Program-made: the position numbers and the translations under genes
Shown here: one piece after another, positions 1 to 64,000 of the stretch
How the letters are laid out: every line of letters begins with the position of its first letter
Numbering within the stretch: position 1 is the stretch's first letter
Source of the DNA: Loktanella sp.
GTDB lineage: Bacteria; Pseudomonadota; Alphaproteobacteria; Rhodobacterales; Rhodobacteraceae
Assembly (NCBI GenBank): GCA_024686085.1
Contig: JAIBDT010000007.1
Span: 1-64,000 of the forward strand
Direction of reading: 5' to 3'
DNA: 64,000 nt
Notes under the pieces: model-generated
The model's database searches: none
The model's input: the letters and a program-made list of their open reading frames with translations, nothing else
Told to the model about the DNA's origin: nothing

Positions 1-5
1 AGATC

Positions 6-74
6 ATAATCTTCCCTCTCATTTTTAAGACCCTTACCGCTTCGCTGGGTCTTAAAAATGAGAGGGAAGATTAT
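6..74. repeat. Perfect inverted repeat: 28-bp arms (6-33 and 47-74), 13-nt loop
   Basis: ATAATCTTCCCTCTCATTTTTAAGACCC ... GGGTCTTAAAAATGAGAGGGAAGATTAT are exact reverse complements. Confidence 0.9.
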
Positions 75-87
75 AGTACATTACGCT

Positions 88-117
88 AAAGCGGACCGGC
101 TGGAAGCCGGTGGCTTT
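88..117. repeat. REP-like imperfect palindrome
   Basis: AAAGCGGACCGGCT-GGA-AGCCGGTGGCTTT; the inner 7-bp arms ACCGGCT/AGCCGGT are perfect. Confidence 0.5.
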
Positions 118-125
118 AATCCCGT

Positions 126-542
126 TTGTGGAAAGTAAAAGACGCTGGCAAGAAATTGATCGGCAAAGACGATACGCCAGAAGAGGCGATCAATAAGGAA
201 TTGGCCGAACTTGGTCTTGACGCGAAAGACGTCGACATTTCTGTTGAAGGCGGGAAAGTCGTGATGAAGGGTAAAGCCCTTGATCAAGAAACACGCGAAA
301 AGATCATTCTGGCCGCAGGCAACGTCGACGGCATCGAAGAAGTCGAAGACGCAATGGAAGGTTCTTCCGAGGGCACTGTGTTCCACACTGTTGAAAAGGG
401 CGACACGCTGTCTGCGATTGCCAAGAAAACAATGGGTAGCGCGAACAAGTATCACGCGATCTTTGAGGCCAACAAGCCAATGTTGACGCACCCAGACAAG
501 ATCTACCCAGGTCAGGTTCTGCGGATTCCAACAGAGGCGTAA
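126..542 (+). CDS. BON + LysM domain protein (Kbp/YgaU-like), TTG start or altered N-terminus
   Basis: LWKVKDAGKKL..., BON-like middle, C-terminal LysM HTVEKGDTLSAIAKK...IFEANKPMLTHPDKIYPGQVLRIP. Confidence 0.85.
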   Translation: MWKVKDAGKKLIGKDDTPEEAINKELAELGLDAKDVDISVEGGKVVMKGKALDQETREKIILAAGNVDGIEEVEDAMEGSSEGTVFHTVEKGDTLSAIAKKTMGSANKYHAIFEANKPMLTHPDKIYPGQVLRIPTEA

Positions 543-565
543 GCCCCTGTAAATATGACGAGATC

Positions 566-590
566 GGGTAGCCTTGTGCTGCCCTTTTTT
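566..590 (+). terminator. Rho-independent terminator after the LysM gene
   Basis: GGGTAGC-CTTGT-GCTGCCC followed by TTTTTT. Confidence 0.75.
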
Positions 591-675
591 GTATCTGCCG
601 CCTTGATCCAAATCATTGCAGGTGTTTGTCTTAGGGCGCAGTCTCAAAAAATGGCCAAACGCGGGAGGATCGGCA

Positions 676-1443
676 ATGCATGACAGACCAAATGGCGCAC
701 CATCTGTGCGGCCCATTTCCTTTGGTGACATCACAAACAGCCTGCTGGCAGGATGGCGCGATTTTCGCGCGACCCCTGTGCCGGGCCTGTTCTTTGCCAA
801 TTTCTACGTCCTTGGCGGGCTGATTATGACCTGGGTGACTTATGTGACCGGATCGACGTTCTGGCTGGTTCTTGCGGTCATGGGCTTTCCGCTGGTCGGT
901 GCTTTCGCCGCTTTGGGATTATATGAGACCAGCCGCAGACGTGCCGCGGGTGAGCCGCTGAACCTGCGCGAGATTGCGGGGGTGGTTTGGGCGCATAAGG
1001 TGGGCCAACTGCCGTGGTTGGCGGTGATCCTTGTGATTCTGTTTCTGTTCTGGTTTTTCTTGGGCCATATGATCTTTGCGCTGTTTCTAGGCCTGTCGCC
1101 GATGACCAATGTACATAGTTCGACCGAGGTCTATTTGTCGGCTAACGGGTTGAAAATGTTCGGGTTTGGTACAGCAATTGGGGCGGTCTTCGCCAGCCTG
1201 ACCTTTGCTGTTTCCGTACTGGGGATGCCGATGTTTCTGGACCGCGATGTGGATTTTGTTACCGCGATGATCACGTCTTTTCAGGCCGTGGCAGCACAGC
1301 CTGTGCTTTATCTGGCGTGGGGCGTTTTCATAGGTGCGGTGACACTGATCGCGATGATCCCTGCGTTCCTAGGGCTGTTCATTGTGTTGCCGGTTTTGGG
1401 ACATGCCACGTGGCATTTGTATAAGGCTGCGACCCGCGCTTAA
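676..1443 (+). CDS. DUF2189-type integral membrane protein
   Basis: MHDRPNGAPSVRPISFGDITNSLLAGWRDF... with multiple hydrophobic TM segments; start trimmed to the ATG at 676. Confidence 0.7.
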   Translation: MHDRPNGAPSVRPISFGDITNSLLAGWRDFRATPVPGLFFANFYVLGGLIMTWVTYVTGSTFWLVLAVMGFPLVGAFAALGLYETSRRRAAGEPLNLREIAGVVWAHKVGQLPWLAVILVILFLFWFFLGHMIFALFLGLSPMTNVHSSTEVYLSANGLKMFGFGTAIGAVFASLTFAVSVLGMPMFLDRDVDFVTAMITSFQAVAAQPVLYLAWGVFIGAVTLIAMIPAFLGLFIVLPVLGHATWHLYKAATRA

Positions 1444-2015
1444 TGGTGGCGGGCTTGCATGGCCTCATGGGCCGCTTGCATGCCCCGCGCGGCCAAATCG
1501 CTGACTTCGGCGGCATGGGTTTGCAGCGCTGCGACGACGTCTGGATCATCGGAGGTTTGCACAATTGCGACCCCAGTGTCCGTATATTCCATTTCTGTGG
1601 TAATCAATTCTGACTTTTCGAACAAGATGTCGAGTGTCAGGCTTTGGATCGGGATCTCTGGGTCGCGTTTTTCGTCGATCCGTAGGGTCATGCTCATGAT
1701 ATGGCTGGCAAGCGCATCGCGCAGGTCTGCATTGTCGGTTTCGGTCACGGTCCGGATGCCGTTGGGCAGGTTTTCGACAGTCCGCGTCAAGTCTTTGTGG
1801 TTTTCAAAGAGCGCGCGAAGTTCCGCGACTTCGAAATCCTCGGTGTCTTTGCCTTCCAGCATGGGGGTGCCGATGACGTTGTGGATCATCTTTTCGCCCA
1901 TCAAGTTGGACATCACATTATGCACGCTGCCCATCGAGTGCATGCCCACATAGGCCCCCGCGCCCAAAATTACGACTGCGCCGAGCGCCAGAATACCGAT
2001 TGTTCGCTTTTGCAT
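1440..2015 (-). CDS. Secreted/membrane-anchored protein of unknown function
   Basis: MQKRTIGILALGAVVILGAGAYVG signal/TM anchor; ORF shares a 4-bp stop overlap with its convergent neighbour. Confidence 0.55.
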   Translation of the reverse strand: MQKRTIGILALGAVVILGAGAYVGMHSMGSVHNVMSNLMGEKMIHNVIGTPMLEGKDTEDFEVAELRALFENHKDLTRTVENLPNGIRTVTETDNADLRDALASHIMSMTLRIDEKRDPEIPIQSLTLDILFEKSELITTEMEYTDTGVAIVQTSDDPDVVAALQTHAAEVSDLAARGMQAAHEAMQARHH

Positions 2016-2072
2016 TTGGACCCCATACATTCAATACGCGCAATATGTGTGGTGCGCGGTCGGCTCACAAGC

Positions 2073-2543
2073 TTAATCGCGCCTTGCAGCAAAGAAGTCA
2101 CGCAAAAGTGCCTCGGCGGCGGCGGCCCCGATCCCGTCGTAGACCTCTGGTTTATGGTGACATTGCGGGTGCGCAAAAATACGTGGTCCTTGGGCGACCC
2201 CGCCAGATTTCGGATCTGCCGCCCCGTAGTAAAGCCGTGTGATCCGTGCGTTCGAGATGGCCGCCGCGCACATCGGGCAAGGCTCTAACGTGACGTAAAG
2301 ATCGTAACCCGTCAGCCGTTCCTGCCCCAAAGCGTCACAAGCCGCCCGAATTGCAAGGATTTCAGCGTGTGCTGTGGGGTCGTTGAGTTCCCGCGTGCGG
2401 TTTCCCGCTGCACTGACAATGCCTTGCGGTCCTGCGACGACAGCACCGCAGGGCACTTCGCCGCGCTCTGCGGCAGCAACCGCTTCGGCCAAAGCCGCGT
2501 CCATATGGCTGGTAAATGTCATGGACTTATATGCGGGCATCAC
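2073..2543 (-). CDS. tadA: tRNA adenosine(34) deaminase
   Basis: HAE and PCPMC zinc-deaminase motifs (AHAEILAIRAAC, TLEPCPMCAAAIS). Confidence 0.9.
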   Translation of the reverse strand: MMPAYKSMTFTSHMDAALAEAVAAAERGEVPCGAVVAGPQGIVSAAGNRTRELNDPTAHAEILAIRAACDALGQERLTGYDLYVTLEPCPMCAAAISNARITRLYYGAADPKSGGVAQGPRIFAHPQCHHKPEVYDGIGAAAAEALLRDFFAARRD

Positions 2544-2586
2544 GCACCCTCTGGCAAGGGGCGATCAAAGGCGCTATGGCAGGCAA

Positions 2587-3399
2587 ATGAGCAATGATAC
2601 CCCCACAGGCGATCGCATCGCCAAAGTCCTTTCCCGCGCAGGCATCGCGTCCCGTCGCGAATCCGAGCGTATGATTGAAGAAGGTCGCGTGTCTGTGAAC
2701 GGCAAGACCATCAACAGCCCTGCGCTAAACGTCACCGCTGACGACAAGATCGTTGTTGACGGCAAGCGTGTGGGCGAGCCTGATCCGCCGCGCATCTGGA
2801 TGTATCACAAGCCTGCGGGTTTGGTCACATCAGAGCGTGACGAAAAGGACCGTGCCACAGTGTTTGGTGCGCTGCCCGAAAGCATGCCGCGTGTGATGTC
2901 GATTGGCCGTTTGGATATCAACTCGGAAGGGTTGTTGTTGCTGACAAACGACGGGGAAATAAAACGAAAGCTGGAACTGCCCTCGACGGGCTGGCTGCGC
3001 CGTTACCGCGTGCGCATCAACGGGTCTGTGTCCGAGGCGCGGCTGGACGAGCTGCGCAAGGGGATCACGGTTGATGGCATTCACTACCAACCGATGATCG
3101 TTACCTTTGACCGCCAGCAAGGTGCCAACGCCTGGCTAACCGTGTCCATTCGTGAGGGCAAGAACCGCGAAATTCGCCGCACGATGGAAGCGATTGGCGT
3201 GGTTGTGAACCGCTTGATCCGTGTCAGCTATGGCCCGTTCCAACTGGGTGATCTGGCCCAAGGCAGTGTGGAAGAGCTGAAAAGCCGTGTTGTGCGCGAC
3301 CAATTGGGACTGGAAAGCCGCCCAACCCCTACAAGAACACGCAAGCCCACGGGCAAACCAATGAAAAAACCCGCTACGGGGAAAAACCGCCCACGTTGA
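2587..3399 (+). CDS. rluB: Pseudouridine synthase (RluB/RsuA family)
   Basis: S4 domain RIAKVLSRAGIASRRESERMI, catalytic GRLDINSEGLLLLTNDG, EGKNREIRRTMEA. Confidence 0.9.
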   Translation: MSNDTPTGDRIAKVLSRAGIASRRESERMIEEGRVSVNGKTINSPALNVTADDKIVVDGKRVGEPDPPRIWMYHKPAGLVTSERDEKDRATVFGALPESMPRVMSIGRLDINSEGLLLLTNDGEIKRKLELPSTGWLRRYRVRINGSVSEARLDELRKGITVDGIHYQPMIVTFDRQQGANAWLTVSIREGKNREIRRTMEAIGVVVNRLIRVSYGPFQLGDLAQGSVEELKSRVVRDQLGLESRPTPTRTRKPTGKPMKKPATGKNRPR

Positions 3400-3459
3400 A
3401 CCTTTGTCGCCCCCTATAGCGTTGTGCAAGTTAGGGGCGACAAAATTGGGGAAATAACC

Positions 3460-4281
3460 GTGGCTGACCTACTGACACTCGAAAATGCAACGAACCTGAT
3501 CATGCTATGCTTTTTGCAGGCTGTTCTGGGGTTCGATAACCTTCTTTACATCTCGATCGAGAGCCAACGCGCACCAGTCGCACAGCAAAAAGCTGTACGC
3601 ACTTGGGGCATTATTATCGCCGTGGCCCTGCGGGTTGTGCTGTTGTTTGTGATGATCAAATTGATCGCGGCCCTGTCCGCACCGTTCTATATCTTCGACT
3701 GGCCCGGTGTCATTGAGGGCGGTGTGAACTTTGCGACCTGTGTCTTTGTCATCGGTGGTGTGTTCATCATGTACACGGCGGTCAAAGAGATCGCGCATAT
3801 GCTGTCACTGGACGGATTGGGTCACGACGTGGATGGCAAGTCGTCAAAGTCTGCGGTGCATGTGATTGTATTGATTGTGATCATGAACCTGATCTTCTCG
3901 TTTGATTCCGTGCTGTCGGCGCTGGCGATTACGGATGTTTTCCCGATCCTTGCGACTGCGATTTTGTTGTCGGGCTTGGCGATGTTGCTACTGGCTGATG
4001 GCGTCACACGGTTTTTGGAAAAGAACCGCATGTATGAAGTGCTTGGCCTGTTCATCTTGTTGATTGTCGGCGTTGTTTTGCTGGGTGAAGCTGGCCCCGC
4101 TGCCGGTCACGCTGTGCATGACGACGCGCTGAACATCAAGGTTTTCGGCAAGGAAATCATCCCGATGTCCAAAGCGACATTCTACTTCTCTGTGATCGTG
4201 TTGTTCGCCGTCGAAATCTTGCAGTCCGGTTATAGCCGCAAGTTGAACGCGGAACGCAAGGCGTTGCAGAAGCACTCGTAA
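3460..4281 (+). CDS. TerC family integral membrane protein
   Basis: FLQAVLGFDNLLYISIES and MNLIFSFDSVLSALAIT repeats characteristic of TerC; GTG start at 3460 preferred. Confidence 0.85.
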   Translation: MADLLTLENATNLIMLCFLQAVLGFDNLLYISIESQRAPVAQQKAVRTWGIIIAVALRVVLLFVMIKLIAALSAPFYIFDWPGVIEGGVNFATCVFVIGGVFIMYTAVKEIAHMLSLDGLGHDVDGKSSKSAVHVIVLIVIMNLIFSFDSVLSALAITDVFPILATAILLSGLAMLLLADGVTRFLEKNRMYEVLGLFILLIVGVVLLGEAGPAAGHAVHDDALNIKVFGKEIIPMSKATFYFSVIVLFAVEILQSGYSRKLNAERKALQKHS

Positions 4282-4288
4282 ATCACGT

Positions 4289-4316
4289 GCATCGTCCCTA
4301 TAATAAGGGTCGATGC
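4289..4316 (+). terminator. Hairpin between terC and the xpaC/telA cluster
   Basis: GCATCG-T-CCCT ... AGGG-T-CGATGC followed by GTTTTC. Confidence 0.5.
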
Positions 4317-4341
4317 GTTTTCGCTAATCCGAGGGGATCAC

Positions 4342-4428
4342 ATGCCTAAGTCATTTCAACGCGGCGCCTATGTCGTTCTGATCGTGCTACTGTTTGGCGT
4401 CACCTCTGGTTGGCTAGGAGCAGTCTGA
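4342..4428 (+). CDS. Putative 28-aa single-TM micro-ORF overlapping the next CDS (ATGA)
   Basis: AGGGGATCAC ATG; MPKSFQRGAYVVLIVLLFGVTSGWLGAV*; TGA overlaps the ATG of the next gene at 4428. Confidence 0.5.
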   Translation: MPKSFQRGAYVVLIVLLFGVTSGWLGAV

Positions 4429-5306
4429 TGGCCAAGCAATATGGCGGTAAATACAGCCCCAACGGCACGCCAGCGACAGGTCCGCGCGAGGTTATCGACG
4501 ACCGTCAGGTGGATGCTGCGGGTGCCAGATCAAACGTATTATTTGTCCCTGCCATTGTGTTGGTGGCGACCACGTTTTCTGATGGTCCTGTGCAGTTGAT
4601 TACCGGTCTTGTGGGGGCTGCTGCTTTGACGATTGCCGCGATGCTGTTGCGCGAGGGTCTGCGTGCCGAGGCCGCATATGATCTGCGCAAAGTCGCCCGC
4701 CGCCCTGCGTTTCCGCGCAAGATGATGGCCTCTGCCTTGACTGGTGTTGGTGTCGCGCTTGCCTCTTTTGCCCATGATGCCAGTGTCTTATCGGCCATTC
4801 TTTACGGTTTTGCGGGTCTGGCTGTGCATGTTGCCGCCTTTGGTATCGACCCGCTACGCGACAAGCGGATGGAGGGCATTGATACCTTCCAACAAGACAG
4901 AGTCGCCCGCGTTGTTGATGAGGCCGAGGCGCATTTGTCGGTGATGGCAGGTCAGATCGAAGGTCTTGGCGATCGCGCCCTTTTGGTTCGCGTAACGGCG
5001 TTTCAGGCTGCTGCCCGCAAGATGATCCGCACGGTCGAAGAAGACCCGCGTGACCTGACGGGCGCGCGCAAGTTTCTGGGCGTGTATTTGATGGGTGCCA
5101 AGGATGCCACGATCAAGTTTGTTGACCTGTACCGTCGGTCTAAGGACGCGGATGCGCGTGCGAATTATGAACAATTACTGGGCGATCTTGAGCAAAACTT
5201 TGCTGCCCGCACGCAAAAGATGTTGCTCGATGACCGCAGCGACATGGATATTGAAATCAAAGTGCTGCGCGACCGTTTGCAGCGCGAAGGCGTAGGCCTG
5301 AAATAA
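4428..5306 (+). CDS. XpaC-like (5-bromo-4-chloroindolyl phosphate hydrolysis family) protein
   Basis: MAKQYGGKYSPNG..., two TM segments plus a helical XpaC-like C-terminus; immediately upstream of telA. Confidence 0.75.
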   Translation: MAKQYGGKYSPNGTPATGPREVIDDRQVDAAGARSNVLFVPAIVLVATTFSDGPVQLITGLVGAAALTIAAMLLREGLRAEAAYDLRKVARRPAFPRKMMASALTGVGVALASFAHDASVLSAILYGFAGLAVHVAAFGIDPLRDKRMEGIDTFQQDRVARVVDEAEAHLSVMAGQIEGLGDRALLVRVTAFQAAARKMIRTVEEDPRDLTGARKFLGVYLMGAKDATIKFVDLYRRSKDADARANYEQLLGDLEQNFAARTQKMLLDDRSDMDIEIKVLRDRLQREGVGLK

Positions 5307-5321
5307 CAAGGGGGACATCTT

Positions 5322-6512
5322 ATGTCTGATACAATCCGCAAAAAAGCCGAGGCCGCGTTGGCTGAAGTTGAAAAAGTTACAGCCGTGGTTCTGGCAGAGC
5401 CAAAGGGCGAGCTGGTGACAATGGCCGAGGCTGACAAGCCGACCACGACCGAGATCAAGCGCCGTATGGACGAGATCGACATGACCGACACACAGTCGAT
5501 TGTGTCTTTTGGATCGGGCGCACAGGCTGAATTGCAAGTGATCAGCCAGTCGATGCTGGCTGGCGTGCGCAACAAGGATGTTGGCCCAGCGGGTGACAGT
5601 CTGCGTAATATCGTCAGCACAATCCGTGGTTTCTCGGTGTCCGAATTGGACGTGCGTCGCAAGCGGTCATGGTGGGAAAAGCTGCTAGGTCGTGCCGCCC
5701 CTATGGCGAAATTTGTCGCGCGATTTGAGGATGTTCAGGGCCAGATTGACATGATTACCGATGATCTGTTGCGCCACGAGCATGTGCTGCTGAAAGACAT
5801 CGAAAGCCTTGATGTTTTGTATGAGAAGACATTGCAGTTCTATGACGAGCTGGCGCTTTATATTGCCGCTGGTGAGGAAAAGATCGCTGAATTGGACAGT
5901 AAGGTCATTCCAAAGAAAGAACTGCAGGTGTCCAAGGCCCCTGAAGGCAAAGCCGTGATGATGGCGCAGGAATTGCGCGATATCCGCTCTGCCCGTGATG
6001 ATCTGGAACGCCGTGTGCATGACCTTAAATTGACCCGTCAGGTCACAATGCAGTCTTTGCCGTCAATCCGTCTTGTGCAGGAAAATGACAAGTCGCTTGT
6101 GACCAAGATCAACTCGACGCTGGTTAACACTGTGCCGCTTTGGGAAACCCAATTGGCCCAAGCCGTGACGATCCAGCGCTCTGCCGAGGCTGCTGAGGCC
6201 GTCCGCGATGCGAATGATCTGACCAACGAGTTGCTGACAGCCAACGCCAAGAACCTGCGCGATGCCAACAAGGTCATTCGCACAGAAATGGAACGCGGTG
6301 TGTTTGATATCAACGCCGTGAAGGAAGCCAACGCCAACTTGATCGCCACGATCAACGAAAGCCTTGAGATTGCTGACGAAGGCAAGCGCAAGCGTGCGGA
6401 AGCAGAGGAAGAGCTGAAGCGTATGGAAGCAGAGTTGAAGGATACTTTGGCCTCTGCCAAGGCCCGCAAGACTGGGGCTGGCGATAACGTCGGCACCGCA
6501 ACAGGCAACTAG
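5322..6512 (+). CDS. telA: Toxic anion resistance protein, TelA/KlaA family
   Basis: MSDTIRKKAEAALAEVEKVTAVVLAEPK..., SLPSIRLVQENDKSLVTKINSTLVNTVPLWETQLAQAV is TelA-typical. Confidence 0.9.
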   Translation: MSDTIRKKAEAALAEVEKVTAVVLAEPKGELVTMAEADKPTTTEIKRRMDEIDMTDTQSIVSFGSGAQAELQVISQSMLAGVRNKDVGPAGDSLRNIVSTIRGFSVSELDVRRKRSWWEKLLGRAAPMAKFVARFEDVQGQIDMITDDLLRHEHVLLKDIESLDVLYEKTLQFYDELALYIAAGEEKIAELDSKVIPKKELQVSKAPEGKAVMMAQELRDIRSARDDLERRVHDLKLTRQVTMQSLPSIRLVQENDKSLVTKINSTLVNTVPLWETQLAQAVTIQRSAEAAEAVRDANDLTNELLTANAKNLRDANKVIRTEMERGVFDINAVKEANANLIATINESLEIADEGKRKRAEAEEELKRMEAELKDTLASAKARKTGAGDNVGTATGN

Positions 6513-6513
6513 A

Positions 6514-7482
6514 ATGCTGGGCTGGGGTCTGAAAGCGACGTCTATCTTGGGCCTTGTGGCGTTGGCCGGTTGCGCCACTGCACCCGCACCCCAGCCCGCA
6601 GTCACACCAACGGTGCGACCACAAGAACGCGTGGTGCCTGTCATCCCGCCTGTGGTCTCGCCGCCTGTGTCGGATGAAAGGTCTGCGGAACTTGCCGCGT
6701 ATTACGCCCGTGTCGAAAACAGCCTGACAGTGCGCGGCCTGCTGCGCACGGACGGCGGCGGTCCTGATACGCCATTCACCGATACTCAGCTTGCCCGCAA
6801 TTTTGTGCGCATTGCCCTGTTTGACGAATATGTCGCCGACGGGGACCGCCTCCGCGCCCGCACGACCGCGTCGAAACTGCGCCGTTGGGAACAGCCCGTG
6901 CGTATGTCAGTCGCGTTTGGCGACAGTGTCCCCGTTGATCAACGCGCCCGAGACGAAGCATCGGTTCGCAAATATGCCAGCCGTTTATCACGGCTCACGG
7001 GCTTGCCGATCACGGTGACAAATGACAACGCCAATTATCATGTACTGTTCTTGGACGAGAACGACAGACGCGGGGCGGAAAGCCGTTTGCGCGCTTTGGT
7101 CCCTGGTATTTCGCCTAGCTCTATGCGTGCGATCCTGACTTTGCCGCGCAACCAGTTGTGCATTGTCGTTGCTTTTTCAGAGCCCGGACAGTCCGAGTAT
7201 ATCAAGGCGATCTCTGTCATACGCGCCGAGCATCCCCCACTATTGCGTCAATCGTGCATACATGAAGAATTGGCCCAAGGGCTAGGGTTGGCCAATGACA
7301 GCAATGCCGCCCGTCCGTCGATTTTTAATGATGACGAGGAATTCGGCTATTTGACCAACCATGACGAACTGTTGTTGAAGATGCTTTATGACCGCAGATT
7401 CACCTCTGGCATGACCCCTGAACAAGCCGCCCCTATCGCCAAAATCATCGCAACTGAACTGACCACCGCTGGCGCAAGCTAG
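6514..7482 (+). CDS. DUF2927-type lipoprotein
   Basis: Lipobox LVALAGC, FTDTQLARNFVRIALFDEY..., RQSCIHEELAQGLGLANDSN...SIFNDDEEFGYLTNHDELLLKMLYD. Confidence 0.8.
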   Translation: MLGWGLKATSILGLVALAGCATAPAPQPAVTPTVRPQERVVPVIPPVVSPPVSDERSAELAAYYARVENSLTVRGLLRTDGGGPDTPFTDTQLARNFVRIALFDEYVADGDRLRARTTASKLRRWEQPVRMSVAFGDSVPVDQRARDEASVRKYASRLSRLTGLPITVTNDNANYHVLFLDENDRRGAESRLRALVPGISPSSMRAILTLPRNQLCIVVAFSEPGQSEYIKAISVIRAEHPPLLRQSCIHEELAQGLGLANDSNAARPSIFNDDEEFGYLTNHDELLLKMLYDRRFTSGMTPEQAAPIAKIIATELTTAGAS

Positions 7483-7514
7483 TAGATGTGACCCAATCCA
7501 AAGGAGCCTGACCA

Positions 7515-8612
7515 ATGGGCATTTTCGATTTTCTAAGCGGCGAATTTATCGACGTTATCCACTGGACTGACGACACCCGTGACACGATGGTGTGGCGCTT
7601 TGAGCGCGAAGCCCATGAGATCAAATATGGCGCCAAGCTGACGGTCCGCGAGGGCCAAGCGGCTGTTTTCGTGCATGAGGGACAGTTGGCGGATGTCTTC
7701 ACGCCAGGTCTGTACATGTTAGAAACGAACAACATGCCGATCCTGACGACGCTGAACCATTGGGATCATGGCTTTAAGAGCCCGTTCAAGTCCGAGATTT
7801 ACTACGTCAACACGACCCGTTTTTCCGACCTGAAATGGGGCACGAAGAACCCGATCATGTTGCGCGACCCTGAATTTGGCCCGACCCGTATTCGGGCTTA
7901 TGGCACCTATACTGTCAAAGTGTCCGATCCCGCGGTGTTCCTGCGCGAGATCGTGGGCACGGATGGCGAATTTACGATGGACGAGATCAGCTATCAGATC
8001 CGCAACATCATTGTGCAGGAATTCAGCCGCGTGATTTCCTCGTCCGGTATTCCTGTGTTGGATATGGCAGCGAATACTGCGGATCTGGGCAAGTTGGTTG
8101 CCACTGCGATTTCCGCCACGATGACCCAATACGGCTTGACGATCCCCGAGCTATATATCGAAAACATCAGCCTGCCGCCTGCGGTCGAGGCCGCCTTGGA
8201 CAAGCGCACATCGATGGGCATCGCAGGTGATTTGGGCAACTTTATGCAATATTCCACAGCCGAAGCGATGACCGCTGCGGCCGCTAACCCAAATGGTGGC
8301 GGCGGCATGGGTGCCGGTCTTGGCATGGGGATGGGCATGGCGATGGCGGGCCAGATGCAATCGGGTCCTTGGGGCGCAGTTCCGTCTGCGCCGCCGCCGC
8401 CCCCTGTTGAGCACGTCTGGCATATTGCCGTTGATGGTGCGGTCACGGGGCCGTTTTCCAAGGCGTCTATGGGTCGCAAGGTCACTGACGGCACTTTGTC
8501 GCGTGACAGCAAGGTCTGGACCCAAGGTCAGGACGGCTGGAAGTCTGCTGATGAGGTTCAAGAGCTTGCGCAATTGTTCACTGTGATGCCCCCACCGCCG
8601 CCAAGCGCCTAA
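7515..8612 (+). CDS. SPFH-domain (virion core/YdjI-like) protein with C-terminal GYF_2-like domain
   Basis: MGIFDFLSGEFIDVIHWTDDTRDTMVWRFER...; G/M-rich linker; C-terminal HVWHIAVDGAVTGPFSKASMGRKVTDGTLSRDSKVWTQGQDGWKSA. Confidence 0.85.
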   Translation: MGIFDFLSGEFIDVIHWTDDTRDTMVWRFEREAHEIKYGAKLTVREGQAAVFVHEGQLADVFTPGLYMLETNNMPILTTLNHWDHGFKSPFKSEIYYVNTTRFSDLKWGTKNPIMLRDPEFGPTRIRAYGTYTVKVSDPAVFLREIVGTDGEFTMDEISYQIRNIIVQEFSRVISSSGIPVLDMAANTADLGKLVATAISATMTQYGLTIPELYIENISLPPAVEAALDKRTSMGIAGDLGNFMQYSTAEAMTAAAANPNGGGGMGAGLGMGMGMAMAGQMQSGPWGAVPSAPPPPPVEHVWHIAVDGAVTGPFSKASMGRKVTDGTLSRDSKVWTQGQDGWKSADEVQELAQLFTVMPPPPPSA

Positions 8613-8615
8613 CCC

Positions 8616-9710
8616 ATGTCGCAGACGCCAATCGAGCATCGCTTTCCGTGTGATACTTGCGGATCAGATCTAAGGTTTGATCCGCGCACGCATCAATTGA
8701 CCTGCGATCATTGTGGGAATGTGCAGCCGATTGGCGGCACGCAGGCGATGTCTGGTGGCATCAAGGAGCTGAATTTCCGCGCCGCGGTTGCCAATCAGCT
8801 ATCGGATGAGGAAATCGAGGAAACCCGCGTGGTGACCTGCCCCAATTGCGGGGCGAGCACTGAATTTGACAGTGACGTGCATGCTGCTGAGTGTCCGTTT
8901 TGCGCGACCCCTGTGGTCACGGATACAGGCGTGCACCGTCATATCAAACCGCGTGGATTGTTGCCCTTTGCCTTGGATGAGGGCGCGTCCCGTGTTGCCT
9001 TAACCAAATGGTTGGGCAGCCTGTGGTTCGCCCCTAATGGTCTGATGGAATACGCCCGCAAGGGTCGCCAGATGAACGGGATTTATGTCCCCTATTGGAC
9101 CTTTGATGCCGATACCAAAAGCCAATACCACGGCCAGCGCGGCACCCATTATTACGAGACCAAGACCGTTGTCCGCGATGGCAAACGTCAGCAAGTTCAA
9201 GTTCGCAAAACCCGCTGGCGCAGGGTCTCGGGCCGCGTTGCCCGCTTTTTCGACGATGTGCTGGTGCTCGCGTCTAAAAGCCTGCCCAAGAAATATACCG
9301 ACGGGTTAGAGCCGTGGGACTTGTCCGCGCTGGAGCCCTACAAGCCCGAATATCTGGCAGGCTTTCGCGCCGAGGGCTATCAGGTTGAGCTGGCAGATGG
9401 CTTCACCGAGGCCCGCGCCTATATGGACCGTATGATTTTGCGTGATGCCAAATATGATATCGGCGGCGACGAGCAGCGCGTCAGTGACGTGCAAACCCAG
9501 ATCAGCGATGTCACGTTCAAGCATATTTTGCTGCCCGTCTGGCTGGCCGCTTATAAATACCGCGGCCGCACGTTTCGGTTTGTCGTGAACGGGCGCACGG
9601 GCCGTGTGCAAGGCGAGCGTCCGTATTCGGCGTGGAAGATTACATTTGCCGTTATAATCGGACTGATAGTTGCACTGATCGCAGGATATGTTATCGCTAA
9701 CAGCCAGTAG
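8616..9710 (+). CDS. Multi-zinc-ribbon protein with C-terminal TM segment
   Basis: CDTCGSDLRFDPRTHQLTCDHCG and CPNCGASTEFDSDVHAAECPFC; C-terminal ITFAVIIGLIVALIAGYVIA. Confidence 0.8.
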   Translation: MSQTPIEHRFPCDTCGSDLRFDPRTHQLTCDHCGNVQPIGGTQAMSGGIKELNFRAAVANQLSDEEIEETRVVTCPNCGASTEFDSDVHAAECPFCATPVVTDTGVHRHIKPRGLLPFALDEGASRVALTKWLGSLWFAPNGLMEYARKGRQMNGIYVPYWTFDADTKSQYHGQRGTHYYETKTVVRDGKRQQVQVRKTRWRRVSGRVARFFDDVLVLASKSLPKKYTDGLEPWDLSALEPYKPEYLAGFRAEGYQVELADGFTEARAYMDRMILRDAKYDIGGDEQRVSDVQTQISDVTFKHILLPVWLAAYKYRGRTFRFVVNGRTGRVQGERPYSAWKITFAVIIGLIVALIAGYVIANSQ

Positions 9711-9724
9711 ATATGGAGAGACAG

Positions 9725-10630
9725 ATGATCCTTTGTGCCGGTGAAGCCCTGATTGATATGATTCCGCGTCAAACGACCGAAGGCGGCACGGCCTTTGCCC
9801 CGCTGGCGGGTGGCTCTGTTTTCAATACCGCCATTGCCTTGGGTCGTCTTGGCACCCCTGTGCAATTCTTTTCGGGTCTGTCGTCGGACCTGTTTGGCGA
9901 TGTGCTGCGCAGTGAATTGACCGCGTCCAAGGTTGATAGCGCCCCTGCCAATGTGTCGGACCGCCCGACGACGCTGGCTTTTGTGACGCTGACCAATGGG
10001 CACGCCTCTTATGCGTTTTATGACGAAAACACGGCGGGCCGAATGATCACCAAAGCTGATTTGCCTGATGTGGCCGCTGACGCGATCTTTTTTGGCGGGA
10101 TTAGCTTGGTGGTCGAGCCTTGCGCCGATGCCTATCAGGCGTTGATGCTGCGCGAGGCCACGTCTTGTGTAACGATGATTGATCCCAACATTCGCCCCGG
10201 TTTCATCAAGGACGAGGCCGCCTATCGCGCCCGTTTGACGTCGATGTTTGCGGTGGCCGATATTATCAAAACCTCTGACGAGGATCTGGAATGGATCACA
10301 GGTGGCACGGATGCTGCGGCGTTGTTTGAGGGCACCAATGTGCAGGTCATTTTGCTGACACGCGGCGCCGATGGTGTGACGGTTCTGACCCGTGATGCCT
10401 CTGTCGATGTTCCTGCTCAGAAGGCCACGGTGGTCGATACTGTCGGTGCTGGCGATACGTTTAGCGCTGGTTTCTTGTCGAGCTTGCATGGTGCGGGATT
10501 GCTGACGAAAGCGACGTTGGCCGATGCCCGCCTTGATGATCTTGCGGCGGCGGCTGGCTTTGGTGCCCGTGTTGCGGCGATCACTGTGTCGCGTGCGGGT
10601 GCGAACCCGCCTTGGGCGTCCGAGCTATGA
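9725..10630 (+). CDS. PfkB-family carbohydrate kinase (fructokinase-like)
   Basis: [43 protein letters not shown]. Confidence 0.88.
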
Positions 10631-11064
10631 GAGCGTTGATCCAGCGCACCAGCCACGCCCGTGTCGAGGTGGACGGCGAGGTTGTGGGCGAGATCGCGGG
10701 CGGTCTGCTGATCTTGTTCTGCGCTATGGACGGCGATGACCCCGCCAAGACGGCGCAATTGGCCGCCAAGATTTCCAAGCTGCGTATTTTCAAGGATGAC
10801 GCGGGTAAGATGAACTTGGCGCTGAAAGACACTGGCGGCAGTGCTTTGGTTGTCAGCCAATTTACGCTGGCCGCAGATACCTCGCGCGGCAACCGACCCG
10901 GATTTTCGCAAGCGGCTAGTCCTGATGTGGGCCGTGCCATGTATCAGCAGTTTGTCGCGGATTTGGATGCTTTGGGTATTCCGACAGCCACGGGCGAATT
11001 TGGCGCCGAGATGCAGGTGAGCCTAACCAACAGCGGCCCCACGACGATCTGGCTGGATATTTAG
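10627..11064 (+). CDS. dtd: D-aminoacyl-tRNA deacylase
   Basis: [46 protein letters not shown]. Confidence 0.93.
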
Positions 11065-11855
11065 ATCAGGCTACGGATTTTTCCGCCCAGTGTCCCGATT
11101 GCGAATAGCCCGGCTGCCACGCAGACGATTGTCGGCCCGACGGGCGTGTCGAGCATGACCGCGACTCGGAGGCCGCCGAGTGCTGAAACGCCTCCGATAA
11201 CCATCGCGAGCCCTGCCATTTGTTCTGGCGTTTGGGTAAGCCGTCTTGCGGCGGCGGCGGGGATGATCAGCAATGCTGTGATCAAAAGCGCGCCCACGAC
11301 TTTAATCGCGACGGCAACGACGGCCGCTAATAACAATGTCAGCACCAGTTGTTCGCGGCGCGGGTTAAGCCCTGCCGCATAGGCCAGATCGGGGCTGATA
11401 GTTGCGGTCAAAAGCGCGCGCCAGTGTTGCCAAAGCACCAGTGAGACCACCGCTGCCCCACCCCAGATCACACCGAGGTCAAAGCGGCTGACGGTCAGCA
11501 CGTCTCCGAACAGGTAAGCGTCGAGGTCAATCCGCTGCCCGGGGATAAGGGTGACGGCGACGAGGCCAAGCGCCAATGCGCCATGTGCCAGCACCCCAAG
11601 GATCGTGTCGATCGCTTGCCCGCGTCCTGTCAGCCCGTAAATCAGCAACGCCATGGCGGCGGCGACAAGGCCCACGCCTGCGAAGATCGACCAGCCGAAC
11701 ATCAGCGCCACGGCGACACCAAGGATCGCGGCATGCGCGGTTGCGTCGCCAAAATAGGCCATGCGTCGCCAGACGACGAAACACCCCAAAAGCCCTGTAG
11801 CCATGGCGGTTCCAAGGGCGGCGAGGCCTGCGCGGATCATGAAATCATCAAGCAT
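11061..11855 (-). CDS. znuB: Zinc ABC transporter permease
   Basis: ABC-3 family membrane protein, adjacent to znuC/zur/znuA. Confidence 0.92.
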
Positions 11856-12634
11856 TATTGGGCTGCCTTATGGTCGTGGTCGTGGTCGTGGTGATGGTGG
11901 TCGTGTTCATGCCGGTAAAGTGCGAGCGCGCCGCCTGTGCCTGTGCCGAATAGTTCGCGGTAGGCGGGCGCTGCTGACACGACGTCTGGCGTCCCTTCGC
12001 AGCAGACATGACCGTTCAGACAGATGACGCGGTCAGAGGCGCTCATGACGACGTGCAGTTCGTGGCTGACCATCAAGACGGCACAATTCAGGTCGCGCCG
12101 CACCGCATCAATTTGCTGGTAAAACCGTGCCGATCCGGGTTGATCTAGCCCTTGGGTCGCCTCATCCAGCATCAGCACATGCGGCTTTTCCAAGATCGCG
12201 CGTGCCAGTAAGACCCGCTGGAACTGCCCGCCTGACAGGTCCGCCATTTGGTGATGCATGACGTCATGCGCGCCTGCGGCGTGCAGGGCGTTGGTGGCGT
12301 CATGCGCGCCTGCGGCGTGCAGGGCGTTGGTGGCGTCTTCGTCGCTGGCAGCGTTGGGCAGGTTCAGGAACCGCCGCACGGTCATGGGCATGGTCGGATC
12401 GATGTGCAGCTTTTGCGGGACGTAGCCGATCCGCAGACCTGATTGCCGTGTTACGGTGCCTTTTGCAGGCTTTAATGCCCCGATGAGCACCCGCAGAAGC
12501 GTCGACTTACCCGACCCGTTTGGCCCGACGATAGTGACGATTTCGCCTGCGTTCAAACTGATGTCGACGTTTTGCAACACGGTATTGCGCCCGTGTCGCG
12601 CGGTGATTCCAGTCGCGGACAGTAGAGCGGTCAT
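11855..12634 (-). CDS. znuC: Zinc ABC transporter ATP-binding protein (contains a 12-aa tandem duplication)
   Basis: Walker A GPNGSGKST, LSGGQFQRVLLARA, His-rich C-terminus; start trimmed to 12634, ATGA overlap with zur. Confidence 0.92.
   Translation of the reverse strand: MTALLSATGITARHGRNTVLQNVDISLNAGEIVTIVGPNGSGKSTLLRVLIGALKPAKGTVTRQSGLRIGYVPQKLHIDPTMPMTVRRFLNLPNAASDEDATNALHAAGAHDATNALHAAGAHDVMHHQMADLSGGQFQRVLLARAILEKPHVLMLDEATQGLDQPGSARFYQQIDAVRRDLNCAVLMVSHELHVVMSASDRVICLNGHVCCEGTPDVVSAAPAYRELFGTGTGGALALYRHEHDHHHHDHDHDHKAAQ
12263..12334. repeat. Exact 36-bp tandem duplication within znuC
   Basis: GTCATGCGCGCCTGCGGCGTGCAGGGCGTTGGTGGC x2 (12263-12298, 12299-12334); protein DATNALHAAGAH x2. 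Confidence 0.95.
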
Positions 12635-13113
12635 GCTGTGCCCTCTGGTTGGCATGCGGGGCACAGCCCTTGGGCCTCGATCACCGTTTGCTCTATCTGA
12701 AAGCCGCTTTGCGCCGCTGAGGCCCCGAGTGTGGCGCTAGAGATTTGCGCCTCGGCGACGGTCCCGCAGGTCCGGCAGATCATGAAGGCAGGATCGTGTT
12801 TGTCGCCCGGATGTGCGCAGGCGATGAAGGCGTTCAGCCGCTCAATCCGGTGCACAAACCCTTGTTCTACAAGGAAAGACAGGGCGCGGTAGGCGACGGG
12901 AGGTTTTGAGCCTAGCCCTTCGGCGTCAAGCCGTACCAGCACATCATAGGCCCCCATTGCGCTATGGTTTTCCAGCAGGATTTCCAGCGCCCTTTTGCGC
13001 ACAGGCGTCATTTGCACGCCCCGTTCTGCACAGGCATCCAAAGCGGTCCCAAGGGCCGATTTTACGCAACTGCTGTGGTCGTGGGCTGCAAAGCCGAGGG
13101 CGTGAGAAGGCAT
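12631..13113 (-). CDS. zur: Fur-family zinc uptake regulator
   Basis: Fur-type winged helix (TPVRKRALEILLENHSAMGAYDVL), Zn-binding CRTCG and CPAC; divergent from znuA. Confidence 0.9.
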   Translation of the reverse strand: MPSHALGFAAHDHSSCVKSALGTALDACAERGVQMTPVRKRALEILLENHSAMGAYDVLVRLDAEGLGSKPPVAYRALSFLVEQGFVHRIERLNAFIACAHPGDKHDPAFMICRTCGTVAEAQISSATLGASAAQSGFQIEQTVIEAQGLCPACQPEGTA

Positions 13114-13127
13114 CTTGCGCTTTCCGT

Positions 13128-13141
13128 TATGTTATAACATA
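13128..13141. promoter_or_regulatory. Candidate Zur box between zur and znuA
   Basis: Perfect 14-bp palindrome TATGTTATAACATA, resembling known Zur operators (ATGTTATA-type). Confidence 0.75.
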
Positions 13142-13179
13142 CACCGCTTACTGAATTTCTAACCGATGGACAAGAGATC

Positions 13180-14067
13180 ATGCGTTTTACTGTTTCATTC
13201 GCCTTTACGGTCTTAGCGACCCCTGCCCTTGCCACCCCGAATGTGGTGGTTGATATCGCCCCGCTGCATGGCTTGGTGTCCGAAGTCATGGCGGGCGTTG
13301 CCGCCCCTGTGTTGTTACTGCCCCCGCAGGCCGATGCCCATTCTTACGCCCTGCGCCCGTCTGATGCGCAGACCTTGTCGGATGCTGATTTGGTGATCTG
13401 GGTGGGTGAGGGATTGACCCCTTGGCTGGCTGATCCGCTGACGACGCTGGCCGTGGATGCGTCAAAACTGGAAATGTTGGACACGGATGGCTGGGCCGCA
13501 CGCGAAATCGATGATGCGCATGATGACGACCATGGCGCGCATGATCATGGCGCGGTTGATCCCCATGCATGGATGGATCCGCAGGTCGCGTCGGTTTGGG
13601 TTGGACATATCGCGGCGCAGTTGTCTCAGGCCGATCCCGAAAATGCGCAAGCCTACCTTGCAAATGCAGCGACGTTGCAAGCCGAATTGGATTTGATACG
13701 CATTGAAATCACGGCACAGCTTGCCCAGTTTGCAGCGCGTCCCTTGATCTGGCCGCATGATGCTTATGGCTATTTTCAGGACGCTTTTGAGTTGACAGCG
13801 CTGGGTGCGATTTCCGAAGTGGATGCCGCCGCCGCTGGCCCGAAGCATATCGCTGATCTACGCGATATTGTTTTGTCGCAGGGTGTTGTTTGCGTTTTGT
13901 CGGACCCAGAGGTGAACCCGCGCTGGAGCACGATTTTGCGCGAGGGCACCGATGCCAAGGCCGCGATGATTGACGGGATTGGTGCGGATGTGCCGACGGG
14001 TTTGGGCCAGTATCAGACGTTGATCACAAATTTGACCGATAACATCGCGGGATGCCTGACCCCTTAA
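13180..14067 (+). CDS. znuA: Zinc ABC transporter substrate-binding protein
   Basis: Signal peptide, His/Asp-rich loop DDAHDDDHGAHDHGAVDPHAWMDP. Confidence 0.93.
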   Translation: MRFTVSFAFTVLATPALATPNVVVDIAPLHGLVSEVMAGVAAPVLLLPPQADAHSYALRPSDAQTLSDADLVIWVGEGLTPWLADPLTTLAVDASKLEMLDTDGWAAREIDDAHDDDHGAHDHGAVDPHAWMDPQVASVWVGHIAAQLSQADPENAQAYLANAATLQAELDLIRIEITAQLAQFAARPLIWPHDAYGYFQDAFELTALGAISEVDAAAAGPKHIADLRDIVLSQGVVCVLSDPEVNPRWSTILREGTDAKAAMIDGIGADVPTGLGQYQTLITNLTDNIAGCLTP

Positions 14068-14072
14068 AGATG

Positions 14073-14098
14073 CCCCCGCATCAAAAATGATACGGGGG
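14073..14098. terminator. Possible bidirectional hairpin between convergent znuA and fasciclin genes
   Basis: CCCCCGCATC-AAAAAT-GATACGGGGG, one mismatch/wobble. Confidence 0.45.
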
Positions 14099-14127
14099 TG
14101 AGGTCGGTCGGAAACTTCGGGCGAAGC

Positions 14128-14700
14128 TTATTCAGCGGGCAACATCACCGTGTCGATCACGTGGATCACGCCGTTGGATTGCTTGACGTCTGCGATGGTG
14201 ATGTTTGCCACTTGGCCGCGCTCGTCGGTCAATGTGATTTTGTCACCCTCATATTTCGCCATCAATGTGCAGTCGCCCAATGTTGGCACAGGGTGTTCAC
14301 CACCGTCGTCGTTAATCATGCCGCCAAGTGCGTCGGACATCACTGCACTACCCACAACGTGGCAAGTCAGGATTGTAGTCAGCGCCGCTTTGTTTTCTGG
14401 CTTTAGCAGGTCTGCCAGTTGGTCTTGGTTCAGGGCTGCGAATGCGCTGTTCACGGGCGCAAAGACGGTAAATGGACCTTCGCTTGCAAGTGTATCCACA
14501 AGGCCTGCTGCTGTTACGGCTGCCACAAATGTTGTGTGATCCGCAGAGTTTACCGCGTTTTCAACGATGTTCTTTTCAGCGAACATTTCTGCCCCGCCGA
14601 CCATTGGATTTGCCGCAGCGTGGCTTTCAGCGAAAGCAGCGCCAGCGGAGAATGTCAGAGCAGCAGCAGTTACAGCGGAGATGAAAGTTGATTTTGTCAT
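14128..14700 (-). CDS. Secreted fasciclin-domain protein
   Basis: Signal MTKSTFISAVTAAALTFSAGAAFA; FVAAVTAAGLVDTLASEGPFTVFAPVNSAFAAL. Confidence 0.92.
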   Translation of the reverse strand: MTKSTFISAVTAAALTFSAGAAFAESHAAANPMVGGAEMFAEKNIVENAVNSADHTTFVAAVTAAGLVDTLASEGPFTVFAPVNSAFAALNQDQLADLLKPENKAALTTILTCHVVGSAVMSDALGGMINDDGGEHPVPTLGDCTLMAKYEGDKITLTDERGQVANITIADVKQSNGVIHVIDTVMLPAE

Positions 14701-14811
14701 TTTTAGTTTCCCATTTGGTGTTCGCCGCAAAGCCCCTTGCCTTGCGTTCACGATTAACCACGATGGGCCGCTGATAAGAGTTTCAGCTTTTCACAAAATT
14801 ATCTTTCATCC

Positions 14812-16365
14812 TTAGAAATCAGTGGGCGCACCGCCTTCTTCTTTCCGCTTGGCCACGAATGTTTGCAGTTCTTCGCGCACCGCTTCGTCCATTGCGGGTG
14901 GTTCGAAATTTGCGATGATGTCTTTGAAGGTTTGGTGAGCGCGTTGTGCCGTCCAGGCGCCGCCTGCGACTTCCCATGCTTCAAAGTTCCGCCAGTCCGA
15001 CACGATAGGCGCGTAAAATGCCTTTTCATAGCGGTCTTGAGTGTGCTGGATGCCGAAGAAGTGCCCGTTTGGCCCGACCTCTTTGATCGCGTCGATGGCG
15101 ATGTCATCGGGCGTGGTCGCGACGATTTCGGGTTCCATGTAGCGCTGGATCATCTGGATGACTTCGCAGTCCATGATGAATTTCTCAGGTGATGCGATCA
15201 GCCCGCCCTCGAGCCAGCCTGCTGCGTGGTAGACCACGTTGGTCCCCGATTGCACCGCAGACCAGAGCGAGTTGGAGGTTTCCCACATCGCTTGCCCGTC
15301 TGGCACGTTGGCCGCACAAACCCCAGAGGCCCGCATTGGCAGCCCGTAGAACCGTGCCATCTGCCCCGTCATCTGGGTTGCGCGCATGTATTCTGGTGTG
15401 CCGAACGCGGGTGCGCCTGATTTCATGTCGACGTTGGAGGTGAATGTACCGATGACGCAAGGCGCGCCGGGGCGCACGTATTGGAACAAAGCGATGGCCG
15501 AGATGGCCTCGGCGATGGAAAGTGTGACCGCGCCTGACATGGTCACAGGGGCCATGGCCCCCGCGAGTGTGAAGGGTGTCACGATCACGGCTTGGCCGCG
15601 CCGCACGCAGCGCAAGCAGCCGTCGATCATTGGCACGTCGTGTTTGAGCGGTGAGGTCGAGTTGATGTTGGTGTACATATGCGGCTTGGAGACGAATTCT
15701 TCTTCCGTGAGCCCACCTGCGATTTTGACCATTTCCATGACGTCTTCGACGCGTTCTTTGCCCAAGGAATAAGCATGCGCCACTTTGTCAGTGAGCGTCA
15801 TCTTATCATAGACCACATCGAGGTGCCGCACGGATGCATGCACGTCCACCGGTTCAACAGGATAGCCGCCCGCGAAATGGATGCAGTTGAAGTATTGGGT
15901 CAATCGCAGAAGATCGGCACATTGTGCACGGGTGCCAGAGACCTTTTTGCCAATTTCCATATCAAAGTAGTTGGGCGGTGAGGACACGTTACCAAACAGG
16001 ATATGTTTGCCGCCAATGGTGATTTTGCGGTCAGGGTTCCGCGGTGTGATGTCGAACTGCGCGGGCGCAAAGCTGAGCATTTCCATGATCCACTCGCGCC
16101 CCATGCGCACGTTGGTCCCGTTCACGGTGCAGCCTGCTTGTTTGAAAAGCTCCAGCGCTTCTTCGTTCAGGAATTCGATCCCGATGTCCTCGAGAATCGT
16201 CATCGCCCCGTTGTGGATGGCTGCGACCCCTTCTGGTCCAAGCGGTTCGGTGGGCCGGTCGGTGTTCACAGGAATGCGCCACGGCATTTGGTCGATGACT
16301 TCGTGGCCACGCCTTGTCGCATTGCCTGCCCGTCCGCCGCCGCGCCGTCTTGGTGTATCCGCCAT
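14812..16365 (-). CDS. Trimethylamine methyltransferase (MttB) family protein, non-pyrrolysine type
   Basis: LGPEGVAAIHNGAMTILEDIGIEFLNEEALELFKQAGC...; full-length without in-frame amber. Confidence 0.88.
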   Translation of the reverse strand: MADTPRRRGGGRAGNATRRGHEVIDQMPWRIPVNTDRPTEPLGPEGVAAIHNGAMTILEDIGIEFLNEEALELFKQAGCTVNGTNVRMGREWIMEMLSFAPAQFDITPRNPDRKITIGGKHILFGNVSSPPNYFDMEIGKKVSGTRAQCADLLRLTQYFNCIHFAGGYPVEPVDVHASVRHLDVVYDKMTLTDKVAHAYSLGKERVEDVMEMVKIAGGLTEEEFVSKPHMYTNINSTSPLKHDVPMIDGCLRCVRRGQAVIVTPFTLAGAMAPVTMSGAVTLSIAEAISAIALFQYVRPGAPCVIGTFTSNVDMKSGAPAFGTPEYMRATQMTGQMARFYGLPMRASGVCAANVPDGQAMWETSNSLWSAVQSGTNVVYHAAGWLEGGLIASPEKFIMDCEVIQMIQRYMEPEIVATTPDDIAIDAIKEVGPNGHFFGIQHTQDRYEKAFYAPIVSDWRNFEAWEVAGGAWTAQRAHQTFKDIIANFEPPAMDEAVREELQTFVAKRKEEGGAPTDF

Positions 16366-16457
16366 CTGCCATCTCCTAAGCCTGTACTTGAGGATCACTT
16401 TGGCAGGACTGCGCCCAACCCCTTGCGCATATGCGACAAGAAGTGTCGTTTTTCTTG

Positions 16458-17156
16458 TTAGCTGCGGTTTTGCTTGGCGATCCAGTCGGGGATGTCGGCG
16501 ATAGAGTTCAGCACAACGTCTGCGTAGGGCCGCAGTTCTGCCGCTGGTGAGGGTCCTGTCAACACACCGATGGTGCGCATCCCTGCCGCCGTCCCTGCAT
16601 CCATGTCATGTGTGCTGTCGCCGACCATCACGCAATCTTGGGCGTCCAACCCTGTTGTCGCGCAGAACCCCAAAAGTTGCCCCGGTTCGGGTTTGCCGCC
16701 AAAGCCGCTATCATAGCCCGCCACAAAGTCGAACAGGTCCAGCACGTCTGCCGCTGCCAGATGCGCGCGTGCGGGGTCTTCGGCGTCATTGGTCGCCACC
16801 CCGATCAGGATGCCCATTTCCTTGATCTCGTGTAGCAGCTGCCAGAGCGGTGCCGCTTGGATTTGTGGCACGCTTTTGGTCGCTTCGCGCATCCGTCCGA
16901 TCAGGTCGGATTTGTTCTCGTTTGGAAGATGCGTCAGGATTGCATCCGCGACCACGTCCACCGTTTCCGCGATCACAATACTGCCCGGAAAGAACACCCC
17001 GCCCACAAGGTCGTAGCCCAGCGTATGTGCAAGCGCGTCGATCAAGGCCTCGTCCCCGCCCGCCTCGGCTGCGATCATCTCGCGGGTCCATGCCCCCCAT
17101 GTCGCGTCAAAGTCGAACAAGGTCCCGTCCTTATCGAAGATAATGCCTTTGATCAT
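16458..17156 (-). CDS. HAD hydrolase, phosphoglycolate phosphatase-like
   Basis: MIKGIIFDKDGTLFDFDATW, GVATND, DCVMVGDSTHDM. Confidence 0.85.
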   Translation of the reverse strand: MIKGIIFDKDGTLFDFDATWGAWTREMIAAEAGGDEALIDALAHTLGYDLVGGVFFPGSIVIAETVDVVADAILTHLPNENKSDLIGRMREATKSVPQIQAAPLWQLLHEIKEMGILIGVATNDAEDPARAHLAAADVLDLFDFVAGYDSGFGGKPEPGQLLGFCATTGLDAQDCVMVGDSTHDMDAGTAAGMRTIGVLTGPSPAAELRPYADVVLNSIADIPDWIAKQNRS

Positions 17157-17217
17157 GCTCAACCTCTGCTGCTGTCTCTTGACACTCAAGACCGCTCGAC
17201 CAACGGTGTCAACCAAC

Positions 17218-20200
17218 ATGCTAAAGCTTAGATCATACCGTTCCCGCCCCATGCACCTTGGTCCGTTTCCGTTGGAGAAATTACAACGTATGCGCGGTGT
17301 CGACCTGTCGTTGGTTCCCGCCATGCCGCCTGTGTCATTCCGCAGGCCTGATGATCCCAAGTCCATCGTGAACGCGATGCAGGATTATCAGGCGATGCTG
17401 GACGCCACCCGCGACGGAATGATCAAGAAAGAGATCGCCGAAATCCCAGATGATTTAACCGAGCGGTCCAATCATCTGAAATCATTTGCCTATTACTGTG
17501 ACGCCAGCATGGTTGGCACCTGCCAGATCGCCGATACTGCGTGGTTGGATGCCCCTGCTGCCAATCCAGATGTGCAAAGGTTAGCCGATAAGCTAAGGGT
17601 TATGCAGCCAAAGACCTTGGCCGCAGGTATTGATGTCATCATGGCGGGCCTGCGCGAAAGCATGTCTTTGCCGCCCACAGACTGCCGCGCCCATACCCAT
17701 GCGATTGTTATGCTGTATGATCACCCCCGCACCCCTGACGCGGATGAGGCTGGTGCGGAATGGATCATGGACGCCCTGCCCCAGCGTGCTTGCCTGCGCG
17801 GCATGGAAACCGCCGTGACGCTTGCAAGCTACATCCGCACCTTGGGGTATGAGGCCCGCGCCCACTCCATGGCGGCCTCGGATGTGAATTTGGGCGCTTT
17901 GGCGGTCTCTGCTGGATTGGTCGCCTTGGAGGACGGAGTTTTGGTCAATCCCTTTACGGGTGATCAATACGGTCTGGCGGCTGTCACCACGACCTTGCCT
18001 ATGGCCCCTGATCTGCCGATTGCCCCGCTGCAAGAGCCGCCGATGTCCTATACTGTCGGTTACGGCACGCATGCGAAATCCGCCCGCACACGCGACCCTT
18101 ACGCCAAGCGCGGCTTTGCCAAGGGTCCGCATCCCTTTGAGACGTTAACCCGCGTCGATGATCCGACCACCTATATTGATAAGCCCAATGTTGCCCGCGT
18201 GCCCAAACGTGCCAATCTGTTTGCCCGCGCCTTGTTTGGTGATCTGGGCAAGCATGTGCAAGAGGCCACCAAGAACGGCAATTACGTGCGCAAATCGGCC
18301 AGCGCCTATGCGTTTCGCCCGTCGTTGGGTGCCTTTGTATTGCTGCAAGATGGTGAGGCGGCTGATCTGCCTGACCGCCCCGTTGATCCCGATGCCAATG
18401 CTGCCAATATCAAAGCCGCGCTTTATTTTCTTGGCGTTGATGCTGTGGGTCTGAGTGCCTGCCCTGACTGGACCTATTACAGTCACGATGCCGCAGGGCA
18501 GCCGATTACCCCTTATCATAGCAATGCCATTTCGATGATCATCGACCAAGGTCATGAGACGATGGAAGGTGCCTCTGGCGATGATTGGATCGCTTGCGCC
18601 CAGTCGATGCGCGCCTATTTGCGGTTCTCACTGCTTGGTGGGGTGTTGGCCCAACATCTGCGCAATCTTGGATATACTGCCCGCGTCCATTCTGTGATGG
18701 ATGATGAAGTTTTGCATCCGCCGCTTTTGTTGCTGTCTGGATTGGGTGAGGTCAGTCGCATTGGCGAGGTGATCCTGAACCCGTTCCTTGGCCCCCGCCT
18801 CAAGTCCGGTGTTGTCACCACAAATATGCCCATGACCCACGACAAGCCAATTGATTTCGGCCTGCAAAAGTTTTGCGATGCTTGCAACAAATGTGCGCGT
18901 GAATGTCCCAGCGGTGCGATTACCGCTGGTCCCAAGTTGATGTTCAATGGCTACGAGATTTGGAAATCCGACAGTCAAAAATGCACGACCTACCGCGTCA
19001 GCCAGAAGAATGGCGCGATGTGTGGGCGCTGTATGAAAACCTGTCCTTGGAATTTGGAAGGGCTTTTTGGCGAGGCCCCGTTCCGCAAGCTGGCGATGAC
19101 GGTCCCGCAGGCGGCCAAAGCGCTGGCGGCATTGGATGACAAGCTGGGCAACGGGTCGATTAACACCGCCAAAAAGTGGTGGTGGGATTTGGAGATGGTC
19201 GATGATGGCGCCTACCGCCCTGCCGTCGCTGATGTGAACCAGCGCGAACTGTCGCGTGATCTGAAGCTACGTTATGCCGATCAGACCTTGGCGGTGTATC
19301 CTGCGCCGCTTGCGCCGCCGCCCTATCCTTGGCCGTTCCCGATGGACCGCGAGGCGGGGATCGCGGCCTATGGCGCGATGATTTCAGCCGATGAGCATCG
19401 CCGTCGTCGTGCAGCCGGCAAGCCAACCGAGCATATCTATACCGCAGGCACGACCGAGACCCCTGTGTTGAGTTTGGTGATTTCCGAGTCTGAAAAGCTG
19501 ACCGACAAGATCATGCTGTATACGTTCCGCGACCCGAACGGTGCCGATTTGCCCAGCTTTACAGCTGGAGCGCATATTGACGTTGTGGTCGCCCCCGAGT
19601 TCTTTCGCCAGTATTCGCTGTCGGGTGATCCTGCGGATCGCAAGTCCTATCAGATTGCCGTTCTCCGCGAGGATGCCGGCCGTGGCGGGTCTAAGTTGAT
19701 GCACCGTATTTTCACGCAGGGCCGCCGCGTATTTGTGTCCAAGCCGATCAACCATTTTGGCCTGCATGACGATGCCTCTCATACTGTGTTAATGGGCGGC
19801 GGTATTGGTGTGACCCCGATGGTCGCGATGGCCCATGAGTTACACGCGAAAGGCCACAGTTTTGATCTGCACTATAGTGTGTCGCGCAGGGCGGATGCTG
19901 CTTTTACGGAAATTCTCGCCGCGCAGCCTTGGGCCAACCGCGTGCGGATGCATGTTTCAGATGAGGGCAGTCGCGCTGATCTGGCGGCTGTCACGTCTTA
20001 TGTCTCGGGGGCCCATATCTATACCTGCGGCGCCGAGCCTTATATGACGGCCGTGTTGGATGCTGCCGCGATCAACGGCTTTCCCGAAGATGCCCGCCAT
20101 CTGGAGTATTTTGCCGTTCCAGACGCCCCTGACTACATCAATCATCCGTTCACGCTGCGCCTGAAGGATGGACGGAAAATTGCGGTTGCCGCGGACGAGG

Positions 20201-20406
20201 TTGCGTCTGATGCGTTGCTGCGCGCGGGTGTGCATGTGGATGTGAAATGCGCAGACGGGCTATGTGGTGTGTGCAAATGCGGAGTGACTGCGGGCAAAAT
20301 CGAGCATCGCGATTACGTGCTGTCCAAAGCGCAAAAAGCAGACCAGATGATCCTGTGTCAAAGCCGCGCTGCCGACCCAGACGGTGAATTGGTCATCGAC
20401 CTTTAG
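17218..20406 (+). CDS. Reductive dehalogenase (RdhA domain, two 4Fe-4S clusters) fused to FMN/NAD(P)H and 2Fe-2S reductase
   Basis: CDACNKCARECP...CGRCMKTCPW; RQYSLSGDP (flavin), GGGIGVTPM (NAD(P)H), CADGLCGVC...C (2Fe-2S). Confidence 0.85.
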   Translation: MLKLRSYRSRPMHLGPFPLEKLQRMRGVDLSLVPAMPPVSFRRPDDPKSIVNAMQDYQAMLDATRDGMIKKEIAEIPDDLTERSNHLKSFAYYCDASMVGTCQIADTAWLDAPAANPDVQRLADKLRVMQPKTLAAGIDVIMAGLRESMSLPPTDCRAHTHAIVMLYDHPRTPDADEAGAEWIMDALPQRACLRGMETAVTLASYIRTLGYEARAHSMAASDVNLGALAVSAGLVALEDGVLVNPFTGDQYGLAAVTTTLPMAPDLPIAPLQEPPMSYTVGYGTHAKSARTRDPYAKRGFAKGPHPFETLTRVDDPTTYIDKPNVARVPKRANLFARALFGDLGKHVQEATKNGNYVRKSASAYAFRPSLGAFVLLQDGEAADLPDRPVDPDANAANIKAALYFLGVDAVGLSACPDWTYYSHDAAGQPITPYHSNAISMIIDQGHETMEGASGDDWIACAQSMRAYLRFSLLGGVLAQHLRNLGYTARVHSVMDDEVLHPPLLLLSGLGEVSRIGEVILNPFLGPRLKSGVVTTNMPMTHDKPIDFGLQKFCDACNKCARECPSGAITAGPKLMFNGYEIWKSDSQKCTTYRVSQKNGAMCGRCMKTCPWNLEGLFGEAPFRKLAMTVPQAAKALAALDDKLGNGSINTAKKWWWDLEMVDDGAYRPAVADVNQRELSRDLKLRYADQTLAVYPAPLAPPPYPWPFPMDREAGIAAYGAMISADEHRRRRAAGKPTEHIYTAGTTETPVLSLVISESEKLTDKIMLYTFRDPNGADLPSFTAGAHIDVVVAPEFFRQYSLSGDPADRKSYQIAVLREDAGRGGSKLMHRIFTQGRRVFVSKPINHFGLHDDASHTVLMGGGIGVTPMVAMAHELHAKGHSFDLHYSVSRRADAAFTEILAAQPWANRVRMHVSDEGSRADLAAVTSYVSGAHIYTCGAEPYMTAVLDAAAINGFPEDARHLEYFAVPDAPDYINHPFTLRLKDGRKIAVAADEVASDALLRAGVHVDVKCADGLCGVCKCGVTAGKIEHRDYVLSKAQKADQMILCQSRAADPDGELVIDL

Positions 20407-20681
20407 GTCCAATTGACGTTCTCGGCACCTGGCAATGAATAGCGTGCCCGCAATGGCATGTCGTATTTCAGGTCATGCGTATCGCAAAAAGCGGTTACCC
20501 AAGCGTCATCCATGGTCAGAAATTCCAACACCGAGGATTGAAACGCAGGGTCAGCCGCTTGGCTGCTTAGGTCCTCTGCTGATCCGCCTGTGGACCCCAG
20601 AAAAATCGGGCATAATTCGTCATTGCTGACCAACCAGCCAAGGGCTTGCAGCGCGATGGTTTGGGCTTGTTCGGGGCTCAT
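20403..20681 (-). CDS. DUF3572 family protein
   Basis: MSPEQAQTIALQALGWLVSNDELCPIFLGSTGGSAEDL. Confidence 0.75.
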   Translation of the reverse strand: MSPEQAQTIALQALGWLVSNDELCPIFLGSTGGSAEDLSSQAADPAFQSSVLEFLTMDDAWVTAFCDTHDLKYDMPLRARYSLPGAENVNWT

Positions 20682-20774
20682 TTTGGGTCCTCAAGAAAGT
20701 TGAAACAGTTTTTTAACCATTAAGCCCCAATATGAGGCTGTCGTTGTGGTGAAACCACTGAAAGGATCATAGAT

Positions 20775-22163
20775 ATGACGGGTCGCATATTGATTGTCGA
20801 TACGGTTCCTACAAACCGGATTGTCATGAAGGTGAAAATGCTTGCGGCACAGTTTGCTGTGGATGCTTGTGGGTCATGTGATGAAGCGGAGGCCTTGATT
20901 GCGAAGGAACGCCCTGACCTGATCTTGATCAACCTGTCCGACCCTGTGGAAGACCGGCACGCGTTTTGTCGCGAGCTGAAAGAGGAGCCAGACACCGCCT
21001 CTATTGCTGTTATCTCGATTGGTGTGGCTGACACGGCCCGTGCGCGATTTGCAGCGTTGGACGCTGGTGCGGACGATGTGCTGCCACGCCCGATAAATGA
21101 CGCCTTATTACTTGCCCGTATTCGGTCATTGTTGCGTGTGCGGAATGCGCGTCAAGAGCTTAGCTTGCGTGATGGCACCAGCCGCGCGCTGGGTTTTGAG
21201 GAAGTTCGCAAAGAGTTCGAAGTCTCTGCAACGGTTGCCTTGTTGTCCAATGCGCCAGCCACGGGTGATGTGCTATGCGCGAAACTAGAGCACCATTTGA
21301 CCTTGCCAGTGGTGCGGGTCGATTCCGATCATGTTCTTGCGCGCTCTGCTGCAACGCCTGTGCCGGACCTGTTTGTGATCGATGGCACCCAAGATTTAGA
21401 TGGTGGTCGCGGTATCTACCGGCTGATTTCCGATCTGCGGTCGCGGTCTGACACCCGCCTGTCATCGCTTTTAGTGGTTTTGCCAGACAACCAACCCGAT
21501 ATTGCAGCATTGGTTCTAGATCTTGGTGCGGATGACGTCATTGGCGTGAGTGTCGCAAGTGGCGAGCTTGGCTTGCGTGCCAAAGCGCTGATCCACCAAA
21601 AGCTGCTTTACGATAGGTTGCGTAACACCGTTCGCGATGGGCTGCGCGCAGCCGTCACAGACCCTTTAACCGGTCTTTTCAACCGCCGTTATGTGCAACC
21701 ACACCTTGCACGTATTGCTGCACAGGCGCAGTCTACCCAGCGCGAATTTGCTGTGATGATGTTGGATATTGATCACTTCAAGTCGATCAATGACCGCTAT
21801 GGGCACGCCGCCGGGGATAGGGTTTTGGTCGAAATTTCACGCCGCTTGCGCGAAAACCTACGGTCCATAGATTTGGTGGCGCGTATCGGTGGCGAAGAGT
21901 TTATGGTCGCGATGCCTCGTACTTGTTCGGATCAAGCCCAAGTGGCTGCAGATCGTCTACGCCGTTTGATGTCCACGAAACCCTTTTATCTTGGCCCTGA
22001 CCTGCCCTATTTGACGGTAACGGTCTCGGTTGGCGTGGCGATTGGCGGGCTGACGCGTCTTGACGGCGTTCAGATCGAGGCGATGTGCCATCAAGCCGAC
22101 GCGGCACTTTATGTCGCCAAAAATGCTGGCCGCGACAAAGTCGCGATGAGTGACGCCGCTTAG
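20775..22163 (+). CDS. pleD: PleD-type response regulator diguanylate cyclase
   Basis: Two receiver-like domains and a GGDEF domain (DPLTGLFNRRY, RIGGEEFMVAMP). Confidence 0.88.
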   Translation: MTGRILIVDTVPTNRIVMKVKMLAAQFAVDACGSCDEAEALIAKERPDLILINLSDPVEDRHAFCRELKEEPDTASIAVISIGVADTARARFAALDAGADDVLPRPINDALLLARIRSLLRVRNARQELSLRDGTSRALGFEEVRKEFEVSATVALLSNAPATGDVLCAKLEHHLTLPVVRVDSDHVLARSAATPVPDLFVIDGTQDLDGGRGIYRLISDLRSRSDTRLSSLLVVLPDNQPDIAALVLDLGADDVIGVSVASGELGLRAKALIHQKLLYDRLRNTVRDGLRAAVTDPLTGLFNRRYVQPHLARIAAQAQSTQREFAVMMLDIDHFKSINDRYGHAAGDRVLVEISRRLRENLRSIDLVARIGGEEFMVAMPRTCSDQAQVAADRLRRLMSTKPFYLGPDLPYLTVTVSVGVAIGGLTRLDGVQIEAMCHQADAALYVAKNAGRDKVAMSDAA

Positions 22164-22621
22164 TCTTTGCGCCGGTTCCCTTTTTCCAGACGATCAGCCA
22201 GTGCCGCACGCCCCTGTGGCGTCATTTTCGTCAGGCGGTCAAGAAACGCAGATTGCGCCTGTTGCTGAACGCGCTCCGACCGCACGCGAAACGACGCAAT
22301 GATATCACCGACGGTCTCTGGGTCAAAAGGGTCTGCGCGCAAACCGTCTGCGAGTTCTTTGATCTTTCCTACGAATTCGTCACGGCTGGGGGGGGGCGCG
22401 CCGCCTTTGCGCATCGCCTCACCAATTGCGCGGCGGTCGGCGGGGTCCAGGACCCTACTGATCGGCCCGAAATCAAACATGACCCGCTGCGGCGCACCTT
22501 TATGCCCGCCTCCTGTCACGGCCATGCCAACCGCGCCGCCGATAACTGCCACGTTCAAGGCCAATGACAGCACCAAGATAATGCGCCACATTTTGCTTGG
22601 CTTTTTCATCCCATTATCCAT
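22160..22621 (-). CDS. Periplasmic heavy-metal sensor/Spy-CpxP-like membrane-anchored protein
   Basis: N-terminal TM anchor; FLDRLTKMTPQGRAALADRLEK; cotranscribed with ECF sigma. Confidence 0.65.
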   Translation of the reverse strand: MDNGMKKPSKMWRIILVLSLALNVAVIGGAVGMAVTGGGHKGAPQRVMFDFGPISRVLDPADRRAIGEAMRKGGAPPPSRDEFVGKIKELADGLRADPFDPETVGDIIASFRVRSERVQQQAQSAFLDRLTKMTPQGRAALADRLEKGNRRKD

Positions 22622-22964
22622 CTATCTGTGTCTCCGCAAAATAGGCAGTTGTGTCGCCAAACAGATCAACCGAAACTGGCACCCCGATCAATTCAGCGGT
22701 CCATGTCGACAGTGCCGCTGGAGGCGACACGCCAAACCAAAGGCCTGCGACGCCAGCCATCGCCAAACCGCCAACAGACGGCCACCCACCGATGATATCA
22801 AACACGCCCGCAAATAGCGATTGCTTGGGCGCGCCGTCTGGTTTGACCAACGCACTTTGTGCGTCCGCCATCACCCGCGCCATTAAATCATCCGGCACCA
22901 AGGTTGGCTGAGCTTTGGCAGTGCCAAAAATGTCGTCCAGAAATTCGTCGTCTGATTTAGTCAT
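22614..22964 (-). CDS. Small membrane protein, putative anti-sigma-like factor
   Basis: Single TM (VGGLAMAGVAGLWFGVSP); between ECF sigma and Spy-like gene with overlapping ends. Confidence 0.5.
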   Translation of the reverse strand: MTKSDDEFLDDIFGTAKAQPTLVPDDLMARVMADAQSALVKPDGAPKQSLFAGVFDIIGGWPSVGGLAMAGVAGLWFGVSPPAALSTWTAELIGVPVSVDLFGDTTAYFAETQIDG

Positions 22965-23541
22965 CATCGTACCCCAGTGCTGATTTGTGTTTGCGGAGGA
23001 TATCCGCAAGGGCCCGTTTGCCGCGAGCGGTCAAGCTTTCGACAGACCGCACGCTAATATTCATAATGTCTGCGATGTCCGGATTGGACAGTCCTTCGAG
23101 ATGCCGCAGCGATACGGCCTGTGCCTGCCGTTCGGGTAGTTCTGTGAGGGCCGCCGACAAGGCCGAAAGCCGCGCATTGTCTTGGATTTGACCCGCGGCA
23201 CTGGCGGTTGGATCGGCGGGTTCTGTGATTTGATCCAGCGACACGCCCCGCCGTTTGCGCAGCCGATCGGTGCATAAATTTGCCACAACGCGGTACAGCC
23301 ATGTTGACACCTGCGCCTCGTCCTGTCGCCAGTCGGGCGCTATTTTCCACAGCCGCATCATCGCCTCTTGCGCCACATCCTCGGCCTCTGCTTGGTCGGA
23401 CAGCATCCGCGTCGCCTGCGCCAAAACACGCGGCAACAGCCGCCCCGATAGCACGCGCGCGGCCTCTACATCCCCATTTGCATAGGCAAGGAGTATCGCA
23501 CCGTCGGGGGCATCGGCCCAAGATCCTGTCGAAGTGCTCAT
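22957..23541 (-). CDS. ECF-type RNA polymerase sigma factor
   Basis: DQAEAEDVAQEAMMRLW, STWLYRVVANLCTDRLRK, LPERQAQAVSLRHLEGLSNPDIADIMNISVRSVESLTARGKRAL. Confidence 0.92.
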   Translation of the reverse strand: MSTSTGSWADAPDGAILLAYANGDVEAARVLSGRLLPRVLAQATRMLSDQAEAEDVAQEAMMRLWKIAPDWRQDEAQVSTWLYRVVANLCTDRLRKRRGVSLDQITEPADPTASAAGQIQDNARLSALSAALTELPERQAQAVSLRHLEGLSNPDIADIMNISVRSVESLTARGKRALADILRKHKSALGYDDD

Positions 23542-23614
23542 GTGTTAAGGTCGTATCCACATCTATCCTACAGCGCAACGGGTGGGACCGGATGGCCCCA
23601 CCCTGAATTGGCGA

Positions 23615-24109
23615 TTAGCCACGGCCACCGTGGCCTTTGCCGCCGTGGCCTTTGCCACCTTTGCCATCGCGACCGCCGCGCTCGCCGCGGTTTTCGCCGA
23701 CTTTTTCGAACTCTTCTGCGCTGATTTCGCCATCATCGTCTTCGTCAAGGTGGTCGATCATCCGTTCGGCGTTGCTGCCGCGTGGTTTCATCTCGTCGGC
23801 CTGCAGTTCGCCGTCTTCATTGGCATCCATTTTTGACAACATGCGTTCTGCGCGTTTCTGGGGAACTTCGGCCTGTGCGGCTGCCAGTTCTTCCAAAGAG
23901 ATGGCGCCATTGCCGTCTGTATCCATTTCGGCAAAGCGTGCTGCGTGTGCTGCCTCTAGTTCGGCCACAGTCAATGTGCCGCTGCCGTCTGTGTCCAGTG
24001 TCGCAAAATCGGGCATTGCACGTGCGTCACCGCGACCTGCTGCGCTTGCATCCAGTGCTGTCAAAGAGAGGCCTGCTACGATTGCTGCAATCAATACTGT
24101 CGATTTCAT
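23615..24109 (-). CDS. Secreted EF-hand calcium-binding protein
   Basis: DTDGSGTLTVAEL, DTDGNGAISLEEL, DANEDGELQADEM, DEDDDGEISAEEF. Confidence 0.92.
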   Translation of the reverse strand: MKSTVLIAAIVAGLSLTALDASAAGRGDARAMPDFATLDTDGSGTLTVAELEAAHAARFAEMDTDGNGAISLEELAAAQAEVPQKRAERMLSKMDANEDGELQADEMKPRGSNAERMIDHLDEDDDGEISAEEFEKVGENRGERGGRDGKGGKGHGGKGHGGRG

Positions 24110-24312
24110 TTGTCATTCCTTTATGGTTTTCCAGTGGCGCCGTTTGCGCCGTTGACCCCCCTTCAACGCGCCCCCGAAAACTTTCCGTCGCAGAATTTTA
24201 AAACTTTTGTGAAACAGGTTTCTTGCGGCATCCAGCCGCAAGGCGTAGCTAGTGCTTTTCAAAAGCTGCAAAAAGCCCCATGTCTATGTCTCAAAGCTGA
24301 CCGGAGTTTTCC

Positions 24313-24687
24313 ATGACTGTTGACGTAATTGATGATCGCCCGACAAAGCCCGCCATGTTTCGCGGTTTTCGCCGCAAGTGCCCTAACTGCGGTGAAGGCA
24401 ATATGTTTTCGGGTTATTTGAAAGTCGCAGACAACTGCGATGAATGTGGTGAAGCCTTGTATCATCACCGCGCTGACGACGGCCCTGCCTATCTGACGAT
24501 TCTTATCGTTGGCCACCTGTTGGCGCCTCTGATCCATGTGGTTTGGACCAACTTCCGCCCAGACCCGTTGGTCATGATCACGATTTTCACGATCTTTTGT
24601 GTTGGCCTTTCGCTGTTCTTGTTGCCCCGCCTCAAGGGGTTTGTTGTTGGCATTCAGTGGTCCCGCCGCATGCACGGCTTTGGGTAG
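24313..24687 (+). CDS. DUF983 family protein
   Basis: CPNCGEGNMFSGYLKVADNCDECGEALYHHRADDGPAYLTI. Confidence 0.85.
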   Translation: MTVDVIDDRPTKPAMFRGFRRKCPNCGEGNMFSGYLKVADNCDECGEALYHHRADDGPAYLTILIVGHLLAPLIHVVWTNFRPDPLVMITIFTIFCVGLSLFLLPRLKGFVVGIQWSRRMHGFG

Positions 24688-24699
24688 ACGGGTCCGCAT

Positions 24700-25380
24700 A
24701 TGACCGTTGATCCCCCCATTCGCGACGCTGCCACGATGATTGTCCTGCGGGACCGTCAGACAAAGCCGTCTGTCTTGATGGGGCAGCGCGGCAAGTCCGC
24801 TGCGTTCATGCCAGGAAAGTTTGTGTTCCCCGGCGGTGCCGTTGACCCCAATGACGCTGCGGTCCCAACCCGCCCGATGGCTGAAATATGCCAGACCCGT
24901 CTTGCGGACAGGTCCGCAATTTCCCCCCAAGCGATTGCGACAGCCGCAATTCGGGAATTGTTCGAAGAAACGGGTCAGGTCTTGGGCCATCCTGCCCCTT
25001 GGTCCGCGCCCCCCCAAGGCTGGCGCGGGTTTGCTGCTACGGGTCACATCCCCAATTCTGCCGCCTTGCAGTTTTTCTTTCGGGCCGTCACGCCTGCCGG
25101 ATCGCCGCGCCGTTTTGATGCGCGGTTCTTGTTGACGGATGCTGCTGATTTAGTCACGGATCCCGATGATTTTTCAGGTGCCGAAGACGAGTTGTCACAT
25201 TTGCAATGGGTCCCGCTGGCACAAGCCCGCGAGTTTGATTTGCCTTTCATCACTCAAGTCGTCTTGGCGGAATTGAAAGCCCATCTGCCCCATGCAGGCC
25301 CGCCCGAAAGCGTGCCGTTTTTCGCCAATGATGACGAGCGCCTTTTGGTGCATCGTTTGGGCGGCGCGAGCCCGCTTTAG
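24700..25380 (+). CDS. NUDIX hydrolase
   Basis: GGAV...AAIRELFEETG Nudix box. Confidence 0.88.
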   Translation: MTVDPPIRDAATMIVLRDRQTKPSVLMGQRGKSAAFMPGKFVFPGGAVDPNDAAVPTRPMAEICQTRLADRSAISPQAIATAAIRELFEETGQVLGHPAPWSAPPQGWRGFAATGHIPNSAALQFFFRAVTPAGSPRRFDARFLLTDAADLVTDPDDFSGAEDELSHLQWVPLAQAREFDLPFITQVVLAELKAHLPHAGPPESVPFFANDDERLLVHRLGGASPL

Positions 25381-26279
25381 ATCACAAGCACCAGCAAAAC
25401 GATGCTGCCTGTGAGCAATAAAAGCCCCTGCCATTCGCGCCGGCTGATCTTTTCACCGAACACAAAGGCGCCGACTATGACCGAGAAGAGCAACTCGATT
25501 TGCCCTAGTGCGTTGACGTAAGCCACTGTTTGCAATGTGAAAGCTGTGAACCAGCACAATGAGCCTGCCATAGAGCTAAGCCCGACGAGCGAGGCAATGC
25601 GCCATGCTTGCAAGACCCGCGTGATCTCGCCCCGTTCCCGCCAGATCAGCCAGACCATCATGATCGTGGTTTGAAAGGCGGTCACAAAGGCCAGTGTCAC
25701 GATCGCGCGGTACAGCACGTCACCGTTTTCCAGTGATAATGACGCCCCCCGATACCCGTTGCCCGAGAAACCGAAGGCAAGCCCTGACATCAGCCCAAGC
25801 GCTGTGCCCTTGTTCCAGATGCGCTGATGGAAACGCCCTGCGATGGCTGGCACGTCTGACAAAAGCAGAACCCCGAACAGCCCCAATAGGATCGCGCCAA
25901 GCCCCGCCATACTGATCACATCGCCCAAAATCAGGAACCCGATTAGCGCACTGAGCAGGACTTCGGTCTTTTTGAAGGTGATCCCAACCGCAAAGTTGCG
26001 ATGCGCAAAGAGGGCGACAACGCAGGCGGTGCCAATGATTTGGGATGTTCCACCCAACGCCGCGTAACCCCAGAAAGCGGTGGGGATTTGCGGTGTCCCT
26101 TGCCCGCTGGCCACAGCGTAGATCACCGCGCAGATTGCCACCAAGGGGGCCGAGTAAACGAACCGTGCAAACGTCGCCCCAGCCGTTGAGAGCTGCGTCG
26201 ACTTGAGCTGTTTTTGCAGCATAAAGCGGACGGTTTGCGCCAATGCCGCGCCAATTGTGATGGGAATCCAGAGGTCCAT
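25377..26279 (-). CDS. EamA/DMT family transporter
   Basis: About ten hydrophobic segments, DMT-like fold. Confidence 0.8.
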   Translation of the reverse strand: MDLWIPITIGAALAQTVRFMLQKQLKSTQLSTAGATFARFVYSAPLVAICAVIYAVASGQGTPQIPTAFWGYAALGGTSQIIGTACVVALFAHRNFAVGITFKKTEVLLSALIGFLILGDVISMAGLGAILLGLFGVLLLSDVPAIAGRFHQRIWNKGTALGLMSGLAFGFSGNGYRGASLSLENGDVLYRAIVTLAFVTAFQTTIMMVWLIWRERGEITRVLQAWRIASLVGLSSMAGSLCWFTAFTLQTVAYVNALGQIELLFSVIVGAFVFGEKISRREWQGLLLLTGSIVLLVLVI

Positions 26280-26298
26280 AAGGCTCTATGGCTTGCGG

Positions 26299-27168
26299 TC
26301 AGCGTTTTTGCCAGAGCGGATGTGCCACGGAATCTTTGCCCCGCCATGCGTATCGCCGCAGAACCTGCCAGTAAGATGTATAGTGGTAGCCCGCGTTGCG
26401 TTGCAGGTATTTGGCCTTATTGGCCGCATAAAGTCGCGGCAATAGATACCATGCGACCCGTGGATGGACGTGATGCACAACGTGTAGGTTATTGTTCAAA
26501 AAGAGCAATCCAAACAGACCTCCACTTTCGACAATGGCGGTACGTTCGCGGCAAGGCCCTGCGGCTTGGTGTTCCAGAAAGGTGCGTAGTTTCAGCAGGG
26601 ACAGCCCGACATAGATACCAAATGCGTAGGTCCAATAACTGGTAGGCGATAGCCAAATCACCCAGATAACCAGCGCCGCTGACGGGATGTGGCCAAGCCA
26701 TTGGATCGCTGTACGCGGGGTGATGGTGCAGGCCTCGGTGTGCAAAAAGCTAACCAGACCAATGATCGGCCCAAGGATCAGCCGTCCGATCAGCGTGTTG
26801 TTTGCAATCAGGATTTTTTGCCACCAGCCCGACAATTGCGCCCAGATGTCTGGATCGAGGTAATTTGTTTCGGGGTCCTCGTAGGGGTCCGTCAAATGCG
26901 GGTCATAGTGATGCGCGAGGTGCGTATCTTTGAACCGCGCGTAGGGGATCAAAATGTTCAGGCTGGGCCAAACCAGTGCCGCGTTGAGGGTCGCGTTGCG
27001 AAACGGGTGTCCGTGCAAGGCTTCGTGTTGAAGCGATGAATGCAGCGTGATGACTGGCCCAAGCAAGGCAAGCGTGACCCATTTTGGCGCGAAAAACAGC
27101 AAAGCCCCCCAAGCGGCGTAGCACGCGATGATCAATGCAAGTGTCGGAATGTCGGTCTGTTTTGCCAT
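26299..27168 (-). CDS. Fatty acid desaturase family protein
   Basis: His boxes HEALHGH, HLAHH, HVVHHVHP. Confidence 0.88.
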   Translation of the reverse strand: MAKQTDIPTLALIIACYAAWGALLFFAPKWVTLALLGPVITLHSSLQHEALHGHPFRNATLNAALVWPSLNILIPYARFKDTHLAHHYDPHLTDPYEDPETNYLDPDIWAQLSGWWQKILIANNTLIGRLILGPIIGLVSFLHTEACTITPRTAIQWLGHIPSAALVIWVIWLSPTSYWTYAFGIYVGLSLLKLRTFLEHQAAGPCRERTAIVESGGLFGLLFLNNNLHVVHHVHPRVAWYLLPRLYAANKAKYLQRNAGYHYTSYWQVLRRYAWRGKDSVAHPLWQKR

Positions 27169-27241
27169 CCTGTTGTGATCGCAGCAGGTGGCTCGTTGCA
27201 CAATTCCTTCAATAGTTCACAAAACGATAAATATGTGATAA

Positions 27242-28111
27242 ATGTCCCCATATATGACAAGCGTAGACAAGAGAGACCGCGCCGCCCTGTTCCGTGACCG
27301 ATTGGCCGCTGCAATTACGCTTGCCGGATCAAACCAAAGTAAGCTTGCACGGGATACTGGCGTGGACAGATCGACACTATCGCAGCTTTTGCGTGACGAA
27401 GGGGCGCGGTTACCAAACGCGCAATTGGTAGCCGCCTGTGCTTCGGCGTTAGGTGTCAGTGCCGATTGGTTGCTAGGGTTGTCGGATTTGCCGCAACAGG
27501 CCGCCGATTTGGTTGCCGCTGCCATGACGATGACCCAAGCGCCGCGCGCTTTGATCGACGAGCATATCTTTACGTGGCACAAAGAGGCCGAGGGCTACAA
27601 AATCAGGCATGTGCCTGCGGGCCTGCCCGATATGGTCAAAACAGATGCGATGTTGCGCTGGGAATACGCGCCATCACTGGGCAAAACCACCGAGCAGGCG
27701 ATTGGCGCCAGTAAGGACCGTTTGGCGTGGATGCAAACCGCGCGGTCAGATTACGAGATCGCTTTTTCCATGTGTGAGCTTAGCAGTTTTGCCAAGGCAG
27801 AAGGCTATTACACGGGCCTACCGCGAGATATCAGATTGGACCAATTGCACCGTATTCGCGATTTGCACGATCAGATGTATCCGTCGATGCGTATTTATCT
27901 CTATGATCAGCGCCAGCTATTTTCTGCCCCTGTCACGGTGTTTGGTCCCTTGTTGGCCGTGATCTATTTGGGGCAAAACTATCTCGTGTTCCGCGACCGC
28001 GACCGCGTGGCAGCCCTGACCAACCATTTTGACGGGCTGGTCCGATCCGCCACCATTTCGCCGCGTGATATGACCGCGCATGTGGATGGACTGATTGTGG
28101 GAATTTCCTAG
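27242..28111 (+). CDS. XRE-type HTH transcriptional regulator with large C-terminal domain
   Basis: SKLARDTGVDRSTLSQLLRDEGARLPNAQLVAACASALGVSADWLLG. Confidence 0.85.
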   Translation: MSPYMTSVDKRDRAALFRDRLAAAITLAGSNQSKLARDTGVDRSTLSQLLRDEGARLPNAQLVAACASALGVSADWLLGLSDLPQQAADLVAAAMTMTQAPRALIDEHIFTWHKEAEGYKIRHVPAGLPDMVKTDAMLRWEYAPSLGKTTEQAIGASKDRLAWMQTARSDYEIAFSMCELSSFAKAEGYYTGLPRDIRLDQLHRIRDLHDQMYPSMRIYLYDQRQLFSAPVTVFGPLLAVIYLGQNYLVFRDRDRVAALTNHFDGLVRSATISPRDMTAHVDGLIVGIS

Positions 28112-28863
28112 ACCTTTGGGTCGGGGTTTTCGGTGTGTCCATCCACGCCGATCACTTGCCCAGACACCATGCGAGACGCCGCTGTTCCTAGAAAAACTGC
28201 CATGTTTGCAACGTCTTGCGCGGTAACAAAGCTGCGCATGGATGTCCCGCTGGCGTATCCGTCATAGACCTGATCCCGGGTCATGCCTTTGGCTGCGGCT
28301 TCGCGTGCAAGCACCCCTTCCATACGGGGTCCTTCAACGGCGCCGGGGCAGATAGCGTTGGCGCGGATCCCGAAGGGTCCAAGTTCCATCGCCACAGTTT
28401 TCATCAATCCAATGATCGCCCACTTTGCCGCCGCATAGGGTGCACGGTTGGGGTAGCCGTAGATCCCTGCGGTGGATGAGGTAAATACAATCGCCCCGCG
28501 TCCTGCAGATTTCATCAGTGGGGCTGCGTATTTGGACGCCAAGAACGCCCCTTCGAGGTTCACAGAGACGCAGCGTTGCCAGTCGGACAAGGCCACGTCT
28601 TCAACCAAGGCCGTTGGTCCTGCGATCCCTGCGTTTGCGCAAAGCACATCCAGTCCGCCTGCCTCGCCGATACGGTCAAAAAGCGCCGCGACGCCTGCCT
28701 CGTTGGATGCATCAAGGCAGGTTGTGGTCCAAGTGGCGGGCGCGGATGACAGCGCATCTGCGTCAACATCGGTGACCCAAACGTCAAAACCTGCCGCGTC
28801 GAACCCTTCGGCCACGGCACGCCCGATGCCTGCCCCACCTGCGGTAATCAGAACGCGGGTCAT
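28108..28863 (-). CDS. SDR family oxidoreductase
   Basis: TAGGAGIGRAVAEGF, NAGIAG, YAAAKWA, GVDGH. Confidence 0.9.
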   Translation of the reverse strand: MTRVLITAGGAGIGRAVAEGFDAAGFDVWVTDVDADALSSAPATWTTTCLDASNEAGVAALFDRIGEAGGLDVLCANAGIAGPTALVEDVALSDWQRCVSVNLEGAFLASKYAAPLMKSAGRGAIVFTSSTAGIYGYPNRAPYAAAKWAIIGLMKTVAMELGPFGIRANAICPGAVEGPRMEGVLAREAAAKGMTRDQVYDGYASGTSMRSFVTAQDVANMAVFLGTAASRMVSGQVIGVDGHTENPDPKV

Positions 28864-30314
28864 TTCACACCGATGGCTTTGCCAGCACCCGCAGGCGTTG
28901 GCAGGGCCGCATGAGCGTCCGCGAGGATCGCCAGCGCTGTCGCGATTTGCGTGGCGGGTTCGGATGCTTTGCGGGTCTCAAGGCTGACGTGGATCAGCAT
29001 GTGTTCGCCTGTGGCCAGCTCGCGGGCGCCTTCATACATCGTGTGGAAAAGATGCATTTTCTTGCCCTCACCCATCAAAACCTGTGTCTCAATATGTATT
29101 TTTGACCCTGCGTGGACTTCGTCGAGGTGCCGGATGTGAGTTTCAGCCGTGAAGTAGCTGCCGCCGCTTGCGATGTAATCCGCGTCACATCCGACGATTT
29201 CCATCAGCCTGTCCGTTGCGTCGCCGAAGGCCTGTAGGTAGCGGGCCTCGTTCATGTGTCCATTGTAGTCAGTCCAGTCGAGAGGCACAGCGCGGCGCAC
29301 TGTCACGACACGCGCGGATGGATCGGTTGGCATCTCGACAGGATCGCCGATGCGCTTGTCCTGCGCATTTAACAAGGCCCCTGCCCCGAAGTCCTGCGCC
29401 TTGAGCCCGCGCAGGATGGTGACAAGGTTATTGTCGCGTGCCCGTTCGAGTTCTCGGATAGTCATGTGCCCTGATTGCGCGTCGGATTGATCTGCGACTT
29501 GGTCGATCAGCTCGTCTGTGAGTTCAGGAACGTCCATCAATTTGGTCCACGGCCATGACAGGCAGGGCCCGAATTGTTCGATAAAGTGCCGCATGCCCGC
29601 CTCGCCGCCTGCAATACGGTAGGTTTCGAACAGCCCCATTTGCGCCCAGCGCAACCCGAACCCGTAGCGGATTGCGTTGTCGATTTCTTCGGTGGTGGCG
29701 ATGCCGTCTTTGATCAGCCACAGCGCCTCGCGCCAGACGGCCTCGAGGAACCGGTCGGCGATATGGGCGTCGATTTCGGCGCGCACGTGCAGCGGGAACA
29801 TGCCAATTTCGGTCAGGATGTCTTTTGCCCGTGCGATCATTTCAGGCGCATTCGCATCCGTTGGCACAAGTTCGATCAGCGGCAAAAGGTAGACCGGATT
29901 GAACGGATGTGTGACGACGATTTGCTCGGGACGTGTCGCACAGACCTGCAATTCAGAAGGCTTAAAGCCGCTGGTGGAAGACCCGATAATGGCGTCCGCA
30001 GAGCAGTGTACTTGCAGGGTTTGGTAGACTTTGCGCTTCAACTCTAGCCGCTCTGGCACGCTTTCTTGAATCCACGTCACACCCGCAACAGCCTCAGACA
30101 TGGTCTCGTGAAAGCTTAAGACGCCCTCGTCCGGCAGGGCCACATCAGACAATCCGGGAAGTGATCTGCGTGCGTTATCAATGACTTCGCCGATTTTGCG
30201 TTGCGCTTCGGGGTCGGGGTCAAAGACCCGAACATCCCAGCCCATCAATAAGAACCGTGCTGCCCAGCCACCACCAATGACCCCGCCGCCGATAATGGCT
30301 GCCGATTTGCCCAT
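28860..30314 (-). CDS. lcdH: Carnitine 3-dehydrogenase fused to hotdog thioesterase (betainyl-CoA thioesterase type)
   Basis: IIGGGVIGGGWAARF Rossmann, HPFNPVYLLPLIELV; C-terminal LDWTDYNGHMNEARYLQAFGDATD hotdog. Confidence 0.85.
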   Translation of the reverse strand: MGKSAAIIGGGVIGGGWAARFLLMGWDVRVFDPDPEAQRKIGEVIDNARRSLPGLSDVALPDEGVLSFHETMSEAVAGVTWIQESVPERLELKRKVYQTLQVHCSADAIIGSSTSGFKPSELQVCATRPEQIVVTHPFNPVYLLPLIELVPTDANAPEMIARAKDILTEIGMFPLHVRAEIDAHIADRFLEAVWREALWLIKDGIATTEEIDNAIRYGFGLRWAQMGLFETYRIAGGEAGMRHFIEQFGPCLSWPWTKLMDVPELTDELIDQVADQSDAQSGHMTIRELERARDNNLVTILRGLKAQDFGAGALLNAQDKRIGDPVEMPTDPSARVVTVRRAVPLDWTDYNGHMNEARYLQAFGDATDRLMEIVGCDADYIASGGSYFTAETHIRHLDEVHAGSKIHIETQVLMGEGKKMHLFHTMYEGARELATGEHMLIHVSLETRKASEPATQIATALAILADAHAALPTPAGAGKAIGVK

Positions 30315-30339
30315 CGTAATTCCCCTAGTTCATGTTGTG

Positions 30340-30636
30340 TTACGCGTCAGGCGCCGCTGCTGCGGGTTTGTTCTGCGTTGGATGTTGAAATTCATCCGCA
30401 GGCACAGGTGCGCGGATCACGTTTGGATCGCAAGCTGTCATCGGGCTGCCTGCATCGCGGATAATCAACCCGCCTTTTGCGCGGCACTGTTCGAACGTCA
30501 TCGACGATCCGATCACCAGAAATTCGCGGAACGAACTACTGCCAGCGCTGGAGGCGCCCCCAATTGATGCTGATTGCATCGCGGTTTCATCACAGGCTGC
30601 CAACGCCAACACACACCCAAAAACGACTCGCTTCAT
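30340..30636 (-). CDS. Small putative lipoprotein
   Basis: Lipobox VLALAAC; operon position. Confidence 0.6.
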   Translation of the reverse strand: MKRVVFGCVLALAACDETAMQSASIGGASSAGSSSFREFLVIGSSMTFEQCRAKGGLIIRDAGSPMTACDPNVIRAPVPADEFQHPTQNKPAAAAPDA

Positions 30637-31178
30637 TGCGGCACCTCCATTAATTTGGACAGATCATAGCCGTTAAAGTCCAGAACTTCACGTGCTGCGT
30701 TCAATCTATCGCGTGGAATCTGTGGATCGCGGTTCAAAATCCACCCCGAGCGCCCGTTTGGCGCACCAACAACCGCAGTTCTGTATCCTTCATCGACCCA
30801 AAGCACCCAATAGTCGGATGCTCCGAATGGCACGGATGGAAAGCTGACCTTAAGCCGGCCTGGCCCTACGATTTCGGCGCTGCCTTTGATCTCGGATTTA
30901 GTTGATCCATCGGGGTTCCGGCATGTGTTAAACACCGAAATGTTCCCGTCGCCTTGCATCGCATATTCTGCGGTGACTTTCACGCAGCCGACTTCGAACG
31001 GCACGGGGTAGCGTGCCACTTCATACCATGTCCCAAGGTAGCGGGCTGGGTCGAACACTGCTTTTGACGCGATTGGCACGGATGTGTCGCGGTAAACTTC
31101 GAACAACCCGCCGACCTTTTCGTTTGGCAAAGGCGTGCCGCAGGCAGCAAGCAGCAAGAGCCCGACAAGCGCCCTCAT
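30633..31178 (-). CDS. Bacterial lipocalin (Blc-like), lipoprotein signal
   Basis: LLLAAC lipobox, YLGTWYEVARYPVPFEVGC, ASDYWVLWVDEGYRTAVVGAPNGRSGWILNRDPQI. Confidence 0.88.
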   Translation of the reverse strand: MRALVGLLLLAACGTPLPNEKVGGLFEVYRDTSVPIASKAVFDPARYLGTWYEVARYPVPFEVGCVKVTAEYAMQGDGNISVFNTCRNPDGSTKSEIKGSAEIVGPGRLKVSFPSVPFGASDYWVLWVDEGYRTAVVGAPNGRSGWILNRDPQIPRDRLNAAREVLDFNGYDLSKLMEVPQ

Positions 31179-32089
31179 GTCGCGACCGGCGCACGTTTGG
31201 TCAGACCCAGCTTTTCGCGGACCTCTGCAGGTGTGATGATCCGCGCCCCAAGGTTTTCCACGATGTTTGCCGCCCTTTCTACAAGCTGCGCGTTCGTGGC
31301 CAAGACCCCCCGATCCAGCATCAAGTTGTCCTCTAACCCGACCCGCACGTTGCCCCCTGCCAGCACGGATGCGGCCACATAAGGCATTTGCGACCGGCCC
31401 AGACCGAAGGCGCTGAACGTCCAGTCGTCGGGCACGTTATTGACCATTGCCATGAACGTGTTGAGATCATCAGGCGCGCCCCAAGGCACGCCCATGCACA
31501 GTTGCACAAGTGCGTTTTTCTCAAGCACGCCGTCTTTGACCAGTTGTTTTGCATACCAAAGGTGGCCTGTGTCAAAGGCTTCGATCTCGGGTTTGACGCC
31601 CAGCGCCGTCATCATTGCCCCCATCGCGGTCAGCATGCCCGGCGTGTTGGTCATGACATAATCAGCTTCGGCGAAATTCATCGTCCCGCAATCAAGCGTG
31701 CAGATTTCGGGCAAGCATTCGGCGATATGGGCGACCCGTTCGGTGGCCCCCGCCATGTCGGTGCCAGCCGCTGTTGGAAAAGGTGCCTCGGACGAACCAA
31801 AGATAATATCGCCGCCCATGCCCGCCGTCAGGTTCAGCACGACGTCCACCTCGGCGTCGCGTACCCGATCAGTCAGTTCGCGGTAGAGCGCCAAATCACG
31901 TGATGGTGCACCTGTTTCGGGGTCGCGCACGTGGCAATGCACTACGGCTGCCCCTGCTTTTGCTGCGTCAATCGCGCTATCGGCGATCTGTTTGGGCGAG
32001 CGCGGCACGTGGGGGCTGCGGTCTTGGGTGCTACCTGAACCGGTTACCGCACAGGTGATGAAAACCTCACGGTTCATTTCTAATGGCAT
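31175..32089 (-). CDS. BKACE family (beta-keto acid cleavage; dehydrocarnitine cleavage) enzyme
   Basis: MPLEMNREVFITCAVTGSGSTQDRSPHVPRSPKQIADSAIDAAKAGAAVVHCHVRDPETG. Confidence 0.88.
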   Translation of the reverse strand: MPLEMNREVFITCAVTGSGSTQDRSPHVPRSPKQIADSAIDAAKAGAAVVHCHVRDPETGAPSRDLALYRELTDRVRDAEVDVVLNLTAGMGGDIIFGSSEAPFPTAAGTDMAGATERVAHIAECLPEICTLDCGTMNFAEADYVMTNTPGMLTAMGAMMTALGVKPEIEAFDTGHLWYAKQLVKDGVLEKNALVQLCMGVPWGAPDDLNTFMAMVNNVPDDWTFSAFGLGRSQMPYVAASVLAGGNVRVGLEDNLMLDRGVLATNAQLVERAANIVENLGARIITPAEVREKLGLTKRAPVAT

Positions 32090-32207
32090 GTCGTCCCCCT
32101 TATGTGTTGGGGTGAGGTTGTGCGATTCCCTGCGTGGTGGCAAGAACCGCCAGCGACATCTTTGTGATAAATCGTGCATCTTAAGACCCAAGCCAAGGAC
32201 CGACCAA

Positions 32208-32654
32208 ATGCGTGTAACCCCTGCACAGCCCACAGATTTGCCGCGCATTCATGAGATGATCACGGCCCTATCCGCATTTCACGGCGATATCGCGACGGTG
32301 ACATTGCCCCAGTTGGAACAGGCTTTGTTCACCTCTGGCCTATCGACTGCCTTGCTTGCTTATGACGCTGATCTGGTGGTCGGGTATGCGGGGCTGAACT
32401 TTACGATTGCCCTGCACACGGGCGCGCCGCGCATTGATATTCATCATCTTTATGTCGACAAAGACCATCGCACCAAAGGTGTTGGCCGCGCGCTGATTTC
32501 AGCCGCCAGCGCAATTGCCCGCGAAAAAGGGGCGCAGGGAATGACGATTGGCACCGATCCAAAGAACCGATCCGCCCAAGCCGCCTATCGCGCGATGGGC
32601 CTGCACGAGATCACTGATGCAGGCCCAAGGTTTTGGATACCCGTTGATCAGTAG
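32208..32654 (+). CDS. GNAT family N-acetyltransferase
   Basis: IDIHHLYVDKDHRTKGVGRALISAASAIAREKGAQ, AAYRAMGL. Confidence 0.88.
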   Translation: MRVTPAQPTDLPRIHEMITALSAFHGDIATVTLPQLEQALFTSGLSTALLAYDADLVVGYAGLNFTIALHTGAPRIDIHHLYVDKDHRTKGVGRALISAASAIAREKGAQGMTIGTDPKNRSAQAAYRAMGLHEITDAGPRFWIPVDQ

Positions 32655-33691
32655 GGCATCGGGTTGGCGCGGTGCAGCGCGTCGATTTCGCTGATCAAGT
32701 CGGCAGAAAGCGTCACGTCTTTGCCTGCCAGAATATGTGCAAGCTGATCAGATGTTGTCGCCCCAAAGATCGCCGAGACCGCAAACGGCCGCGTGTGCTG
32801 CCACGCAAGCGCCATGTGCACAGGGTCAATGCCGTGTTTGGCGGCAAGGTCTACATAGCTTTGCGCGATGGGCAAGGTGCGCGGGGTCATACGACCGCCG
32901 AGTTCTGGTCCGATCGACATGCGGCTGCCTGCTGGCACCGCCCCGCCGTTGTATTTTCCCGTCAAAAGCCCACAGGCCAATGGCGAGAAAGCCAAAAGCG
33001 TCACGTCCTCGTTCACTGCCATTTCAGCCATGTCGGTATCATAGAGGCGGCACATTAAAGAGTATTCGTTTTGCACCGACGCCATGCGCGGCAGCCCTGC
33101 GGCCTCGGCGCAATCGATCCATTTTGTCATGCCCCATGTGCTTTCATTGGACATCCCAATGGCGCGAATTTTGCCTGCCTTGACGGCTGCATCGAGCGCG
33201 CCCAGAACGTCCATCATATGATCAAGCGTTTGCTGGCGGTCTTGCTGCGACGGATCAAACGTCCAGTTTTGCCGGAACATATAAGACCCGCGCATCGGCC
33301 AGTGCATTTGGTAAAGGTCGATCACATCTGTTTGCAGGCGCGCAAGCGAGGTTTCAATCGCCGCCGTGATGACCTTGCCATCATAGCCTTGCCCGTCACG
33401 CACCCAACCCGGGTTGTCGCCTGACACTTTGGTCGCGATTACCACCTCGTCGCGTCGCCCGTTTGCGGCCAGCCAGTTGCCGATAATTTTCTCGGAAAGG
33501 CCCACAGTTTCAGCACGGATCGGGTTGACTGGATACATTTCGGCGGTGTCGATAAAGTTCAGCCCCGCATCAAGCGACATGTCGATTTGCCGGTGCGCGT
33601 CGTCCTGCGGTGTTTGGTTACCAAACGTCATTGTGCCAAGGCACAGGTCGGTGATGTCGATATCGGTACGGCCGAGTTTGATCGTTTTCAT
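32648..33691 (-). CDS. Aldo/keto reductase
   Basis: MKTIKLGRTDIDITDLCLGTMTFGNQT, FIDTAEMYPV, DLYQMHWP. Confidence 0.9.
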   Translation of the reverse strand: MKTIKLGRTDIDITDLCLGTMTFGNQTPQDDAHRQIDMSLDAGLNFIDTAEMYPVNPIRAETVGLSEKIIGNWLAANGRRDEVVIATKVSGDNPGWVRDGQGYDGKVITAAIETSLARLQTDVIDLYQMHWPMRGSYMFRQNWTFDPSQQDRQQTLDHMMDVLGALDAAVKAGKIRAIGMSNESTWGMTKWIDCAEAAGLPRMASVQNEYSLMCRLYDTDMAEMAVNEDVTLLAFSPLACGLLTGKYNGGAVPAGSRMSIGPELGGRMTPRTLPIAQSYVDLAAKHGIDPVHMALAWQHTRPFAVSAIFGATTSDQLAHILAGKDVTLSADLISEIDALHRANPMPY

Positions 33692-33817
33692 GTCGAGTCC
33701 CTTATCCAGATTTGCCAACAACCTAGCGACGTGCAACCTGATGGCAAGGTTCAAGAAGTTGCCGCCCGTGTCGTTTTGGGCATTGCAACGCCAAGCATCC
33801 CCGCGCAGGGTCAAAAA

Positions 33818-35053
33818 ATGCGGATGATGATGACCTTTAGTGCACTTTTCATGTCGGTTGCTTTGCTGCAACTGTCCTCAGGCGGTGTCGGCCCGCTGGA
33901 TGCGCTGACCGGCTTGTCGCAAGGGTTTAGCTCTAGTGAGGTCGGCTTTTTGGGGTCGGCTCATTTCTTTGGCTTCTTTATCGGCTGTTGGTGGGCGCCG
34001 CGCCTGATGGGCAGTGTTGGCCATAGCCGCGCCTATGCCAGTTTCACTGCATTGGGGGCGATTGGACTGGCCGCGCATGTTCTGATCACAGACCCGCTGT
34101 TTTGGGCCTTGTTCCGCGTCGCATCAGGTGTGTGTGTCGCAGGGTGCTATACGGTGATCGAGGCGTGGTTGCAGGCCAAAGTCACCAACGAGACCCGTGG
34201 CCGCGCGATGGGCAGCTACCGTATTGTGGATATGAGCGCGTCTTTTGTCGCCCAGTTCATGATCGGCTCCCTGGCCGATATGCCCACCTATATTGCCTAT
34301 AATCTGTTGACGATCCTGTGCTGTGCCGCGATTTTCCCGCTGACGCTGACCAAAGCGACGCAGCCTGTCACGCCGACCGCGATGCGCTTGCGTCCGATGA
34401 TCGCGTGGCGTGCGTCCCCCTTGGCTGTCGCGGGCGTTCTGGTTGCCGCTTTGTCGAGTGCGGCTTTCCGTATGGTGGGACCGATTTACGGCCAAGAGGT
34501 CGGTTTGGCGGCCAGCCAGATCGGGTATTTCCTAGCCGCCTTTGTCGCCGGCGGTGCGGTGGCGCAGTACCCTGTGGGGTGGCTTGCGGATAAATACGAC
34601 CGTCGCTGGGTGTTGATCGGCTTGTCGATTGCCGCGATCATCGCCTGCATGATAACGGTCGCCTCGGCCACGATGGGCACGTTTGCCGTTATGGCCGCAG
34701 CAACCCTGTTTGGCCTGACCACGTTTCCGGTCTATTCCGTGGCGACGGCCCACGCCCATGACTTTGTATCATCAGAGGACCGCGTGGAGCTGTCAGCGGC
34801 TTTGATGTTTTTCTACGCCGTGGGCGCGATTGCAGCGCCTTATACGTCGTCCAGCCTGATTGCATGGTATGGTCCGACGGCCCTGTTTACGTTTATCTCG
34901 GGCGGGCATCTGTTGTTGGTGATCTTTGGCTTGGGCCGGATGCGCGTGCGCCAAGCACCAGCGCAGCGGACGCGTTATATCTACGCGCCGCGCACCAGTT
35001 TTCTTGTGGGGCGGCTACTGGGACGCAGCCGCGACAAGGATCAGAACGAATAG
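33818..35053 (+). CDS. MFS transporter (YcaD-like)
   Basis: 12-TM pattern, GSAHFFGFFIGCWWAPRLMGSVGHSRAYASF, GWLADKYDRRWV. Confidence 0.85.
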   Translation: MRMMMTFSALFMSVALLQLSSGGVGPLDALTGLSQGFSSSEVGFLGSAHFFGFFIGCWWAPRLMGSVGHSRAYASFTALGAIGLAAHVLITDPLFWALFRVASGVCVAGCYTVIEAWLQAKVTNETRGRAMGSYRIVDMSASFVAQFMIGSLADMPTYIAYNLLTILCCAAIFPLTLTKATQPVTPTAMRLRPMIAWRASPLAVAGVLVAALSSAAFRMVGPIYGQEVGLAASQIGYFLAAFVAGGAVAQYPVGWLADKYDRRWVLIGLSIAAIIACMITVASATMGTFAVMAAATLFGLTTFPVYSVATAHAHDFVSSEDRVELSAALMFFYAVGAIAAPYTSSSLIAWYGPTALFTFISGGHLLLVIFGLGRMRVRQAPAQRTRYIYAPRTSFLVGRLLGRSRDKDQNE

Positions 35054-35502
35054 ATCGCAGCGACCCGCGTTGTTGTGACGTTGGTGCCATAGTCATCCAT
35101 CATATCGCGGATTACTTCACCGCGCAGATCAAGCGCGTTTGTGACTGGCACTTGCACGCCTAGGCCGTAGTTGTAGCCCGTGTAATTCAGTGCACCGGCG
35201 TCGTAGCGTGTGCCGCCGACGGAGGCCAGCGCCGTCATCGATCCAAAGTCGTAAGACCCGATCAGGCGCAAACGCGCCGTGTCATAGTCTCCGCCAAAGG
35301 TCGCGGCGGCCCCGTATTCGGCCTCTGCCCCCAGCGCCAAAACGCCCATGTCGTAGGCCCCGCCGAACAGCAGTGTCGCTGCCGTTTGGCTGTCGCCCGC
35401 ATGTGGTGTACCGTAGTCGAACGCCACACCTGCGTAGATGTCTTGTGCGTGTGCCGTGCTACCCATAAGGGCAACCGCGATTGCGATTGTTGAGATTTTC
35501 AT
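35041..35502 (-). CDS. Small outer-membrane beta-barrel-like protein
   Basis: Signal [20 protein letters not shown], alternating beta pattern, C-terminal aromatic (YSF). Confidence 0.7.
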
Positions 35503-35642
35503 GTTTTGCCTCGTTTTATTGCTCGATTTTTTCTAATTCTAAGCCTTTTGCCCATGTTTTTCCAGCCACTTTGCGCCACACATCTGGCAACCAGCGGAAA
35601 CCCCCGCTAGAACGTGCCAAGACTTTACAAGGAAGCATCCCG

Positions 35643-37355
35643 ATGGCCCGTCACCTGATCACCTCTGCTATTCCCTATATCAACGGCATCAAGCACCTTG
35701 GGAACCTTGTTGGCAGCCAATTGCCTGCCGACCTTTATGCGCGGTATTTGCGCGACCGCGGCCATGAGGTTTTGTTCTTATGTGCCACAGACGAACACGG
35801 CACGCCTGCTGAATTGGCAGCGGCGAAAGCGGGTAAACCTGTTGCGGATTACTGTGCCGAGATGCATGATGTTCAGGCCGAGATCGCGAAGGGCTTTAAG
35901 CTGTCATTCGACCATTTTGGCCGCTCGTCCAGCCCGCAAAACCATGCATTGACCCAAGCCTTTGCAGGCCGTTTGGACGAGATGGGCCTGATCCGCGAAG
36001 TGGTTGAAGAGCAGGTCTATTCTATCGCTGATGGCCGGTTCTTGCCTGACCGTTATATTGAGGGCACCTGCCCCAATTGCGGTTTTGACAGCGCGCGGGG
36101 CGATCAATGTGACAATTGCACCAAGCAACTGGATCCGACCGATCTGATTGACGCGCGGTCCACGATTTCCGGCTCGACCGATCTGGAGGTCCGCGAAACC
36201 AAGCATCTCTATCTGCGTCAGTCCGAATTGAAGGGCGATATTGCCGATTGGATTGCGTCCAAGACCGACTGGCCGATCCTGACCACGTCGATTGCCAAAA
36301 AGTGGCTGACTGACGGTGACGGCTTGCAAGACCGTGGCATCACCCGCGATCTTGATTGGGGTATTCCAGTTAAGAAAGGTGCCGACGATTGGCCGGGCAT
36401 GGAAGGCAAGGTGTTCTACGTCTGGTTTGACGCGCCGATTGAATATATCGCCTGCGCCCAAGAATGGGTTGATGCGGGCAAGGGCACCGATTGGGAAAGC
36501 TGGTGGCGCACCGACAAGGGTGCCGCTGATGTGACGTACACTCAGTTTATGGGCAAAGATAACGTGCCGTTCCATACGCTGAGCTTTCCCGCGACGATCA
36601 TGGGTATGAAAGAAGACTGGAAGTTGGTCGATTACATCAAATCGTTCAACTACCTGAATTACGACGGCGGTCAGTTCAGCACGTCGCGCGGGCGCGGTGT
36701 GTTTATGGATCAGGCACTTGAGATTCTACCGAGCGATTACTGGCGCTGGTGGTTGCTGTCCCACGCCCCTGAATCGTCGGACGCCGAGTTTACGTGGGAG
36801 AATTTCCAAACCGACGTGAACAAGGACTTGGCCGATGTCTTGGGCAATTTTGTCAGCCGGATCACGAAATTTTGCCGCTCGAAGTTTAGCGAAGCTGTCC
36901 CTGAAGGCCCGACCTACGGTCCTGCCGAAGAAGCGCTTATCACTGAACTGACCGCGAAACTGGCTGACTACGAAGGCCACATGGACGCGATGGAAGTCCG
37001 CAAATCAGCCGCCGAGTTGCGCGCGATTTGGGTGCTGGGCAATGAATATTTGCAAGCTGTCGCCCCGTGGTCGACATTCAAGACAGATCCAGAGCAGGCC
37101 GCGATGCAGGTCCGCATGGGGTTAAACCTTTGCCGCCTTTACGGGGTGTTGTCTGCGCCGTTTATCCCTGATGCCAGTGCCGATATTCTAGCCGCAATGA
37201 ATGCGTCCGATGCCACATGGCCCGATGATATCGCGGCGGCTGTCAACACATTGCAGGCAGGACATGTGTTCCAAGTCCCCGACATCACGTTCCGCAAAAT
37301 CACTGATGACGAGCGTGTGGAATGGTCTGAAAAGTTTGCAGGCACCCGCGACTAG
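35643..37355 (+). CDS. metG: Methionyl-tRNA synthetase
   Basis: [56 protein letters not shown]. Confidence 0.95.
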
Positions 37356-37439
37356 TCCCGATTTCAAATGTGTTATTGGATAGCAGGCCGCTTATGTTAG
37401 TGTGTTAACGATTACATTAACAAATGAATGAGTGACCTG

Positions 37440-38237
37440 ATGAAGACTTTGATTTCCGCCGCCGCCCTGTCCCTATTAGCAATGACAGGGGCGGCAACTG
37501 CGGCGACCTGCGGCAATGACGCCAGTGGCTTTAACACGTGGAAACAACAGTTCGCGAATGAAGCCGCCGCCCAAGGTGTTGGCCAGCGCGGTTTACAGGC
37601 CTTAGCGAACACGTCTTATGCCACCCGCACAATCAATGCCGACCGCAATCAAAAGTCGTTCCGCTATGAATTAGCCGATTTCATGCGCATCCGTGGTGCC
37701 GATACAATTGTCGCCCAAGGCAAGCGCAAGATCGCAGCAAACCCCGCGTTTTATGCCTCATTAGAGGCCGCTTACGGTGTGCCCGCAGCTGTGATCGTCG
37801 CTATTCACGGCATGGAAACAGGCTTTGGTAACTTCATGGGTGATGCCAATGTGTTGTCCGCGATTTCGACGCTGGCCTATGACTGCCGCCGCTCTGAATT
37901 CTTTAGCGGTCACGCGATGGCCGCGTTGAAGCTGGTGGATCGTGGTAGCCTGTCGCCCAACACCGTAGGCGCCATGCACGGCGAAGTGGGTCACACGCAA
38001 TTCTTGCCAGGTAACGTGCTGCAATACGGTGTAGATGGTGATGGCAACGGTGTTGTTGACCTGACGAATCTGACAGACAGCCTTGCGTCCACCGCGAACT
38101 TCCTACGTCAAAAAGGCTGGCGTCCGGGTGCTGGTTATCAGGAAGGTCAGACAAACTTTGCCGTCATCGAGCAATGGAATGCGGCTGGCGTTTACCAAAA
38201 AGCGATCGCTATTATGGCGGCCCGTATCGCAGGCTAA
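37440..38237 (+). CDS. Lytic murein transglycosylase
   Basis: Signal peptide; GVPAAVIVAIHGMETGFGNFMG, GAMHGEVGHTQFLPGNVL. Confidence 0.85.
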   Translation: MKTLISAAALSLLAMTGAATAATCGNDASGFNTWKQQFANEAAAQGVGQRGLQALANTSYATRTINADRNQKSFRYELADFMRIRGADTIVAQGKRKIAANPAFYASLEAAYGVPAAVIVAIHGMETGFGNFMGDANVLSAISTLAYDCRRSEFFSGHAMAALKLVDRGSLSPNTVGAMHGEVGHTQFLPGNVLQYGVDGDGNGVVDLTNLTDSLASTANFLRQKGWRPGAGYQEGQTNFAVIEQWNAAGVYQKAIAIMAARIAG

Positions 38238-38247
38238 GCCAAAAAGA

Positions 38248-38280
38248 ATTCAAGCCACACCGTCGTGGCGTGGCTTGAAT
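38248..38280 (-). terminator. Hairpin terminator downstream of tRNA-Leu (also 3' of the transglycosylase gene)
   Basis: ATTCAAGCCAC / GTGGCTTGAAT arms; on the minus strand followed by TCTTTTT. Confidence 0.65.
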
Positions 38281-38286
38281 TTGTCG

Positions 38287-38372
38287 TGGTGCCCGCGGCC
38301 GGACTCGAACCGGCACGACCGTAAGGTCAAGAGATTTTAAGTCTCCGATGTCTACCATTCCACCACGCGGGC
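38287..38372 (-). tRNA. tRNA-Leu (anticodon TAA)
   Basis: Minus strand GCCCGCGTGGTGGAATGGTAGACATCGGAGACTTAAAATCTCT...GGTTCGAGTCCGGCCGCGGGCACCA; acceptor stem and encoded CCA. Confidence 0.95.
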
Positions 38373-38428
38373 ACGCACACTTCCTAAGCGGGGTCGCGGG
38401 CCTGTGCAAGACTTTGCGTGCAATTCAT

Positions 38429-38920
38429 TTAGTCACGCGTTGCGGGGGCGACGGGCACAAGCCCTTCTTCCTTTACCGCCTGCATGGCGACGTAGGTAGA
38501 TGTATTGGCGACATGCGGTAGGGTCGATATTTTCTCGGCCAAAACAGCGCGATATCCGGTCATGCCTGCGGTCCGCACCTTAAGCAGATAATCAAACGCG
38601 CCCGCGATCAGGTGGCATTGTTCGACCTCGACAATTTTCATGACCCCTGCGTTAAACGCTGCAAGAGCGGCCTCACGGGTGTCGGTCAGTTTCACCTCGA
38701 CAAAGGCGACGTGGTCGCGGTCCAAGCGGATCGGGTCATAAAGTGCGCGGTAGCCACGGATCACGCCGCGATCTTCCAGCCTTTTCAACCGTGCTTGGGT
38801 CGGGGATTTGGACAGACCGATACGCTTTGCCAACTCGGTCACGCTGATGCGCCCGTCTACCGCCAAGACATCCAATATCTTGCGATCAAATCCATCTATC
38901 GCCGCAGTGTGATGAGACAT
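38429..38920 (-). CDS. putR: Lrp/AsnC family regulator, probable proline-responsive activator of putA
   Basis: DRKILDVLAVDGRISVTELAKRIGLSKSPTQARLKRLEDRGVIRGY; divergent from putA. Confidence 0.85.
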   Translation of the reverse strand: MSHHTAAIDGFDRKILDVLAVDGRISVTELAKRIGLSKSPTQARLKRLEDRGVIRGYRALYDPIRLDRDHVAFVEVKLTDTREAALAAFNAGVMKIVEVEQCHLIAGAFDYLLKVRTAGMTGYRAVLAEKISTLPHVANTSTYVAMQAVKEEGLVPVAPATRD

Positions 38921-39028
38921 GAATTTCCCTATTCTTTAGTCCAACAGATTGGTGATCCTGCCAATAGCGGTCGAAACGACTTCTGACAACTGGATATTAT
39001 GGTCAATATTAACACATAGGGACCTGCC

Positions 39029-42000
39029 ATGACACGCGATTCTGCAAATGCGCTACGGGCGCAAATTGATGCGTCTATCTACGCCGACGAGACCACCGCG
39101 ATTGCAAAGCTGCGCGAGACGGCCGCCCTGACGGACGCCGACCGCGCACGCATTGGTGCAAAGGGCGCAGATTTGGTCCGTGAAATTCGAGGCAACGCCG
39201 AACCGGGCCTGATGGAAGTGTTCCTTGCCGAATATGGCCTGTCCACCGACGAAGGCATCGCGCTGATGTGTCTGGCCGAAGCCTTGTTGCGCGTCCCTGA
39301 CGCCGATACTATTGATGCCTTGATTGAAGACAAGATCGCCCCCTCTGATTGGGGCAAGCACCTTGGTCATTCCGCGTCCTCATTGGTGAACGCGTCCACG
39401 TGGGCGCTGATGTTGACAGGTCGCGTTTTAGATGACGAAAAGCCGGGTATTGCGCGACATTTGCGCGGCGCGGTCAAACGTTTGGGCGAGCCTGTGATCC
39501 GCAAAGCTGTTGGCCGTGCGATGCGCGAAATGGGCCGTCAGTTTGTCCTTGGTGAAAACATCGACAAAGCACTAGCGCGTGCCGACGGCATGAGGGCCTT
39601 GGGCTTTACCTATTCCTACGACATGCTGGGAGAGGCCGCGCGCACCGAGGCTGACGCCCGCGCATATCACCTGTCCTACAGCCGCGCAATTTCCCACATC
39701 GCACAATTCTGTACCCATCCAACCGTCGCCGAAAACCCGGGGATCTCGGTTAAGCTTTCCGCATTGCACCCGCGCTATGAAATGGCCCAAGAGGCCCGCG
39801 TGATGGAAGAGTTGGTGCCACGCGTCCGCGCCCTTGCGATGCTCGCGAAATCTGCGGGCATGGGGTTCAACATTGATGCTGAAGAAGCTGACCGCCTTGC
39901 CCTGTCCTTGGATGTTATCGAGGCCGTCTTAGAAGAACCCGCCCTGCGCGGTTGGGACGGTTTTGGTGTGGTTGTGCAAGCTTACGGCCAACGCGCCCCG
40001 CTCGTGATCGACTGCCTGCACGACATGGCGACCCGTCTTGACCGCAAGATCATGGTCCGACTTGTTAAGGGGGCCTATTGGGACGCTGAAATCAAACGCG
40101 CACAGGTTATGGGCATTGATGGCTTTCCTGTTTTCACCCACAAAGTTCACACCGACATCAGCTATATCAGCAATGCCCGCAAACTGCTGGGCCTGACCGA
40201 CCGCATCTATCCGCAGTTCGCCACCCATAACGCGCACACTGTTGCCGCCGTTCTGGATATCGCCGCCCAAATGGGTCGCACCCCTGCTGACTACGAATTC
40301 CAGCGCTTGCATGGCATGGGTGAAGCTTTGCACAAGATCGTTCTTAAAGCCGAAGGCACCCGCTGCCGCATCTATGCCCCCGTTGGCGCGCATGAAGATT
40401 TGCTGGCCTATCTGGTCCGTCGCTTGTTAGAAAACGGCGCGAACTCTAGCTTTGTGAACCAGATTGTCGACGAGGATGTGTCCCCGGAAGAAGTCGCCTC
40501 TGATCCGTTCGCGGCCAAGGCTGGCGCGTTTACCTTGCCGACTGGCCCGCATTTGTTTGCGCCAGAGCGTCAAAACTCTAAGGGGTTTGACCTGACACAT
40601 GCGCCAACGCTGGCCCAAGTCGACGCGGCCCGCGCCAAATTTTTGAGCAAAAAGTTCACAGCAAAGCCTATGATTGCGAAAGCCTTGAAAAATGGGGCTG
40701 CGATTGATCTGCCAAACCCCGCCAAACCCGGCGATATTGTGGGCAAGGTCCACCCTGCGACACCTGCGCAGATTGCAGGCGCACTGAATACGGCGACCCC
40801 GTGGGCCGCGGACCGTGCGACCCGTGCTGCCACGTTGAATGCTGCAGCGGATGCTTATGAAGCCAACGCTGGCGAGTTGTTTGCGATCCTGACCCGTGAG
40901 GCAGGCAAGGGCATGCCCGATGTCGTGGCCGAGTTGCGCGAAGCGGTGGATTTCTTGCGCTACTACGCCGCCCAAGCCAAAGACGGCACAGCGCCGCGTG
41001 GTGTCTGGACATGTATCAGTCCTTGGAACTTTCCTTTGGCGATTTTCACAGGCCAAATTGCGGCGGCTTTGGCGGCTGGCAATGCGGTTCTGGCGAAACC
41101 TGCCGAACAAACCCCGATCATCGCGACACGTGCGATTGAGATGTTGCATGCGGCGGGTGTCCCGAAGGCTGCGCTGCAATTGTTGCCCGGTGCAGGTGAT
41201 GTGGGTGCTGCGCTGACCTCTGATCCGCGGATCAACGGGGTGGCCTTTACGGGATCGACGGCGACTGCGATGAAAATTCGCCAGACCATGGCCGCACATT
41301 GCGCCCCCGGCACGCCGCTGATTGCTGAGACGGGTGGCTTGAACGCGATGATCGTTGATAGCACCGCCCTGCCCGAACATGCGGTGCGCGATATTGTGAT
41401 GGCGTCGTTCCGGTCTGCGGGCCAGCGGTGTTCTGCCCTACGGTGCCTGTATGTACAGGAAGATATTTCCGATAAGCTATTGAAAATGCTGAAAGGCGCG
41501 ATGAATGAACTGGTGGTGGGCGACCCGTGGTTGCTGTCCACGGATGTGGGTCCTGTCATTGATGCTGCCGCCCAAAAAAGCATCGCTGACCACGTGGGTG
41601 TAGCCGAGGGTGAAGGTCGTTTGATCCATGCCTTGCAAGCGCCAAGTCACGGCACATTTATCGCCCCTGCCGTCATTCGCGTGAACGGTATTGCCGATAT
41701 GACCCGCGAAATCTTTGGCCCGATCTTACATGTTGCCACGTTCAAATCGCATGAATTGGACAAGGTGATCGCGGATATCAACGCCACAGGCTACGGGCTA
41801 ACCTTTGGCTTGCACACCCGCATCGACGACCGTGTGCAAACGATTGTGGAACAGGTTGAGGCAGGCAATATCTATGTGAACCGCGACCAGATTGGTGCCG
41901 TAGTAGGCAGCCAACCCTTTGGTGGCGAAGGTCTATCCGGCACAGGGCCAAAGGCGGGTGGTCCACACTATTTGCCGCGCTTTACTGCCCCTGTTGCGCA

Positions 42001-42478
42001 ATCGACTGATGCTGCTTGGGATAAACCTGCTGATCTGGCCGCATTGAAAAATACGGTGTCAAAGCCTGCGTCACACGCGCCAAATGCCCCGCTCGATTTG
42101 CCAGGCCCGACCGGTGAAAGCAACCGCCACAGCACCCGCCCGCGCGGTCCGATCTTGTGCATGGGTCCAAGTGCGGACGTAATGCGGGCGCAGGTTAATG
42201 CTGTCACAGCGCTGGGCGGTCTTGCCGTTCCGGTCGAGGGCACGCTTGCGCCCGAGGCTGTGACAGACCTACCGAACATTGCTGGTGTGATCTGGTGGGG
42301 TGATGCTGACACGGGGCGTGCCTTCGAGACCGCGCTGTCACAACGGTCTGGTCCGATCACAGCGCTGATCACTGCGATGCCAGATGCCGCGCATGTCTTG
42401 CATGAACGTCACGTTTGCATCGACACAACAGCCGCAGGCGGTAACGCGGCGCTGTTGGCCGAAGTCGGCAACGCGTAA
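39029..42478 (+). CDS. putA: Bifunctional proline dehydrogenase / P5C dehydrogenase
   Basis: PRODH domain (LVKGAYWDAEIKRAQ) and ALDH domain (SPWNFPLAIFTGQ, AETGGLNAMIVD, SAGQRCSALR). Confidence 0.95.
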   Translation: MTRDSANALRAQIDASIYADETTAIAKLRETAALTDADRARIGAKGADLVREIRGNAEPGLMEVFLAEYGLSTDEGIALMCLAEALLRVPDADTIDALIEDKIAPSDWGKHLGHSASSLVNASTWALMLTGRVLDDEKPGIARHLRGAVKRLGEPVIRKAVGRAMREMGRQFVLGENIDKALARADGMRALGFTYSYDMLGEAARTEADARAYHLSYSRAISHIAQFCTHPTVAENPGISVKLSALHPRYEMAQEARVMEELVPRVRALAMLAKSAGMGFNIDAEEADRLALSLDVIEAVLEEPALRGWDGFGVVVQAYGQRAPLVIDCLHDMATRLDRKIMVRLVKGAYWDAEIKRAQVMGIDGFPVFTHKVHTDISYISNARKLLGLTDRIYPQFATHNAHTVAAVLDIAAQMGRTPADYEFQRLHGMGEALHKIVLKAEGTRCRIYAPVGAHEDLLAYLVRRLLENGANSSFVNQIVDEDVSPEEVASDPFAAKAGAFTLPTGPHLFAPERQNSKGFDLTHAPTLAQVDAARAKFLSKKFTAKPMIAKALKNGAAIDLPNPAKPGDIVGKVHPATPAQIAGALNTATPWAADRATRAATLNAAADAYEANAGELFAILTREAGKGMPDVVAELREAVDFLRYYAAQAKDGTAPRGVWTCISPWNFPLAIFTGQIAAALAAGNAVLAKPAEQTPIIATRAIEMLHAAGVPKAALQLLPGAGDVGAALTSDPRINGVAFTGSTATAMKIRQTMAAHCAPGTPLIAETGGLNAMIVDSTALPEHAVRDIVMASFRSAGQRCSALRCLYVQEDISDKLLKMLKGAMNELVVGDPWLLSTDVGPVIDAAAQKSIADHVGVAEGEGRLIHALQAPSHGTFIAPAVIRVNGIADMTREIFGPILHVATFKSHELDKVIADINATGYGLTFGLHTRIDDRVQTIVEQVEAGNIYVNRDQIGAVVGSQPFGGEGLSGTGPKAGGPHYLPRFTAPVAQSTDAAWDKPADLAALKNTVSKPASHAPNAPLDLPGPTGESNRHSTRPRGPILCMGPSADVMRAQVNAVTALGGLAVPVEGTLAPEAVTDLPNIAGVIWWGDADTGRAFETALSQRSGPITALITAMPDAAHVLHERHVCIDTTAAGGNAALLAEVGNA

Positions 42479-42541
42479 ATTGTGGAAAGGTGGGCGCAAG
42501 CCCACCTTGACGCCACCGGCGCAATCGCGGAACGTCGCCGC

Positions 42542-43276
42542 ATGATACCAATTCGAGACCACAACCCGTCGACCCGCACGCCCTATGTGACGCTAGTGTT
42601 GATCGCGATCAATATCGCGGTTTTCCTATATGGTTTTGTCTTTCTAACCACAGACCAAGCCTTGTCGCAGTTCTATTACGACTATGCGATGATCCCTGCG
42701 CGCGTCTCGGGCGGCGAGAATTACGTCTCATTGGTAACGTCAATTTTTATACATGCTGGTTTCATGCATCTAGCAGGCAACATGTTGTTTCTGTGGATCT
42801 TTGGTGACAACATCGAAGACGAAATGGGACATATCCCATTCTTGATCTTTTATCTACTTTGCGGTGTTGGCGCGGATTTGGCGCAGTTCGGGGTTGATCC
42901 GCTTTCTGGCATTCCCACGGTTGGTGCATCGGGTGCCATTGCTGGGGTCATGGGCGGATATCTATTGCTATTTCCCAAAGCGAAGGTCGATATTTTCATC
43001 TTCCTGATTGTCTTCATCCGCATTCTGCCAATCCCTGCATGGATCATGCTGGGGCTTTGGTTTGGCTTGCAGGTCGTGAATGGTTTAAGTTCCGATATCG
43101 CGGGCGGCGGCGTGGCCTATTGGGCGCACGCGGGCGGATTTGTTATCGGGTTTATTCTGATCCTGCCCTTATGGATCAAGCTGGGCGCAGGCGGTTGGTG
43201 GCGGCGCACAGATTATCACCCGCCGCACCCAGAGGCACATTATTCGTCGCGAATTCCGGTGGTTAAGCGACGCTAG
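42542..43276 (+). CDS. Rhomboid family intramembrane serine protease
   Basis: GASGAIAGVMGGYLLLFP catalytic Ser motif, HLAGNMLFLWIFGDNIED, HAGG. Confidence 0.9.
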   Translation: MIPIRDHNPSTRTPYVTLVLIAINIAVFLYGFVFLTTDQALSQFYYDYAMIPARVSGGENYVSLVTSIFIHAGFMHLAGNMLFLWIFGDNIEDEMGHIPFLIFYLLCGVGADLAQFGVDPLSGIPTVGASGAIAGVMGGYLLLFPKAKVDIFIFLIVFIRILPIPAWIMLGLWFGLQVVNGLSSDIAGGGVAYWAHAGGFVIGFILILPLWIKLGAGGWWRRTDYHPPHPEAHYSSRIPVVKRR

Positions 43277-44063
43277 GCTTTTTGCGGATTACTTTTGCGA
43301 AGGCTTCAAAAATCGGCTCGTTGGAACAGATCACTTCGCCGTCGGCGGCAATGTCGCCGCCCGCTTTGAGAGGTTCAACAATTCCGCCCGCTTCGCGCAC
43401 GATGATAAGGCCCGCAGCCATGTCCCAAATGTTGAGCTTACGTTCCCAGAACCCTTCGTAGCGGCCAGCGGCCACATAAGCGAGGTCAAGCGATGCAGCC
43501 CCAAAGCGGCGCACGCCAGCACAGGCGGGCATGATCCGCGCAAGGTCTTGCAAGGTGTCAGGCAAATCAGCGCGGCCCGCAAACGGAATACCCGTCGCAA
43601 AGATACTTTCGATCAAACGGTGACGACCCGACACGCGCATCCGGCTTTCGTTCAGCCACGCACCGCCACCTTTTTCGGCCCAGAACATCTCGTCCTTGAC
43701 CGGATCATAGATCACGCCAGCCACGATCTGGCCCTTGTGTTCCAGCGCGATTGACACTGCCCAATGTGGCAGCCCGTGAAGAAAGTTTGTCGTCCCATCA
43801 AGCGGATCAACGATCCAACGGCGGGTCGGATCGTCGCCCTCTATCTCTTTGCCTTCTTCGCCCAAGAACCCGTAAGTCGGGCGCGCATATAGCAAATCTT
43901 CTTTGATGGTGGCCTCGGCCTGCTTGTCGGCACGGCTGACAAAGTCACCGGGACCTTTGGTGGACACCTGAAGGTTCTCGACCTCCGTAAAGTCCTTAAG
44001 CAATGCACGGCCCGCTTTACGGGCGGTTTTCATCATCACGTTAAGATTTGCGCTACCAGCCAT
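43263..44063 (-). CDS. suhB: Inositol monophosphatase family protein
   Basis: FLGEEG, WIVDPLDGTTNFLHGLP, WDMAAGLIIVREAGG. Confidence 0.9.
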   Translation of the reverse strand: MAGSANLNVMMKTARKAGRALLKDFTEVENLQVSTKGPGDFVSRADKQAEATIKEDLLYARPTYGFLGEEGKEIEGDDPTRRWIVDPLDGTTNFLHGLPHWAVSIALEHKGQIVAGVIYDPVKDEMFWAEKGGGAWLNESRMRVSGRHRLIESIFATGIPFAGRADLPDTLQDLARIMPACAGVRRFGAASLDLAYVAAGRYEGFWERKLNIWDMAAGLIIVREAGGIVEPLKAGGDIAADGEVICSNEPIFEAFAKVIRKKPSVA

Positions 44064-44224
44064 TTGGGCCTCCGGAATGTCTTGATTAGAGGGGGCGTAT
44101 AGGCCCAAGCGCCGCTGCAAACAAGGGGGCAGCGGCGTATTCGCGACTGATTTCGAGGCGTTAACCCCCTGTTCTATACTTATGGGTGATAACCGCCTGC
44201 GAGAACACAGCAATTGGGAAAAAA

Positions 44225-46171
44225 ATGCAACCGCAGATGGTCGACGAATTTATGCATCAAACGCGCATTGCGATGCATATTTCCGCACGCGATTTTTACA
44301 AACGGATCGTATCCGCTAGTTTCATATTGGGAGTCAGTTATTTCGCAGGGGTTCTGCCGGCTGGCCTGCAAATATGCGCTGTAATCATACTATTTGAAAT
44401 CCCGCACTATGTGCTGAGCAAGGTGACTTCCGACCGCAAGGGGCTGTTTAGCGTATCGATCGCAATTGCGTATTGGGTTAATTGCATGATCTCGATCATC
44501 CCCTATCTTGCCTTTGCTTTTTTGCTATCGTTCGACAGTTCGCACGCCTACCAACTGGGCGCGTATATTTGGCTGTTTGCCTCATACGTGCACATTTCAA
44601 ATACGTTCGGCCTGTTGTCGTTCTATAACTGGAGCCTGATGGTCCCGGCATTTGGCACTGCGTTTCTGCTCTTTCGCAACTCTGCTGACATGACACTTAC
44701 ACAAAGTACGACGACCGATTGGGCTGTCGTATCGGTCATGATGGGCGGATACATTTATAACACCATCGGCACACTGAGTAACAACAAGGACACAGAAACC
44801 GCCCTGTCGCGTGCGCGCGCAGAGGCAAATTCCCGTCTTTTAGATTTAGAGCACCTATCCCAGCACGACAAATTAACCGGCCTTCAAAACCGTGGTGCCT
44901 TTGACGATGCGCTTACGGTGATGTTGAATACGGCAAATTTAAGAAATGGTCTGACCGTCTATCTGATCGATTTGGATAACTTTAAACCGATCAACGATAG
45001 TTATAGCCACTTGGCTGGCGACACGGTTCTTGTCGCCGTCGCAGAAAGTCTAAAGCGAGTCGCAGGGCCAGATGCAATCGTATCGCGCTTGGGCGGCGAT
45101 GAATTTGCTGTTGCTGTCCCCAACATTCCGTCCGACGCGGCATCGCACAAATTGGGCACTTATTTGTTACGTGCGATCGAGGCCCCCATAATGTTCAACC
45201 AAAAGCAATTGCGCGTCGGGGCCAGTGTCGGAATCGCACGGACTGATCACACTGAACAAAGCGCAAGCGAGCTTTGCGCCAATGCGGACCAAGCCATGTT
45301 TCATGCCAAAGCAGACCCCGAAGAATCGGTGGTCTTGTTCAATGCATCCAACTTTCCTGCCCGCTATACGCTTGAAGATCGCAATGCGTTATCGCATGCA
45401 ATTCATGAAAAGCAAATCAGGCCTTTCTACCAGCCAAAAGTGTCTCTTTCGACGGGTCAGATTGTCGGCTTTGAAGCCCTCGCCCGATGGAAACATCCAA
45501 GCCGAGGTCTTCTGGCGCCTTTGGATTTCATGCAACTTGTGACAGACTTTGGCCTGCACGGTGATCTTTTGATAAATATGACCCGTCAGGTCCTGACCGA
45601 TATGGATAGAATTGTCGCTGCGGGATTATCCTGCGGGCAGATGTCGATCAACGTGCCCGAGGTCACGCTTGCGACCCTATCGGGCCGTTCGGATCTATCC
45701 AAATTGATTGATCAATTCCCCCATGTGCGGCATGGCCTGACCTTTGAAATCACCGAAGACGTTTTTATTGCGCGTTCCGGCGATATGATAAAACGTTCGA
45801 TTGATCACTTCCGACAATCAGGAATTCGCGTGTCGTTAGATGACTTCGGGACCGGATTTGCATCGTTTCAGCACCTCCGTTTGCTGGAATTTGACGAGAT
45901 GAAGCTTGATACCAGCTTCGTGCAGGGGCTTGGCGTGGATCCGTCTGCGGGCGTTCTTGTTGAAAGCTTCTTGTCCATCGGTCGGGGGTTGGGTGTCCAG
46001 ATAATTGCCGAAGGGGTCGAGACCAACGCGCAGTTGACGCTGTTGCGACAAATGGGATGCGAAGTTGTTCAAGGGCACCTTTTTGGGGCTGCCATTCCCA
46101 TCACAGAAACCATTGAGCTGTTAAAAAAGGGTATCTCGCATCCATCCATCATGGCGACAAACGCAGCCTAA
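44225..46171 (+). CDS. Membrane GGDEF-EAL bifunctional c-di-GMP protein
   Basis: N-terminal TM sensor region; SRLGGDEFAVAV; GFEALARWKHP; EITEDVFIA; DDFGTGFASFQHL. Confidence 0.9.
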   Translation: MQPQMVDEFMHQTRIAMHISARDFYKRIVSASFILGVSYFAGVLPAGLQICAVIILFEIPHYVLSKVTSDRKGLFSVSIAIAYWVNCMISIIPYLAFAFLLSFDSSHAYQLGAYIWLFASYVHISNTFGLLSFYNWSLMVPAFGTAFLLFRNSADMTLTQSTTTDWAVVSVMMGGYIYNTIGTLSNNKDTETALSRARAEANSRLLDLEHLSQHDKLTGLQNRGAFDDALTVMLNTANLRNGLTVYLIDLDNFKPINDSYSHLAGDTVLVAVAESLKRVAGPDAIVSRLGGDEFAVAVPNIPSDAASHKLGTYLLRAIEAPIMFNQKQLRVGASVGIARTDHTEQSASELCANADQAMFHAKADPEESVVLFNASNFPARYTLEDRNALSHAIHEKQIRPFYQPKVSLSTGQIVGFEALARWKHPSRGLLAPLDFMQLVTDFGLHGDLLINMTRQVLTDMDRIVAAGLSCGQMSINVPEVTLATLSGRSDLSKLIDQFPHVRHGLTFEITEDVFIARSGDMIKRSIDHFRQSGIRVSLDDFGTGFASFQHLRLLEFDEMKLDTSFVQGLGVDPSAGVLVESFLSIGRGLGVQIIAEGVETNAQLTLLRQMGCEVVQGHLFGAAIPITETIELLKKGISHPSIMATNAA

Positions 46172-47073
46172 GCACGCTGCATTCGCACAGCTTCTTGTCG
46201 TGCAAGTCGCAGCAAGTGCGCGACAAACGGGCGATGCGTGTCTTCGGTGCGGGTTGCCGCATATAATCTACGGGTGATGCCCTTATCCGTCAGCGGCCGT
46301 GTCACATAATCCGCGTTATATTTCACCTGCCGCACGACCCAGTCAGGCAAGACCGCAACACCACGGTTGGACGCGACCAAGAGCAAGATAACGGCCGTTA
46401 ATTCGACTTGCCTTACCGCTGCGGGTTCGACCTTAGCTGGGGTCAGCAATTGCGAAAACACATCAAGCCGCGCACGGTCAACGGGGTAAGTGATCAAAGT
46501 TTGATCCCGAAAATCACTCGCCTCAATCACCGTTTTTTCGGCAAGTGGGTTATGGACGGAAGCCACAAAAACGGGCGCGTAATCAAAGATGGGCGTAAAA
46601 TCCGTCTCATCCAGTTTTTCCGGGTCCGATGTGACTACCAAATCCACGTCCTCGCGCCGCAATGCGGGCAAGGCATCAAACGCCAATCCGGGCCTGATAT
46701 CGACATCAACGTCGGGCCAAGCCTTGCGGAACTGTTCCAACACAGGCAGCAACCATTCAAAGCAGGCATGACACTCAATCGCGATATGCATCCGCCCCGA
46801 TTTGCCTTGGACCAGCCCCGCAAAATCTGCCTCTAAAGCCTCCATCTGCGGCAGGATACTTTCGGCTGCAGCCAGCAATTTCAGGCCCGCCGCCGAAAGT
46901 CGCAATGGTTTGGACCGCCGCGCAAACAAGGCTACACCCGCCTGATCCTCTAGGCCTTTAATCTGGTGGCTCAGCGCCGATTGCGTCATGTTCAACTGGT
47001 CCGCCGCACGCGCCAGCCCCCCCGCCTCGTGGATCGCTTGAATGGTACGTAGGTGTCGAAACTCGATCCGCAT
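46168..47073 (-). CDS. metR: LysR-family regulator, MetR-like
   Basis: LysR HTH (LRTIQAIHEAGGLARAADQLNMTQSALSHQIKGLE); divergent from metF with a TGAA-N5-TTCA site between. Confidence 0.82.
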   Translation of the reverse strand: MRIEFRHLRTIQAIHEAGGLARAADQLNMTQSALSHQIKGLEDQAGVALFARRSKPLRLSAAGLKLLAAAESILPQMEALEADFAGLVQGKSGRMHIAIECHACFEWLLPVLEQFRKAWPDVDVDIRPGLAFDALPALRREDVDLVVTSDPEKLDETDFTPIFDYAPVFVASVHNPLAEKTVIEASDFRDQTLITYPVDRARLDVFSQLLTPAKVEPAAVRQVELTAVILLLVASNRGVAVLPDWVVRQVKYNADYVTRPLTDKGITRRLYAATRTEDTHRPFVAHLLRLARQEAVRMQRA

Positions 47074-47106
47074 GTTGAATATATCTCATAACAATTCTGA
47101 ATTTAA

Positions 47107-47119
47107 TGAATTTGTTTCA
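47107..47119. promoter_or_regulatory. MetR-type operator
   Basis: TGAATTTGTTTCA = TGAA-N5-TTCA in the metR-metF intergenic region. Confidence 0.65.
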
Positions 47120-47169
47120 CAAAGCTGCGTATGAGACAAGATGAGACAGATTTTAAAAGGACTGATCCA

Positions 47170-48036
47170 ATGACCCGCCCATCCCTGTCTTTCGAGTTCT
47201 TCCCGCCTAAAAACCTTGCCGGTTCGTTCCGACTTTGGGATGCGGTCAACAGCCTTGCCCCGCTTGAGCCAAGCTTTGTTTCGGTCACCTACGGCGCGGG
47301 CGGCACAACGCGCAAACTGACCCACGAGGCTGTTGAGACCATTCACACCCAGACAGGGTTGCGCGTGGCGGGCCATTTAACCTGCGTGGACGCGACACGC
47401 GAAGAGACACTACAGATCGCCCAGAACTACGCCGCCGCAGGTGTACGTGACATCGTGGCGCTACGAGGTGACGCGCCAAAAGATAGCGCTGGTTTTTCGC
47501 CAAAGCCGGACGGATTTCAAAACTCGATTGAGTTGATTGAAGCCTTGTCCGACACAGGCCAATTCAACATCCATGTCGGCGCCTACCCAGAAAAGCACCC
47601 TGAGGCCACCAACCAAGCCGCTGATATTGCTTACCTTAAGCGGAAATTCGACGCGGGCGCGACAGGGGCTATCACGCAGTTTTTCTTTGAAGCCGATACG
47701 TTCTTTCGCTTCCGCGATGATTGCACGGCGGCAGGTATTACCGCCCCAATTATTCCAGGAATTTTACCTGTCGAAAACTGGGCAGGCGTGCAGAAATTTG
47801 CGGCTCAATGTGGTACCGCAATCCCGCAGGTTATTGCGGACGCGTTTCACAATGCCCAGCGCGATGGCACGGAAAAGTTGCTTGCGACCGCGGTGGCTGC
47901 TGAACTATGCGACGATTTGTTGGAAGGTGGTGTCGATCACCTGCATTTTTACACGCTTAACCGTGCCGAGTTGTCCCGCGATGTGTGTCATGCGCTTGGG
48001 TTCACGCCAAAGCGTAAACTACAAAACGTCGCTTGA
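47170..48036 (+). CDS. metF: Methylenetetrahydrofolate reductase
   Basis: MTRPSLSFEFFPPKN, VSVTYGAGG, ALRGDAPKD, PGILPV. Confidence 0.93.
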   Translation: MTRPSLSFEFFPPKNLAGSFRLWDAVNSLAPLEPSFVSVTYGAGGTTRKLTHEAVETIHTQTGLRVAGHLTCVDATREETLQIAQNYAAAGVRDIVALRGDAPKDSAGFSPKPDGFQNSIELIEALSDTGQFNIHVGAYPEKHPEATNQAADIAYLKRKFDAGATGAITQFFFEADTFFRFRDDCTAAGITAPIIPGILPVENWAGVQKFAAQCGTAIPQVIADAFHNAQRDGTEKLLATAVAAELCDDLLEGGVDHLHFYTLNRAELSRDVCHALGFTPKRKLQNVA

Positions 48037-49059
48037 TCCGTCATCAGGCAACGCTGTGGCGTGAACGCTTTCTGTCGGGGTGGCGAGGATAATCCGCCGC
48101 CGCCGCGACAAGAACAGTTTACCCCAAGCCCGCCAAGATCCCACGGATGGCGCAGACGGGTCTTGCGGGAACCGCGCTTCCCATCCTTCAGGCAATGCCA
48201 GACCGCAAGTTGCCAATCTTTCCAGCATCCAGACCAGTGGGATATTTGCCAAAGGGCGCGCTGAGGGGAGCGGCCCGACCTGTCCGCCCACATCGCTGTG
48301 GCACCCTTTGAACCAGACCTGTTCCATATGCCCTTTCCATCCGGGTGGTGATTGCCACATGACGGGGGCGTAGGCCTCTCTGGTTTCGTGCAAGGCCAAC
48401 GCGTGAAACCCGTTGCGCACATGCTCGCCCAGTCGGTGATTATGGTACCCGTGCTGGGTCCGCACCCAACGCCACACAATTGGCAGCCGCAATCCCAGTG
48501 CTTTTACCGTATCCCAAACTGCCACCGCCTCGATTTGCACGTCGGGGTGGCAATAAACTTCGCGAAACCGCTTTGCCGCATCGGATTTGGCCCCTGTTTT
48601 GTAGTGCCGGTAAGCTTGGCGAATGGCCCGCACGGTGGCGTGGTCATTGCGCACCAAGCCGACATAGTCGATGACCCCTGCCAAGGATCGCACTGCATAG
48701 GCCCCACGTGAATAACCGATGAGAATGATCTGATCACCCTCGCGGTAGCGTGACGCCAAAACGCCGTAGGCCCGTTCGATCTGCTTGTTAATCCCCTTGC
48801 CTGTGACCACGCCCCATGTGCCAGACCAGTCCCGCCACTGAATGCCCGCCTCGTAGTAAACTGTCAGATTGGCGCGCAGTCCCGCCTCGCGCAAAAGCTT
48901 AAACGTCAGTCCCGCGTTTGTCTCGACCCCATCTTCAAGCGACGACATGGTACCATCAAGAATCACGACATGTGTCGCGGGTCCCCGCTTGCGCGCCCCC
49001 GCCTCTTCCGAGCGCGCCGCGCGACCAAAGAGGCCTAATATTCGATCACGTAATCGCAA
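48019..49059 (-). CDS. DUF2235 (alpha/beta hydrolase-like) protein
   Basis: ILDGTMSSLEDG, GYSRGAYAVRSLAGVID, HMEQVWFKGCHSDVGGQ. Confidence 0.85.
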   Translation of the reverse strand: MRLRDRILGLFGRAARSEEAGARKRGPATHVVILDGTMSSLEDGVETNAGLTFKLLREAGLRANLTVYYEAGIQWRDWSGTWGVVTGKGINKQIERAYGVLASRYREGDQIILIGYSRGAYAVRSLAGVIDYVGLVRNDHATVRAIRQAYRHYKTGAKSDAAKRFREVYCHPDVQIEAVAVWDTVKALGLRLPIVWRWVRTQHGYHNHRLGEHVRNGFHALALHETREAYAPVMWQSPPGWKGHMEQVWFKGCHSDVGGQVGPLPSARPLANIPLVWMLERLATCGLALPEGWEARFPQDPSAPSVGSWRAWGKLFLSRRRRIILATPTESVHATALPDDGSSDVL

Positions 49060-49239
49060 AATAATCCTTGGGTTTGAATATCATATCAGCCGATGGCCAT
49101 CCCACTTTTCTGTGGTTAACCCTAAACGGCTTTGTCCAACTGTCCAGTGAAACGGCGCAAATCAACTTGGCGTTATCTGGCTGACGTGGCTATGATGATC
49201 CCAACAAGGTTAATTCGAAACTTAAGGAGCGGTTGCCCC

Positions 49240-49836
49240 ATGGATAAAGTCAAATTTACCGCCATGAAGGATGGCGACAAAGCCGACTATGATTTCCTGA
49301 CGCATCACGAAGTCGCGCACACCAAAGGCACCGCCGACCGCCTGCTTGCTGCTTTGGTTGAATTGGACGAAGGCCTGTCGGGCTATCAGATCAGCCGACT
49401 TGGCCATTCGCTACAGGCCGCTACAAGGGCCGAGCGTGACGGAGCCGATACGGACTGGATCGTCGCGGCACTACTTCACGATATTGGTGACATCTACGCG
49501 CCCTATAACCACGACGAATATGCTGCGACCATTCTACGCCCGTTTGTACGCGAACAGGTGTCTTGGGTCGTGGAAAAACACGGCGATTTCCAACTGGTAT
49601 ATTACGGCGAACATGTGGGCGCGAACCCAAACAAGCGCGACACTTACGCGGACCACCCCTATTTCGACGATTGCGCGACGTTCTGTGAACGCTGGGACCA
49701 AAACTCTTTTGATCCGGCCTACGACACCCTGCCAATCGACCACTTCGCCGCCCGCGTCCGCGAAGTTTTTGCCCGCGAGCCTTATGATCCAAATGTCATA
49801 CGCGCGGGTGTCAGGATACCTTTGGCAACTGGCTAG
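49240..49836 (+). CDS. HD-domain protein related to PhnZ/TmpB-like enzymes
   Basis: ISRLGHSLQAATRAERDGADTDWIVAALLHDIGD...HDEYAATILRPFV. Confidence 0.75.
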   Translation: MDKVKFTAMKDGDKADYDFLTHHEVAHTKGTADRLLAALVELDEGLSGYQISRLGHSLQAATRAERDGADTDWIVAALLHDIGDIYAPYNHDEYAATILRPFVREQVSWVVEKHGDFQLVYYGEHVGANPNKRDTYADHPYFDDCATFCERWDQNSFDPAYDTLPIDHFAARVREVFAREPYDPNVIRAGVRIPLATG

Positions 49837-50589
49837 GCACTTTGGCGCGAGGGCCAACGTCGCCTTCCCACCAAGCCTCGCCATTGCGGACAAAAACGAC
49901 TATTTCGGTGCCTACTCCCAGGTCCAAAAGGTTGCCAATATTCCGTTCTAAACTTTGCCCCGCCACCCCGTCCTTGGTCACAAACGACATCTGCCCTTTT
50001 CCAGTCTTGCCACCATATTGCCCAGTCCGTTCGACAACGCTTTGAATTGTCGCGGTGGTGATCCGACCGCCTTTGCGTGCCAATACTGCGCTATTCGTGC
50101 GGCTGCCTGCCTTCCAGAAAATCATTAGCCCAAAATGCCGATACCCAAGGCTATGCCTTGCCGCCACTGGGCGCTTTTCTTGGTCTGATTTTCAATAAAA
50201 TCGAATGTTTGCGAGTCCTGTTTCCAATATTTGATATCAACCGATGCGTGCAGATCATGTTGATCGAAAAAAGTCTTTTCTACATTTCGTTCAAATTCAT
50301 ACCTGTTACCCGAAACTTTGTATGCGACTGTGGCGTAATAACGGTTTGATTTCTTGTCGGTACCAGCCCGTTTATCCACGATTTGGGCCGCCACCCAATC
50401 ACCGTCCTCTTCGAGGTGATGTGCGTCGAGGTGCAATTTGACGCTCCACACTGTCATCATAATCAATCCAGCTAATACAATGATTAGGCTCCAGCCGGTC
50501 ATATCAAAGAATATATCCAACCAAGATCGTGGGGCTTTCCGATAATGCTGTGGGTATAACAATGGCATTACCTCTTTTCGCCGCACCAC
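49811..50589 (-). pseudogene. DUF3592-like membrane protein apparently interrupted by a 1-nt frameshift
   Basis: ORFs 50125-50589 and 49811-50167 overlap; one extra T in the TTTT run joins GIALGIGI-F-GLMIFWKAGSRTNSAVLARKGG. Confidence 0.6.
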
Positions 50590-50632
50590 GCTTTGTTTAA
50601 ACGAAACCTAACAAGATAAGGACGGCAATAAA

Positions 50633-53600
50633 ATGGCGATGGAAAAAACATTCGACGCGGGCACACGCGAACCCCTCATTTATAAGAAATGGGAGGACGC
50701 AGGCGCGTTCAAGGCGGGCGCAAATGCCAAGCCTGACGCAGAGACCTTCACCATCATGTTGCCGCCGCCAAACGTCACAGGTTTCCTGCACGTCGGCCAC
50801 GCCTTTAACCACACGCTCATGGATATCCTGATCCGTTGGAAGCGGATGCAGGGGTTTGACACCCTCTGGCAGCCGGGCCTCGATCACGCGGGTATCGCCA
50901 CACAGTTGGTTGTTGAAAAGCAGTTGGCCGAGCTTGGCGAAAAGCGCACGGATTATTCCCGCGAAGATTTCATCGCTAAAATCTGGGAATGGAAGGCCGT
51001 GTCTGGCGGTCAAATCCAAGAGCAAGACAAGCGCATCGGCGCAGGCATGGATTGGGACCGCTCTGCCTTCACCATGGACGAGAACTTCCACGACGCCGTG
51101 ATCAAGGTTTTTGTAGATATGTATAACAAGGGCTTCATCTATCGCGGCAAGCGTCTGGTGAACTGGGATCCGCATTTTGAAACCGCGATTTCCGATCTTG
51201 AAGTCGAGAATATCGAGCAAGACGGCCACATGTGGCACTTCAAATACCCGCTCGCGGGCGGCGCTACATACGAATACGTCGAAAAAGATGAGGACGGGAA
51301 CGAGACCCTGCGCGAGACCCGCAACTACATCGCCATCGCGACGACCCGCCCCGAAACCATGCTCGGCGACGGTGCCGTTGCTGTGCATCCGTCTGACGAA
51401 CGCTATGCCCCGATTGTTGGTATGCTTTGCGAAATTCCTGTCGGCCCCAAGGCGCAGCGCCGCCTGATCCCGATCATCACCGACGAATATCCTGATAAAG
51501 ACTTCGGCTCTGGTGCGGTGAAGATCACAGGTGCGCATGATTTCAACGATTATCAGGTCGCCAAACGCGCGGGCATCCCGATGTATAACCTGATGGACAC
51601 CAAGGCCGCGATGCGCGCCGACGGCAAGCCATATGTCGAGGAAGCAGCCACCGCCCAAGCCATCGCCAACGGCGAGATCACATTCGACGAGGCGATGATC
51701 GCCGCCATGAACATGGTCCCCGAAGAATACCGTGGCATGGACCGTTTTGAGGCCCGCAAAGCTGTGATCGACGCCATCACTGCCGAGGGCCTCGCCGTCA
51801 TGCATGACGTGACCCGCACCGAAAAGGATGAGGACGGTAACAAGGTCGAAGTGACAGAGACCGTCCCTTACGTCGAATCCAAGAAGATCATGCAGCCTTT
51901 TGGTGACCGATCCAAGGTTGTGATCGAGCCGATGCTGACCGATCAATGGTTCGTGGATACAAAGCAAATCGTGCAGCCCGCGCTTGATGCGGTCCGCGAA
52001 GGCCGCACCAAGATCATGCCCGAGAGCGGCGAGAAGGTATATTTCCATTGGCTCGACAACATCGAGCCATGGTGCATCTCTCGCCAGCTTTGGTGGGGTC
52101 ACCAGATTCCGGTTTGGTACGGCCTCGACCTTGGCGTGCCTGACGAACAGAACCCATCGGGCGATCTTGATGAAGTCGAGCTGCTGGGCCTTCTGCTGAA
52201 AGACGGCATGCTGCACCGCGACGACATCATGCGCTGTGGCCCCGATTTCGAGAGTGTCAAACCGGACTTTACGTTCGCCAACGCCGACATCCCGAGCCCG
52301 CTAAGCCATGCATCTATCGTCGAGGTCGAAAACCGTGCCGAAGCTGTTCACCGCTTCACGACGAGCCTTGCGCAATACAATGTCACGCAAGACCCCACCG
52401 TGCTTGAATTCCCAGTCTGGCGCGACCCCGACGTGCTCGACACATGGTTCTCCTCTGGCCTCTGGCCTTTCGGCACGCTTGGCTGGCCAAACGACACGCC
52501 TGAACTCGCAAAATACTTCCCCGGTGATGTGCTGATCACGGGCCAAGACATCCTGTTCTTCTGGGTGGCGCGCATGATGATGATGTCGCAAGCCGTTATG
52601 GACAAGGACCCGTTCCACACCGTCTATTTGCACCAGCTGATGCGCGATGCGAAGGGCGAGAAGATGTCCAAAACCCGCGGCAACGTCATTGATCCACTGG
52701 TCATGGTCGACGAATACGGCGCCGATGCGCTGCGCTTCACCATGGGTCAAATGGCAGCCCTTGGTGGCGTCCTCAAAATCTCCGAGGACCGCATCAAAGG
52801 CTACCGTAACTTTGGCACAAAGCTTTGGAACGCCTTCAGCTTTGCCGAGCATTACGAAATTCCGAACACAGGGACACATACTCTACCAAAGGCCGAGAAT
52901 ACCCTCAATAAATGGATCATCGGCGAAACAGCCAAGGTCCGTGAAGTGGTCGACGCCGCCTTGGAAACCTACCGATTCAACGACGCCGCCAACGCGCTTT
53001 ATGCCTTCACATGGGGCAAGGTTTGCGACTGGTATGTCGAATTCTCCAAGCCTATCCTGCAAGGCGAAGATGCGGCCGCAAAGCTTGAGACCGAAGCCAC
53101 CCTGCGCTGGGTCCTCGACCAAGCCCTGATCATGCTGCACCCGATCATGCCGTTCATTACCGAAGAGCTGTGGGGCCAAGCCGACAACCGTGCGAACCTG
53201 CTGGTGACGCAAGAATGGCCAACATTTACCGCAGCCGATCTGGTCGATGCAGAGGCCGACCGCGAGATGAACTGGGTCATCAATCTGATTGAAAGCGTGC
53301 GCTCTGCCCGCGCCCAATCTCACGTTCCCGCTGGCGCAAAAGTGCCGCTGGTGGTTATGGGCTTGGATGCCAAGGGTCAGTCCGCTTGGAACAATAACAG
53401 CGCGTTGATCCAGCGTCTTGCACGTATCGAGGTTCTTGATCACGTGGACGCATTCCCCAAAGGCTGCGTCACGATTCCAATGGAGGGCGGCACGTTTGGC
53501 CTGCCCCTCGCTGGGCTGATCGACGTGGCAGATGAAATCTCGCGTTTGGAAAAAACCATGCAGAAATTGGGCAAGGAATTGGGCGGCCTACGTGGCCGTT

Positions 53601-53731
53601 TGAACAACCCCAAATTCGTGGAATCAGCGCCGACCGAGGTCATCGTGGAAGCCCGCGAGAACCTCGCTCTGCGCGAAGAGGAAGAAGCCCAGCTGAAGGC
53701 CGCAATCGCGCGGCTTGCCGAGCTTGGCTAA
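50633..53731 (+). CDS. valS: Valyl-tRNA synthetase
   Basis: [36 protein letters not shown], coiled-coil C-terminus. Confidence 0.96.
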
Positions 53732-53758
53732 ATCATCAAGGCGGCGCTACGGCGTCGC

Positions 53759-53917
53759 CTAATGTACCACTCTTTCAACGGCCCGCATCATCCCCAGCGC
53801 CTTGTCATAAACAAGCGTCAGAATGCGCCGACCCTGCGGCTTTGCCACCACTGGCACGACCCGCACCACGGCTGCGGCACCAGTGCCTGCCAAAAATCCA
53901 CGTCTGCTTAACTGCAT
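53759..53917 (-). CDS. 52-aa protein with twin-arginine-type signal
   Basis: MQLSRRGFLAGTGAAAVVRVVPVVAKPQGRRILTLVYDKALGMMRAVERVVH. Confidence 0.55.
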   Translation of the reverse strand: MQLSRRGFLAGTGAAAVVRVVPVVAKPQGRRILTLVYDKALGMMRAVERVVH

Positions 53918-54001
53918 CACAAATCCTTCTTTGCGAATGATTCTCATGTATGCATGAAAATCGCGATTGCAAGGGCGCGTGACTTTGGTCAAGTTGCTGA
54001 A

Positions 54002-55117
54002 ATGAATAATGATCACCGCCTGACGCCCCTTGCCGCATCCCTGCCAGCATCTGTTCCTTTTGTCGGACCAGAGGCGCAAGAACGTGCGCGCGGCGCAAAA
54101 TTCACCGCCCGCCTAGGGGCCAACGAATGCGGCTTTGGTCCGTCCCCGCGAGCGGTCAAAGCGATGCAAGATGCCGCGTCCGAGGCGTGGATGTATGCCG
54201 ACCCAGAAAGCCACGATCTGCGCAAGGCACTGGCCCAAAGTTATGACATTCCGCCAGAATGTCTTGTGATTGGCGAAGGCATCGACGGATTGCTTGGTAA
54301 TTTGGTGCGCCTATTTGTGGCCAGCGGCGACGCTGTCGTCACGTCTGAGGGCGCTTATCCAACGTTTAATTATCATGTCGCAGGATACGGTGGCGCGTTG
54401 CACACAGTGCCTTATACGGGCGACTTCGAGGACCCTTCACGCCTGGTTGCCAAGGCCAAGGACGTGCAAGCAAAACTGATCTACATCGCCAACCCCGACA
54501 ACCCGATGGGGTCCGCCCATGGCGGAAAGGTCATCGAGCGTATGGTGGCCGCTGTGCCTGATGGATGTCTTTTGATCCTTGATGAGGCCTATATCGAATT
54601 GGCCCCCGAGGGCACAGCCCCCGCGATTTCGCCGCATGATCCGCGTGTGATCCGGATGCGGACGTTTTCCAAAGCTTACGGTCTTGCGGGCGCGCGCGTG
54701 GGCTATGCAGTGTGCGCGCCGAGCGTTGCCTCAGCATTCAACAAGGTGCGCAATCACTTCGGCATGTCGCGAATTTCGCTCGCTGGTGCTTTGATGGCGC
54801 TGAACGATGACGCGCATTTTGCCAAGGTCTTGTCGGGCATCGAAAAATCCCGTGCGCGGATCGCCTCAATCGCACTTGAAAACGGCCTGACACCGCTGCC
54901 CTCTGCCACCAATTTCGTGGCGATTGACTGCGGTGCGGATGGTGATTTTGCCAAGCGTGTCGTCGCTGAATTGGGCAAGTTGGGCATCTTTGTACGGATG
55001 CCCTTCGTTGCTCCGCAAAACCGCTGCATTCGGGTCAGTTGCGGCCCGGACGCAGACATGGCGGCGCTTGCCCTCGCGTTGCCGCAGGCCTTAAGGGCCG
55101 CAAACTTAACCGACTAG
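54002..55117 (+). CDS. PLP-dependent class I/II aminotransferase (HisC-like)
   Basis: ARLGANECGFGPSPRAVKAM, NPDNPMGSAHGG, FSKAYGLAGARVGY. Confidence 0.85.
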   Translation: MNNDHRLTPLAASLPASVPFVGPEAQERARGAKFTARLGANECGFGPSPRAVKAMQDAASEAWMYADPESHDLRKALAQSYDIPPECLVIGEGIDGLLGNLVRLFVASGDAVVTSEGAYPTFNYHVAGYGGALHTVPYTGDFEDPSRLVAKAKDVQAKLIYIANPDNPMGSAHGGKVIERMVAAVPDGCLLILDEAYIELAPEGTAPAISPHDPRVIRMRTFSKAYGLAGARVGYAVCAPSVASAFNKVRNHFGMSRISLAGALMALNDDAHFAKVLSGIEKSRARIASIALENGLTPLPSATNFVAIDCGADGDFAKRVVAELGKLGIFVRMPFVAPQNRCIRVSCGPDADMAALALALPQALRAANLTD

Positions 55118-56292
55118 GCTGATGCGGCAATGACCTTGGCGGCGGCGTCTAGCGCCCCCTTGCCGTGTGGGATGTTCAGTGCTGATAGCCCCGCCTGCAT
55201 CGTGCCCAAAACGCCCATGATCATATGCGCATTCACGTGCCCCATATGACCAACCCGAAAATAGGCATCAGACGGGGTGCGCCCGAGACCAATTCCCAAA
55301 GTCAGCCCTGCTTTGTGCTCACACCACTGCCGCAACGCGTCGGCGTTTGGTGATCCTGCGCCCGCAGAGGTCACCGCGTGTGATCGTTTTGCGGCGTCGG
55401 CAATATTCAAGTGCAGTGGCCCCTCTTGCGCCCAACAGTCAAAGGCAGCCCAGACTGTTTGTGCAAGCGCCTGATGGCGAGCAAAGACCGCGTCCAGCCC
55501 TTCGGCCTTGATCATATCAAGCGCCTTGCGCAGCCCGTACAGGTGATGGGTTGGTGCTGTGCCGTCGAAATACTGAAAGTAATGCTCTGGTTCGGTCCGC
55601 GCCCGCCAATCCCAATAGCGCGTGACACGATCCCCGCGCCGCGCATCGGCTTTGCCGTTGTAATAGACAAACGAAATGCCTGCGGGTGTCATAAGACCTT
55701 TTTGGCAAGCCGCAACCATCACATCAACGCCCCAAGCGTCCATCTCGAACCGGTCACAGCCAAGCGAGGCAATGCAGTCGGCCATCAGCAGCGCGTCATG
55801 TCCAACCGCATCCAGCACGCGGCGTAGCCCTGCGATATCGTTTTTGACGCTGGTTGAAGTGTCCACATGCACGGCCAAGATCGCTTTGATCTTGCCTGCC
55901 TTGTCGGCCCGCAAAGCATCCTCGACCTGAGCCAGATCAATGTCCGCGTGATCGCCATAATCGATGGTTTGCACGGTGATGCCCATATCCGTGGCCATCT
56001 CGCCCCACCCAATACAGAACCGCCCCGTCGCAAGTACGAGCACCGTATCGCCCGCAGAGACCACATTGGCCAAGGCGGCCTCCCATGCGGCGTGTCCGTT
56101 TCCGATGTAGATCGCAACGTTTTGATTTGTCATCGCGACCGCTTTGAGGTCTGGGACCAAACTGTCGGTCAGGTCGTGTAATTCGCCTTCATAGATGTTT
56201 GGCGATGCGCGGTGCATTTCGCGCAAAACCGCATCAGGAATGACCGATGGGCCAGGAATAGCAAGATAAGCACGACCATTCGCGAGAGACAT
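55114..56292 (-). CDS. Class V PLP aminotransferase (alanine-glyoxylate/serine-glyoxylate type)
   Basis: AIPGPSVIPDAVLREM, ADCIASLGCDRFEMDAWGVDVMVAACQKGLMTPAGISFVYYN. Confidence 0.85.
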   Translation of the reverse strand: MSLANGRAYLAIPGPSVIPDAVLREMHRASPNIYEGELHDLTDSLVPDLKAVAMTNQNVAIYIGNGHAAWEAALANVVSAGDTVLVLATGRFCIGWGEMATDMGITVQTIDYGDHADIDLAQVEDALRADKAGKIKAILAVHVDTSTSVKNDIAGLRRVLDAVGHDALLMADCIASLGCDRFEMDAWGVDVMVAACQKGLMTPAGISFVYYNGKADARRGDRVTRYWDWRARTEPEHYFQYFDGTAPTHHLYGLRKALDMIKAEGLDAVFARHQALAQTVWAAFDCWAQEGPLHLNIADAAKRSHAVTSAGAGSPNADALRQWCEHKAGLTLGIGLGRTPSDAYFRVGHMGHVNAHMIMGVLGTMQAGLSALNIPHGKGALDAAAKVIAASA

Positions 56293-56422
56293 ATTCAAAA
56301 CTTTCATAGAGTTACCTATCTGGACATTAACAAGGCCACCCCCCGCGTCAAGCGCGCCTCGCTTGCCCCGCCCCCCCGTTTACCGATAGACCTTAGAACA
56401 AGCTGTAAGAACAAGGCGACCC

Positions 56423-58192
56423 ATGGCAAACCCTGCACTCAATCAATCTGCAATTCCATTGTTTCGCTGGCTATGGCGCGACTACCTGCGTCCGCACAAA
56501 GGAACGCTGGCGCTTGCAGTGCTATTCATGGCCATCGAAGGGTCGATGCTGGGCTTTCTGAGCTACATGATCCAACCGATGTTCGACAACGTGTTTGTGC
56601 AGGGCCAAAGTGGCGCACTGTGGTGGGTTGGCATTGGTATTTTGGTGATTTTCTGTGTGCGCGCCGTCAGCTCGTCCGGTCAGAAAATTCTGATGACCAA
56701 GGTCAATCAACTATCCTCGGCGGGGATGCGCAGCCACCTTTTGCGTCACCTGATGACCCTTGATGGTGGCTATCACCAAGCCAATCCACCCGGGCAATTG
56801 ATTGAACGCGTGCAAAGTGATGTGACGGTGGTCAATCAGATTTGGACCCAGCTTTTGACAGGGATCGGCCGCGATCTGATTGCGGTGATCGTACTGTTCT
56901 CAGTCGCATTATCGGTCGATTGGCGTTGGACCGCTGTGGCCCTGATCGGCATTCCTTTTCTGGTGCTGCCGTCGCTTTTAGCCCAAGCCTACGTGCGTAA
57001 ACGTGCTGGCAATGCACGTGACCTAGCGGGCCGTATGGCAACGCGGCTCGACGAAGTGTTCCACGGGGTGAACGCGATCAAGCTGAACGCGCTGGAGACT
57101 TATCAGTCCAAACGCTACGACGACCTTGGCGATGCGCGGGTGCGGGCCGAGGTGCGCTCTGTCATGGGGCAAGCCGCCGTGCCTGCACTGATCGACATTA
57201 TGACGGGGGTCGGGTTCCTTGGCGTGTTAGTTTTTGGCGGCGCCGAGATTATCGCGGGCGACAAAACCATCGGACAGTTCATGTCGTTCTTTACTGCCAT
57301 GTCGCTGGCGTTCGAGCCATTGCGCAGGCTTGGCTTGATGTCGGGCCAATGGCAAACTGCTGCGGCAAGTATCGAGCGCATCCAAGCGATCTTGAACGAA
57401 AAGCCGACGCTGATTTCGCCCGCCAATCCAAAGGCCCCGCCCATTGCCGCCCCCGAGATCAAACTGATTGACGTGGCGCTAAACTATGGTGACCTACCCG
57501 TCTTGCGCGGCACCAGCTTTACCGCCGCTGCGGGCAAAACCACCGCCTTGGTCGGCGCATCTGGCGCGGGCAAATCCACCATATTTAACGTGCTGACGCG
57601 GCTTGTTGATCCGGCCTCTGGGTCTGTCACAATCGACGACACGGCGAACACGGAAATGTCCCTGCCCGACCTGCGCGGGTTATTTTCTGTCGTGTCCCAA
57701 GATGCCGCCCTGTTCGACGAGACCCTGCGCGACAACATCCTGCTGGGCCGCACGAACGTCAGCGATACCGACCTCGCGCATGTACTAGATGCAGCGCACG
57801 TCAGCGATTTCCTTGCGCAAATGCCTGGCGGTCTGGATAGTCCTGCTGGTCCACGTGGGTCCAACTTGTCAGGCGGACAACGCCAACGGATTGCCATTGC
57901 GCGGGCGTTGCTGCGTGATACGCCGGTCCTACTTTTGGATGAGGCCACAAGCGCGCTGGACACCAAATCAGAGGCCATCGTGCAAAACGCGTTAGAGTCG
58001 CTGTCGAATGGCCGCACAACCCTTGTGATTGCGCACCGTCTGTCGACAGTCAGGAACGCGCATTCGATTGTCGTGATGGATCAGGGGCGCGTGGTCGACC
58101 AGGGCACGCATGACGAATTACTGGCACGCGGCGGCATTTATGCCGACCTTCACAAACTTCAATTCAGCCAAGAAAAGGCGCAAACCGCATGA
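56423..58192 (+). CDS. ABC exporter, fused permease/ATPase (MsbA-like)
   Basis: ABC membrane domain plus GASGAGKST, LSGGQRQRIAIARALLRDTPVLLLDEATSALD. Confidence 0.92.
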   Translation: MANPALNQSAIPLFRWLWRDYLRPHKGTLALAVLFMAIEGSMLGFLSYMIQPMFDNVFVQGQSGALWWVGIGILVIFCVRAVSSSGQKILMTKVNQLSSAGMRSHLLRHLMTLDGGYHQANPPGQLIERVQSDVTVVNQIWTQLLTGIGRDLIAVIVLFSVALSVDWRWTAVALIGIPFLVLPSLLAQAYVRKRAGNARDLAGRMATRLDEVFHGVNAIKLNALETYQSKRYDDLGDARVRAEVRSVMGQAAVPALIDIMTGVGFLGVLVFGGAEIIAGDKTIGQFMSFFTAMSLAFEPLRRLGLMSGQWQTAAASIERIQAILNEKPTLISPANPKAPPIAAPEIKLIDVALNYGDLPVLRGTSFTAAAGKTTALVGASGAGKSTIFNVLTRLVDPASGSVTIDDTANTEMSLPDLRGLFSVVSQDAALFDETLRDNILLGRTNVSDTDLAHVLDAAHVSDFLAQMPGGLDSPAGPRGSNLSGGQRQRIAIARALLRDTPVLLLDEATSALDTKSEAIVQNALESLSNGRTTLVIAHRLSTVRNAHSIVVMDQGRVVDQGTHDELLARGGIYADLHKLQFSQEKAQTA

Positions 58193-58920
58193 CCGATCGT
58201 ACCGTTTTATCCCTCACAGGCAGTGACCGCATTGAGTTTCTGCAAGGGCTTGTGACCAACGACGTGACCCGCGCCAAGGACGGGATCATCTATACGGCCT
58301 TGCTGACACCGCAGGGCAAGTTCATCGCGGATTTCTTTGTCGTGGGCCAAGAGGATCGCTTGCTGATTGATGTCGACACCAGCGTCGCACCGCAGCTTTT
58401 CCAACGTCTGTCGATGTATCGCCTGCGTGCTGATGTACAGATTACCGAGACAGGCCTTGCTGCGTCAACAGGCACTGGCCCTGCGCCTGCGGGTGCCTTG
58501 CAAGACCCGCGCCACGCAGCGATGGGATGGCGTGCTTACGGCGAACAGGATGTGAGTGACAAGACGCATTGGGATGCGCTACGCGTTACCCATCTTATTC
58601 CGCAAACTGGTGTTGAGCTGACCCCCGAGACTTATATCTTAGAGGCCAACTTTGAAGCACTCAAAGGGGTCGATTTCAAAAAGGGGTGTTTTGTCGGGCA
58701 AGAGATCGTCGCGCGCATGAAGCACAAGACCGAGTTAAAAAAGGGGCTGCGGCGGGTGCTTATCGACGGGCAAGCAGCGGTTGGCGACGCGATTATGTCA
58801 GGCGAAAAATCTGCGGGCACGCTGCACACCGTCAGTGGCAATCAGGGTATCGCCTATCTGCGCTTTGATCGTGCCAAAGATATGAAAACACAAAAGGCCA
58901 GCCTGCAATTAGCGGACTGA
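58189..58920 (+). CDS. ygfZ: YgfZ/GcvT-like folate-binding protein
   Basis: FLQGLVTNDV, DFKKGCFVGQEIVARMKHKTELKKGLRRV. Confidence 0.9.
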   Translation: MTDRTVLSLTGSDRIEFLQGLVTNDVTRAKDGIIYTALLTPQGKFIADFFVVGQEDRLLIDVDTSVAPQLFQRLSMYRLRADVQITETGLAASTGTGPAPAGALQDPRHAAMGWRAYGEQDVSDKTHWDALRVTHLIPQTGVELTPETYILEANFEALKGVDFKKGCFVGQEIVARMKHKTELKKGLRRVLIDGQAAVGDAIMSGEKSAGTLHTVSGNQGIAYLRFDRAKDMKTQKASLQLAD

Positions 58921-58945
58921 CCTTTCAATCTGATGTGTCGGACGC

Positions 58946-59509
58946 TTAGGCGCGTTCGACGTATTCAAACAATTCGGTGTTCACGACGATACTTTCGTCC
59001 GTACCAACAAACGGCGGGATCATAACGCGCACGCCGTTGTCTAGTGTTGCAGGCTTAAAGCTGTTCGCGGCGGTCTGACCTTTGACGACAGGTTCAGTCT
59101 CGGCGACCTTGCACACAACTTTCTGCGGCAATGAGACGTTAAGCGCTTCTTCACCGTAGTATTCAATCTTTACAACCATGCCGTCTTGCAAGAACGGGCG
59201 GCGGTCACCCAAGATATCTGCCGGCAAAGCGATCTGATCATAGGTATCGCTGTCCATAAACGTCAGCATGTCGTCTGCTTCGAACAAGAATTGCTGGTCT
59301 TTGGTGTCCAGACGCACGCGTTCGACTTTGTCAGCAGAGCGGAAACGTTCGTTCAGCTTGCGACCGTCGCGCAGGTTTTTCAATTCCACTTGCGCAAATG
59401 CGCCGCCCTTACCGGGCTTTACGTGATCGACTTTCACAGCACCCCAAAGGCCGCCCTCGTGTTCAAGGACGTTTCCGGGTCTGATTTCATTACCGTTGAT
59501 TTTTGGCAT
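58946..59509 (-). CDS. efp: Translation elongation factor P
   Basis: [49 protein letters not shown]; conserved Lys in PGKGGAF. Confidence 0.95.
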
Positions 59510-59730
59510 TGTTCACTTCGTGTCAAAATTGTGGCGAAAGGTTGAAGATATGTTGACCAAGGCTATATCTGGGTGATGGGTGACTAGCAAGATAACTAAA
59601 TGTGCATTAACCAAACCAAGAGCTATGCGACCAGTGCATAGCTGCCATTCCAAAAGAGAGCCCCCGAATCGGTTTGTATGTTGCATATTGCGGGTCACGC
59701 CAGAATGACAAGAGCAATAACAAAGGAAGC

Positions 59731-60057
59731 ATGATGAGAGATTTCGTCGACGGCACTGCCTTCAATAACGAACAGGGCAACCGCGCCCGCAAATTGTTTG
59801 CAGCCGTTGTGCTTGCCGCGTTGGATGATGCCATCGCTGATGACAAGAAGTATGGTAACGGTCCGGAACAGATCGCACGTTGGGCACGCTCACGCGATGG
59901 TCGGGAAGTGTTGTCATGTGCAGGTATTGATCCAAACGAGCGTGTGGTTTCTGGCCTCATGGACTTTGTTGGCAAAGGTGTTCGTACATCTGTGGCCCTG
60001 TCCCGTGAAGAAAGCGAACGTCGTAACGCAGCTGAACTTGAAGCGCGCGCCGCTTAA
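59731..60057 (+). CDS. Small conserved protein (DUF6280-like)
   Basis: MMRDFVDGTAFNNEQGNRARKLFAAVVLAALDDAIADDKKYGNGPEQIARWARSRDGREVL; followed by strong terminator. Confidence 0.7.
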   Translation: MMRDFVDGTAFNNEQGNRARKLFAAVVLAALDDAIADDKKYGNGPEQIARWARSRDGREVLSCAGIDPNERVVSGLMDFVGKGVRTSVALSREESERRNAAELEARAA

Positions 60058-60099
60058 AGCACTGAAGTATTTATATCCCGCCCTGCTGGGCGTGGTTCA

Positions 60100-60137
60100 A
60101 AAACGCGGCCCTCTGCTCGGGCCGCGTTTTTCTTTTG
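60100..60137 (+). terminator. Rho-independent terminator
   Basis: AAAACGCGGCCC-TCTGCTC-GGGCCGCGTTTTTCTTTT. Confidence 0.92.
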
Positions 60138-60219
60138 TGTGTATCGCCCAAAGAAAAAGCGGTTGAAGCAAAGCCCCAACCGCAAAATTTTACATTAATT
60201 TCAATTCGATAGATGTGAT

Positions 60220-61092
60220 TTAGTCGTACAAGCTGACCGACATCGCGCGACTGATTTCTTTGCGCACCAATTTGCGGATGTTACGCGTGATACGCTCGCC
60301 AAGTTCGCCTTGTAGCTCTTGGCGCACGACCTCAACGACCATCTGGCGAATTTCTTCCTGCTCTAGTCTGGATCCACCCGCGATGTAAGCAGCAAGCGTT
60401 TCATCAAGATCGTCGGGGATCGGCATGCCGTCTTCATCACCGTTGTCACGCAGATCATCACCATAGTCCGTATCAGGATCATCAGCAGGTGTATGCCGGA
60501 ACGTTGGTTCGGCGCGGTCTGGGTGTAATGTGACGATGGGGTCTGCTGGTACAAACTCCGCATCCTCAATCACAACTTCATTTTCAAAGTCGCCGTCTTC
60601 ATCATCGACATAACCGTCGTCGCTTTGGTTCTCGTCATCCATGGCGGCAAACGCGGCGGCCAAACCCGTCACCTGTGTTGGTGTGACTTCACTGCCATCG
60701 GGTTCCCATTCATCTGGCTGCGACGTAACCGCCGCCTCAAGCTCGGCGATTGTGGCCTCAAGGCTGGCACGTTCGGATGCGGTCATACCGTCATGCACCA
60801 TGGGTTCCTGCATCGCATCAGCGGGTGTCAGTACCAAAGGCTCTGAAACGGGCGCAATGAACTGTGCTGCGTGGGCATCTGATTCGGAAATTTCATCGTC
60901 GGTTTCGGCCTCGTCGACCTCTGCCACGCGCAGTGCAGGGGTCAAAACGAAACGCTCCGCCTGCGGCTTTTGCGCGGGGGCGTTATTTTCTTGTTCTTTC
61001 GCGCCATTGCGCGGCTTGTCGCCTTGCGCAACAAGTCGGCGAATAGAAGACAAGACGTCTTCGATCTCTACGTTTGTGACTGGGTCGGACAT
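60220..61092 (-). CDS. Acidic PopZ-like/DUF2497-like protein
   Basis: N-terminal VEIEDVLSSIRRLVAQGD, long acidic linker, C-terminal helical IRQMVVEVVRQELQGELGERITRNIRKLVRKEISRAM. Confidence 0.5.
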   Translation of the reverse strand: MSDPVTNVEIEDVLSSIRRLVAQGDKPRNGAKEQENNAPAQKPQAERFVLTPALRVAEVDEAETDDEISESDAHAAQFIAPVSEPLVLTPADAMQEPMVHDGMTASERASLEATIAELEAAVTSQPDEWEPDGSEVTPTQVTGLAAAFAAMDDENQSDDGYVDDEDGDFENEVVIEDAEFVPADPIVTLHPDRAEPTFRHTPADDPDTDYGDDLRDNGDEDGMPIPDDLDETLAAYIAGGSRLEQEEIRQMVVEVVRQELQGELGERITRNIRKLVRKEISRAMSVSLYD

Positions 61093-61168
61093 TCTGGGAT
61101 CCTGCTTTGCCTCAGGGTCAATGTAACCCGACTTACCATTTCAAACAACCGATCCCGAAGAATTTGAG

Positions 61169-62527
61169 CTATTGACCGATCGCTTTGAGAACGCGGTCCA
61201 AAGCCTGCCCTTGATCAGATGTGATCGTTGGCGCGTCTTTGACCAAGTTATAATAGGCGGCTGGGTCATATTGCTGCACAGGCAAACGCAAGTGCGCGGC
61301 GGTCAGCAAGCCCATCGTGGACAAGACTTGATAGCTGGCGATCACCTCGTCGGCTTGGGCCGCGATCAGGTTCGCTTGGGCGCTGAGCAGTTCCTGTTCG
61401 GCGTTCAACACGTCCAAGGTTGTGCGTGCTCCAAGGGTCGCTTCTTCACGGACGCCGCGGAAGGCCACACGTGCTGCTGCAATCTGATCGTTAGACGACT
61501 GCGCAGAGGCGCGGGCCACTTCCAAAAAGCTGTAAGCATTGGCGACGAATTGCGCGACCTGCACGCTAGTCACGTGCAAAGACGCACGCTCGGCGTCTCG
61601 GCGAGACATATATTGGCGCAACTGGCTGGACAAACGCCCACCTGAATAAATAGGGCCAGAGGCCGTGATGCCGATTTCGCGCCCCACGTTGAAATCTTGG
61701 TCAACGCCAATCCACGCGCCTAAGGACACCGTTGGGTTCATCGCAGTTTCACCACGGCGAATGTTTAGTTCGGCGGCGCTGACGCTATGTTGTGCCTGCA
61801 AAATATCAGGGTGATTGCGCACGGCAAAGGCTTTTGCGTCGGCCAATGATTTGGAAACAGGGGCTGGCGTTGCAGGACGAAGTGCATTGGGGCGGTGACC
61901 CACTGCGGTCACATAGGCCTCTGCAGATCGTGCAAGGCTACCTTGCGCTGATGTCAGCAAACTACGCGCCGCAGCAAGGCGCGCTTGGGCCAATGCCACA
62001 TCTGTGCGTGTCACTTCGCCCACATCAAACCGGTCTTGAGCCGCGCGGAATTCTTGGGTCAAGACACGTACGTTGCTTTGACGCAGCGCTACAAATTCAC
62101 TGTCGCTGCGCACTTGCATATAGGCAGTCACTGCATCCAAAAGCACTGTTTGCTCGACTTTGCGCAGCGCCTCGCGCGTCCCCAAGACCAACTCTTTTTG
62201 TGCCTCAACAGCCAAAAGGCCCGCACCGCTATCGTAGAGCGTCAAATCAGCCGATATTTGCGCCGTTGCGGTGATCAAATCAGAATCAGGGGCACGCGGG
62301 GATGTCGATTTGGCATTTGCCACCCAAGACAGAACCGGCAATGTCGCACCCACTGCTTGGGCCACATCCTCGTCTGCTGCCCGCAACAAGGCGCGGTATT
62401 GATCCAGCAGACCCGAGTTATTGTAAGCCGCCGTCAGCGCATCCGCGAGCGTTTCTGCCCGCGCCGCACTTGAAAAGCTGATCGTCACAATGGCCAGAAC
62501 CGCCACGACAGAGCGCCGAAAACCCAT
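61169..62527 (-). CDS. tolC: TolC family outer membrane efflux protein
   Basis: Signal peptide; ETLADALTAAYNNSGLLDQYRALLRAADEDVAQA; GPIYSGGRLSSQLRQ; TTLDVLNAEQELLSAQ. Confidence 0.9.
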   Translation of the reverse strand: MGFRRSVVAVLAIVTISFSSAARAETLADALTAAYNNSGLLDQYRALLRAADEDVAQAVGATLPVLSWVANAKSTSPRAPDSDLITATAQISADLTLYDSGAGLLAVEAQKELVLGTREALRKVEQTVLLDAVTAYMQVRSDSEFVALRQSNVRVLTQEFRAAQDRFDVGEVTRTDVALAQARLAAARSLLTSAQGSLARSAEAYVTAVGHRPNALRPATPAPVSKSLADAKAFAVRNHPDILQAQHSVSAAELNIRRGETAMNPTVSLGAWIGVDQDFNVGREIGITASGPIYSGGRLSSQLRQYMSRRDAERASLHVTSVQVAQFVANAYSFLEVARASAQSSNDQIAAARVAFRGVREEATLGARTTLDVLNAEQELLSAQANLIAAQADEVIASYQVLSTMGLLTAAHLRLPVQQYDPAAYYNLVKDAPTITSDQGQALDRVLKAIGQ

Positions 62528-62590
62528 GGTTTATTCCCTGTGTTTGGCCAAAGGCCGATAATCGTCATTTAGGTCGCAAAAGAAACCAAA

Positions 62591-63244
62591 CTAGAGCGAA
62601 AACGCAGCGACCTTTTCAAAACCCTTAAGAACAGGCGCACCCGCATTGAACGAGAAACGCCAGTTCACGACGCTGTCTATTTTATAACCGATGCGCACGA
62701 CGCCCAAAGCGCCCTCTGCAAAGATGCATGCAATCCGGCCACCTTCACGCAGCTGATCCAGTAAGGCGTCAGGCACAGTTTCAACAGCGCCTTGAATTGT
62801 AATGATGTCGTAAGGACCCGACTTTGCGGCCCCTGCAACCAAATCACCCTGCATAACGGCCGCATTATCGATCCCATGTGCAGTCAAGGTTGCTTGAGCC
62901 TGGACAGCGAGGTCTGCATCACACTCTACGGCCACGACAAATTCACACATTTTTGCAAGAACCGCCGTCGAGTACCCTAATCCACATGCCAGATCGAGTG
63001 CTACGTGCGTGGGTTCAATCGCCAATGCATCAAGGATTTTGGCTAAAGTGCGTGGCTCCAGCACAACGCGCCCTGCCCCCAAATCAATGCTTTCACCAAT
63101 ATACGCGGCTTCGCGCAATGCCGCTGGAACATAGTCCTCACGCGGCACGGACAACATGGCTTCGATGATCGGAAATTTGGTCACGTCTGATGGACGCACC
63201 TGAGTATCGACCATCATTGTACGGCGGGCTGTGTAATCGGTCAC
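62591..63244 (-). CDS. pcm: Protein-L-isoaspartate O-methyltransferase family
   Basis: MMVDTQVRPSDV, LDLACGLGYSTAVLAKMC, DIITIQGAVETVPDALLDQLREGGRIACIF. Confidence 0.85.
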   Translation of the reverse strand: MTDYTARRTMMVDTQVRPSDVTKFPIIEAMLSVPREDYVPAALREAAYIGESIDLGAGRVVLEPRTLAKILDALAIEPTHVALDLACGLGYSTAVLAKMCEFVVAVECDADLAVQAQATLTAHGIDNAAVMQGDLVAGAAKSGPYDIITIQGAVETVPDALLDQLREGGRIACIFAEGALGVVRIGYKIDSVVNWRFSFNAGAPVLKGFEKVAAFSL

Positions 63245-63374
63245 GCGCTAAACTTTCTCTCGTTCAGAATCCTTGCCCGCGTTGATGCCATATCCCGCAT
63301 CAATCAGCAACGGCACTTTGGACCGATTGGCATCTTGCGCAGCACAAACCCTTGGTATATCCCGCAGCTCAGGC

Positions 63375-63448
63375 GGCGAGTGGGCAGGTAGGTTATGCAG
63401 CGGATTGCAAATCCGTGTAGACCGGTTCGATTCCGGTACTCGCCTCCA
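63375..63448 (+). tRNA. tRNA-Cys (anticodon GCA)
   Basis: GGCGAGTGGGCAGGTAGGTTATGCAGCGGATTGCAAATCCGTGTAGACCGGTTCGATTCCGGTACTCGCCTCCA. Confidence 0.96.
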
Positions 63449-63456
63449 ATAAAAAC

Positions 63457-63476
63457 AATGACTTAGCGTCATTTTT
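63457..63476 (+). terminator. Short hairpin + T-run after tRNA-Cys
   Basis: AATGAC-TTAGC-GTCATTTTT. Confidence 0.4.
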
Positions 63477-63755
63477 GAGCTCAAAATTATCATGCATACT
63501 TGATACACACTTTTGGCGGTGCGCTTAGTTGTGTTTGCGTGCGCTGAATCGCTGTGTTGAACACAGTGTTTTGCGTTACTGGTGCTAACATAGTCTTTCT
63601 CAACGCACTGTTTGAATGCGAGTTATGGAACACAATTGGAAAGCATGTGATTGCAAAAATTCTCAGTTGCTGACTTGGTTAGTGGAAACACTGGGAAAGC
63701 GGACATACGCTGAGCATAATTCGAATGACCGAGATGTGGACTTTCCGGACCTTAG

Positions 63756-63828
63756 CTGCGGACGCACGAATGGCTGGTTTCGATGGATTGCGACAGGTCT
63801 ATGCAGTCGCTATTCGTGCGTTTCGCAG
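63756..63828. repeat. Long imperfect inverted repeat in non-coding right end
   Basis: CTGCG-GA-CGCACGAAT-G-GC ... GC-T-ATTCGTGCG-TTT-CGCAG. Confidence 0.6.
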
Positions 63829-64000
63829 CGTCGGAGCTTAAGTTGCATTAGAAGGTCTCGAGTTGCTTCCATCCGGGCTCAAAGGTTCAGATCCTGCCAA
63901 GCCGCCAGTCCGCAAAAAGGTTGGACCTTCGTGAAAATGTTTCAGTATCGAAACCCGCAAATAGTCCGTCTTGGGTGACGAGAACGGTCCGCCAGCCCCG

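Follow-up and report, generated by a model that had tools for sequence, protein, structure and literature searches.

XpaC, TelA, an SPFH protein and a double zinc-ribbon protein (ZnR) are encoded by the conserved core of a gene cluster in Loktanella sp., and this cluster is a real operon-like unit that occurs in nearly every relative sampled from the same family. By analogy with the PspA system of Bacillus subtilis, we consider it about an even chance (probability roughly 0.5) that the unit specifies an inner-membrane protection complex, in which TelA and XpaC would take the place that PspA holds in Bacillus. The window referred to below is the whole stretch of DNA that was analyzed, 64,000 nucleotides in length.

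Organization of the gene cluster

The original prediction described six co-directional genes and a micro-ORF, with short gaps from position 4342 onward; all of these lie on the plus strand at positions 3460 to 9710, and each gap from 4342 is 32 nt or less. A TerC-family membrane protein (3460..4281; Pfam TerC, 126 bits), with a GTG start at either 3460 or 3424, is followed after 60 nt by an ORF for a predicted 28-aa microprotein with a single transmembrane (TM) segment (MPKSFQRGAYVVLIVLLFGVTSGWLGAV, 4342..4428), the stop codon of which overlaps the start of XpaC in the sequence TGATG at 4426-4430. XpaC (PF10112; 4428..5306; 91 bits) is separated by 15 nt from TelA (PF05816; 5322..6512; 354 bits), and TelA by 1 nt from a DUF2927 lipoprotein (6514..7482; 208 bits). 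The next gene, 32 nt downstream, encodes a YdjI-type SPFH protein (PF13421; 7515..8612; 334 bits) with a C-terminal GYF_2 domain (66 bits), and ZnR, a tail-anchored protein with two CxxC zinc ribbons, 8 Cys and a C-terminal TM segment (8616..9710), begins 3 nt after it. The gene run extends past 9710, since a PfkB-family sugar kinase (9713..10630, plus strand), a neighbor outside the core, starts 2 nt beyond ZnR and is itself followed by dtd.

In the window, the 60-nt gap between TerC and the micro-ORF has a folding energy of -21 kcal/mol and includes a hairpin accompanied by a short T run; no promoter or terminator structure shared by the relatives was evident in this gap. A stretch common to four relatives (AATCTTCCCCCTAG; L053, L056, L071 and L093) lies in their TerC-XpaC gap, upstream of the micro-ORF, and is a possible regulatory site.

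Conservation of the core and its flanks

The distribution of the cluster was assessed in two samples. For the close sample, 80 family loci were fetched with the TelA of the window, and genes were counted with profiles built on these loci: TelA and DUF2927 are present in all 80, XpaC in 79, SPFH in 75 and ZnR in 71, while the flanking genes rluB, dtd, PfkB and TerC are present in 76, 64, 44 and 32, respectively. As these loci had been picked by similarity, a second, random sample was drawn by searching separately for XpaC in 299 genomes of the phylum, where 21 of the 22 listed family members carry XpaC (the window's own genome counted); 21 family loci were then inspected. XpaC, TelA and SPFH occur together in 19 of these 21 XpaC-positive loci, DUF2927 is present in 17 and ZnR is adjacent in 15; the flanks are variable (rluB 12, dtd 12, PfkB 8, TerC 5). 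Counting against a complex are four of the 19 XpaC-TelA-SPFH loci, in which ZnR was not detected alongside, and two of the 21 loci, in which XpaC has neither TelA nor SPFH nearby. XpaC-like genes with no TelA or SPFH nearby were seen at two loci from a single genus (L127 and L128, in G291 and G413).

Matches of more than 200 bits to the window-type SPFH protein were found in 8 of 145 genomes of the class, and XpaC, TelA and SPFH are neighbors in six of these eight, so the grouping is not due to chance. The same 145 genomes include three, from three other alphaproteobacterial families (G113, G046 and G101), that carry the bare XpaC-TelA-SPFH-ZnR cassette between unrelated flanks. The core is thus present both in random family loci and in three outgroup families; the neighborhood check proposed with the original prediction bears it out, and the cluster is not one conserved only in close relatives. 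In the TelA tree, cassette TelAs form one well-supported clade apart from TelAs in other contexts, with one long-branch exception; the SPFH and ZnR trees speak neither for nor against a common origin of the cassettes.

Each half of the core is also found without the other. The SPFH-ZnR pair occurs by itself on plasmids of Vibrio, Comamonas and Tsukamurella and at one further locus (L088), two Bacillota plasmid records hold SPFH genes without TelA, and several alphaproteobacteria have TelA with XpaC and no SPFH-ZnR, often with one gene in between. The unit can therefore be described as two dyads that have been joined, each of them linked in other bacteria to membrane protection, together with family-level additions. 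At L085, L087, L089 and L102-L105 the gene between TelA and XpaC is one of ~520-560 aa, and the one copy checked, that of L087, encodes a VWA domain.

Rearrangements and insertions leave the core recognizable. At L066 it is intact in a rearranged context, with PfkB and dtd inverted upstream. A cytochrome b561-like gene is inserted in 34 of the 80 close loci and a nitroreductase gene in 20, both of which are absent from the window cluster. One such cytochrome b561-like gene (L094:8897-9499; PF01292, 37 bits) lies between SPFH and ZnR, as in those 34 loci; the other inserts within the cluster are mutually unrelated and include DUF6338 and DUF4241 (Pfam), the rest having no named match. A 1.46-Mb plasmid of Paracoccus ferrooxidans (L097) has the order TelA-DUF2927-SPFH-ZnR-PfkB, with XpaC not detected.

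TerC fares differently. It had been proposed as a member of a Ter-type system, and this part of the original prediction fails: TerC is poorly conserved, being found in only 5 of the 21 random loci, 32 of the 80 close loci and none of the three outgroup cassettes, and we judge that it adjoins the core unit without belonging to it. The TerD family (PF02342) has no match in the window's genome, which is 91% complete. With TerC not a member and TerD absent from the genome, a Ter-type stress system was ruled out.

A conserved predicted microprotein upstream of XpaC

The micro-ORF has a ribosome-binding-like site (AGGGG) a few nucleotides upstream, and hydropathy analysis predicts one TM segment in its product. 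An ORF was scored in relatives when it had at least 22 codons, a hydrophobic end and a stop within a few nucleotides of the XpaC start. Of the 79 close loci, 77 have such an ORF, as do 18 of the 19 random family loci; the latter rate is slightly favored because several in-frame XpaC starts were tried there; shuffled upstream sequences yielded one in 4.5% of cases. Silent changes exceed replacements in several close pairs, with pS of 0.24-0.31 against pN of 0-0.11 (e.g. 0.28/0.00 and 0.24/0.02), while pN/pS over all pairs is uninformative owing to the ungapped comparison and the many distant sequences. In some relatives the frame extends to ~66 aa and includes a second hydrophobic stretch. The three outgroup cassettes yielded no micro-ORF. 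On these sequence grounds, the micro-ORF is predicted to encode a conserved and overlooked single-TM membrane microprotein, easily missed because of its length of 28 aa.

Predicted properties of the core proteins

Hydropathy analysis places four hydrophobic or TM segments near the N terminus of XpaC, followed by a predicted cytosolic domain. TelA has no TM segment and is soluble by the same analysis. The two genes form a PF10112-PF05816 pair, 15 nt apart in the window, whose order is kept in 19 of the 21 random loci and in the three outgroups. The AF2 model of TelA is all-helical (mean pLDDT 73), with two helices of ~79 and ~116 residues. An ESCRT-III/PspA or BAR fold was considered for TelA and is left open: long helices are predicted, yet no match in the fold search reached significance (best E 5e-3, low TM), and a profile search against solved structures found no homologue by sequence.

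The SPFH protein likewise has no TM segment by hydropathy. Its GYF domain is bracketed by a poly-Pro linker in 87 of 100 SPFH proteins and a poly-Pro tail in 88 of 100. GYF domains bind proline-rich peptides, so self-association of the SPFH protein through GYF-polyproline contacts is a reasonable guess. ZnR has 8 conserved Cys arranged as two CxxC ribbons and one C-terminal TM segment, and general Pfam models match it weakly. The expectation that TelA/XpaC would adjoin a YdjI-like SPFH and zinc-ribbon pair is thus upheld, both by the 334-bit PF13421 match and by the 8-Cys double ribbon.

DUF2927 has a metzincin-like predicted fold with an altered zinc site

The DUF2927 lipoprotein, whose lipobox Cys20 is invariant, had been proposed as part of the module. 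This holds within the family, where it is present in 80 of 80 close and 17 of 21 random loci, and not beyond it: it is missing from all three outgroup cassettes, and two family members (L112 and L121) have XpaC-TelA-SPFH-ZnR without it. DUF2927 is a family-level addition to the core.

The AF2 model of this protein has a mean pLDDT of 86, and its top 50 fold matches in the PDB are all matrix metalloproteinases or the MMP-like karilysin. These matches are moderate (probabilities 0.66-1.00, target TM ≤0.63, best E 1.2e-3) and point to a metzincin catalytic-domain fold. In place of the HExxHxxGxxH zinc motif, 36 of 36 aligned members have EExxQxxGxxND (E251, E252, Q255, G258, N261 and D262 in the window protein), within a longer segment, CxHEExxQxxGxxND, that is kept in all 36; most other DUF2927 proteins inspected have [HVIL]EExxQxxGxxND. 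The register of the motif is fixed by a distant member (L142, G078:C1:117257-117769), which keeps an intact-looking HExxH at the equivalent position (HELMHALGFPGH). In this register, Glu stands in the place of zinc ligand 1, Gln in that of ligand 2 and Asn/Asp in that of ligand 3; the catalytic Glu has been retained. A Pfam scan of DUF2927 members matched no peptidase family, a DUF2927 profile found no meaningful sequence relative among solved structures, and a literature search on DUF2927 found no paper.

The parsimonious reading of the model and the motif is that DUF2927 has a matrixin/metzincin-like fold that has probably lost its normal zinc site, which makes a predicted role in binding or sensing more likely than proteolysis; it may act with some other metal. 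L142 itself could represent an active branch of the DUF2927 family. The window's genome also encodes a second DUF2927 protein outside the cluster (L130, G000:C13:77518-78120), with HEELAQALGPLND at the motif.

Comparison with known systems

In B. subtilis, YdjI (SPFH) recruits PspA to the membrane together with YdjG/H (PMC8581546). The window cluster shares with pspA-ydjGHI a YdjI-type SPFH gene adjoining one for a zinc-ribbon membrane protein, the Bacillus SPFH protein being an effector recruiter (PMC8581546, PMC11237479). It differs in having neither pspA nor a YdjH-like gene, in the presence of TelA-XpaC at the effector position, in the GYF domain and poly-Pro segments of its SPFH protein, and in the additional DUF2927 and microprotein genes. 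Band-7 and zinc-ribbon partners have likewise been proposed to build membrane complexes in PSP variants, according to a survey (PMC11237479), the main text of which names neither TelA nor XpaC.

The XpaC-TelA (YaaN) pair of Listeria and Bacillus has the same arrangement, an xpaC-like gene followed directly by a telA-like one (lmo1966-lmo1967; PMC12791056). In Listeria these constitute a putative two-gene operon, whereas the window pair is linked to SPFH-ZnR and has a coupled predicted microprotein in front of it. A Listeria TelA relative is reported to contribute to nisin and tellurite tolerance (cited in PMC12791056). The telA gene of R. sphaeroides, a relative within the same order, belongs to the TelA family and may be an ortholog of the window gene; kilAtelAB of plasmid RK2 belongs to it likewise. 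Literature searches for TelA with XpaC and SPFH, and for toxic anion resistance with SPFH, returned no paper, though older Ter comparative-genomics papers may list the combination. A role in anti-phage defense was rejected, as none of the six proteins had a PADLOC match.

Discussion

The core is difficult to explain as ordinary conservation of gene order among relatives, with no functional link between the genes. Flanking genes are often kept in the family as well, as noted for rluB and dtd in the close loci, and yet the core outlasts the flanks in the random sample, recurs in three families among unrelated flanks and survives the rearrangement at L066, making this explanation highly improbable. 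Co-regulation of two independent dyads, with XpaC-TelA and SPFH-ZnR sharing one operon as general stress genes and no common complex, is rather doubtful: XpaC-TelA does occur in other contexts, and three other genera as well as L088 have SPFH-ZnR by itself, but in four families the two dyads stay joined in the same order despite flank changes and insertions.

The cluster could instead be mainly a tolerance locus for tellurite or other toxic oxyanions, with TelA and XpaC reducing the harm done by oxyanions and the remaining proteins aiding redox or membrane repair. One paper (PMC6955997) lists telA of R. sphaeroides as a chromosomal determinant for tellurite, an L. cremoris operon including telA is tied to tellurite sensitivity (PMC13109727), and relatives insert the cytochrome b561-like and nitroreductase genes described above. 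These inserts are optional, however, and missing here; SPFH-ZnR pairs exist without TelA; the Listeria TelA is reported for nisin too, which is no oxyanion; and near-universality in the family does not suggest defense against a rare toxin. We regard this explanation as unlikely.

From the gene content, conservation, hydropathy-based topology and predicted folds we infer, for the inner-membrane protection complex, a physical assembly with an order of recruitment, a trigger and a function. XpaC and its coupled microprotein would serve as membrane anchor or sensor, and TelA as a cytosolic helical effector recruited by XpaC. The SPFH protein would form a scaffold on the membrane, possibly with cross-links between its GYF domains and poly-Pro segments; the tail-anchored ZnR would keep it there, in the way that YdjI of Bacillus relies on YdjG/H. 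In the family only, the DUF2927 lipoprotein may provide a ligand-binding element on the outer side of the membrane. Envelope damage would lead to scaffold assembly, and the membrane would be stabilized with TelA-XpaC instead of PspA. The more elaborate proposition, of an undescribed alphaproteobacterial membrane-protection machine in which TelA-XpaC, and not PspA, is the effector and a YdjI-like SPFH/ZnR scaffold drives it, assisted by a single-TM microprotein and a zinc-less periplasmic sensor of metzincin fold, is possible and put forward tentatively.

The envelope-stress module of the original prediction therefore survives as a conserved unit, stripped of TerC and the Ter framing, with a stress function that is suggested by its protein families. 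Its suggestion that TelA/XpaC and not PspA partner the SPFH pair agrees with the lack of pspA in the cluster and is qualified by a PspA encoded on another contig (C2) of the window's genome, which counts against the complex as proposed; this PspA may take part too, in trans.

To our knowledge, TelA and XpaC are widespread and tied to tellurite or antimicrobial tolerance, with no known mechanism. The analysis exposes a conserved predicted microprotein and places DUF2927 in a predicted metzincin-like fold. A nearly family-universal operon that couples TelA-XpaC to an SPFH scaffold leads to a testable hypothesis, namely that TelA acts at the membrane in the fashion of PspA.
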